Virus record (IMG/VR): IMGVR_UViG_3300027733_000132 | Span: 1-33,896 of that record | Reading direction: 5' to 3' (one strand) | Origin: a virus | DNA: 33,896 nt | Shown here: in pieces, positions 1 through 33,896 of the stretch | How the letters are laid out: the number at the start of each line of letters is the position of its first letter | How positions within the stretch are numbered: the first letter of the stretch is position 1 | The notes under the pieces: generated by a model | Told to the model about the DNA's origin: nothing | The model's database searches: none | The model's input: the letters and a program-made list of their open reading frames with translations, nothing else | Translations under genes and position numbers: made by a program

Positions 1-1710
1 ATCCGAATAAGGCATTGATGTTTGAGCCGAACTGTATTGTCCACCAACTTTGTTAAAGATTGAAATGTCGGTAACACTTAACACACCATTTTCCGCTTGG
101 ATAATTCTATTCAATTCTGCTAATACAATATTCTCACCCAATCCTCTAACGGCAGGACTAAAGAAAGTTGTAACCCTATCAATAACACTTGATATAACAA
201 CACCTTGGTTTTGAGTTGCATCCAATACAACAGACACATCAACACCCAAGTCAATTACCTCAGCACTTCCAATTGTAACGTAGTCGTTAATCATACGGTA
301 GTTTGAAAGATATTCAGCCAAGTTTTTCTTTAATGTTTGTGATACTTCAGATGTTAAGTTTCCACTTGCATCATATGATAATATCTGAACATTAATCTTA
401 TTGTTGTTTTCTGTGATAGATACTTTGGCAGGAGCACCAAACTCACCAGGCATGTTTCTAATAATCGCTTCATAGTCATGAACAGTTACCGCTCTGTTTT
501 GTGCGGTAAAGTTAAATGTAACATAGTTTCTAACTTCTTCAGTTGATGGATAACCCGCACCACCAATAGCGGCAGTTACGTTATTACAAGTTAATGAATT
601 GATTACAGATGTGTTAAGAATATCTGAAGGACCATTTACAAAGAAATCTACAGCTCCAATTTGTGTAATTGTATTTACCCCCAAGTTGGTTGCTTGTCCA
701 CCACCAATTCTATATTGAATAAAGATTGTTGTGTTGGCGGTTGGTGCTGAACCCAAAGACATTGAATTGTTTTGATATCTTTGAATCTTCAACGGAACAT
801 CAAGTGCTGTAAACTCTCTAAGTTGGTCTTCAGCCGTGTTTGTTCCACCACCAAAAGTAATCTTTAAAAATCCTTCAGGTGTGAATTCAGTAATGAATCT
901 ATTTTGTGTTTGGATATATGTCCCAACTTTAATCGCTGGGTCATCGGATGGTTTTGAAGGGTCGGCAATAAACACTCTATCATCAGCAAGTGCCGGTACC
1001 TCATACCATCTACCCTGAGCACCCATGAATTCTTGTGCTGTAGGAACATTTGAATATGCAGTACCGTCTCTTTGAATAATAGATGAAACCCCTAATACGT
1101 TTTTTTCTGGTAAGAAAAACTCAAAGAATGGTCTAACATCATTTGGTGTTATCACTCTTTTGAATACCTTTGTAATACCGTTAACAACTGTCTCTCTTTT
1201 TGTAATTGTATAATTAATCAAATTACCCTGAGCATCAAAGTTTGGTATTTTTAATCTGTTTGGAAATCCATCAGCATTAAATGGCGATGCAAAATTCACA
1301 TCATATAAATTTTCAAATATCTGACCTGAACCTGATACTTGTGAACCACGTCTTAAGGTACCCAAATATCTTTCATCTTCTTTATCACCAAAGGCAGGAA
1401 CCGTAATTGAAAAGTCCACCAAAGCAATTGATGGTCTTTGTCCAGGAATTTTTAATCCATATGTTCTTGCAATGTTATATATTGATGAACGTTGTTGCGC
1501 ATATTGAAGAACTGTTTCTTGAATACTTCTGTCAATATGATAATGTAAGTTGTCGGCTACGGCTGCGTTTAAATCCAAAAACACAGAGAAAACTGAAGCA
1601 TCATTAAAGTTATCAATCAACTCAGGATAGTAAGTCCTTGTGTAATTGATAAGTTCCTGACGAATTGCTTGGAAGTCCCTAACGGTATATGATATCTTTC
1701 TTTGTGCCAT
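1..1710 (-). CDS. gp6: Baseplate wedge protein, T4 gp6-like (3' end outside window)
   Basis: The frame is open for 570 codons from an ATG at 1710 to the left edge, with no stop seen, so the C-terminus is missing. The N-terminus reads MAQRKISYTVRDFQAIRQEL, followed by a segment containing DNLHYHIDRSIQET. This is the pattern of T4 gp6 and the J-like baseplate wedge family, which forms the dimeric ring of the wedge around the hub. The middle contains VTVHDYEAIIRNMPGEFG, typical of the same family. The start lies 5 nt after the stop of the gp25-like gene, so the two wedge genes are probably co-transcribed and translationally coupled. T4 also keeps its wedge genes close together. No signal peptide or membrane segment is visible. 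Family assignment is confident from sequence pattern; exact domain borders were not computed. Confidence 0.88.
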   Translation of the reverse strand, partial: MAQRKISYTVRDFQAIRQELINYTRTYYPELIDNFNDASVFSVFLDLNAAVADNLHYHIDRSIQETVLQYAQQRSSIYNIARTYGLKIPGQRPSIALVDFSITVPAFGDKEDERYLGTLRRGSQVSGSGQIFENLYDVNFASPFNADGFPNRLKIPNFDAQGNLINYTITKRETVVNGITKVFKRVITPNDVRPFFEFFLPEKNVLGVSSIIQRDGTAYSNVPTAQEFMGAQGRWYEVPALADDRVFIADPSKPSDDPAIKVGTYIQTQNRFITEFTPEGFLKITFGGGTNTAEDQLREFTALDVPLKIQRYQNNSMSLGSAPTANTTIFIQYRIGGGQATNLGVNTITQIGAVDFFVNGPSDILNTSVINSLTCNNVTAAIGGAGYPSTEEVRNYVTFNFTAQNRAVTVHDYEAIIRNMPGEFGAPAKVSITENNNKINVQILSYDASGNLTSEVSQTLKKNLAEYLSNYRMINDYVTIGSAEVIDLGVDVSVVLDATQNQGVVISSVIDRVTTFFSPAVRGLGENIVLAELNRIIQAENGVLSVTDISIFNKVGGQYSSAQTSMPYSD

Positions 1711-1715
1711 TTATG

Positions 1716-2177
1716 TTAAATATTCAGGATTACGAAATCTTTAGTGTTAAATACATCATTTGAAATAGCGTAATCAATTCTTACAGTAGCAGTATATTCA
1801 GTCACGTTTTGATTCGTCATTTGTATTTGGGGGTCAGTAGCACCACCTGCAGAATTTGCTGTTAATCCAGCGGCTTCTCCTGTTGGAGCAGTAATACTAA
1901 TATTTGTTAATTGTAGTTGTGGCATGTACTTTTGTACAGAATCTCTTATTTCAGATTCAATGTTTTTAAAAGTTGGTCCATCTAACGGTTCAAATATATA
2001 TTCCAACAATCCAGTACCAAAATCAGGTAAAAAATATCTACTACCTTTTCTTGTTAATAATAAGTGAATTAGATTACTTCTGATTTCCTCCGCAGAGTAA
2101 TCCGACAAATCCAAATACTTACCGTTGAAAGAAATTACGAAGGGGAAGGTTAACCCGTATGTTTTACCATTAGCCAT
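1716..2177 (-). CDS. gp25: Baseplate wedge protein, T4 gp25-like
   Basis: This 153-residue protein matches the gp25 / phage GPW family in length and pattern: a short beta-rich N-terminus, then IRSNLIHLLLTRKGSRYFLP and DFGTGLLEYIFEP. The arginine-rich turn, the DFG and the FEP segment are the family hallmarks. In T4, gp25 sits at the wedge core and contacts the first sheath ring, so it helps trigger sheath polymerisation and contraction. The C-terminal third contains an extra A/G/T-rich stretch before the closing strand. Its ATG at 2177 is preceded by a TATTTAT element only 5 nt upstream and has no Shine-Dalgarno sequence. It lies directly upstream of gp6. It follows a ribonucleotide reductase and a cysteine-rich small gene, which is an unusual junction of metabolism and structure. 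Confidence 0.9.
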   Translation of the reverse strand: MANGKTYGLTFPFVISFNGKYLDLSDYSAEEIRSNLIHLLLTRKGSRYFLPDFGTGLLEYIFEPLDGPTFKNIESEIRDSVQKYMPQLQLTNISITAPTGEAAGLTANSAGGATDPQIQMTNQNVTEYTATVRIDYAISNDVFNTKDFVILNI

Positions 2178-2412
2178 TATCTATAAATATAGTTGTATTT
2201 CCTTTTTTGTATTTAGGAAAATATGCACAATGTCTACAACCATTACCACAACAGTATCCACGACTTAAATGAAATTCTTCGGTAAAGACATATTTTTCAT
2301 CTTCAATATAAAATGAAGAAGGGAGAAGTTTTACCTCCTCCCCTCCATTATTATCTTTTTGATTTATATTACTTGATTTCACAAGCTCCACCAGCACAAG
2401 CCAATTCACCAC
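2170..2412 (-). CDS. Small cysteine-rich protein, DUF5522-like
   Basis: The core reads YVFTEEFHLSRGYCCGNGCR followed by HCAYFPKYKKG. The CCGNGCRHC cluster after an FTxxxHLxRGY segment is the pattern of the small DUF5522 family, common in Bacteroidota and of unknown function. The four clustered cysteines and one histidine could bind a metal ion; that is inference. The start is uncertain. ATG at 2412 gives 80 residues and a 44-nt overlap with the reductase gene. A GTG at 2382 gives 70 residues and a 14-nt overlap. Conserved sequence only begins around residue 30. The stop overlaps the gp25 start by 8 nt. A GC-rich hairpin lies inside the N-terminal part (2321-2344). The gene follows the reductase directly, so a role in redox or metal supply is possible but unproven. 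Confidence 0.7.
   Translation of the reverse strand: MVNWLVLVELVKSSNINQKDNNGGEEVKLLPSSFYIEDEKYVFTEEFHLSRGYCCGNGCRHCAYFPKYKKGNTTIFIDNG
2183..2189 (-). promoter_or_regulatory. TATTTAT element upstream of gp25
   Basis: The sense (minus) strand reads CTATATTTATAGATA just before the gp25 ATG at 2177. It is one of ten copies of TATTTAT found in sense orientation ahead of genes here. The spacing of 5 nt to the ATG would give a very short or leaderless transcript if it acts as a -10 box. A leader or translation role is the alternative. Confidence 0.45.
2321..2344 (-). terminator. Possible weak terminator or attenuator hairpin
   Basis: In the minus-strand RNA, GGGAGGAG can pair with CUUCUCCC across a GUAAAA loop, giving 8 pairs with one G-U. 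A moderately U-rich stretch (UUCUUCAUUUUAU) follows. It lies about 25 nt after the reductase stop. It could end or attenuate reductase transcripts, but it also falls in the apparent reading frame of the small cysteine-rich gene. I treat it as tentative. Confidence 0.3.
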
Positions 2413-4228
2413 TCAAATCTGTGTTGTCTTGTAATTCAACAACTTTTGATAAGTCAATTGTGTGAAGTTTAGCGAATAATCTTTCGTATTCTTCTTTTGT
2501 ACAATCTTCAAATGGTGCTTGAATGTAACTTCCACCATCATGAGGTAATACAGATAAACCATTATAGAAGTCACGGTTTTCCCACATCCACTCACCTGCC
2601 AATTCCCAATCTTCATTTTTCAAACTGATTGTTGCCGATACGTTGTGTGTGTTTGAACCAGTTCTGTGACCAGGTCTTACCCACTCTTGTGTGATTTTCT
2701 TAACACGGTCCAACAATTGAAATGGAGATTCTGTTCTCAAAATTGCTCCTTCAGGAGATTTTTGTGGAACTGAAATAACTGCCGTGTCGTGTGGACGGAA
2801 GAATTCATCTTCAACCAACTCAGGGTGATACATTGCCAAGTATTGATAGATTGCTTCGTTCTTACCTACACGGATTCTACGAAGGTAATAATCATTATGC
2901 CATGCGTGGATACCTGAAGATGTTCCCAATGTCAAAGATGTTGTACCTGCTGGTTTTACAGTAGTTGTACGAGCCGATTTGTTAATACCAATCAACTCAG
3001 CAACTCTTGCATTTTCTTCTTTAACAAGTTTAGCAGCCTCTTTCATGTTATAACCCAATACAACACCTGAACCGATACCTGTCATAGATACACCAATCAA
3101 CGCTTCCTTTTCTGTAGTACGTTTCCATACGTCTCTCAAGTAATGGAAATCAGTATAACCCGCTTGGAGTGTTCCAATGAAAGTCGCCGCTTTAACACGG
3201 TTGTTCAAATCTTCTTGTGATTCAATGTCAGAAACATTTACCTCACATAAGTTACAGAATTGGTTTGGTCTCAATGCTATCTCACAACATGGATTAGTAC
3301 CCCAATCTTTATCATTGGTGAAATAGATTCCAGGTTCACCTGCTCCTGATGCTTCAACCCTTTTCCACAAGTCCATGAAGAAATCTTTTGTGATTTTATG
3401 TCTAACCAAAGCCGCTGAATTGTTAGCCCTACCTCTTTGTGGATTTGTTTCCCACCAAGAACCTGATTTACAAGCAATCATCTCGTTGTCATCAGCTGAG
3501 AATAAAGAAATCAAAGCCGCCCTACGAATACCACCAGCAAGAACTGCGTCTGCAATGTGACATATCATATCGTGAACTTCAATTGATGATAATTTTTGAC
3601 CATCTTCTTTTGCGTCCAACATACCTTTCAATTTGTGAATACAATCTTTCAAAGGTTGAGGACCCGGTGCCTTACCACCTGATGTTACAAGTTGTGCCCC
3701 TTTTGGTCTAACGTCTGAAAAATCAAATTCAGGTGTTGACAAATGCTCACCAAAGTAAGATTTCATTAACACTTTAATTGCGTCAGCCCATCCTTCAATA
3801 GAATCCCCAACCAAGAATCTTCTTGTTCTATTTGGGTTAGGTTTTCTAATTTCAGGAAGTTTTTCTACGTGATGTTTTTGAACTGAATATCCTACTCCAG
3901 TTCCACCTAATAACAAGAACATTGTTTCTGAGAATGCGTCCAAGTGGTCAATAGGAAGGTAAGCACAGTTGTAGATTCTGTTTGGAGAAATCTCAATTGG
4001 TTTACCACCAAATTGCATTGACCTCATTGAAGGTAATACTTTTTTAGTATACACATATTGATACACGTCCACAATCTCACTTGCGATGTGGGGGTATTTC
4101 TTAATGTGCATATTCATGTTTCTTGTTACAAGCTCTTCCCAAGTTTCTCTTCTTTCCAACTCAGGAATAAATTTTGAATACTTCATGTGAACCGTTAGGT
4201 CCGACAATATCTTTTGTGATGCGTCCAT
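2369..4228 (-). CDS. nrdJ: Adenosylcobalamin-dependent (class II) ribonucleoside-triphosphate reductase
   Basis: The enzyme reduces ribonucleotides to deoxyribonucleotides using adenosylcobalamin. The 619-residue protein follows Lactobacillus leichmannii RTPR along its length. C88 in YNCAYLP matches one redox cysteine (C119). C314 and E316 in NPCCEIAL match the thiyl cysteine C408 and E410. C325 in FCNL matches C419; the 11-residue spacing from C314 is the same as in RTPR. The tail CAGGACEIK (C611, C616) matches the RTPR tail CEGGACPIK, which re-reduces the active site. It is about 120 residues shorter than RTPR, partly because the region after GVGYS lacks much of the RTPR insertion that mimics a dimer interface, so it may be dimeric (inference). 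The usual NPCGE is NPCCE here. The ATG at 4228 has an A-rich leader. It lies between the helicase and a small cysteine-rich gene, and serves phage dNTP supply. Confidence 0.93.
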   Translation of the reverse strand: MDASQKILSDLTVHMKYSKFIPELERRETWEELVTRNMNMHIKKYPHIASEIVDVYQYVYTKKVLPSMRSMQFGGKPIEISPNRIYNCAYLPIDHLDAFSETMFLLLGGTGVGYSVQKHHVEKLPEIRKPNPNRTRRFLVGDSIEGWADAIKVLMKSYFGEHLSTPEFDFSDVRPKGAQLVTSGGKAPGPQPLKDCIHKLKGMLDAKEDGQKLSSIEVHDMICHIADAVLAGGIRRAALISLFSADDNEMIACKSGSWWETNPQRGRANNSAALVRHKITKDFFMDLWKRVEASGAGEPGIYFTNDKDWGTNPCCEIALRPNQFCNLCEVNVSDIESQEDLNNRVKAATFIGTLQAGYTDFHYLRDVWKRTTEKEALIGVSMTGIGSGVVLGYNMKEAAKLVKEENARVAELIGINKSARTTTVKPAGTTSLTLGTSSGIHAWHNDYYLRRIRVGKNEAIYQYLAMYHPELVEDEFFRPHDTAVISVPQKSPEGAILRTESPFQLLDRVKKITQEWVRPGHRTGSNTHNVSATISLKNEDWELAGEWMWENRDFYNGLSVLPHDGGSYIQAPFEDCTKEEYERLFAKLHTIDLSKVVELQDNTDLSGELACAGGACEIK

Positions 4229-4254
4229 TTTATTTAAAATACTATTTTTTTTTA

Positions 4255-5643
4255 TTAATTAAAGTTATTTGGTTGTTGTACTCGCTCTTTTCTTTTTTCC
4301 ATAAGTTCTTTGATTCTATCTCTGTTCTTTTCTTCTTTCTTTTCTTCAAATCCTAAGAAGGTAACAGAACTTTCAGTATCAATTTCCAACAATTCGTTGT
4401 TGAACTTACAGTTTTCAAAGATAACCCCATCTTTACCCACACGAGACTTGGTAATTGCGATGGTTGCTAAATTCATTTCTTTTTGTTGTAAAGTTTTTGC
4501 CACGGAAATGATAACGTGTCCAACTTGTGCTTTTTTAATAGAACCACCCATTTGGTCGGTGGTAACAACCTCAGAAGATATAGAGCTTCTGTTACCCTGT
4601 GTTGCGGTCCATCCTACTACGTTAAGTTCATGACACATAGATTCGTAACCTCTCATAACGGAACCCTCACTTTTCCATTCGTCTCCCATATTTTTGTCAG
4701 GTACAATACAATCAATATAATCTAAAACAATCATATCAATCTTATGTCCATCAGCAACCATCTTTCTAATCATGTTCTTGATTTGAGTCATTGTGAATTG
4801 GTCTGAAGGTAGTTTTTTCAAGAACAATTTGTTGGTCATTTCTTCTTTGACCTGACGTGCTTTTTCAAGAACTTCTTCACGGTGTAATGGGAGGTCATCA
4901 GGTGGTATACCTGTCCACATTGTGAAGTGTTTACGTTGGATTACTTTTGGATTGTCCTCAAAGAATAACTGAAGAACATTGTAACCGTTATTAAACGCTG
5001 AGTTAGCAATTTTTGAAAGGACTGTTGTTTTTCCTACACCAGTTGGTGCTAAAATTACGCCCAATTCACCTTTTGCCAATCCACCTTTTAATAACTTGTC
5101 AATACCCGTAATTCCCATTGGAATTGGGTGACGGAAATCTTCATTCAAAACATCATCCAAGTTTTGGAAAACATCTTCAATCTTGTTTCCACTTTCCCCT
5201 ACTTGGAGAGCACTTCTTACCAGTTCTTCAAGTTTGTCATAGTTTTCAAATTCTCCACTATCAAGTATTTTTTGTGATTTGGTGATTGCCTTTTGAAGTT
5301 CTTGTTGTTTACAAAACTTCAATGATTTTTCTTGTACAAACGATGCCCCTTCTATAGACGCAGTTTGTATCTGTTTGATAGTGTCGTTTAGAATTTTCAA
5401 CATCAACTCTTGTGGAAACTCACTTTTCACCATTTGTGAAAGTGTTTCGTATGATGGAGTACAATCATATTTTACATAGTACTCCTTCACCAATTGGAGA
5501 AGTGTTTTGAAATATTTGTTTTCAAAGTGTGAGGGTTCAATTACATCAATGATAGAATGTGAGAAGTCCTTATCTAAGATAATCTGATTTAATAATTGTA
5601 GTTGAAATGTGTTACCTAGATACTCAAAATTCTTGTTTGACAT
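4255..5643 (-). CDS. Replicative DNA helicase, DnaB / T4 gp41-like
   Basis: This 462-residue protein should be the ring helicase that unwinds DNA ahead of the phage replisome. The N-terminal 150 residues are helical, as expected for a DnaB-type N-domain. The RecA-like motor follows: Walker A at residues 199-207 (APTGVGKTT), an acidic FFEDNP segment where DnaB proteins carry their catalytic glutamate, and Walker B near residue 300 (MIVLDYIDCI). A glutamine-bearing segment GWTATQGNRSS matches the DnaB sensor motif (H3), and KAQVGHVIISV and ITKSRVGKDG match the late motifs. The tail is highly charged. The start at 5643 has a TATTTAT element 25 nt upstream. It follows the exonuclease and the 149-residue unknown, and precedes the reductase. 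It could be called gp41 by analogy; no primase domain is present. Confidence 0.9.
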   Translation of the reverse strand: MSNKNFEYLGNTFQLQLLNQIILDKDFSHSIIDVIEPSHFENKYFKTLLQLVKEYYVKYDCTPSYETLSQMVKSEFPQELMLKILNDTIKQIQTASIEGASFVQEKSLKFCKQQELQKAITKSQKILDSGEFENYDKLEELVRSALQVGESGNKIEDVFQNLDDVLNEDFRHPIPMGITGIDKLLKGGLAKGELGVILAPTGVGKTTVLSKIANSAFNNGYNVLQLFFEDNPKVIQRKHFTMWTGIPPDDLPLHREEVLEKARQVKEEMTNKLFLKKLPSDQFTMTQIKNMIRKMVADGHKIDMIVLDYIDCIVPDKNMGDEWKSEGSVMRGYESMCHELNVVGWTATQGNRSSISSEVVTTDQMGGSIKKAQVGHVIISVAKTLQQKEMNLATIAITKSRVGKDGVIFENCKFNNELLEIDTESSVTFLGFEEKKEEKNRDRIKELMEKRKERVQQPNNFN

Positions 5644-5668
5644 AATTAAAATTCCCTTGTTAGTTTTG

Positions 5669-5675
5669 ATAAATA
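5669..5675 (-). promoter_or_regulatory. TATTTAT element upstream of the DnaB helicase
   Basis: The sense strand reads AGTATTTATCAAAAC, with 25 nt between the element and the ATG at 5643. It is the only copy in front of a core replication gene, and lies just beyond the 149-residue gene's coding end. It may give the helicase and reductase genes their own transcription start. Confidence 0.4.
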
Positions 5676-5678
5676 CTA

Positions 5679-6128
5679 TTAGTTTAAGCTATAAGACATG
5701 TAACTTGTAACAAAATTTTCATCAGAAAAAATGTCAGTTAAGTCCTTTAATACACTTTTTACTTGCTGGCGTATATCTACGGTGTATCTTATTTTAGGTG
5801 GGAACAATTTTGCATCTAAAATTCTATGACAAATTGTCTGTTCTCCTACCTTTATTAAAAAGTTAAATGTTTCTGAACCATCAGTATTTGATGTTTGCAA
5901 GATACTTGGGTTCTCCAAAATTTCGTCTTTGTTTTCCAAAAGGTATACTACCGAACGCATCTTTTGTCCGTACTCAAACCCTTCTACAAAGTCTCTTAGA
6001 TACTGATACAATTCCATAGAACTGCGAGCTTGTGGATTGTAATCTCTTACGTTAAAGTAACGTTGGATTACGATGTTGTTGTTCAAGGTAATCAAGAACT
6101 CCATTTTAATTACATCTGTTTCTTTCAT
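5679..6128 (-). CDS. Unrecognised 149-residue protein in the replication operon
   Basis: I do not recognise this family. The protein is soluble-looking, with no membrane segment. It begins MKETDVIKMEFLITLNNNIV; the ATG at 6104 is an alternative start giving MEFLITLNNN. An N-terminal beta-strand pair (FLITLNNNIVIQRYFNV) is followed by a helical segment (ELYQYLRDFVEGFEYGQKM) and a mixed C-terminal half ending SYMSYSLN. It starts 7 nt after the exonuclease stop and ends about 35 nt before the helicase start, so it is co-transcribed with both. Helicase loaders or other replisome accessory proteins often occupy such positions (T4 gp59 lies near gp32). That role is only a positional guess. Confidence 0.75.
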   Translation of the reverse strand: MKETDVIKMEFLITLNNNIVIQRYFNVRDYNPQARSSMELYQYLRDFVEGFEYGQKMRSVVYLLENKDEILENPSILQTSNTDGSETFNFLIKVGEQTICHRILDAKLFPPKIRYTVDIRQQVKSVLKDLTDIFSDENFVTSYMSYSLN

Positions 6129-6135
6129 AATTTTT

Positions 6136-7146
6136 TTATTTTTCTATTTGTTGTTTGTGTTGTCTTTTTTCTTTTCTTGTCAATTTCATCAAAGGTCGTA
6201 TAAATTTTATAAATTCATCATCACTCTTACCGAGATATTTGAAGAATCCATCTTCTGTCATCATACGAATTAGATTTTTGTAACCCCTACCTTCAGGGTC
6301 TAAAGTGTCGGCATAATATTGTTCAACAAGTACCCTACCTTCGTCAGAAATGAGTGGATTCTGTAAGTCCACGATTTTTTTGTTTGTTTGGTAGAATGAT
6401 TCTCCGAATTCTCCGTCTTTTGTTTTTCCACTTACAATATTTTTTAAAGTTGTGTTGTTTTTGTCTTGTTCTAAAAGTTCTTGTGCCTTTGTTAAAATAT
6501 GGTTAAAAGTTACCATAGAATCAAGCATCTCAGGAAAGTATTTTATTACACTCTTTTCACCCAATCTTAATATACCGCTGATATTGTCTGACTTATCACC
6601 AGTTAATATCTTAAGTGTCAATACGTTATAGTGTGGAAATTCTGTATCACCAAATTTAACTTTATCACCAACTTTAAATGTGACTTTGGAAATTGGTGAA
6701 TAGATTGATGTATGTTCATCAATCAATTGGAAGTAATCTTTATCTGCCGATAATATTGTTTTTGATTCTTCGTTAGCAATCTGACAATAGTAGGCAATTA
6801 AATCATCCGCCTCACATTCAGTTGCTCTTACCTGACGAACAAAACATTCTTCAAGGTATTCTTTTACTCTTTGTTTTTGGGTGTGGTATGACTCAAGTTT
6901 AAACTCGTTCATACTCTGTCTACGGTTTAACTTGTAGTTAGGATATAATTTACGTCTAACGGCAGAGTTGTCGTCACCGTCCCAAAAGACAATAATTTTG
7001 TCGTAGTTGTGTTCATCAATTTGTTTTCTGAGGGTATTGATAAAATGAAAGACACCCCCGATATGGTTTCCTTCCACGAAGAGGTCTCTGACCCCATGGA
7101 ATCCGATTTTAAATAGGTTATCACCATCTACTAAGAGTGTCTTCAC
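6136..7146 (-). CDS. 5'-3' exonuclease / RNase H (FEN family, T4 Rnh-like)
   Basis: This 336-residue protein is a FEN-type nuclease, which removes RNA primers and 5' flaps from lagging-strand fragments. The first acidic site is in LLVDGDNLFK (residues 4-13). The second is VFWDGDDNSAVRRKLYPNYK. The third is the ECEADDLIAYY signature, followed by ILSADKDYFQL. The helix-hairpin-helix region is marked by LKILTGDKSDNISGI. Together these carry the set of aspartates that bind two metal ions in T4 RNase H and the Pol I 5' nuclease domain. The C-terminus is strongly basic and lysine-rich (LTRKEKRQHKQQIEK) and probably touches DNA or the SSB. Its ATG at 7146 lies 10 nt after the UvsX stop, so it belongs to the same transcript. 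Confidence 0.9.
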   Translation of the reverse strand: MKTLLVDGDNLFKIGFHGVRDLFVEGNHIGGVFHFINTLRKQIDEHNYDKIIVFWDGDDNSAVRRKLYPNYKLNRRQSMNEFKLESYHTQKQRVKEYLEECFVRQVRATECEADDLIAYYCQIANEESKTILSADKDYFQLIDEHTSIYSPISKVTFKVGDKVKFGDTEFPHYNVLTLKILTGDKSDNISGILRLGEKSVIKYFPEMLDSMVTFNHILTKAQELLEQDKNNTTLKNIVSGKTKDGEFGESFYQTNKKIVDLQNPLISDEGRVLVEQYYADTLDPEGRGYKNLIRMMTEDGFFKYLGKSDDEFIKFIRPLMKLTRKEKRQHKQQIEK

Positions 7147-7156
7147 AATTTATTGT

Positions 7157-8167
7157 TTATACTGTTTCACTTTCTTTTTCCTCAAACAAGCTGAAATCTC
7201 CATCAGCCCCAATAATCTCTTTCCAATACTCAGCATTTTCTTTCTTGTATTGTTCAATAGATACTTTCTCTTCTGCAGCGTCTTTTCCTGCCAAGAATCC
7301 GTGTGGTGTTACGATGATTTTTCCATCCTCATATCCCAAACCATTGATGTGGTTTTTCATAACAGAAACTTTTGTACGGATTGCAAACTTAACAGTTCGT
7401 TTGTCTTTGGTTGCTGAAATTTTGTTTGTTCCAGCACCTTTTTGATTACCGAATAAGAATACCAAAGATGAGTTTAACCAAATTGCTTCACCACCTTTTG
7501 CTTTAATCTTTGGTTGTCCAAATGGATTGTCAGGAAGTTCAACCCAAGGCTGATTAACAATAACCAATGTGTTTTCATATTTTGAATCAGATTTACGAGA
7601 ACCTGAAATACGTTGGTTGATACCCATTCCAATCTTGTCGGCAAGAACCGCAGCGTTGTGTTGTTTACCACCTTTACCTTCGTAAGTCATCTTACAAGGA
7701 ACCGAACCTACTGAATCCCAAAGGAACAATAAATCATATTCCAATTCACCTTTTTCTTGAGCGTCCAACAAACTATTAATATAATCTGTAATTTGTTCAA
7801 TGTAAGAGAAGTTGTTATTGAAGATGAAGAATCCATCCCAATCTAACTCTCCTGTTTCGGGGTCAACTACTTCGTCACAATCAAAACCCATAAGTCTTGC
7901 GTGTTCAAAACTCCATTTCTGTTCGGTGATGATGAACACGGGAAGGATATTTTGTTTCTGAGCTGATACGGCCGCTTTTACAAGAGCCGTTGTCTTACCT
8001 GTATCAGAGTGACCCAAAAACATGTTCAAGTGTCCTATGGCGGGTCCTGGTAGTCCTACAGCGTCCAAGAAATCTTTACCCAAGTCAAAGTATCTTTGTG
8101 GTTTATACTTCGCCGAAGTTGAGAATTTCTTCTTTACTGAATTAAAATCGTTTTTCTTGATTGCCAT
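7157..8167 (-). CDS. uvsX: RecA/UvsX-like recombinase
   Basis: The protein should form filaments on ssDNA and drive strand exchange, which in T4-type phages feeds recombination-dependent replication. The 336-residue length is close to that of RecA/UvsX proteins. Walker A is at residues 52-60 (GHSDTGKTT). A conserved glutamate lies in IITEQKW (E82), at the position of the RecA catalytic glutamate. Walker B is at residues 146-152 (LLFLWDS). QRISGSRKS and TLVIVNQPW match the loop and sensor region. The N-terminus is basic and lysine-rich. The C-terminus is acidic (FSLFEEKESETV), as in many RecA proteins. It lies between the SSB and exonuclease genes, and its leader carries a strong inverted repeat. 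The start at 8167 has no Shine-Dalgarno sequence. Confidence 0.93.
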   Translation of the reverse strand: MAIKKNDFNSVKKKFSTSAKYKPQRYFDLGKDFLDAVGLPGPAIGHLNMFLGHSDTGKTTALVKAAVSAQKQNILPVFIITEQKWSFEHARLMGFDCDEVVDPETGELDWDGFFIFNNNFSYIEQITDYINSLLDAQEKGELEYDLLFLWDSVGSVPCKMTYEGKGGKQHNAAVLADKIGMGINQRISGSRKSDSKYENTLVIVNQPWVELPDNPFGQPKIKAKGGEAIWLNSSLVFLFGNQKGAGTNKISATKDKRTVKFAIRTKVSVMKNHINGLGYEDGKIIVTPHGFLAGKDAAEEKVSIEQYKKENAEYWKEIIGADGDFSLFEEKESETV

Positions 8168-8182
8168 ATGTGTTGTAAATTA

Positions 8183-8218
8183 ATCATGTATGGTACCATA
8201 CAAGATACCATACATGAT
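8183..8218. repeat. Perfect 13-bp inverted repeat between SSB and uvsX genes
   Basis: The arms ATCATGTATGGTA (8183-8195) and TACCATACATGAT (8206-8218) are perfectly complementary across a 10-nt spacer. A second, nested palindrome TATGGTACCATA (8190-8201) competes with the large hairpin. It fills most of the 62-nt gap between the SSB stop and the uvsX start. No U-tract follows it in the minus-strand direction, so it is not a typical terminator for this operon. An operator, an mRNA hairpin controlling uvsX translation, or a processing site are the plausible roles. Confidence 0.7.
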
Positions 8219-8229
8219 GTTTTGTTTTA

Positions 8230-9078
8230 TTAGAATGGTAAGTCCTCAGCAGGTTCGTCAAATAATTGTGGGTCTGCAGGAGCCGCAGGTGCTGATTTAG
8301 AACCACCCATCATCATATCTCCTGAATCACTATACAAGTATTTACCTGTCTCATTATCCCAACGAGGTTCTTCACCACGAGAGATTGCTTCCAAATATTC
8401 TACAGGTTTCTTAGAGTAAACATCATTCCATGTCAACTCATCAGCCAACCACTCTTCCATGACATTAGCAGTCTCGTGAAGAGGTGCTGGGTCATCATGC
8501 ATAATAGTTTGGATTGTTGTGTAATCTTTTCCACCAGGAGTTTTAGATTTAACCAACTGTACAATAAGGTCTCTACCTTTTTGTGAATCAGTTACATCAC
8601 CTTTCTGTCTCCAAATTGGAATGATTTTGTCAAGAATACCATCATTCTTGTAATTGTGTTTGAAACGCCAAAACTTTACACCCTCGTCTTCAGCATCACG
8701 GTCAATAACCTTTACGATGTAAAATTTACGAGATTTATATTGTTTAGCTAATTCTTTGTCTGACTCTTTGCCGGTAGACATCAACTCATCGTGAACCTCA
8801 TTCAAAGGTGAACGCTCATTGTCATTTTTACCTGGGTCATAGAATTTTTGCCATTTACCACCCACTTGTAATTCATGGTACCAAACCTCTTTGAAAGGTG
8901 AAGAACCATCGGGTGTAGGAAGGATACGTACTCTACGTTGTCCTTGAGATTGCCCTTGTGGAAGAATACAAGCAAAATACTTTTTCATTCTTTCCTCTTG
9001 GGACATTCGGTTAGAGTCTCCGAAAGACTGTGTGTTTTTTTCGTACTGTGAAAGTACTGCGTCAAGTGAACTCATCAT
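8230..9078 (-). CDS. Single-stranded DNA-binding protein, T4 gp32-like
   Basis: This 282-residue protein resembles gp32-type SSBs. It has a short N-terminal arm, a KYFACILPQGQSQGQRRVRI strand region, and an OB-fold core rich in aromatic and basic residues (VWYHELQVGGKWQKFYDPGK, KFWRFKHNYKND). A WLADELTWNDVY segment follows. I do not see the cysteine/histidine zinc site of T4 gp32. The last part is an A/P/G-rich linker ending LFDEPAEDLPF. This acidic tip with terminal Pro-Phe looks like the C-terminal tip of cellular SSB, which recruits partner proteins. ATG 9078 (MMSSLDAV) or the next codon may be used. It starts the replication operon after a terminator and is followed by uvsX. Confidence 0.85.
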   Translation of the reverse strand: MMSSLDAVLSQYEKNTQSFGDSNRMSQEERMKKYFACILPQGQSQGQRRVRILPTPDGSSPFKEVWYHELQVGGKWQKFYDPGKNDNERSPLNEVHDELMSTGKESDKELAKQYKSRKFYIVKVIDRDAEDEGVKFWRFKHNYKNDGILDKIIPIWRQKGDVTDSQKGRDLIVQLVKSKTPGGKDYTTIQTIMHDDPAPLHETANVMEEWLADELTWNDVYSKKPVEYLEAISRGEEPRWDNETGKYLYSDSGDMMMGGSKSAPAAPADPQLFDEPAEDLPF

Positions 9079-9154
9079 GTTTTTTGTTTAATTAGATTGT
9101 TTGTTTATAAATTATAGTTGTTATTTTTCTGTTCGTCAAATTATTTCGCCAAAT

Positions 9155-9179
9155 AAAAAAGGGCCACAACGTGACCCTT
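9155..9179 (-). terminator. Rho-independent terminator between structural and replication genes
   Basis: In the minus-strand RNA, AAGGGUCAC pairs with GUGGCCCUU (one G-U pair) across a GUU loop, and a run of U follows. It sits 27 nt after the stop of the 226-residue gene. It separates the tail/hub transcript from the SSB-led replication operon, which must then have its own promoter in 9079-9154. Confidence 0.85.
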
Positions 9180-9205
9180 CTAATATAGTAAAAAGTTGTT
9201 AAAAA

Positions 9206-9886
9206 TCAACCCATTTTAAATGAAGTTCCAGTGGGTTCAGCACCATATTCATCAAATGATTTTTTAATATCTGAAGGTACAATGTTTTCAACATCATCGG
9301 ATGTTAACACATATTCATTCTTTCCAGTCTTTTCCATGTCATCTTGTTTGTCATCAAAAAAATCAGAAAGTTTTTGGTTGAACGGACCACTATCAAGACT
9401 TCTTAAATTTAATTTTTCTTGAGGTGTTTTTGGTCTGTATTGTTCAATCTTTTCTTCCATGCTGTTTAATTTGTTGAATACGTCATCCATAGCATTTAAC
9501 TTGGTTTGTAGACCCTCAATTTGTTTGAACATCATGTCAAAATATTCTTGTTGTTTACTTTCAACATTTTTTTGTGAATTAACCAAATCTGTAATATCCA
9601 ATTCTTCACTACCAGAATCATCATCTGACTCTTCGCTTTGTCCGACATTATCAATTTTTTCAACTTCAGTGTCTGTTGCAGTATCAATAACTTCAGGTGA
9701 TGCTGGTGGTGCCGCTAATGTTGGGTCTACTTCAGGTGTTGCTGCCGCATCGGGTGCTGGTGCCGCTGTTGGGTCTGCAGGTGGAACATCGCCCAAAGCA
9801 TCTTGTTCCATTATGTACTTATTGATTGAGTTGTGTCTCTTAATCTCTTGAATTATTTTAATGTCTATTCCCATTTTTTTAACCAT
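9206..9886 (-). CDS. Acidic Pro/Ala-rich protein with coiled coil, function unknown
   Basis: I do not recognise a family. The 226 residues fall into four parts. A short basic helix comes first (IKIIQEIKRHNSINKYIMEQ). A low-complexity linker rich in A, P, T and D follows (about residues 30-75). A strongly acidic stretch (SEESDDDSGSEELD) comes next. A predicted coiled coil then runs from about 105 to 150 (EYFDMMFKQIEGLQTKLNAM and onward). The C-terminus contains KLSDFFDDK and YVLTSDDVENIVPSDIKKSF. The start at 9886 overlaps the end of the 74-residue gene by 8 nt; an internal ATG at 9874 is possible. It is the last gene before a terminator in the tail operon, so a minor virion or assembly role is likely but unproven. 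Confidence 0.75.
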   Translation of the reverse strand: MVKKMGIDIKIIQEIKRHNSINKYIMEQDALGDVPPADPTAAPAPDAAATPEVDPTLAAPPASPEVIDTATDTEVEKIDNVGQSEESDDDSGSEELDITDLVNSQKNVESKQQEYFDMMFKQIEGLQTKLNAMDDVFNKLNSMEEKIEQYRPKTPQEKLNLRSLDSGPFNQKLSDFFDDKQDDMEKTGKNEYVLTSDDVENIVPSDIKKSFDEYGAEPTGTSFKMG

Positions 9887-10103
9887 TTAATAATTGTTTA
9901 AATCCTTGTGGTGTTTCAACTTGGACTTTTCTATTAGTTTTTAAAGTGTTGTCTACTCTTTCAATAAGACCATCTCTATCTCTAACAGTGTAACAGCTAC
10001 CTGTGTCCAAATCACACACTTCGGTAAATCCATTTCCGGCATTTTTTTCGGTATATCTTGTATTCTTACCAAGATAATTGTCTAAATGTTGTTTAATATT
10101 CAT
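9879..10103 (-). CDS. Small 74-residue protein, function unknown
   Basis: The protein begins MNIKQHLDNYLGKNTRYTEK and is hydrophilic, with two cysteines close together (VCDLDTGSCYTVRDRDG). No known motif was recognised. It starts 24 nt after the hub-like gene ends and overlaps the next gene by 8 nt, so it is translated with the tail operon. A TATTTAT element lies 15 nt before its ATG, almost touching the hub gene's stop. It may be an accessory baseplate or assembly protein by position only. Confidence 0.65.
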   Translation of the reverse strand: MNIKQHLDNYLGKNTRYTEKNAGNGFTEVCDLDTGSCYTVRDRDGLIERVDNTLKTNRKVQVETPQGFKQLLNG

Positions 10104-10118
10104 AACTATAGTTTTTAT

Positions 10119-10125
10119 ATAAATA
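10119..10125 (-). promoter_or_regulatory. TATTTAT element upstream of the 74-residue gene
   Basis: The sense strand reads AGATATTTATATAAAAAC in the 24-nt gap after the hub gene's stop (10128). It lies 15 nt before the ATG at 10103. It would allow separate expression of the two small genes at the end of the tail operon. Confidence 0.4.
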
Positions 10126-10127
10126 TC

Positions 10128-13100
10128 TTAAAAACTTACAAGATTAAATTTTATCATTATTTCTAATACTTCTGACGCGGCTTTTGTTAAATCAGGTATC
10201 ATATTTTTATTTTTAGCAATAAAAGTTTGTTCTTCTTGTAAATTATTAAATCGTTTTGTTGGCCACCATCCAAGCCATGTTGAGACCATACTTAAGATAT
10301 AATCATCTTTAGTTGCCCATTTATTAGTTCCTACATTAATCAAACTTTTTGAAACACCAGCTTGTTTATTAAAATAATAATTTTCCATAAAGTTTATTGA
10401 GTTTTCAAAACTTGTGAATACCGCAACTGGTTGTGTAGCACCACCTTGATTTGTTTTACAAGCAAATGTTTTTGTAAAATATTGTTCTCTTCCACCATAA
10501 GATATCTGAGGGAATGGTAGTCCTCCCAATGGAGTACCTCCTAAATCAAAATTAAATGAAACAAAATTATTATCATCGTGACCATTTAAATATGATGTGT
10601 AGAATATCATTGCCCTAGTTGGTATAGAACTAACATTTTCTTTTAATAATTTTGCCATATCACCGTATGATAATCTTTGAATAGTATTTTCAACACCAGT
10701 GTATTTTTGATATTTAACGTTTGCCGCTTGGATATCTTTAAGACATTCAACGGGCGCTGACGCGGTAAATTTACCATTTGTTTGAACACCATTACCAATT
10801 GTTATAATATTAACGGCTGGTTGTGCGGTTGTTGTAGCGGTTTCTTTAAGTCTTCTAACTTCTTGAACTAGTTCTGCTAATAAACTAGTGTTAAGTGTCA
10901 TAATTTGTTGTTCTATTAACGGCAATGAATATAAAGGCATCCTAACACCAGTAAAGAATGTTTTAAATTGTCCTGCATCTATTGAATGTTCAACCGATTG
11001 TATCATATAAGGACCTCTAAACATTGGAACATAACGTAAATTGAAATACATGGTAGGTTGTATCATAGCATTACCCATAGACTCAACTCTACATTCATAA
11101 CTTCTAGTTTTATACAAATTATATAAACTAACATTTTGTGTATTTGACCTTGTACCACCAGCTTGGTTTGCAGCATCTGTAATAACTCTATTACCTTCAG
11201 TTGTTGCCGCTGCAGAGTTTTGGTCTAACTGTATACTGTAAAACATACTTTGATTTCGTGTCCCAAAATCAACATTAAACGCAACAACTCTATTTGATTG
11301 AGCCCAATCTTTTTTTCCTTGTAATTTATCAATTAATGGCATTCTAGCAGGTGCAAAATCAAACGCATCCGTTTTCCATCTATACTCAGGATTTTCTCTC
11401 ATATCCAAATGTTCACTTGGTTTTCCAGCATAATAACAAACAAACTTTGGAGATGCGAATCTATAATCAACATCTAAGAAAGTACCAAATAATGAATTTG
11501 CCATATCATTTGTTGGTTGAGCGTTTGGTGTTTCACCTTGTTTTACATCACCAACACCCCAAAAATTAATGTATGCTGGCATAGGCATCATTTGGAATTG
11601 ATTATCAGCAATAATTCTACTAACAAAGTCAATACATCTTGTATCCAATGATGTGGTTCCTGAAAAGAAATCTTTTAATTTAAAAATGTCTACATAAACA
11701 GCATCACCAATATCTCTGTTGGCCCTATCTAAGAATAAAACATCTTGAAATAATGTTCTATCTTTATAGTTACTACCTGCAATCCATTTGTCATTAAAGG
11801 CTTTAAAAGTTTCCCAAAATTCAATCTTTGTCTGTATACCATCAACCGCTGATAAAATAGGTTTTTCATTGGTTTGTTCAACATTCGGTAAATCTTTTTG
11901 AAGTGTTGAAAACAATTGTGTTAGTGTATTGTTTAAAAATACGTTTTTACTTTGATAATATTCATTAATTGATGTGGTAAAATTACTACTACCATATACC
12001 GTTGCCGATGATTCATCAAGTAATTTTTGTGTACCAAATATTTTAATTAAAGGAGCAAAATTAACTACATTTGCCTGAGTGAATTCAACATTCATTGTTG
12101 GAAAGAAATCAGTATAGTAACTACCATTATTTGAGTACGTCATACCTGATTGTGTTGCGAATCCAACATAATTATACATTGCTTTCCAAGCATCGGGATT
12201 TAAACTAACTGATTGTGATAAAGTTAAAGTTCCTGTTGCTGTTGGTAAGGTATTTTGAACATAAGGGTTGTAAGTATATGGGTCAATAACTTTGAATTCG
12301 GGTAATGTTGTAAACGTACCAAATAATTTTCTATCAAAGTTACTTGGGTTACCATACTTAAAGGCAATGTTATAATTCATAAATGAATTAATCATTTCAC
12401 TTATTTTGGTTCTTTGTGAATTATTACAAGTTGTTATATAATTGTCGTATGATTGGGTATTGTCAACATATTGTATTGTTAACATTTCACCCATAATTGA
12501 TTGAAAGTTTCTATTAATAAATGTACTACCCGATATTTGGTCAGCGGGTAAGTCATTATATGATTTTGTAAAATTCAAAAATTCAGTTTCAAATGAATCT
12601 AAGATTTCTTTCTTAAACGTTCCAAAAACATCTTCAATTTTTGTATATGTTTGTCCAAATTTAACAGCGTTTTGTTTTGAATCTCCAGTAAAAATTTGTT
12701 TAAAATATTCATTGTAATTTGGTTTAGTAATACTTTGTAATTCAAAATAACCATAATTTGGTGCCGTCCAAAATGTTCTAGCCGAACCATTGTAGACCGC
12801 AGAATTGTTAAATACCTCTTGTGTTAAAGTTAATGTGTTACCAGTTGTACTTTGTTTAAAACATTCAGAACTAATCTGATTATAGTTTGTTGAAAAACTT
12901 GGAATTAAAATTGTTTTTTGTTGTTGGTATGTTTTAAATTTGGTTGAGTTTTTTGTATCAAATGAACTAAACCAAACATTCATATTTAAACTTCTATTTG
13001 GATTATTTGGGTCAAAACCATTTTGTAATGAAATTGCCGAATTACTAATAGGACCAACATTTAAACCTTCATTAACTGCGGTTTGAATTTCAGTATTTGT

Positions 13101-16100
13101 ATATCCCGTTATTAAATCTTGGCCAGCAATTAAGTAATAAACATCATTCATTAACTTTGGATAAAATCCAAGGTTCATAATTGAAATTGTATTTCCACTA
13201 ACAGTATTGTTTAATTGACCAACAATATTAAAGTTTTCATTTTTTTGGTTTTTAAAAGTGTATTGAGTTTCTAGTGAATTTGTTGTTGGGTCATATAAAT
13301 TAGGTGCGTTGATATTTGTCCACACAGAATCTAAAATATCCACATTTGTTTCAATATATGTTTTATATCTATGCCAAATAGAACCATATCTTAATATCCA
13401 AGAATATGGTAATCTATGAACACCACCAAATTTTGTTAATGTTGCAAAAATATAATCCAAATAAGTACCCTCATTTGGGTCAGTACCCCAAGACCAATCA
13501 GGTGGTTCTAATGAAAAATATCTTTCACTAAGATTTGACAATGGTAATGAATTTAAAAAAAGATATGCGGATTTAATGTATGGTGATGTGACACCATTGT
13601 TTCTGTCAGCTTGCACATCTTGTTGTAACGCATTAATAAAGAACGGTGTATTCAACATTGACACTGTTTGTTCAGGAAAAACATTTCCTGTTTTATTTAC
13701 ATAATTTAAAGGACCTTCAGTTGGGAGGTATACTTCCGTATCTCTTCTTGTTGCATAAAAATTATTAAAGGTTGTTGTTACTATAGGTGTTTGTGATGTT
13801 AAAAATGAATTATTAACAAAAGGTTTGTTTTGGTTATTATCAGTAACCCCAACTTGATAGTTTGTAATATATTTCTTTGTGGTATTAAGATATAAACTAT
13901 TTTTTGTTGTATATCTGTCGTACTTAACTTGTTTAATATTTGCCAAATGTTGTTTAGACCACGTATCACTTCTAAATGGATACACATCCATAATGTCTGT
14001 TGTTGTGGACTTTGATGATTTTACATACTCATCAACATTTTTTAACGATTCAACACTTTTTTCTGTAGATGTAGACGCTGCGGTTATTAAACTATCTTCT
14101 AAAATAGCATAATCTTTTGTTGTAATCGCCCTTAGGTATTCAGAAGTAAAAATACCTCTAATAAGTTGTTGCCAACTTGTACCAGTCCCATCATTTGATA
14201 TTTGTCTTAAAACATCCAAATAACTTTGCGGAATAAATCCAATATTTTTTAAAGTTTTAGTTAAGGCGGGACTCGTTCCTGTTAAGGATTGTCTAATATT
14301 TGCAACTTCTAAATCAGATAAAGTTCTATATACTGATAATGATGTTGCTCCAGATGTAGAAATTCTATCCCAATAGGTTGCCAATAAAACCCTCTCATAA
14401 ATTTCATATAAAAACTTAACAGTATCGTAGTCAGTATATGGTATATTTGTAGTTGGGAATTCAACAGCATTCATTGTGATTTTATTTACTGTGCGTCCTT
14501 CATTATTATCACCTGAAGGACCAGTGTCAGTGCTTGAACGTTGAGCTAATCCTTTCATATATTCCTCAACAAATTCAACTTCAGGCCACACATCAAAATT
14601 ATTTGCCTTTGTTCTTGAAATTTCTCTTGGGTCACCAGGGTATCTTAACTCATATTGTTCTCCTTTATCAGAATTTGTCTGAACATAGTATTGCGGCCAT
14701 GGATAAACAGGAATATTACTTAAATTTGGTGTGTTTGTTGTTTGTGTTAAATTTTTAGAATCTGTAGTTGTATTTGACTTGTCATCACCGTAAACCGCGG
14801 CTTTTCTATATGGGTGTAATCTTTTTGACCAAGCATCAGAATGAACATCATCCATTAATCTATAAAAGGCTTCAATTGATGCAAATATCATAGCCATGAT
14901 ATTTCTCATAGTTGGTTTAAATCCTAAACCATTTGGACCTTCAATTTTCTTGGCTAAAAAGGCGGTAAGAGCAGTAACAATTTTTTCTTTTTGTTTTGAT
15001 ATCTCGTCAAAAGTTTTTGATATTACATCTGAAAAATTACCAGCACCATCAAACACAAAGTTAAATGTTGGTTGTATTATTTGTTGATTTTCACCTTGTG
15101 TTTCTAATGGAACAAAAAATAATAATGATTGTGTTTTTAAAATGTTTTCTTCACCATTTCTTGGTTCTCTATTAGTTCTTGCAACAAACGTTTCGTACCA
15201 GTTAATGTCGTCTATTGAAATTGCCTTTCTAAACGTGTCTTCGCTAACATACAATGTTGTTGCGGGAGATACTTTGATGTTTTTTATTACATTAATTTGA
15301 GAACCTTGTTTAACACCATCAATTGTAAAACTACCATTTTCACCTAAAGTTTTATTTTTTAATAATTGTGTTTCATACTCAGTAACAAATTGTCTTAACT
15401 CATTATAAGCATCAATTCTTTTTTGGGGATTATCTCTTGTGGCTTTATTATAAATCCAAGTTTTAACACCCGTTTGATTATTAGCGGTTTTTGACTTTAA
15501 AACAAATGGTAAACTAACATCAATATATTTTTTAAACCAACTATCTTCAACAGGTGATGAAACATCATCACTAAATTTGGTCACCAATTTAAAATAGGTA
15601 TCCACATCCGATAATGGTGTGAAATCGGCTTGTCCAAAACTTTGAATTAAAAACTTTTCAAGACCCTCTAATCTCGCCCTTAATTCAGGAAATGAAAGTT
15701 CTGGTAATGTTGGTGAAATTAATTGGTCCGCCTTATATCTAGCATAAACTTCTTTAATTTTTTGATAACCTCTTGTTGTTCTTACACTTGACGTAACGGT
15801 TGTCGCGTTTTGTTGACCTCCAGTATCACCAATTACGACAGAATTTTGTGCTGCGTTTAAAGCTCCCGTTTGTGGTGCGGTTGCATTTATTTTAAAATCT
15901 GATGTATACATAAATGGAACCGCAAATAATGCACCCACTTGTGTTTCGGCTAATACCGTATATTTGTAAGAATAAAAATTAAGATTAATTCTATAGTTTC
16001 CAGTGTTACCATCAAAAGCCGCTGAAAATTTTGTAAGAATTAATTGGTATCTAATTGCTTTACCGTAATAACCTTTTAAGGTTAAATAAAAAGTTGGGTA

Positions 16101-16664
16101 TGGTAAGTTGAAAAACGCGGCATATTCAGAATTTTCACCTTTTTCAAATAACGCTCTTCCTTGAGTATCAATTAATGTCATTTCAACACTTGGTGTTGCA
16201 CTTCTATTATTTTTAACTCTAATAGTTTCAATACCTAATAATCCAGTATCTTGTGAATTTATAGTATTTTGTTTAAGATAAAACTCATCAGTTTTATTTT
16301 GTTGGCTAACATTTGTAATGTTTGGTTGGTTAGTTCCTTTCCCTGTACTTGTATTTAAACCAGTAATTTCATCAAGATATGCGTTTGTAAGTAATGTTTT
16401 ACCACCAGGTCTTAAAAAGTTCATAGCAGCAATTGGTACATTTTGAATCGCATCAGTTAATGGTGCACCGACAGCAAGTTTTGTTCTTGGAAAGACATTT
16501 GTAGCTTCCAAGTTTGCATACATAACCAAATTTTCATGATGAATTTGTCTTTCTCGGGCAACACCATTTAAATCAACAGTTTTGTTTGGGTCAACTAAAA
16601 AAACATTTTGATAATCAAAGTCTACGAATATGTTATCACCACCATTTATATTGTTATCTGCCAT
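10128..16664 (-). CDS. Giant baseplate hub-like structural protein (2178 aa)
   Basis: I read this as a hub-type baseplate protein much enlarged by insertion; the exact family is inferred. Near residues 150-260 is a beta-rich segment (GIETIRVKNNRSATPSVEMT, FFNLPYPTFYLTLKGYYGKA, NYRINLNFYSYKYTVLAE) resembling the first domain of tail hub proteins. Near residues 1870-1905 is YVPMFRGPYMIQSVEHSIDA followed by GQFKTFFTGVRMP, the closing pattern of gp27/GpD-like hubs. About 1400 residues of N/T/Y-rich sequence lie between. After a short helix (LLAELVQEVRRLKE) is a C-terminal domain of about 190 residues containing aromatic and GGREQYF segments, whose role I cannot assign. A cell-wall-acting domain is possible, but I see no catalytic signature. 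The start overlaps gp53 by 11 nt, supporting a baseplate role. Confidence 0.7.
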   Translation of the reverse strand: MADNNINGGDNIFVDFDYQNVFLVDPNKTVDLNGVARERQIHHENLVMYANLEATNVFPRTKLAVGAPLTDAIQNVPIAAMNFLRPGGKTLLTNAYLDEITGLNTSTGKGTNQPNITNVSQQNKTDEFYLKQNTINSQDTGLLGIETIRVKNNRSATPSVEMTLIDTQGRALFEKGENSEYAAFFNLPYPTFYLTLKGYYGKAIRYQLILTKFSAAFDGNTGNYRINLNFYSYKYTVLAETQVGALFAVPFMYTSDFKINATAPQTGALNAAQNSVVIGDTGGQQNATTVTSSVRTTRGYQKIKEVYARYKADQLISPTLPELSFPELRARLEGLEKFLIQSFGQADFTPLSDVDTYFKLVTKFSDDVSSPVEDSWFKKYIDVSLPFVLKSKTANNQTGVKTWIYNKATRDNPQKRIDAYNELRQFVTEYETQLLKNKTLGENGSFTIDGVKQGSQINVIKNIKVSPATTLYVSEDTFRKAISIDDINWYETFVARTNREPRNGEENILKTQSLLFFVPLETQGENQQIIQPTFNFVFDGAGNFSDVISKTFDEISKQKEKIVTALTAFLAKKIEGPNGLGFKPTMRNIMAMIFASIEAFYRLMDDVHSDAWSKRLHPYRKAAVYGDDKSNTTTDSKNLTQTTNTPNLSNIPVYPWPQYYVQTNSDKGEQYELRYPGDPREISRTKANNFDVWPEVEFVEEYMKGLAQRSSTDTGPSGDNNEGRTVNKITMNAVEFPTTNIPYTDYDTVKFLYEIYERVLLATYWDRISTSGATSLSVYRTLSDLEVANIRQSLTGTSPALTKTLKNIGFIPQSYLDVLRQISNDGTGTSWQQLIRGIFTSEYLRAITTKDYAILEDSLITAASTSTEKSVESLKNVDEYVKSSKSTTTDIMDVYPFRSDTWSKQHLANIKQVKYDRYTTKNSLYLNTTKKYITNYQVGVTDNNQNKPFVNNSFLTSQTPIVTTTFNNFYATRRDTEVYLPTEGPLNYVNKTGNVFPEQTVSMLNTPFFINALQQDVQADRNNGVTSPYIKSAYLFLNSLPLSNLSERYFSLEPPDWSWGTDPNEGTYLDYIFATLTKFGGVHRLPYSWILRYGSIWHRYKTYIETNVDILDSVWTNINAPNLYDPTTNSLETQYTFKNQKNENFNIVGQLNNTVSGNTISIMNLGFYPKLMNDVYYLIAGQDLITGYTNTEIQTAVNEGLNVGPISNSAISLQNGFDPNNPNRSLNMNVWFSSFDTKNSTKFKTYQQQKTILIPSFSTNYNQISSECFKQSTTGNTLTLTQEVFNNSAVYNGSARTFWTAPNYGYFELQSITKPNYNEYFKQIFTGDSKQNAVKFGQTYTKIEDVFGTFKKEILDSFETEFLNFTKSYNDLPADQISGSTFINRNFQSIMGEMLTIQYVDNTQSYDNYITTCNNSQRTKISEMINSFMNYNIAFKYGNPSNFDRKLFGTFTTLPEFKVIDPYTYNPYVQNTLPTATGTLTLSQSVSLNPDAWKAMYNYVGFATQSGMTYSNNGSYYTDFFPTMNVEFTQANVVNFAPLIKIFGTQKLLDESSATVYGSSNFTTSINEYYQSKNVFLNNTLTQLFSTLQKDLPNVEQTNEKPILSAVDGIQTKIEFWETFKAFNDKWIAGSNYKDRTLFQDVLFLDRANRDIGDAVYVDIFKLKDFFSGTTSLDTRCIDFVSRIIADNQFQMMPMPAYINFWGVGDVKQGETPNAQPTNDMANSLFGTFLDVDYRFASPKFVCYYAGKPSEHLDMRENPEYRWKTDAFDFAPARMPLIDKLQGKKDWAQSNRVVAFNVDFGTRNQSMFYSIQLDQNSAAATTEGNRVITDAANQAGGTRSNTQNVSLYNLYKTRSYECRVESMGNAMIQPTMYFNLRYVPMFRGPYMIQSVEHSIDAGQFKTFFTGVRMPLYSLPLIEQQIMTLNTSLLAELVQEVRRLKETATTTAQPAVNIITIGNGVQTNGKFTASAPVECLKDIQAANVKYQKYTGVENTIQRLSYGDMAKLLKENVSSIPTRAMIFYTSYLNGHDDNNFVSFNFDLGGTPLGGLPFPQISYGGREQYFTKTFACKTNQGGATQPVAVFTSFENSINFMENYYFNKQAGVSKSLINVGTNKWATKDDYILSMVSTWLGWWPTKRFNNLQEEQTFIAKNKNMIPDLTKAASEVLEIMIKFNLVSF

Positions 16665-16974
16665 AATAGAAGAAATAGTTTTCTATACCATTTTTATAAT
16701 CTTGTAATGAAGATATAAGTGGATATGGTATAGTCAATAAAGAATTGTTAGGTATATTCCATTCTAATCCACCATACTCAGGATTGGCTTGTAAAATTAA
16801 CCACCCAAAAAATGGTGTTCCATAAAATTGTTGTGATACCTTATCTAATCTACTGAATCCAGTTCTATAGATATATCTTTGGTCCGAAGTCTTACTTGGT
16901 AATGACACAAATGGAACTACGGTTTGTTCACCATTGATAAAAAATTGTTGGTATCGGTTATAATATGCGTCCAT
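16654..16974 (-). CDS. gp53: Baseplate wedge protein, T4 gp53-like (LysM-type fold)
   Basis: This 106-residue protein begins MDAYYNRYQQFFINGEQTVV. It contains YIYRTGFSRLDKVSQQFYGT, then PFFGWLILQANP and NSLLTIPYPL. The order 'dTl..Ia..fYG.p..wwlI..aN' is the LysM-like pattern of gp53 and tail protein X, which hold baseplate wedges together. It is shorter than T4 gp53 (196 aa) and seems to be the LysM-like core alone. Its ATG overlaps the stop of the 1619-residue gene (TAATG), and its own end overlaps the hub-like gene by 11 nt, so all three are coupled in translation. Their products probably assemble together. Confidence 0.82.
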   Translation of the reverse strand: MDAYYNRYQQFFINGEQTVVPFVSLPSKTSDQRYIYRTGFSRLDKVSQQFYGTPFFGWLILQANPEYGGLEWNIPNNSLLTIPYPLISSLQDYKNGIENYFFYYGR

Positions 16975-19900
16975 TAGTTAAATTTTCGTTTAAAGTTGTA
17001 TGGGTTAAACTTACCACTATTATTCTTATTAGAATAGATAGTTTGAAGTGTCTTTTTATTACTTTCAGGTGCGATTAAATCTTCAGCAAATACGGTAATT
17101 CTTTTTTGTGTTGAGCCAAATGGTGGTGTATATTTGATGTAGTTTTTGGCGACATCACCTGTTTTATAAATTGCCAATAAATCTGAACCAGACTTATTAG
17201 CATATGTCCATTGGAATCTTAATGAAATACCACTTGTGTCATAATAAAATAATACAGCATTTGTGGTTGCTTGGTCTAATCCTTCAACTAAAGCTTTTAA
17301 GAATCCATCTTTTAAATCTTTTTGTAACAAAGCTCTACTCATCAAAGTATATTCTCTAATTTTATATTGGTTAGGAGTATCATAATCAAAATAATCAAAT
17401 CCTTCTGTTGGTAATGTCCATGTTCCCGGCACTTTTGGGTTGTATCCATTCGTATTATATAATTGAGCATCTGTCAAACCTGATAAGAAAGTATTATTAC
17501 TATTACCTATTGTAATATAGTCATTTCTTAAAGATGTTAAACTATCAATTGTAGTTCCACTAACATCTTCAGGTGTTCCACTTATAGAATATAAAATTGC
17601 AATGTTTTTTTCATTTAATTTACCATCATATCCTGTTGTAGTTCCTGATGCAACAAAGTTTAATCTATCAATATTAAACACATAACTTTGTTGTAATCCA
17701 ACTAATGTTGATATTGGCTCAGTTAAAGAATTTAAGAATGTTGTTTGATATGTTTTAACATAATTTGAATAATTCTTTTTAAACAATCTTTTCTGAGCAT
17801 TTGTTATAATTGGGTTTGAAAATTCATAACTTGAGAAAATTGTTAAATCACCACCATCAATATCTTTTAACAAATCTTTAAACGCATCATCAACATATGT
17901 TTGTGTTTTAGCTGGTTTACCATATAAATTTACCGTCAAGTCTGTTGATGAGTTAAAACTACCGGTATTATATGTTTGATTATTATTACCATAATTTAAC
18001 ATTGATAACACACCATAGTTATAATTTGTCAAAATACTATCAAACATATTTAAAACACCATTATAATATGATTGAGTTTGTTCAACCACTTTATTCATAA
18101 ATGGTGCATATGTTAAAGTACCTGTTTGTCCACTTGCTGTTGTTCCAGTTGCTGTGAACACACCAATTGTATTACCACCATCTGTAGATATTTGAGTATC
18201 AACATTGGCAACACCAACAACAGGTTGTTGTGCTCTAATAGCACTAATAATTTCCTTATCAAGTTTACTTGTATCTTCAGTCGCCTCGGCTCTTTCATCA
18301 TACATTTCAGTATTCGCATAATAATTGAATGATAATGCGTTCTGTAATGTATCAACAGGATTTGCAAGTCCTGAACCACCAACAAAGTTGAATCCCATAT
18401 TAACCTCAACAATCATTGGTTGGAAACCAATACCTTCAGGATTAAAATCAAATGTTTGATATGTAAAACCTAAACTTGTTGGGATTATCTTTGTATTATA
18501 AAAATCACCAACACGTAAAACCAATACTGGTGGTGCCCCAAATGATGTGTTTAAAGCATCGTTATATAATTTATCACCATTGGGTCCAATTGTTGGAATT
18601 GTTTCACCAGGTCTCATACATTGTTGTAAGAAAGTTAAACGTGAGTTTAATCCTTCAGGTGTTGTTGAGTGGAACGCTGGTTGGAAATATTTTATTTTTT
18701 CTTTTATTGAATCATAAATGAATGGGTTTTCAGCCTTTAACACTTCAAAATAATCACACTCATTTAAAAGGTATCTTAATAATTTTTTAGATGCCCCTTT
18801 AAATAAAATCTCATCGGGTTGTGGTGAAACCACATTTGTTTGTGCGGGTTTTTTTGGTTCTTGATTATTTCCTGTGGCAGCAATTGCTTCTTGTGAGTCA
18901 GTATTGTTTGGTGCGGGCTGTGGTGCTGGTTGTTGAACAGTAATATTTGATATAATAACCGCCCTACAAGCCATGGCGTTTGTTGAATAAATTTTATTGT
19001 TTCCTGTTAAATCTTGGTGACAATCAACAGAACCAAATGAACTTGACGTTCCTTTTGGATTTGCGATTACAATATTTTCACCAACAGGTAATCCGTTTAA
19101 TACCAATGAGTTACCAATAAATTCATTAACTGATTTTCCACCAGCAAATGTGTATGTTTTAAAGAAATTTTCAACAGAACTTATTCTTCTTTGAGATAGT
19201 TTATTATTATACTCTTCAGTATTTGGTGATGAAGCACTTCCTCTTAAAGTAAGAATAATTTTTTCAGCTTGTTTTTGACTCAATAAATCATAAATTTTTT
19301 CAACCAAAGTTTTCATTTGAGTATAATTTTCATCAACAATATTTGTAAAGAAAGTTGATACTGTAGCAGCACTTGGCGCGTTTTGACTATATTTTGTTTT
19401 ATTAGTCGATGATGTATAAACATCATATGTTGATTGATATGGTGTTTCAGTTGTTGTGTTAGGATTTTGTTTTGGAATATCATTATCAAAATAAAATCCA
19501 TACTCCTTATAACTTGATAATGTCTCAGTTACCGTGGCTTGTTGAGCAACCCCTACTTCGGTTGATGTATTTTTAAATACACTTTCAATGTTTTCATTAG
19601 TTGCTTGTGGATTATTTGCAACTTCTTGCCAAGCTTGTAATTCTGTTAAGGGAATTGTATTGTATATCTTTGCAAGTTCATATAAATCATACTTTTTACA
19701 TCCAGCAAAGAATGAATTAACAATAGAATCTACTTTTTGTCTATCACCCTCATTGGACAACACCTTATTAACAATAACATTTAAAATTGACGGATGGTCA
19801 ACAACCATCTTCCATTTCAATGTACCACTACGAGAAGTGTTTTTATATGTATATACAGGTTCAGGTCTACCCAAGAATGTAGTTTCATTAAATGTTGGTC

Positions 19901-21833
19901 TTGTATCCTCAGTAAATGATAAATCATATGGGGGGAACCACATAACTCTACCACCATTTGGTCCTTGTTCACAAGCTGGCAAATCACTAACTCTATAACC
20001 AGGTCTGTGTCCAGTTCTCCAAGCTAAGTTCTCAACTGAGAACATGTATTTCTTTACCTTACCATTAACAATACTATCACCTCCCTTTTCAGGAGCAATG
20101 TTTAAGTTAAATGTTGAATCAACAATAGAATATGAAAACTTACGAATATTTCCGTCTTTTTTCTGTAAACTATTAAAAGTATAATATGGAGTATCTTTTG
20201 TAAAAACACGACAATATTCAATACCCACATTGGCTTGTCCATCAGAATATCTAATAACTTGTGAACCTTTGGTAATTTCTTTATATCCATCAAAAAATAC
20301 TTTTGATGTTTGGTCAATCGCATTACCTACGTGTCCAAATCTTGCTCCTGAATTTGGTTGTGAATCAATTAATCTTTGAGTATCATCTAAAATTGAGCCT
20401 GGTTTAAAAGCGTAATTAATTGATTCTGTTGCGGTTAATTGATTTGATATTGAAGGGAACGCAGGGTCTTGGTCACCATAGTCTCCACCAGGTTTTTGAT
20501 GTCTACCAGCATTTGGTGCCCATTTACCACTAACCCATGTAAATCCACCGACAATACTACCATCATCATCAAATGGTTTTCCCGCCAAACCAAATTTAAA
20601 GTCTTTATCAACACCTTCATATTCTTTCCCTAAAATATCAGGACCATAAACAGGTGCATTAACCTGACCACCGAAACTATCAATTGGTACCTGACCAGGA
20701 GGTGATGTAATATATTCAGGTTCTCTTTGTGGACTTCCAACATAATAAGTTCCTTGACTTGCGTTGTTGGCAATCGCTCCTGTAATGGCTTGACCCAAAG
20801 CAGATATAATACCTGTTCCACCTGTGTTATATTGTGGACGGTATTTGTTTGTTGCTAAATTTTGTGTTAATTGACCTCTTTGTCCTGAACCTGTATAATC
20901 CAAAAACAATTGAGATGGTGATGTTGGTCTTGAACCAAACAATCCAAATAACCCACCACGTTTTCCATTACCAGCGGCCGCTGCGGCTGAAGCGGCAGTA
21001 CCAAAATCTCTTGCTTGGTAATAACTACCCGGAATTGGTGAAAATGGAAGTTGTGCACCAGTTATTCTTTGCACAATATCCATCCCTTGTGATAATAAAT
21101 TACCACCTGATGTAATAGTCCAATCGGCAACAATTACGGGTCTTTTTCCAGCTATAATTTGTGATAAGTTAAATGGGTCTGAAAGACCTGATAAAATATT
21201 AACTCTACCAATTGTTGCCGCTCTAACATTTTGGTCTACTCTATATTGAAAAGCTCTTTTTGCCCCTTCAATACCCATTTGAGCAAGTTGTGAATCATCA
21301 CTAGCCGGTCCATTATCACCCGATGGGTCTTTTTGTAATAAAACAGCATATGGTGAATATGATGATGGTCTAAAACTTGGTGGACTCCAATATGTTTTAT
21401 TTTTTTGTACTTTAACAACATCACCCATATCATAATAGTTGTATTGACTTCCTGGTGAATATGCGTTTTTAATGTACTGTCTCTTTTGGAATGATTCAGA
21501 ATATACTTGTAAAGCATTAGTATATGGTGGTGTCGCACCATATGGACCTTGGTTTGAAGTTACTTGTTGGGTATTAACTAAACCATTAATATTTTTGTTA
21601 TACCCACCTAAAGGTCCAAATATATTATTAACATAAAGTTTGTCGGCAAATGGGTCAGCATCAATTAATACATCGGGAGAGTCAATAACCGCATAATCAC
21701 TTTGAACAAATTCACCCGAAGCAGGTGCTGATGTTGAAGTGTAAACACCAGGTTTGTTGTACGGAGTTAAGTTTCTTACTAGTAACTTATCTCTTAATAA
21801 TTTTGTCGCACTAAAACTTAATTGACTTGGCAT
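16974..21833 (-). CDS. Large baseplate/tail protein with embedded OmpA-like domain (1619 aa)
   Basis: This 1619-residue protein lies between the tape measure and gp53. Residues about 835-965 form an OmpA-like domain. It has an amphipathic helix (MKTLVEKIYDLLSQKQAEK), a strand (IILTLRGSAS), and the signature YNNKLSQRRISSVENFF, with N876, L879, S880 and R883 matching NxxLSxxR. R883 corresponds to the arginine that binds diaminopimelate; the aspartate of the usual TD pair is Ser here. A P/Q/N-rich linker follows. On either side are tail-type beta segments: VMWFPPYDLSFTEDTRPTFN before it, and APPVLVLRVGDFYNTKIIP and GFQPMIVEVNMGFNFVGG near residues 1090-1150. The latter resemble baseplate proteins at the tube end (gp48/gp54 role, inferred). 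An A-rich segment lies near residues 275-290. It starts with ATG 21833 and an A-rich leader. Confidence 0.75.
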   Translation of the reverse strand: MPSQLSFSATKLLRDKLLVRNLTPYNKPGVYTSTSAPASGEFVQSDYAVIDSPDVLIDADPFADKLYVNNIFGPLGGYNKNINGLVNTQQVTSNQGPYGATPPYTNALQVYSESFQKRQYIKNAYSPGSQYNYYDMGDVVKVQKNKTYWSPPSFRPSSYSPYAVLLQKDPSGDNGPASDDSQLAQMGIEGAKRAFQYRVDQNVRAATIGRVNILSGLSDPFNLSQIIAGKRPVIVADWTITSGGNLLSQGMDIVQRITGAQLPFSPIPGSYYQARDFGTAASAAAAAGNGKRGGLFGLFGSRPTSPSQLFLDYTGSGQRGQLTQNLATNKYRPQYNTGGTGIISALGQAITGAIANNASQGTYYVGSPQREPEYITSPPGQVPIDSFGGQVNAPVYGPDILGKEYEGVDKDFKFGLAGKPFDDDGSIVGGFTWVSGKWAPNAGRHQKPGGDYGDQDPAFPSISNQLTATESINYAFKPGSILDDTQRLIDSQPNSGARFGHVGNAIDQTSKVFFDGYKEITKGSQVIRYSDGQANVGIEYCRVFTKDTPYYTFNSLQKKDGNIRKFSYSIVDSTFNLNIAPEKGGDSIVNGKVKKYMFSVENLAWRTGHRPGYRVSDLPACEQGPNGGRVMWFPPYDLSFTEDTRPTFNETTFLGRPEPVYTYKNTSRSGTLKWKMVVDHPSILNVIVNKVLSNEGDRQKVDSIVNSFFAGCKKYDLYELAKIYNTIPLTELQAWQEVANNPQATNENIESVFKNTSTEVGVAQQATVTETLSSYKEYGFYFDNDIPKQNPNTTTETPYQSTYDVYTSSTNKTKYSQNAPSAATVSTFFTNIVDENYTQMKTLVEKIYDLLSQKQAEKIILTLRGSASSPNTEEYNNKLSQRRISSVENFFKTYTFAGGKSVNEFIGNSLVLNGLPVGENIVIANPKGTSSSFGSVDCHQDLTGNNKIYSTNAMACRAVIISNITVQQPAPQPAPNNTDSQEAIAATGNNQEPKKPAQTNVVSPQPDEILFKGASKKLLRYLLNECDYFEVLKAENPFIYDSIKEKIKYFQPAFHSTTPEGLNSRLTFLQQCMRPGETIPTIGPNGDKLYNDALNTSFGAPPVLVLRVGDFYNTKIIPTSLGFTYQTFDFNPEGIGFQPMIVEVNMGFNFVGGSGLANPVDTLQNALSFNYYANTEMYDERAEATEDTSKLDKEIISAIRAQQPVVGVANVDTQISTDGGNTIGVFTATGTTASGQTGTLTYAPFMNKVVEQTQSYYNGVLNMFDSILTNYNYGVLSMLNYGNNNQTYNTGSFNSSTDLTVNLYGKPAKTQTYVDDAFKDLLKDIDGGDLTIFSSYEFSNPIITNAQKRLFKKNYSNYVKTYQTTFLNSLTEPISTLVGLQQSYVFNIDRLNFVASGTTTGYDGKLNEKNIAILYSISGTPEDVSGTTIDSLTSLRNDYITIGNSNNTFLSGLTDAQLYNTNGYNPKVPGTWTLPTEGFDYFDYDTPNQYKIREYTLMSRALLQKDLKDGFLKALVEGLDQATTNAVLFYYDTSGISLRFQWTYANKSGSDLLAIYKTGDVAKNYIKYTPPFGSTQKRITVFAEDLIAPESNKKTLQTIYSNKNNSGKFNPYNFKRKFN

Positions 21834-21849
21834 TTTTATTGTTTCTTCT

Positions 21850-21856
21850 ATAAATA
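21850..21856 (-). promoter_or_regulatory. TATTTAT element within a dyad upstream of the 1619-aa gene
   Basis: The sense strand reads CTTCTATTTATAGAAG (21845-21860), a near-complete dyad with 7-bp arms centred on the TATTTAT element. It lies 16 nt before the ATG at 21833, in the 42-nt gap after the tape measure gene. Confidence 0.45.
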
Positions 21857-21875
21857 GAAGCTCATTTATTTTTTA

Positions 21876-23726
21876 TTAAATCTTATTTGGTACTAATCCG
21901 TAATTTCCATTCATTTTAGATTCAGAAATAATTCTAGCGAGTTCTTTTCTAAAATTTTCGTTTTTAAATATCTCACTAATTTGTGAGTCAGTTAAAGATT
22001 GTGTTGTTCCATTTGGTGTTGTTACTTTAATATCTATAGTACCTTTATGTTCCAAAGGATTGAATTCTATCTTTTGATTATTTTGTGTAATATTTCCAGT
22101 TTCAATTGTTGGTTTCTTAGTAACGTCAGTTCCTGATAAGAATGATTTCGCCTTATCAGCCAAACTACTTAATCCTGTTACTGCGGCACTTGCGGCTTCA
22201 GCTATTTTATTTCCCGATGAAATGTATGGTTTAGATGCCTCAGTATCAAAGTTATTAAATGCTTTGGTTATATTTTTTAACCCTTCACCCATATCCATTC
22301 CCGCTGTTTTAAACACATTTGCAACGTCTTCTAAACCACCTTTTCCTGAAATTAAATCTGTTAAACCTTTACCTGTTTTTTCATAAAGTTGGTCAATACC
22401 CGCAATACCACCACGTGTGTTTCCAACAGCTCTCTCTGAAGTTGCTTGTCCTGATGCTAACGCACCTCTTAATACTTCTCTTAAATCCTGTGGGGCTCTT
22501 GACCCAGCAACAGGTGCTGCAAGTCTATCTCTAATTTGTTCTTGTACCGCAGTTGAGTATTGTGCTTCAGTAAGTTGACTTTTAGCCAAATCTTCTAAAG
22601 TAACAGGTTTTTGTGATTCTTTTAACTCATCAATATCTTTACTATTAATTTCAGTTACAAGTTTTTCATCTCTACCAATCTTAACCGTAAATCCACCTTT
22701 TTGTTTGTTGTATTGAGCAACATTAGCAACAAATTGTTTTGTTTCTTCATCAACACCGGCAATTTTTAAATCTTTAGATATTAAATTTAATTTTTGAGTC
22801 CCTTCAGACATTTTAATTAAATCATTGTAGGCAATACCTGTTGCTTTTTCAATTTCTCTTAAATCACGTTTAGCATTTGGGAAAACTTTAAACTCTTTTG
22901 TTTTTTCGTCAAAGTATGTAAACTTTTGAGTCATTTTAACAACTTGGTTTTGAAGTTCTTCAGTATCTTCAGAAGCCAAATACATTAATCTAAAAGGGTC
23001 TGCTAAATCACCAGCGGCGACTCCCATTCTTTGGAAAGCAGCTACAGTGTCAATAGCACCTTCAGGGTCAAATACTTTTTCAGCAAAATTAAATACCGAA
23101 TTCATATCAATACGTAATCCTGCCGCCTGTGCCGCCATCTTAGCTAAACCAGCAACACCATTTTCAAAACCGTATTTATTAATTGAATCTAAATTATTAC
23201 TAACCAACTTAAACACTGCACCAGTATTAACACCAACTTGTCGTGCTAAGTTAACAGTTGTTTGGATATTGTCTTTAATATTTCCTGTTTGGATTCCAAC
23301 ATCTTGGAATGATTTAACCATTTCTCCAACTCCAGCGGAAGATACACCAACAGCTTTTCCGGCAGCGTATAAATCTGTTACGGTCTCACCTAATGTAATA
23401 ACATTTGTTTGAAGTGATTCGGCAATACTTTCTTGTATTGCCGCAACATCTCTAAAATTACCACCCAAACCAACTACACCAGGTGTGGCAATTGCAATTT
23501 CCTCTCTTAATCCTTTTATTGCTGATTGAGTTTGTCCAAACGTCCCAGAAATTGTCGCAGTGAATTGGGAGTATTGGTCTTCTAATTCAACGGTTCTTTG
23601 TTGCCAACCATCATAAGCATCATCAACAATTTTACTTAATTTTTTTACAACGTCTCCAACAGAATTAATACTATTAGATATTCCTGACGTATTTGGTGCG
23701 TTTGGATTTGGTGGAGTTTGTTGCAT
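21876..23726 (-). CDS. Tail tape measure protein
   Basis: The 616-residue protein is helical, A/G/S-rich and lies directly after the tail chaperone genes, the standard tape measure position. The N-terminal 100 residues look coiled-coil (DVVKKLSKIVDDAYDGWQQR). Central repeats of tape-measure type follow: VTDLYAAGKAVGVSSAGVGE, TVNLARQVGVNTGAVFKLV, VAAFQRMGVAAGDLADPFRL. A later part contains GGIAGIDQLYEKTGKGL and the Ala-rich IAEAASAAVTGLSSLADKAK. At the usual 0.15 nm per residue it predicts a tail near 92 nm, close to T4, whose gp29 is 590 residues. The C-terminal 100 residues are polar (PNGTTQSLTDSQISEIF) and may bind the baseplate hub. The ATG at 23726 has a TATTTAT element 6 nt upstream. Confidence 0.85.
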   Translation of the reverse strand: MQQTPPNPNAPNTSGISNSINSVGDVVKKLSKIVDDAYDGWQQRTVELEDQYSQFTATISGTFGQTQSAIKGLREEIAIATPGVVGLGGNFRDVAAIQESIAESLQTNVITLGETVTDLYAAGKAVGVSSAGVGEMVKSFQDVGIQTGNIKDNIQTTVNLARQVGVNTGAVFKLVSNNLDSINKYGFENGVAGLAKMAAQAAGLRIDMNSVFNFAEKVFDPEGAIDTVAAFQRMGVAAGDLADPFRLMYLASEDTEELQNQVVKMTQKFTYFDEKTKEFKVFPNAKRDLREIEKATGIAYNDLIKMSEGTQKLNLISKDLKIAGVDEETKQFVANVAQYNKQKGGFTVKIGRDEKLVTEINSKDIDELKESQKPVTLEDLAKSQLTEAQYSTAVQEQIRDRLAAPVAGSRAPQDLREVLRGALASGQATSERAVGNTRGGIAGIDQLYEKTGKGLTDLISGKGGLEDVANVFKTAGMDMGEGLKNITKAFNNFDTEASKPYISSGNKIAEAASAAVTGLSSLADKAKSFLSGTDVTKKPTIETGNITQNNQKIEFNPLEHKGTIDIKVTTPNGTTQSLTDSQISEIFKNENFRKELARIISESKMNGNYGLVPNKI

Positions 23727-23732
23727 ATCTTA

Positions 23733-23739
23733 ATAAATA
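23733..23739 (-). promoter_or_regulatory. TATTTAT element upstream of the tape measure gene
   Basis: The sense strand reads TTCTATTTATTAAGATATG, the final ATG being the start at 23726. It fills the 19-nt gap between the chaperone extension's stop and the tape measure start. Six nucleotides separate it from the ATG. Confidence 0.4.
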
Positions 23740-23745
23740 GAATAA

Positions 23746-23931
23746 TTAAGTATTTTTTATTCCCTCAATTATTTTATCTATCAAATACCTACGAGCATAT
23801 GTAGGCATTTTCATAAAATCAGTCCAAGATGTGTGTAAATTTTTTGCTAAAACGAAATATTCGTCTAACTGATAGGAGGCGTAATCAGAAGAAAACGCGA
23901 AAAAACTCAACCCCAAAGGCGATTTCAACAT
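23746..23931 (-). CDS. Tail assembly chaperone extension in the +1 frame (likely frameshift product)
   Basis: The 61-codon frame overlaps the last 47 nt of the gp26-like gene and lies in its +1 frame. Its unique part reads FSSDYASYQLDEYFVLAKNL then HTSWTDFMKMPTYARRYLID. In most long-tailed phages the gene between tube and tape measure makes a short chaperone and a frameshifted long form (lambda G/GT). The layout here is the same. A slippery UUU-UUU-C lies in the overlap. Independent initiation at ATG 23931 is possible; AAGG lies 4-7 nt upstream and an in-frame TAG immediately precedes that ATG. If frameshifted at the slippery site, the fused protein is about 299 residues and ends with 51 residues from this frame. 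It probably binds the tape measure during tail assembly. Confidence 0.7.
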   Translation of the reverse strand: MLKSPLGLSFFAFSSDYASYQLDEYFVLAKNLHTSWTDFMKMPTYARRYLIDKIIEGIKNT

Positions 23932-24634
23932 CTACCTTGTTTCCTGACGGGGCTATAATTGTTCTTCTTAAATCCAATCGTGGTTCATTTTCATCAATAA
24001 AGTTTCTGATAAATTTTGAATCCATTATGGGTAATCCTTCTACAAATCTATTAATAGTACCTTGTTCACTATCACCTTCAACACTAATAATCTGTTTTTG
24101 AAGTTTCCAAGTTACTTTTGGTGCCACTCTACCAGTTGGATATTGGTCAGCCAATTTGTTAATTTCACCAATTTCTTTAAAAGTCAAAGGTTTTACTTTA
24201 ACAGTAGCATTTGATTTTGGTAATTTAATTGTAAAACTACCGTCTTCATTTGGGTCTTGGGAAGGTTTTCTAAAATCCAACTCATCCAACATGATTTCAG
24301 TAGAAAACTTTTTTCCTGTCTCGGGGTCAATACTTGAAATTTTGTATTCGGGTCCGAATGATGTGTTTCTTAAAAAAATCAAAATGGCTTCAATATCACC
24401 ATTTAACATTTCATCGGGTCTCAAATCTGGTTCATACAACTTGGAACGTACCAATGTCATAACCAAATCATCAGGGTTAACCGACATGATTACATTCTCA
24501 TCAGCAGCGGTTAGATAACCAACCTTAACAGATTTTTTCTTTGATTTATAAAACTTACCTTCTGAAGGTAGTTTTACCACATCGTGTGGTAAGTTAAAAT
24601 CTTGTTGACCATATTTTAATACATTTTCGTCCAT
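23885..24634 (-). CDS. Baseplate hub/tail assembly chaperone, T4 gp26-like
   Basis: The protein resembles the gp26/gp51 family of T4-type tail assembly proteins. The N-terminal signature is VVKLPSEGKFYKSKKKSVKV then GYLTAADENVIMS, that is, a short PSxGxFY strand followed by a TAxDE helix. An NTSFGPEYKI segment and a C-terminal region ending AFGVEFFRVFF follow. I chose ATG 24634 (MDENVLKYGQQ, 249 residues) because a longer reading from GTG 24646 starts inside a terminator hairpin and would translate its U-tract as Phe-Phe-Phe. It lies between the tail tube and tape measure genes, where the tail chaperone normally sits. Its 3' end overlaps a +1-frame extension with a slippery UUU-UUU-C. The product is probably an assembly factor rather than a major virion part. 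Confidence 0.82.
   Translation of the reverse strand: MDENVLKYGQQDFNLPHDVVKLPSEGKFYKSKKKSVKVGYLTAADENVIMSVNPDDLVMTLVRSKLYEPDLRPDEMLNGDIEAILIFLRNTSFGPEYKISSIDPETGKKFSTEIMLDELDFRKPSQDPNEDGSFTIKLPKSNATVKVKPLTFKEIGEINKLADQYPTGRVAPKVTWKLQKQIISVEGDSEQGTINRFVEGLPIMDSKFIRNFIDENEPRLDLRRTIIAPSGNKVDVEIAFGVEFFRVFF
23897..23908 (-). other. Candidate +1 programmed ribosomal frameshift site
   Basis: The zero-frame codons are GAG-UUU-UUU-CGC. A P-site tRNA-Phe on the second UUU can slip forward to UUC, improving its pairing. Reading then continues GCG-UUU-UCU-UCU-GAU in the extension frame. The site lies three codons before the zero-frame UGA (23885-23887). The UUU-CGC context resembles the +1 site UCC-UUU-CGU of influenza PA-X. 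Confidence 0.55.
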
Positions 24635-24665
24635 AAAAAAAAACACAGGGATTAGACCCTGTGTT
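24635..24665 (-). terminator. Strong rho-independent terminator after the tail tube gene
   Basis: In the minus-strand RNA, AACACAGGG (24665-24657) pairs perfectly with CCCUGUGUU (24650-24642) across UCUAAU. A run of nine U (24643-24635) follows, its first two residues belonging to the stem. The U-tract ends directly against the AUG of the gp26-like gene (24634). It probably sets high tube but low chaperone expression, by partial read-through. Confidence 0.9.
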
Positions 24666-24713
24666 AAATATACCGTGTTATTTTAATTTATCAATATAAA
24701 AGTAAATACAAAA

Positions 24714-25202
24714 TTAGTAAACCAAAATACAACGGTCCATTTGTAATGTAACGTCCAATCCTGCTAATTTGTCATCACTATATGATACGTTATCCCAAGC
24801 GGATTTTGTAATCATACATCCCTCAAGAATCCATTTTTCCACAACAACACCTGTTGGGTCTAACATCTCAAGGTCAACATTCTTTTTATAACCCGCAGCA
24901 TATCCCATACGACCTGTAACTGATTCAGCGTGTAAACGAACCCACTCCATAAGAGCTTGTGTTGCTGATGGACCAATTGGGTCACGGAATTTAACTGAGA
25001 TGGCATTCCATTTGAATCTACCTGCTACAAATGTAGAAGTGTTCAAAAATTGTATCTCAACAGGGTTAATATCAATACTTGGTCTTCCTGATGATTCTAC
25101 GAACCATTCATTAATACCTAAACTTGTGTCAAACCTTAGTATAAATCGGTTCGCTCTTTTTGGTTCGTAAGGAACCGGCATTTTCATTAATAAATCAGCC
25201 AT
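24714..25202 (-). CDS. gp19: Tail tube protein, T4 gp19-like
   Basis: This 162-residue protein equals T4 gp19 in length (163 aa). It shows the tube pattern PVPYEPKRANRFILRFDT at the start, then NTSTFVAGRFKWNAISVKFR, PIGPSATQALMEWVRLHAES, YKKNVDLEMLDPTGVVVEKW and LEGCMITKSAWD. It forms the hexameric inner tube inside the sheath, around the tape measure. The ATG is at 25202. The leader is A-rich and about 100 nt long, with TATTTAT elements in both directions, and a strong terminator follows the gene. This pairing suggests an abundant short transcript. The HAD-like gene lies upstream and the chaperone downstream. Confidence 0.93.
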   Translation of the reverse strand: MADLLMKMPVPYEPKRANRFILRFDTSLGINEWFVESSGRPSIDINPVEIQFLNTSTFVAGRFKWNAISVKFRDPIGPSATQALMEWVRLHAESVTGRMGYAAGYKKNVDLEMLDPTGVVVEKWILEGCMITKSAWDNVSYSDDKLAGLDVTLQMDRCILVY

Positions 25203-25242
25203 GGTATATTCTTTTTAGTTTTTTGTTTTAGTTTATTTATCT

Positions 25243-25249
25243 ATAAATA
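25243..25249 (-). promoter_or_regulatory. TATTTAT element upstream of the tail tube gene
   Basis: The sense strand reads ATGTATTTATAGATAAATAAAC, 40 nt before the ATG. The 101-nt gap is A/T-rich and also contains ATAAATA in the sense direction (25233-25239). It is the best-placed of the ten copies for a -10 box with a normal untranslated leader. Confidence 0.5.
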
Positions 25250-25303
25250 CATGTTGTTTGAAAATTTTTGTATTTACTTTAATTTTTTAAAAATTATCAT
25301 CGT

Positions 25304-26140
25304 TTAGTATCTAGTTTTAGCTCCTTTACCAGTATAGTAGTTCTTTAACATTGGTTCATCTTCAAAACTCTTCTTCATTACTTCTACATTCTTTAAATCA
25401 TCATCTGAAAAGCCAATACTAGGAACAAATTTATTTTTTACATCATTTTTAAGATATAATTTTTTACCTAAACTTTTGGCTTGTGATTTTACATAAGAAA
25501 TAAATTCCCTCATTGCGTCTACTTTTAATTGTTCGGGATTTCCGGCACCTGTTGGGTCCAAAAAACTAACGGGATAATATTTGTTCATGTCAAGATAGTC
25601 TTTAATTAATTCCATGTCTGACTTGTCCTCCATACCTGAAATGTCCCTGTATTTTCTAAGATTCTTTAATAATAAGTTTTTATTAATACCCTGATGGTCG
25701 GATATAATCAAATTGTATATTGCGTCTTTAATAGTTTCGGGGTTGTGACCACGAGCTGTAATAATTGAAAAAATTGACCCGTTATTAATTGCTTCTATAA
25801 AATCAGACCAAGCGGGACCTGTTTTTGCCTTCATTGCATCAATTTTAAATTGTTTGTCACCACCTTCTCTAAAATTTCTATAAGGTTGGTCGGCGTATCC
25901 AACAATTTTGTTTCCTTTGTAATCAAATTCTTCTTTACCTATTTGATGTCTATGTTCAGCAAAATCTTCTGTGGACATTGGTACTTCATTATCATTTTCA
26001 TCTCTTAAGATAATTTTTGTTGGCATGTACATTAAGTTGTCATCCCAATCAAATGCGTAGTACTTTAAGTCTGGCGTACCAGCATCATCAAAACCTTCAC
26101 GTAATGATGATACTGGATTATTTTTTTTGTTTTTCAACAT
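25304..26140 (-). CDS. HAD-superfamily phosphatase-like protein inside the tail operon
   Basis: The 278-residue protein carries the HAD motifs. Motif I is DWDDN at residues 31-35 (D31 nucleophile, D33 acid/base). Motif II is TARG (T128). A lysine near 206 (PEQLKVDAM) may be motif III. Motif IV is GFSDDD with D246-D248. HAD enzymes mostly hydrolyse phosphate esters; the substrate here is unknown. A cap-like stretch of about 90 residues separates motifs I and II. The N-terminus is basic, with no signal peptide. It starts 6 nt after the sheath gene's stop, so it is co-translated with the sheath. T4 has no such gene at this point between genes 18 and 19. Candidate roles are modification of a virion or host component, or nucleotide salvage; none is shown by the sequence. 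Confidence 0.82.
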   Translation of the reverse strand: MLKNKKNNPVSSLREGFDDAGTPDLKYYAFDWDDNLMYMPTKIILRDENDNEVPMSTEDFAEHRHQIGKEEFDYKGNKIVGYADQPYRNFREGGDKQFKIDAMKAKTGPAWSDFIEAINNGSIFSIITARGHNPETIKDAIYNLIISDHQGINKNLLLKNLRKYRDISGMEDKSDMELIKDYLDMNKYYPVSFLDPTGAGNPEQLKVDAMREFISYVKSQAKSLGKKLYLKNDVKNKFVPSIGFSDDDLKNVEVMKKSFEDEPMLKNYYTGKGAKTRY

Positions 26141-26146
26141 AAATTA

Positions 26147-29100
26147 TTAAATGTTTTCAAACGAAGCTCCTGTTGGAGTGATTAAGAATTCAATGTCAAT
26201 GAATTCCAACGCTTTTGTTGGTTTCAAATAAATCTTACCTGTCATAGTATTTCTATCTAAATCTTCAGGTGAATTACTTACAGTAACACGGAAATCATAT
26301 AAACCTCTGTCTCTTCTGATAGCATCCAAGATAGGGTTAACCGAATCCAAGAAGTCTTGTCTTACTTTAGCGTCGTTTTGTTCAAACAACAATCTTACAG
26401 CCACCGCTGAAATTAACTTACGAGCTTGTAACAACAATCTTCTTACGTTGATTCTGTTAAGTGCTGTGTCAGCAATTTGAAGAGTTTTGTTACCCCAAAT
26501 TACAGTTCCAACATCAGAGAATGTTGCAATAGGATTAATTCTACCTTGATACAAAGTATCTCTATCTTCTTGTGTAAGTTTCTTACGAGCTTTAATAGCA
26601 TTTACTAAACCTCTTGTGTAACCCGCAGTTGCGAACCAAGGGAATGATACGTTATCTGTCAAAGCTAAGTTTCTACAAACTTCATTTGTTGGTGGTAAGT
26701 AGATTTGTGTGTTATTAACAGTATCCCTAACCAAAATCCAAGGGTAGTAAGTTGCTGTATAGTTAGAGTCAATACCTGTGTTAGCCAAATTATCAACAGC
26801 TTCTGTTGGGTAAATAAAGTTGCCTGTATTTGTTGGAAGATATACATTACAATCAGGTGTTGTACAAATGTAGATAGAATCTGCTCTATTGTAAGTAACC
26901 ATTGAAATTGAATCTTCAACCAAGTTTGAGTTATTAGTATAATCAATACCAGGTGTTGCAAACACATTTATGTTTACCGCTTCAGGGTTATTAAATGTAT
27001 AGATACCTAACAAGTAAGCGTAGTAATCAGTATTTGCAAAATCAGTAAAGTTACCAATATTGATTGGTTTGAAAGCCCCCCAACCTGTTGCGTTTGGATA
27101 TCTTGTTGTTGGACATGCTCCTTTTTGGTAACCTGTTCCACCCAACATAAATTCATCTTTGTTTGTTCTATATTCACGATAAATGTCCCAACCATCAAAA
27201 CCATTTTGTAATAAGAAAGTGAATTTTCTTGCTTGTATTTGGTAATAAGGGTTTGCAGGTGTTTCAGGGTCAGTTTGGAATGAAGCATCACCACAGAAGA
27301 ACGCTGGTGTTCCTGAAGTAGGACCATAAGCGATTGTTACTACAGTTGCTCCTGAATCCATGTGAAAACCTTTTGTGATATAATCCCAAGGTAATCCTTC
27401 ACTTGACTCATCACAATATTGTGCTGCCGCTTGTCTACCTTTATATTCATAGAACGCTGGGTCATAACCAATTTGAGAAGAAATTCCCAAATATGTTGTT
27501 CTTACTCTATCACCAGAACTAACCACAGGATTATCAAGACCAGCAGTTGTTCCAAATGGTGGGTTATAAATAACTTGTCCTGGGAAATTATACTCTGTTT
27601 TATAAATTGGGAATGGAGGTGTTGTAGTTAATCCATCATATTCTCTAATAACATAACCTTCAAATCCACAAGGAACTGATTCTATGTTAGCATCAACATT
27701 TAGTTCTAACATGATGTATTTTGAATTCAATGCGTATTCACCATCACTAGTTCCAATTTTAACACCTACATAACTGTTTGAACCTGGGTTCATTGTACAG
27801 TTTGTGTATTTCTCTAAGATTACAGGATTAGAATCTGTATCAAAGAAACTACGAACCGCCAAATCAAAACTTAAGTTAGCGAATGATATATTTGAAATTG
27901 AAACTTTAATTTGTGTGTTAGCACTGTTACCATCAGCTACTGAGTAAATTTTAAATAACTTATCAACAGTACTACCGAATAATTGAGATACAACCCAAGG
28001 TGATTCAGGTGATTTATATGGTTGTAAATAGTTAGCAATTGTTCCTGTTGGATTTGAGTATCTAACACCAGGTAATGCAACTAAATCAACATTGATACCT
28101 TTAATGTAACCTTTATTGTATGCGTAGTTTAATAAGTTAGGGAATGTTTCCTCAACAAATAATGGTACTTCATTTCTGTCTTTACCAAAATTAGTAACAC
28201 CAAACGCCTTTGTAATATAGTTTGAATCTGTAGTACTTAAAGATGTTGTGAATGAGAACGCATCTCCTGATGTTGTTAAACCTGAAATTGCAAATGGTGC
28301 GAATGGGTTTTGTGAAATTGCTGCGTAAGTTCCTGAATTATCAATAATAACATCAGTTAATCCTGATACTTTATAAACAGGTCCTGTACTTCCAGCACCA
28401 TATGTAGCAATACCTCTTGAACGGAAAGTAGCCGCAATTAAATTATTGTAATCTGTATAAGCAGTTCCTGTGTAGTTATAAAGTGTTCCCGAAACAGTAC
28501 CTGAGTATGCTCCTGAACCAAGACTAATCATTCTTGATATTACATTATAGAATGAATATCCTGTATAAGCATCTCCTGAAGTAATATCAAAGTTTGCATA
28601 ATACCAAGTGTCATTATTACCTGATGTAAAATCAGCGTCTGCTGTTGTTACACCTGATACACCATAAACGTTAGTTGATGCTGTATAAGCCGATAAACTT
28701 GGTGACGCTCCTGATGGTATAGTACCAAAATAATCAATTGTAAAACCTGAACCAACACCAGCAGCATTGATTATTGGTGATATTTGTGAGTCAAGGTCAT
28801 CTTGAAGAGTTGAAATACTACCATTAAATTGTGTATAATCTGTGTTAAGAGCATTTTGAATAATAGATGGAAATGAACTTGTAAAAGTAATACTTGTAGA
28901 ACCTGTAGTACCTGTCCAACCAACAGAATATACTGTTGAACTTCCATTTAATCCAACGGTTGTTGTATCAACATTGGCAATTGTGGTTATTGACCATGAC
29001 GGTCCTGCATCATACCCCGACAATCCCAATACTCTTGTAACGAATAATTGGTTAGACTGTTGAAGGTAGGATTTGGCGATGTACGCCAATTCATATTTAG

Positions 29101-29317
29101 GAATTTGTGTGTTTACAAATTTTTCTGGAATTGTACCCCCAAAATAAGACTCAAAGTCTGAGTAGTTAGTGATGAAAATAGGTTCAAAAGCTGGACCCAT
29201 TAATGTCTCACCAACAAGACCAAGTGTGGTTACCCCAACACTTTGTGCTACAAAACTAAGGTCTCTTTCAGATGTGTATACACCAGGAGAAACGAAAACT
29301 TTATTTGATACTGCCAT
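26147..29317 (-). CDS. gp18: Tail sheath protein, T4 gp18-like (1056 aa, enlarged)
   Basis: The N-terminus VFVSPGVYTSERDLSFVAQS then LGLVGETLMGPAFEPIFITN is the sheath hallmark. The C-terminal domain is also typical, with KTLQIADTALNRINVRRLLL, SVNPILDAIRRDRGLYDFRV and PTKALEFIDIEFLITPTGAS. These terminal segments form the linking arms and inner domain that bind the tube and power contraction. T4 gp18 has 659 residues. The extra roughly 400 lie mainly in residues 110-370, which are S/T/G/Y-rich and repetitive (GSGAYSGTVSGTLYNYTGTA), and probably form exposed outer domains. The ATG is at 29317, with both TATTTAT and TATAAATA in its leader. It follows the tail completion gene and precedes the HAD-like gene. 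Confidence 0.93.
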   Translation of the reverse strand: MAVSNKVFVSPGVYTSERDLSFVAQSVGVTTLGLVGETLMGPAFEPIFITNYSDFESYFGGTIPEKFVNTQIPKYELAYIAKSYLQQSNQLFVTRVLGLSGYDAGPSWSITTIANVDTTTVGLNGSSTVYSVGWTGTTGSTSITFTSSFPSIIQNALNTDYTQFNGSISTLQDDLDSQISPIINAAGVGSGFTIDYFGTIPSGASPSLSAYTASTNVYGVSGVTTADADFTSGNNDTWYYANFDITSGDAYTGYSFYNVISRMISLGSGAYSGTVSGTLYNYTGTAYTDYNNLIAATFRSRGIATYGAGSTGPVYKVSGLTDVIIDNSGTYAAISQNPFAPFAISGLTTSGDAFSFTTSLSTTDSNYITKAFGVTNFGKDRNEVPLFVEETFPNLLNYAYNKGYIKGINVDLVALPGVRYSNPTGTIANYLQPYKSPESPWVVSQLFGSTVDKLFKIYSVADGNSANTQIKVSISNISFANLSFDLAVRSFFDTDSNPVILEKYTNCTMNPGSNSYVGVKIGTSDGEYALNSKYIMLELNVDANIESVPCGFEGYVIREYDGLTTTPPFPIYKTEYNFPGQVIYNPPFGTTAGLDNPVVSSGDRVRTTYLGISSQIGYDPAFYEYKGRQAAAQYCDESSEGLPWDYITKGFHMDSGATVVTIAYGPTSGTPAFFCGDASFQTDPETPANPYYQIQARKFTFLLQNGFDGWDIYREYRTNKDEFMLGGTGYQKGACPTTRYPNATGWGAFKPINIGNFTDFANTDYYAYLLGIYTFNNPEAVNINVFATPGIDYTNNSNLVEDSISMVTYNRADSIYICTTPDCNVYLPTNTGNFIYPTEAVDNLANTGIDSNYTATYYPWILVRDTVNNTQIYLPPTNEVCRNLALTDNVSFPWFATAGYTRGLVNAIKARKKLTQEDRDTLYQGRINPIATFSDVGTVIWGNKTLQIADTALNRINVRRLLLQARKLISAVAVRLLFEQNDAKVRQDFLDSVNPILDAIRRDRGLYDFRVTVSNSPEDLDRNTMTGKIYLKPTKALEFIDIEFLITPTGASFENI

Positions 29318-29348
29318 TTTTATATATGTTCAATTGATTTATTTATAC

Positions 29349-29355
29349 ATAAATA
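29349..29355 (-). promoter_or_regulatory. TATTTAT element upstream of the sheath gene
   Basis: The sense strand reads AATATTTATGTATAAATAAATC. TATTTAT lies 31 nt before the ATG. The T4-type late box TATAAATA (29347-29340) follows it directly in the same direction. Either could be the -10 element of the sheath gene. Confidence 0.5.
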
Positions 29356-29391
29356 TTATGAGATTGAAGAAAAACTTTACTTTATCATATC

Positions 29392-29398
29392 TATTTAT
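29392..29398 (+). promoter_or_regulatory. TATTTAT element upstream of the small plus-strand gene
   Basis: The plus strand reads TCTATTTATAATATGGG. It is in sense orientation for the ribbon-helix-helix-like gene, 36 nt before its likely ATG at 29435. It is the only copy in this gap facing right, and it supports the view that the element tracks gene direction. Confidence 0.45.
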
Positions 29399-29434
29399 AA
29401 TATGGGCAGATTATTTTCTGCCTTTATTCTACCT

Positions 29435-29590
29435 ATGGAAAAGAAAATAAAGAATTTGAAGATATCAGTAGAGGCACACGACATTTTGAAGAAATACTGT
29501 GATAAACACGGTATTAAGATGTACAAGTTTTTGGAAAATTTGATTAAAGAAAAATGTCAAATTAAAAGAGACATTTACGGGGAATCATAA
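29435..29590 (+). CDS. Small ribbon-helix-helix-like protein
   Basis: From ATG 29435 the 51-residue product begins MEKKIKNLKISVEAHDILKK and continues YCDKHGIKMYKFLENLIKEK. A strand (KNLKIS) followed by two helices, with a turn at KHGIK, is the CopG/Arc-type ribbon-helix-helix pattern. Such proteins dimerise and bind DNA operators, so it may be a regulator. The ATG at 29402 gives 62 residues but adds a hydrophobic MGRLFSAFILP that does not fit the fold. It is transcribed against all its neighbours and overlaps the 3' end of the tail completion gene by 6 nt. A TATTTAT element precedes it. Function is inferred from fold pattern only. Confidence 0.6.
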   Translation: MEKKIKNLKISVEAHDILKKYCDKHGIKMYKFLENLIKEKCQIKRDIYGES

Positions 29591-30628
29591 TAACTTAATT
29601 CCGTATTCTAAGATGGCTTCATCACCATCAGTTTTTTTAACCACTTCAAATCTTAAAATATCATTTGTATTAACTTGAATTAACGTAACATCGGTACCAT
29701 AAAAATCATCATTAATATAGACATCATAACTATCAATATTAATCTGTCCTTGAGTTAAAAAATCACCTGTATAATCTACGTTTAATTGTTTTGTTGTTGT
29801 GTTGGCAGGTATTGTAACCGCTAACTGAAATGTGTCTTTATTTTCAGGAAACTTTTTTCTTTTTGGTAATGTGGTTTGTGCATTAATTTCCGTGTAATTC
29901 ATAACTCTTGAAACTGCAGGTGCAACTTCAAATTCATCTTCATCTAATAAAAACGCCAACATTGTAAATTCGTAACTTTGAATGTAGTATCTTCTTTTTT
30001 CTAACTCAACAACTGACTCATCAGAAATGTTACCCATTACAATTGGAATATAATGTCCATTAATTTTTCTATAGGCTTGTCTTGATGCAAAAGTTTGAAT
30101 CACATTTTTGTTAAACTCATTCAACTCCCTCATTCTATTACAAATAATTTTTACATTATAGGTAATATCAACGGGAACAGGTTGTGGGATTTTATAAATG
30201 TCCAAACCTTTGATGTTTCCATTCCAAGATGGAACGGCTGCGTAAAAATATTCTTTTCTATTTGGAATATTGTAAATAATGGCGGGATTGCTTCCGTATT
30301 TAACTTCAGGTTGACGAACCACTGTAATAAACGGAGGTTCAGGGTTATCATTTAAATCTGAAAAATTCCAAGTCTGTGTAAATTGAGACCAGTTCTGAGT
30401 TGTGATAATAATATCAACCATAGGTATTATACTACCAGCAACAATTGTTTGTAAGTCTTCTTTTACAAAATCCAAAAACCCCCTATCTAAGTCGGGGTGC
30501 ATTAATGACTTTGGCAAATAAGTTCCGTCTTCTTTAATATATTGAAGAAGTTCTTCTCTACGCTGAAGAAGTATTTTTTCAGGCTTAAGATTAATCGTAG
30601 GTATAACTTGTTTTCTTGGTAATCCCAT
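29585..30628 (-). CDS. Tail completion / sheath-terminator protein, T4 gp15-like
   Basis: The 347-residue protein has a central part with VPVDITYNVKIICNRMRELN, then EFNKNVIQTFASRQAYRKIN, GHYIPIVMGN and RRYYIQSYEFTMLAFLLDED. This strand-helix-strand arrangement, with 'FA.RQ.Y..i.GhYIPi.l', resembles the T4 gp15-type terminator, which caps the tube and sheath at the head end. The first 110 residues are helix-rich and contain LQTIVAGSIIPMVDIIITTQ. The last 90 residues form an extra beta-rich domain (VTIPANTTTKQLNVDYTGDF). The gene lies directly upstream of the sheath, and its ATG overlaps the stop of the 171-residue gene (TAATG). The gp15 identity is a judgement from pattern and position. Confidence 0.6.
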   Translation of the reverse strand: MGLPRKQVIPTINLKPEKILLQRREELLQYIKEDGTYLPKSLMHPDLDRGFLDFVKEDLQTIVAGSIIPMVDIIITTQNWSQFTQTWNFSDLNDNPEPPFITVVRQPEVKYGSNPAIIYNIPNRKEYFYAAVPSWNGNIKGLDIYKIPQPVPVDITYNVKIICNRMRELNEFNKNVIQTFASRQAYRKINGHYIPIVMGNISDESVVELEKRRYYIQSYEFTMLAFLLDEDEFEVAPAVSRVMNYTEINAQTTLPKRKKFPENKDTFQLAVTIPANTTTKQLNVDYTGDFLTQGQINIDSYDVYINDDFYGTDVTLIQVNTNDILRFEVVKKTDGDEAILEYGIKLL

Positions 30629-31143
30629 TATAATCCCATAAATTCATTTGCACTTACAGGTGATGCTACATATGAAACGTAGAATGGTTTGTATCCACCG
30701 TAAGTATGTTTATTGTCATAATTTGGTGTTCCCGCATTTACAACAGAATAATATCTAACATCTGCTTCAGAAACCCAATATCCAATATAATCACCCAAGT
30801 TAATGTTTATCTGTAAATCAATCAAATCTTGTGAATAGATACTGAACTTCATATTACCAGGTTCATTTTGAATAACTTTTGAACTACCCAAGAATTTGTT
30901 ATCAGGTTGTAAAATCTGAACATAAGCATTGATTGATACTGGTGGTAAGAATTGAATCCCATTTTTTTCAACCTCACCATACACATCATCATTAACGGTT
31001 TTGGTTCTATCAACACTATACAACACAATCTTAAAATTCATATCCCCGTCCAACCATTCACGACCCATAGATACGTCAAGTGAAAAATCTTCACCACCAA
31101 AAAATTTACCTAATCTTGTAATTGGAACTAACTGTTGTGCCAT
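30628..31143 (-). CDS. Neck/head-tail connector-like structural protein (171 aa)
   Basis: The protein begins MAQQLVPITRLGKFFGGEDF and shows SMGREWLDGDMNFKIVLYSV early on. Its C-terminal half is beta-rich (LGDYIGYWVSEADVRYYSVV) and ends YKPFYVSYVASPVSANEFMG. It has no membrane segment. It heads the minus-strand tail operon, coupled by TAATG overlap to the gp15-like gene. T4 genes 13 and 14 (neck) lie at this place, and the ending is of a type seen in T4-like neck proteins. I regard neck protein as likely but not certain; this gene is much shorter than T4 gp14 (256 aa). A TATTTAT element lies 5 nt before the ATG. Confidence 0.55.
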   Translation of the reverse strand: MAQQLVPITRLGKFFGGEDFSLDVSMGREWLDGDMNFKIVLYSVDRTKTVNDDVYGEVEKNGIQFLPPVSINAYVQILQPDNKFLGSSKVIQNEPGNMKFSIYSQDLIDLQININLGDYIGYWVSEADVRYYSVVNAGTPNYDNKHTYGGYKPFYVSYVASPVSANEFMGL

Positions 31144-31148
31144 ACTTG

Positions 31149-31155
31149 ATAAATA
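31149..31155 (-). promoter_or_regulatory. TATTTAT element upstream of the neck-like gene
   Basis: The sense strand reads CAGTATATTTATCAAGTATG, ending in the start codon at 31143. Five nucleotides separate the element from the ATG. The whole divergent gap to the SNF2 helicase is only 39 nt. Confidence 0.45.
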
Positions 31156-31182
31156 TACTGAAATTGATTATCTTTTATTAGA

Positions 31183-32952
31183 TTGGAAAATACTGAAAAC
31201 ACATATAATGTCTCTGTGTTAGAAAGAAGAGCTCTTGATTTATTAGAGACGTATCAGGGTGCTAATAATTACATCATACGTTTGAGACAAAAACAAGTTG
31301 ATAACAAAAAGTTTTATCCAACTCGTGCTCAAGCCGAGTACATTATAAATTATCACGAAACCGCACCAAAGGTTGCAAAGAAATGGGTGGAACTTGATTC
31401 TTATTTTGCCCAAAAAATTGCTAATGATAAATTACTTTCATCTGTACCAACAAAAGTATATGTTGAAAAACTTTTGGTTGAAAAAGATACCGCCTACCAT
31501 ATTTGGGGAAAATATTTTGAATCAGAACAAGTCTACGACTTTTGGATTCCAAAGGTTGCGTTAATAAAAGATAATAAAGTTAAAGATGTTGTAATTGATT
31601 ATGAAAAATATTCTCATCGTCCACCACTTGAACACCAAAAAGAAGCAATTAAATCTTTGGTTGAGAATAAAAAGTTTATTCTTGCCGATGATATGGGTTT
31701 GGGTAAGACAACATCAACCATTATTGCCGCTTTGGAAACAGGGGCAAAAAAGATTTTGATTATTTGTCCCGCATCTTTGAAGATTAACTGGCAACGTGAG
31801 ATTGAAAATTATTCAGACAAACCAACATCAATTATTGAAGGTAAAAAATGGGAAGATGGTACTTTTGTTATTATCAATTATGACATTATTAAAAATTTCC
31901 ACGATGAAAAAAAGAAAGCCGATTCTGTTTTATTAAAAACAAAGTTTGATTTGGTGATTATTGATGAAGCACACTACATTCAAAACAAACAAGCCCAAAG
32001 AACCAAGTTAATCAATGACTTTGTATCCAATGTTGAAAGGCTTTGGTTGTTAACAGGTACACCAATTACTTCAAGGCCAATTAATTACTTCAATTTATTA
32101 AACTTAATTGAGTGTCCTGTGGCTAAAAATTGGATGGCTTACGTTAAAAGGTATTGTAATGGTTTCCAATTCCAAGCAGGAAGAAGAAAAATTTGGAATG
32201 TCAGTGGAGCATCCAACTTGGAAGAGTTAAGAGACCGAACAGCACCTTTGGTATTAAGAAGATTAAAGGAAAATGTTTTAGATTTACCCGATAAAATTAT
32301 CACACCTGTTTACCTAAGATTAAAATCAAAAGAATATGAAGCCTTAATGGGTGAGTATTATGATTGGTACGATAAAAATGGTGATTCTGATTCATTAACA
32401 CTTCAGTTTACCAAACTTACAAAAGTAAGACAGGTGATTGCCGAAGAAAAAGTTCCATCAACAATTGAAATTTGTGAGAACATTGTTGAACAAGGTAAGA
32501 AAGTGATTGTTTTTACTAACTTTACCAAAACATTGGAGATGATATTAGAACATTTTGGAAAAAATGCTGTTAGACTTGATGGACAAATGTCCCAAAAAGA
32601 AAGACAATTGTCCGTTGACCGTTTTCAAAATGATGAAAGTGTTATGGTATTTGTTGGGAACATAAAGGCCGCAGGTGTTGGTATTACATTGACAGCGGGT
32701 GAGGCGGTTGTAATGAATGATTTGTCTTTTTTACCGTCAGACCACTCCCAAGCAGAGGATAGAAGTTACCGATATGGACAAAAAAATAATGTATTAGTTT
32801 ATTATCCAATTTTTGACAATACGGTAGAAGGAATCATCTATGACATACTCAAAAAGAAGAAAGACATCTTTGAAACCGTGATGGGTGATAAGGTAGACAA
32901 TGGCGATTATGTTCAAGAAATACTAGAACTTATAAATAATTGGAGGCGATAA
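31183..32952 (+). CDS. SNF2-family DNA helicase/translocase
   Basis: The 589-residue protein has the full SNF2 motif set: motif I at about 169 (DDMGLGKT), motif II at about 260 (DEAH), motif III at about 289 (LTGTP), motif V (GVGITLT) and motif VI near 525 (AEDRSYRYGQ). It lacks long insertions and resembles SMARCAL1-like translocases, which remodel forked DNA; T4 UvsW plays a comparable role with another SF2 helicase. The first 145 residues form a separate N-terminal region (PTRAQAEYIINYHETAPKVA). No ATG lies in-frame near the start. The frame opens after a TGA at 31165, and the earliest usual codons are TTG 31183 and GTG 31216. I use TTG 31183, uncertainly. It diverges from the tail operon across 39 nt. 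Confidence 0.9.
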   Translation: MENTENTYNVSVLERRALDLLETYQGANNYIIRLRQKQVDNKKFYPTRAQAEYIINYHETAPKVAKKWVELDSYFAQKIANDKLLSSVPTKVYVEKLLVEKDTAYHIWGKYFESEQVYDFWIPKVALIKDNKVKDVVIDYEKYSHRPPLEHQKEAIKSLVENKKFILADDMGLGKTTSTIIAALETGAKKILIICPASLKINWQREIENYSDKPTSIIEGKKWEDGTFVIINYDIIKNFHDEKKKADSVLLKTKFDLVIIDEAHYIQNKQAQRTKLINDFVSNVERLWLLTGTPITSRPINYFNLLNLIECPVAKNWMAYVKRYCNGFQFQAGRRKIWNVSGASNLEELRDRTAPLVLRRLKENVLDLPDKIITPVYLRLKSKEYEALMGEYYDWYDKNGDSDSLTLQFTKLTKVRQVIAEEKVPSTIEICENIVEQGKKVIVFTNFTKTLEMILEHFGKNAVRLDGQMSQKERQLSVDRFQNDESVMVFVGNIKAAGVGITLTAGEAVVMNDLSFLPSDHSQAEDRSYRYGQKNNVLVYYPIFDNTVEGIIYDILKKKKDIFETVMGDKVDNGDYVQEILELINNWRR

Positions 32953-32959
32953 TCAAACT

Positions 32960-32998
32960 TCGGCTTATTTATAATTAATAAACATTAATAAAAGCCGA
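32960..32998 (+). promoter_or_regulatory. Long stem-loop upstream of the superoxide dismutase gene
   Basis: TCGGCTT (32960-32966) and AAGCCGA (32992-32998) are perfect 7-bp inverted arms with a 25-nt A/T-rich loop containing TATTTAT. The second arm ends four bases before the ATG at 33003. It could cover the start site in the mRNA, or mark a protein-binding site around a promoter. Confidence 0.4.
32966..32972 (+). promoter_or_regulatory. TATTTAT element upstream of the superoxide dismutase gene
   Basis: The plus strand reads GGCTTATTTATAATTAATAAAC, with TATTTAT 30 nt before the ATG at 33003. It lies in the loop of the inverted repeat and 13 nt after the SNF2 stop. It is the rightmost of the ten copies and, like the others, is in sense orientation. 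Confidence 0.45.
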
Positions 32999-33002
32999 CC
33001 TT

Positions 33003-33896
33003 ATGAAGAATCTTAAAAATAGGATTGAAGTAATTGAAGAAGATTTACAAAAAAAAGAAGTTAAAAGACAACAAGAACAAAAAGTACAAAAAGTTGTCGC
33101 AGAAGCCAAAAACATTAAGATAGAAAAATTACCCTATTCTTATGCAGCACTAAAACAATTTATTGACCCCGAAACCATGAGTGTTCATTACAACAAACAC
33201 TACAAAGGTTATGTTGATAAATTAAACGGAGCATTAAAAGATGATGAGGATTTAACCTTAGAAGAAATTGTTAAAACAATTGAAAGTTTCAACAAGTTCA
33301 TCAGAAACAATGCGGGTGGAGCTTATAACCACCAATTGTTTTGGAAAATGTTGACACCCAAAACAACAAAACCAGGTCCAATCACACTTAAAAAAATTAA
33401 TCAAAGTTTTTCATCATTGGCCGACTTTAAAAAGAAATTTGAAGGTCAATCAAAAGATAGATTTGGTTCAGGATGGTGTTGGTTAGTCCTTACAAAAAGA
33501 GGAACCTTAAAAATTATGACAACCCCCAACCAAGACAACCCTCTTATGGATGTTGTTGACCAAGGTGGTTTTCCAATTTTAGGTTTGGATTTATGGGAAC
33601 ACGCATATTATCTGAAATATAGAAATAGAAAAGACGAATACATAAAAAACTTTTGGAGAGTTGTTAATTGGGACTACGTAGAATCAGAACTTTCAAGAAA
33701 GTTAGATAAAACCGTTAAAGAATCTACAACCGCCAAAGAATTTTTAACCGAAGCGGTTAAGAGTGAACCGTGTTCAACCCAAGATAAGATGGCATCAAAG
33801 TTATTGTTTAATACAAACAGAGATGTTCTTAATCTTTACAAAAACGCTATCATGCAAATTTTGAAAGATACATTTGCCGATAGATACTACAACAAA
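33003..33896 (+). CDS. Mn-type superoxide dismutase domain with N- and C-terminal extensions (3' end outside window)
   Basis: The frame is open for 298 codons from ATG 33003 to the window edge. Residues about 43-232 follow E. coli Mn-SOD closely. Ligands are H62 (VHYNKHY), H110 (NAGGAYNHQLFW), D196 and H200 (LDLWEHAYYLKYRNR). The gateway tyrosine is Y70. Gly106 with Gln177 in NQDNPL is the Mn-type second-sphere arrangement. FGSGWCWLV and FWRVVNWDYV are also conserved. It should convert superoxide to oxygen and peroxide. The first 42 residues are a highly charged coiled-coil-like helix (VIEEDLQKKEVKRQQEQKVQ) with no signal peptide. At least 65 extra residues follow the domain (ESTTAKEFLTEAVKSEPC, KLLFNTNRDVLNLYKNAI). 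Extended ends suggest attachment to another protein or the virion (inference). It lies 50 nt after the SNF2 gene on the same strand. Confidence 0.9.
   Translation, partial: MKNLKNRIEVIEEDLQKKEVKRQQEQKVQKVVAEAKNIKIEKLPYSYAALKQFIDPETMSVHYNKHYKGYVDKLNGALKDDEDLTLEEIVKTIESFNKFIRNNAGGAYNHQLFWKMLTPKTTKPGPITLKKINQSFSSLADFKKKFEGQSKDRFGSGWCWLVLTKRGTLKIMTTPNQDNPLMDVVDQGGFPILGLDLWEHAYYLKYRNRKDEYIKNFWRVVNWDYVESELSRKLDKTVKESTTAKEFLTEAVKSEPCSTQDKMASKLLFNTNRDVLNLYKNAIMQILKDTFADRYYNK

Follow-up and report, generated by a model that had tools for sequence, protein, structure and literature searches.

OmpA-type C-terminal domains, such as those of OmpA (3td5), Pal, MotB and TagL, belong to bacterial envelope proteins and share a common fold, the motif NxxLSxxR, the Asn, Leu and Arg of a diaminopimelate (DAP) site, and an Arg in the last strand. 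In a study of TagL, the DAP contacts are Asp486, Asn494, Leu497 and Arg501, and the domain serves a contractile machine, the T6SS, by anchoring it to the wall within the envelope of the attacking cell (PMC8253398). For A. baumannii OmpA, titration of the D271A and R286A variants is reported to show that D271 and R286 are critical for DAP association (PMC6572160).

The tube initiators of contractile systems, among them Afp7, Pvc7, Cis7, Mu gp43, A-1(L) gp18 and the T4-type tube cap, are encoded alongside genes for tube, hub and wedge proteins. They are small where Pvc7, Afp7 and Cis7 are concerned (chains of 223-232 aa), and Cis7 and Mu gp43 carry a LysM domain. In the accessible portions of the open-licence literature, LysM is the only cell-wall-type fold found in tube initiators, where it is treated as structural; no paper there combines OmpA with a tube initiator, and the available part of one jumbo-phage review leaves OmpA unmentioned. 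Here we describe a phage protein of 1619 aa, with long N- and C-terminal additions, in which the likeness to the tube-initiator barrel comes in two pieces and an OmpA-like domain, rather than a LysM, lies inside the barrel. That this protein is a tube initiator with an inserted OmpA-like domain is almost certain.

The carrier protein and its OmpA-like domain

The window, the whole stretch of DNA analysed, is a virus contig of 33,896 bases, and it covers the part of a large T4-related phage with a contractile tail in which its tail and replication genes lie; relatives were found on contigs of up to 345 kb. Its other genes encode gp32, UvsX-like, DnaB-like, exonuclease, SNF2-type helicase and ribonucleotide reductase proteins. 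The ribonucleotide reductase (2369-4228, minus strand) is 68, 62 and 62% identical to those of Microcystis, Vibrio and Oceanospirillum phages that look unrelated, and at most 40% identical to those of the remaining phages among the matches listed, which indicates a patchy spread. The sheath protein (26147-29317, minus strand, 1056 aa) is matched by sheath family profiles mainly in its C-terminal third, residues ~767-1054, and so has a large extra N-terminal part.

The 1619-aa protein is encoded at 16974..21833 on the minus strand, and is identified as a tube initiator, or baseplate tube-cap protein, by its open reading frame, the fold matches of its central part and its neighbours. A gp26-like hub gene lies upstream, with one 616-aa ORF between, and a gene for a gp53-like baseplate wedge protein of 106 aa (16654..16974, minus strand) follows directly downstream; the sheath, tube, hub and wedge genes are all on the same strand as the 1619-aa gene, as in the neighbourhood of known tube initiators. 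The wedge gene matches phrog_7145 ('baseplate wedge subunit') in each of 28 relatives examined, with a best E of 5.7e-8, while the large tail protein family itself has no recognised match in PHROGs. Beyond the wedge gene, a 2178-aa protein (10128-16664, minus strand) matched nothing in Pfam at E <= 1 or in PHROGs at E <= 0.05. The C-terminal region of the 1619-aa protein (residues ~1250-1619; 16977..18086, minus strand) is fused here, and corresponds to a separate 360-aa ORF in the relative L193 (profile match, E 1.8e-8).

The OmpA-like domain comprises residues ~770-967 (18933..19526, minus strand), as judged from Pfam, a PDB profile, an AlphaFold model and reading of the sequence. An earlier note on this DNA had recognised an OmpA-type domain in mid-protein, and both points are borne out; the span proposed there, 18930-19330, covers residues ~835-968 and misses strand β1 (the FYFDND stretch) and the long β1-α1 loop. 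The note had drawn on the NxxLSxxR signature with its conserved Arg, which is indeed present at residues 865-887 (GSASSPNTEEYNNKLSQRRISSV; 19173..19241, minus strand), with pocket positions S868, N876, L879 and R883 identified by spacing and conservation. The loose motif N..L[SA]..R...[VI] is found a single time in the protein and was also present in 62 of 20,000 residue shuffles of that protein, so that the signature by itself would be suggestive, not decisive. The OmpA-like identity is instead decided by homology, namely by Pfam, the relatives and the PDB profiles.

With the whole window protein as query, the Pfam OmpA family (PF00691) matched residues 841-892 at E 9.5e-4 and 19.9 bits; the excised domain gave E 7.1e-5 and 23.5 bits and a six-frame search 24.4 bits, all against a curated cut-off of 27.2 bits, which one relative (L267) exceeds at 29.6 bits. 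At E <= 0.1 the family was matched by 40 of 46 relatives. Searching the PDB with the profile built from these 46 relatives brought up 32 chains with E no higher than 1, most of which, with few exceptions, are OmpA, Pal, MotB-type or YfiB, and a profile of the sister clade found Pal at 3e-7. Of the 55 regions taken from the sister clade, 34 matched Pfam OmpA at E <= 0.1; the remaining 21 include L257, which is without the insert, and the other 20 count as putative OmpA-like regions. Eight of 81 ORFs without both anchors were set aside and read by eye. One of these frames, the broken frame of L262 (3-3578, plus strand), contains an extra long, repeat-like, β-rich stretch inside the insert region that looks propeller-like by eye. 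The sequence of L194 alone gave no OmpA match against the PDB, though its Pfam OmpA E is 0.008.

Structure prediction, proposed earlier as a check, agreed with this assignment. In an AlphaFold model built with 82 sequences the domain has pLDDT values of mostly 85-97, and it superimposes on A. baumannii OmpA (3td5_A) with Z 10.7 over 119 residues at 2.3 Å (VIA-align). A chance motif is ruled out by the family profiles and the fold, and a mis-sited frame by the single open frame of 1619 aa.

The last β-strand of the domain and the stretch leading up to it contain Cys938, Cys956 and Arg957 (18963..19022, minus strand), picked out by their conservation: both cysteines are present in 67 of 67 representatives and Arg957 in 65 of 67. 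The two cysteines (18966-19022, minus strand) likely form a disulfide; two cysteines are also found at a similar location in E. coli OmpA.

The barrel around the insert and its spread

The insert is flanked by two barrel halves, residues ~590-677 (19803..20066, minus strand; pLDDT mostly ~70-85) and residues ~1058-1162 (18348..18662, minus strand; pLDDT ~58-88), which together match Pvc7, Afp7 and Cis7. A first model made from 37 sequences left the flanks mostly below pLDDT 50, and the deeper model was used for this reason. The halves match Pvc7 (6j0n_b) with Z 11.8 over 152 aligned residues at 5.7 Å (model range 26-598), followed by Afp7 (6rao_G, 11.4), PlPVC1 (10.9), a Streptomyces CIS (10.8), P1 (10.0), T4 (5iv5_BE, 9.4) and Mu (8.9); phiCD508 and an Anabaena CIS also match, within Z 8.9-10.9. 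The chain names Pvc7, Afp7 and gp48 are what we take the PDB entries to denote and were not assigned by the tool. Viral structure models named tube protein or baseplate (tail) tube cap matched as well. Foldseek returned no PDB match for the model at E <= 0.001, the barrel parts have pLDDT 58-88, and pTM for the whole model is 0.39. It is thus with moderate confidence that the two predicted halves are read as a tube-initiator-type barrel, inside which the model places the OmpA-like domain, between predicted helices.

This bears out the earlier expectation of tail-type β structure on both sides of the domain, which interrupts the barrel. The protein called a baseplate protein in the note is here read as a tube initiator or baseplate tube cap. 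Because a tube initiator is expected at the tip of the tube, this location suits the idea of a grip on the wall more than one in a peripheral baseplate protein.

Pfam LysM gave no match in the 1619-aa protein, though a diverged LysM could escape Pfam, and among five whole records it matched one, ~86 kb from that record's OmpA match. T4 gp53 carries a LysM domain, according to a published account (PMC10966104), while the gp53-like profile obtained here has no meaningful sequence relative in the PDB. We do not claim that the OmpA-like domain replaces a LysM.

The domain is not peculiar to the window phage. Scans of viral contigs yielded at least 520, at least 504 and at least 598 relatives in overlapping sets. 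One alignment set omitted L076, whose frame is broken in the contig. A tree of the barrel only, with 102 of 186 rows kept after near-duplicates were left out, and rooted at the midpoint, contains two large clades of 44 and 58 rows, and OmpA-like inserts occur in both. Comparison of related phages for the insert, as the earlier note had proposed, thus found it in two deep clades and absent from L193 and L257, which retain the barrel and have no OmpA match elsewhere in their records. These two form one group beside L261, nested in the second clade, and under the midpoint root the missing insert may most simply be explained by one loss. The insert is apparently ancestral in a widespread group of uncultivated phages, and in the L193/L257 lineage it is dispensable for building the tube end, since it is absent there with the barrel kept.

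One relative, L195 (QCKH01000012.1), lies on a 51-kb contig of the Prochlorococcus single-cell genome AG-409-L21, a hint at the host of the phage group. Its insert is diverged and recognisable by eye only (Pfam OmpA did not match it at E <= 0.01), and a search for a host origin of the domain in 146 genomes of the phylum of that Prochlorococcus record gave three weak matches besides the phage contig itself. Searches of 50,697 phage records by tblastn, a set from which near relatives may be absent, found no cultured relative with the window protein at E 1e-5, nor with the L195, L250 and L223 proteins at E 0.01. By sheath the nearest phages are Microcystis phage Mel-JY01 and LR756508; their near-sheath ORFs, compared as five proteins from Mel-JY01 and, for L092, the frames above 80 aa, gave no meaningful profile match to the 1619-aa protein.

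The ligand pocket and a possible grip on the wall

The spacing of the four pocket positions is 8-3-4 in both TagL and the window protein, where they are S868, N876, L879 and R883. Conservation was assessed with identical proteins collapsed (137 unique of 191) and ORFs below 1000 aa left out. Among the 123 unique relatives spanning the site, the window included, N is present in 118, L in 117 and R in 120; at the Asp position 113 have Ser and two have Asp. Clustering at 80% identity gave 67 representatives with the same pattern (N 63, L 62, R 65, Ser 59, Asp 2); L193 was left out of these counts and of the identities given below. The canonical Asp occurs in L150 and L155, which read GQTD...N..I...R. 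In the sister clade the strict motif was found in 30 of 55 regions, with Ser at the Asp position in 27 and Asp in none; the other three comprise one Thr and two regions that did not fit the regex and where inspection by eye shows GFAS. The pocket residues are lost in L048 and L057, on two branches. Among the PDB alignments examined, this position is Ser in FopA1 (6u83) and Asp in five other chains. Replacement of the usual Asp by Ser, to which the earlier note had drawn attention, is therefore real and nearly fixed.

The phage domain thus differs from those of OmpA, Pal and MotB in having Ser for the DAP-contact Asp and a long β1-α1 loop, and in lying inside a tail protein, with the fold, the motif, the exact spacing and the last-strand Arg in common. 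Since the Asp is replaced, the domain is classed as OmpA-like by descent and fold, and not as a DAP binder. Nothing weighs more heavily against classical DAP binding than this Ser. Nevertheless, three of the four DAP-pocket residues are kept while the remaining domain diverges: compared with the window, the domain has a median identity of 0.36, and the barrel halves have 0.65 and 0.71. Divergence this fast around a conserved pocket suggests ligand binding.

In contractile tails, the tube end is the part that enters the periplasm. Just above the spike, six copies of the tube initiator would form a ring at the end of the tube, and upon contraction this ring would be carried across the outer membrane together with the tube. 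Its OmpA-like domains could then bind periplasmic peptidoglycan through the pocket with Ser in place of Asp, and so might stabilise or orient the tip of the tube as it penetrates the wall. Wall binding is favoured here because the pocket is conserved although the domain changes fast, and because the tube end enters the periplasm; it is plausible and unproven, because the Asp altered in D271A is reported as critical in A. baumannii OmpA and yet is Ser in the phage. We would put the chance that wall binding is the main job of the domain at about even. The fuller proposal, that tail contraction delivers to the periplasm a tube initiator bearing an OmpA-type wall anchor, with a Ser-for-Asp pocket tuned for a transient hold on peptidoglycan, is offered tentatively.

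The main rival to wall binding is, by analogy, a part as structural glue such as LysM plays in known tube initiators. The LysM of Cis7 joins the tube to Cis9 and Cis12 (PMC8894136), and that of Mu gp43 is viewed as a structural component (PMC11915804). A borrowed OmpA fold might likewise tie the tube end to the wedge or the sheath initiator, its wall binding lost, as the missing DAP-contact Asp and the loss of the pocket in L048 and L057 would allow. However, the domain has diverged far more rapidly than the barrel, whereas an interface with slow-changing partners should stay conserved, and the pocket residues are the very part that is kept. Moreover, L193 and L257 lack the domain with the barrel intact, and a separate gp53-like wedge protein is encoded by the adjoining gene both with and without the insert. 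A purely structural role is, on balance, less likely than wall binding.

The constancy of the Ser, with Asn, Leu and Arg kept, would also fit an altered pocket for a ligand other than DAP peptidoglycan, be it a differently modified wall, a partner from the phage itself, or a host protein of the periplasm or outer membrane. OmpA-type domains do occur in protein complexes, and the TolB/Pal and YfiB/YfiR complexes are among the structural matches of the model. However, no candidate ligand was found and the motif otherwise fits DAP binders with identical spacing, which makes such a ligand improbable. That the domain is a relic, an old acquisition retained by inertia with no present role, is hardly credible: it is absent from one lineage and some copies are degenerate, but the pocket residues and both cysteines are nearly invariant across deep divergence.

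If peptidoglycan binding by the tube initiator is true, a contractile machine would grip the wall of the cell that it enters with the fold that the T6SS uses to anchor itself in its own cell; the TagL domain acts in the envelope of the attacker, whereas the phage domain would be part of the virion tube end. Next to the LysM known from the literature covered here, the OmpA-like domain is a second wall-binding fold in tube initiators, unrelated to the first, with most of the ligand pocket kept. A large tail protein family missed by PHROGs now has a name, and the wall as a foothold for contractile tails becomes directly testable.

Follow-up and report, generated by a model that had tools for sequence, protein, structure and literature searches.

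A candidate +1 frameshift site with an upstream RNA hairpin in T4 gp26/gp51-like tail chaperone genes of environmental phages

Results

Organization of the tail chaperone locus

The window analysed here, namely the whole 33.9 kb (33,896 nucleotides) of the virus contig record IMGVR_UViG_3300027733_000132, is a genome fragment whose tail chaperone locus is read on the minus strand. The tail tube gene (24714..25202; PHROG_4542, 3.2e-26), the product of which is 43% identical to the tail tube of Microcystis phage Mel-JY01, lies upstream of a gp26-like ORF of 249 aa (23885..24634), which begins with ATG, has an alternative GTG at 24646 and ends with a UGA stop at 23885..23887. Downstream follows a 616-aa ORF (21876..23726), which is assigned to the tape-measure position by its location only and for which family searches gave no convincing match; phage immuto has the same order of tube, chaperone and tape-measure position, with an annotated tape measure. 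A second frame of 61 codons (23931-23746), shifted by +1 relative to the gp26-like ORF, overlaps it by 47 nt from its ATG to the zero-frame stop, and the part of this frame that would be read after a slip (23746..23898, with the stop codon at 23748-23746) is the putative T-like domain of a long chaperone. The ORFs and the matches to PF12322, PHROG_150 and PHROG_4542 agree with this arrangement of a gp26-like gene, tail tube, tape-measure position and 47-nt overlap as given in a preliminary description of the locus. Elsewhere in the window, a very long tail sheath protein (1056 aa; 26147-29317) has its sheath domains confined to the last third, a 278-aa protein with an FDWDDN motif and no Pfam match (25304-26140), which we assume may be HAD-like, is encoded between sheath and tube, and the window encodes, along with the tail genes, a gp32-like single-strand DNA-binding protein (8230-9078; PF08804, 1e-12).

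Assignment of the products to the T4 gp26/gp51 family

The gp26-like ORF matched PF12322 at 5.3e-9 with 36.5 bits, above the curated cut-off of 24.5, and PHROG_150 at 3.3e-14 over positions 10-234 of the 282 in the profile. The end points on PHROG_150 were then compared: T4 gp26 reached position 235 and T4 gp51 position 280, the zero frame of the window reached 234 and the predicted fusion 269, so that the extension covers the part of the profile that is reached by T4 gp51 but not by gp26. Because these end points coincide, PHROG_150 places the short product as the counterpart of T4 gp26 and the predicted fusion as that of T4 gp51. All 53 of 53 fusions matched PHROG_150, with a small gain for the window on adding the extension (54.0 to 55.5 bits), and when the fusion was aligned directly to T4 gp51 by hhalign, the match was weak and ran end-to-end only with a broad alignment (E 0.0012). 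An AlphaFold model of the short form had a pLDDT of 87; in Foldseek searches it matched its SP-15 homologue with a TM of 0.84 and Aeromonas gp26 at 4.7e-6, and the sole high-probability PDB match was the HK97 tail assembly chaperone 2ob9, a weak one (prob 0.80, TM 0.49 of the target, E 0.41). The products presumably act as tail assembly chaperones. In T4 the short and long forms come from separate genes, whereas one gene plus a +1 frame was found here, and the window record, being a fragment, contained a single match to the T4 gp26/gp51 family. T4 gp26 itself (7803-8429 of the T4 locus, L121) ends in EFFELL (GAG TTC TTT GAG), close to the EFF slip-site peptide of the present family, and this end may be what remains of a frameshift site that has since been lost.

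The proposed slip site and the conservation of the extension

The junction reads GAG TTT TTT CGC GTT TTC TTC TGA. Its elements are a first UUU (23903..23905), which would be in the E site at the slip, the slip codon, a second UUU (23900..23902) that could re-pair as UUC in the +1 frame, and the rare A-site Arg codon CGC (23897..23899), and the predicted fusion reads GVEFF-AFSSDYASYQLDEYF across the junction. GAG-UUU-UUU-CGC does lie in the overlap, as had been described, but its distance to the stop had been given as three codons, and four sense codons in fact separate the slip codon from the UGA, which lies outside the slip signal and is missing at this place in some relatives.

A protein search returned 35 loci with 53-100% identity, a profile search gave at least 587 loci, of which 80 were kept, and a search of GTDB genomes found no relative. 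About 180 relatives retained the overlap. In all relatives that reach the junction, except one, the zero frame ends around GVEFFR and the open +1 frame starts with FF[AGVE], and with an open +1 extension kept in all of them, the pattern is far beyond chance. The exception, L005 (IMGVR_UViG_3300008113_007988), is a rearranged contig in which the extension runs into other sequence: after HTSWS it gives way to sequence like the start of the next gene, by deletion or misassembly. Among the clade members examined none had the two frames fused in-frame or separated by a gap, and UUU_C was kept in every one.

Next, the codons at the junction were assessed by a codon-neutral search, in which the peptide FG(V/A)EFFRxF(F/Y) was fixed and the synonymous bases were left free, so that the answer was not preselected. 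All 80 of 80 returned loci were family members, five of them recognised via the extension and not via the N-terminal motif test. The slip codon was TTT in 80/80 of these matches and in 106/106 sequence clusters, with C as the next base in all, the first UUU was TTT in 77/80 and TTC in 3/80, and the combination of a UUU slip codon with CGN next, as in influenza PA-X, was found in 80/80. The likeness to PA-X that had been proposed for the site holds also in its rare Arg codon, and in Streptococcus phage GXN1 the site even reads UUC_UUU_CGU.

The Arg codon departs strongly from usage in these genes. AGR, which makes up 81% of their Arg codons, never occurred at the slip site, and CGC and CGG accounted for 65/76 (86%) there vs 1.6% of the Arg codons elsewhere; in the large ORFs of the window, CGG accounted for 0/331 Arg codons and CGC for 1.2%. 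This rarity suggests that CGN would be decoded slowly. With AGR in the A site the +1 frame would still be possible, but UUA instead of UUC would lie under the tRNA. In the +1 frame the codon that follows the slip encodes Gly or Ala in most cases, so that selection on the +1-frame protein could partly explain the use of CGG and CGC over CGU and CGA, but not that of CGN over AGR.

The extension also behaves as coding sequence. Past the point where the zero frame terminates, no stops interrupt the +1 frame, and the other two frames average 3.9 and 5.2; the median dN/dS of the extension was 0.14, which shows that it is under purifying selection. One alternative is a small gene of its own, translated without any frameshift from the internal ATG (23931) or after reinitiation; in its favour, some lineages, including the window, carry an ATG in the overlap in the +1 frame with AGGA ~10 nt upstream. 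However, the internal ATG is missing in 71/106 clusters, 11/106 have no ATG, GTG or TTG in the extension frame ahead of the stretch that is conserved, and in 10/106 the +1 frame opens only three codons before the slip. Because so many clusters lack the ATG or any start codon, separate initiation cannot be general. The residues FF[AGVE][FL]SS[DN]Y are, moreover, conserved from the slip onward, and Shine-Dalgarno sequences are almost absent from the window's genes (2/19 loose matches), so that we regard an independently initiated gene as highly improbable.

The comparison instead supports the slip from UUU to UUC into the extension frame, with a predicted fusion product, that had been put forward in the preliminary description. 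Two other events would reach the same frame at the run of six T. A -2 ribosomal shift, which would add one extra Phe, is permitted by the U6 of the window and would fit the retention of the first UUU in 77/80 loci, but -2 re-pairing is impossible in lineages that nevertheless keep the extension: those with UUC_UUU_CGN (the three codon-neutral loci with TTC; L204 and L233 are among such lineages), phage GXN1, LR756508 (AAC_UUU_CUA) and UUU_CUA members of the immuto clade. Transcriptional slippage on the six T before C, giving a mixed mRNA population, meets the same difficulty, as the run is short and TTCTTTC lineages keep the extension; it would, in addition, select neither a rare Arg codon nor an upstream RNA hairpin. 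Since the extension is kept in the UUC-UUU-CGN lineages, both -2 slippage and poly-T transcriptional slippage are ruled out there, and for the family we consider the former very unlikely and the latter close to negligible.

An RNA hairpin upstream of the slip site

Synonymous constraint was found upstream of the slip, in a single-frame region without dual coding, where three codons were fixed among the clusters: GCC in 85/86, GGA in 104/105 (background GGA 36%) and GGG in 104/106. The positions fold into a two-helix hairpin. Helix 1 pairs GCCCCG (23948..23953; columns 1-6 of alignment A2) with UGGGGU (23910..23915; columns 39-44), the latter ending 7 nt before the slip codon, and 96.9% of its cells were paired; helix 2 pairs AAGGUAGAU (23930..23938; columns 16-24) with AUCGCCUU (23916..23923; columns 31-38). 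The conserved bulge UCAGGA (23942..23947), which holds the GGA codon, lies inside the hairpin. The Gly codon of helix 1 was GGG in 76/76 sequences vs 8% elsewhere in these genes, and the C of the conserved GCC codon stands opposite its G in the stem.

Pairing was evaluated over 118 ungapped sequences, a set that includes related sequences and from members of which the structure itself was derived: 82.2% of the cells paired, double-change cells numbered 103 vs 41 in shuffles (0/500), and pairing dropped to ≤55% when the partner strand was slid. Under a null of synonymous-codon shuffling, helix 1 paired in 98.3% of cells vs a maximum of 84.3%, helix 2 in 84.5% vs a maximum of 81.5%, and the folding energy (MFE) was -14.5 vs -8.0 kcal/mol. 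At pair 3:42 of helix 1, 112 distinct sequences comprised C-G in 98, A-U in seven, G-U in two and an unpaired state in five, the last of which counts against the hairpin model. The exchange of C-G for A-U occurred at least twice on the tree, once nested in C-G lineages (L215 and L314 beside L099) and again in a second clade. Only two of the 106 clusters lacked the C opposite GGG, and the G was missing from both as well (Fisher p 1.8e-4). When sequences with GGH in place of GGG were sought directly, further outliers were obtained, most of which have A or G for that C opposite U. In helix 2 both-side changes were seen at 18:36 (31 cells), 19:35 (18), 22:33 (35) and 20:34 (6). Taken as comparative evidence, these data indicate that the RNA hairpin is conserved beyond the coding constraint, with compensatory changes. 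A shifted register of helix 2 gave fewer pairs and was rejected, and RNAalifold found no structure downstream of the slip.

The synonymous positions of the bulge UCAGGA and its neighbours were near-invariant in the 106 clusters. The motif is similar to the core of a Shine-Dalgarno sequence, and pairing with UUCUUCUGA is also conceivable, but compensation supports neither reading. A pseudoknot of UCAGGAGAA in the bulge with UUCUUCUGA at the zero-frame end is doubtful: many cells pair, but compensation is absent and UAA or displaced stops break the pairing.

The conservation and position of the hairpin, together with synthetic precedent, suggest that it stimulates the +1 shift; in synthetic tests with 70S ribosomes, hairpins placed upstream and close to the E site stimulate +1 shifting and mimic an internal Shine-Dalgarno sequence (PMC6321510). 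The same +1 shift might alternatively be stimulated by GGGG as an internal Shine-Dalgarno sequence, as in prfB, and not as a hairpin strand, given that GGGGU can pair with the anti-Shine-Dalgarno 8 nt before the slip codon and that GGG is near-invariant. This explanation leaves unpredicted the conserved upstream CCCC, its joint loss with GGGG and the C-G to A-U exchange, and the spacing in prfB is much shorter. The anti-Shine-Dalgarno is also occluded in Bacteroidia (PMC8710568), and the host here is probably a member of the Bacteroidota, for which the near-absence of Shine-Dalgarno sequences is as expected. We therefore judge the internal Shine-Dalgarno rather unlikely and retain the hairpin as the probable stimulator. 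The preliminary description included neither the upstream hairpin nor the rarity of CGN, nor the correspondence to T4 gp26 and gp51 as a short and a long chaperone encoded separately.

Related extensions and the direction of the shift

A +1 extension after the same gene was also found in phages immuto, SP-15, GXN1, LR756508 and Mel-JY01, and in 79 immuto-like contigs, in which TTT is followed by CTT, CTA or TTT. In the immuto clade an upstream hairpin was not established, with only a suggestive Pro-x-Gly pairing that is largely forced by the codons. Small hypothetical proteins are annotated separately in immuto (4863-4973 of L117), SP-15 (4740-4859 of L118) and Mel-JY01 (5471-5707 of L365); they are in frame with the +1 extension and end exactly with it, and are probably misannotated chaperone tails. 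XacN1 (L363), LR756511 (L364) and L123 carry a -1 extension at the same place, with U-rich or UUC-repeat sites. Since the extension is +1 in some members and -1 in these three, the direction of the shift varies inside the family.

Discussion

Comparison shows how the two frames relate, that the slip codon is conserved, that the Arg codon next to it is rare, that selection acts on the extension and that the RNA is structured. On these grounds we propose that programmed +1 ribosomal frameshifting, favoured by a hairpin, lets a single gene produce both tail assembly chaperones, the short TAC-N and the long TAC-NC, a reading to which we give a probability of roughly 0.86. The ribosome would read GAG UUU UUU and pause with peptidyl-tRNA(Phe) on the second UUU and the rare CGN codon next, and the tRNA(Phe) may then shift one base forward onto UUC. 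The majority of ribosomes would not slip and would terminate a few codons on, giving the gp26-like short form, whereas slipped ribosomes would append ~50 residues, the putative counterpart of the C-terminal part of T4 gp51; we infer that a fusion protein is produced in this way. The hairpin (GCCCCG.../...UGGGGU plus the inner stem) would refold once its 3′ strand emerges from the ribosome, thereby favouring +1 movement of the mRNA. A point against this model is that only 7 nt separate the hairpin from the P codon, so that some of helix 1 has to be open when the slip occurs.

We lean towards a wider view, in which a natural, conserved hairpin behind the ribosome drives the +1 shift and replaces the Shine-Dalgarno stimulator in hosts that do not rely on Shine-Dalgarno sequences, and in which the T4 chaperone family has moved between +1 shifting, -1 shifting and gene duplication to obtain the same two products. 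The T4 chaperone family, thought to be frameshift-free, itself appears to rely on frameshifting in uncultured phages that number in the hundreds, and also in cultured phages whose annotation either lists the extension as a tiny unknown protein or omits it. The slip-site motif can be used to correct such annotations, and the precise +1 signal of UUU_CGN, rare Arg codon and upstream hairpin lends itself to base-by-base testing.

According to a review of recoding (PMC5009743), long-tailed phages share the tail chaperone frameshift, T4 being the exception. A new version of this known phage device appears to exist in T4-related phages from the environment, which form a large group. A passage of PMC10885494, citing Vladimirov 2022, states that T4-like phages make the short and long chaperones from separate genes. 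Another, in PMC12846349, credits Vladimirov et al. 2022 with poly-T signals for -1 shifting in the TAC genes of T4-like phages, and because of that citation some frameshifting in the T4-like TAC family has probably already been described there. The present products share the PF12322 and PHROG_150 family with T4 gp26/gp51, the short form ending as gp26 does and the fusion continuing like gp51, but T4 encodes both forms separately and here a single gene is combined with a frameshift. With lambda G/GT the locus shares the position between the tube and the tape-measure position and an overlapping second frame conserved as a C-terminal extension; lambda, however, shifts by -1, whereas the shift here would be +1 at UUU_CGN, with an upstream hairpin and a protein of the T4 gp26/gp51 family. 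In the haloarchaeal myovirus HSTV-2, which has an archaeal host, the tail chaperone shift is described as very likely +1 (PMC5009743).

Bacterial prfB likewise combines a forward shift with an upstream duplex, but relies on CUU_UGA, where the stop is RF2-limited, and on a Shine-Dalgarno sequence close by, whereas a sense codon and an mRNA hairpin are found here, with CGN in the A site and the stop several codons on and displaced in several relatives. Influenza A PA-X (UCC_UUU_CGU) resembles the site in the P-site change from UUU to UUC and in the presumably slow CGN in the A site; PA-X has no evident stimulator (PMC5009743), whereas the present site would be read by a bacterial ribosome and has a conserved hairpin upstream of it. 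A non-exhaustive literature search found no natural upstream hairpin that stimulates +1 shifting. Synthetic refolding hairpins upstream of the slip (PMC6321510, PMC3639245) similarly favour +1 on 70S ribosomes, but they are parts of engineered reporters and abut the E site, whereas the element described here is natural, evolutionarily conserved and separated from the P codon by 7 nt. The locus appears to be nature's equivalent of these engineered hairpins, which push the ribosome forward from upstream.
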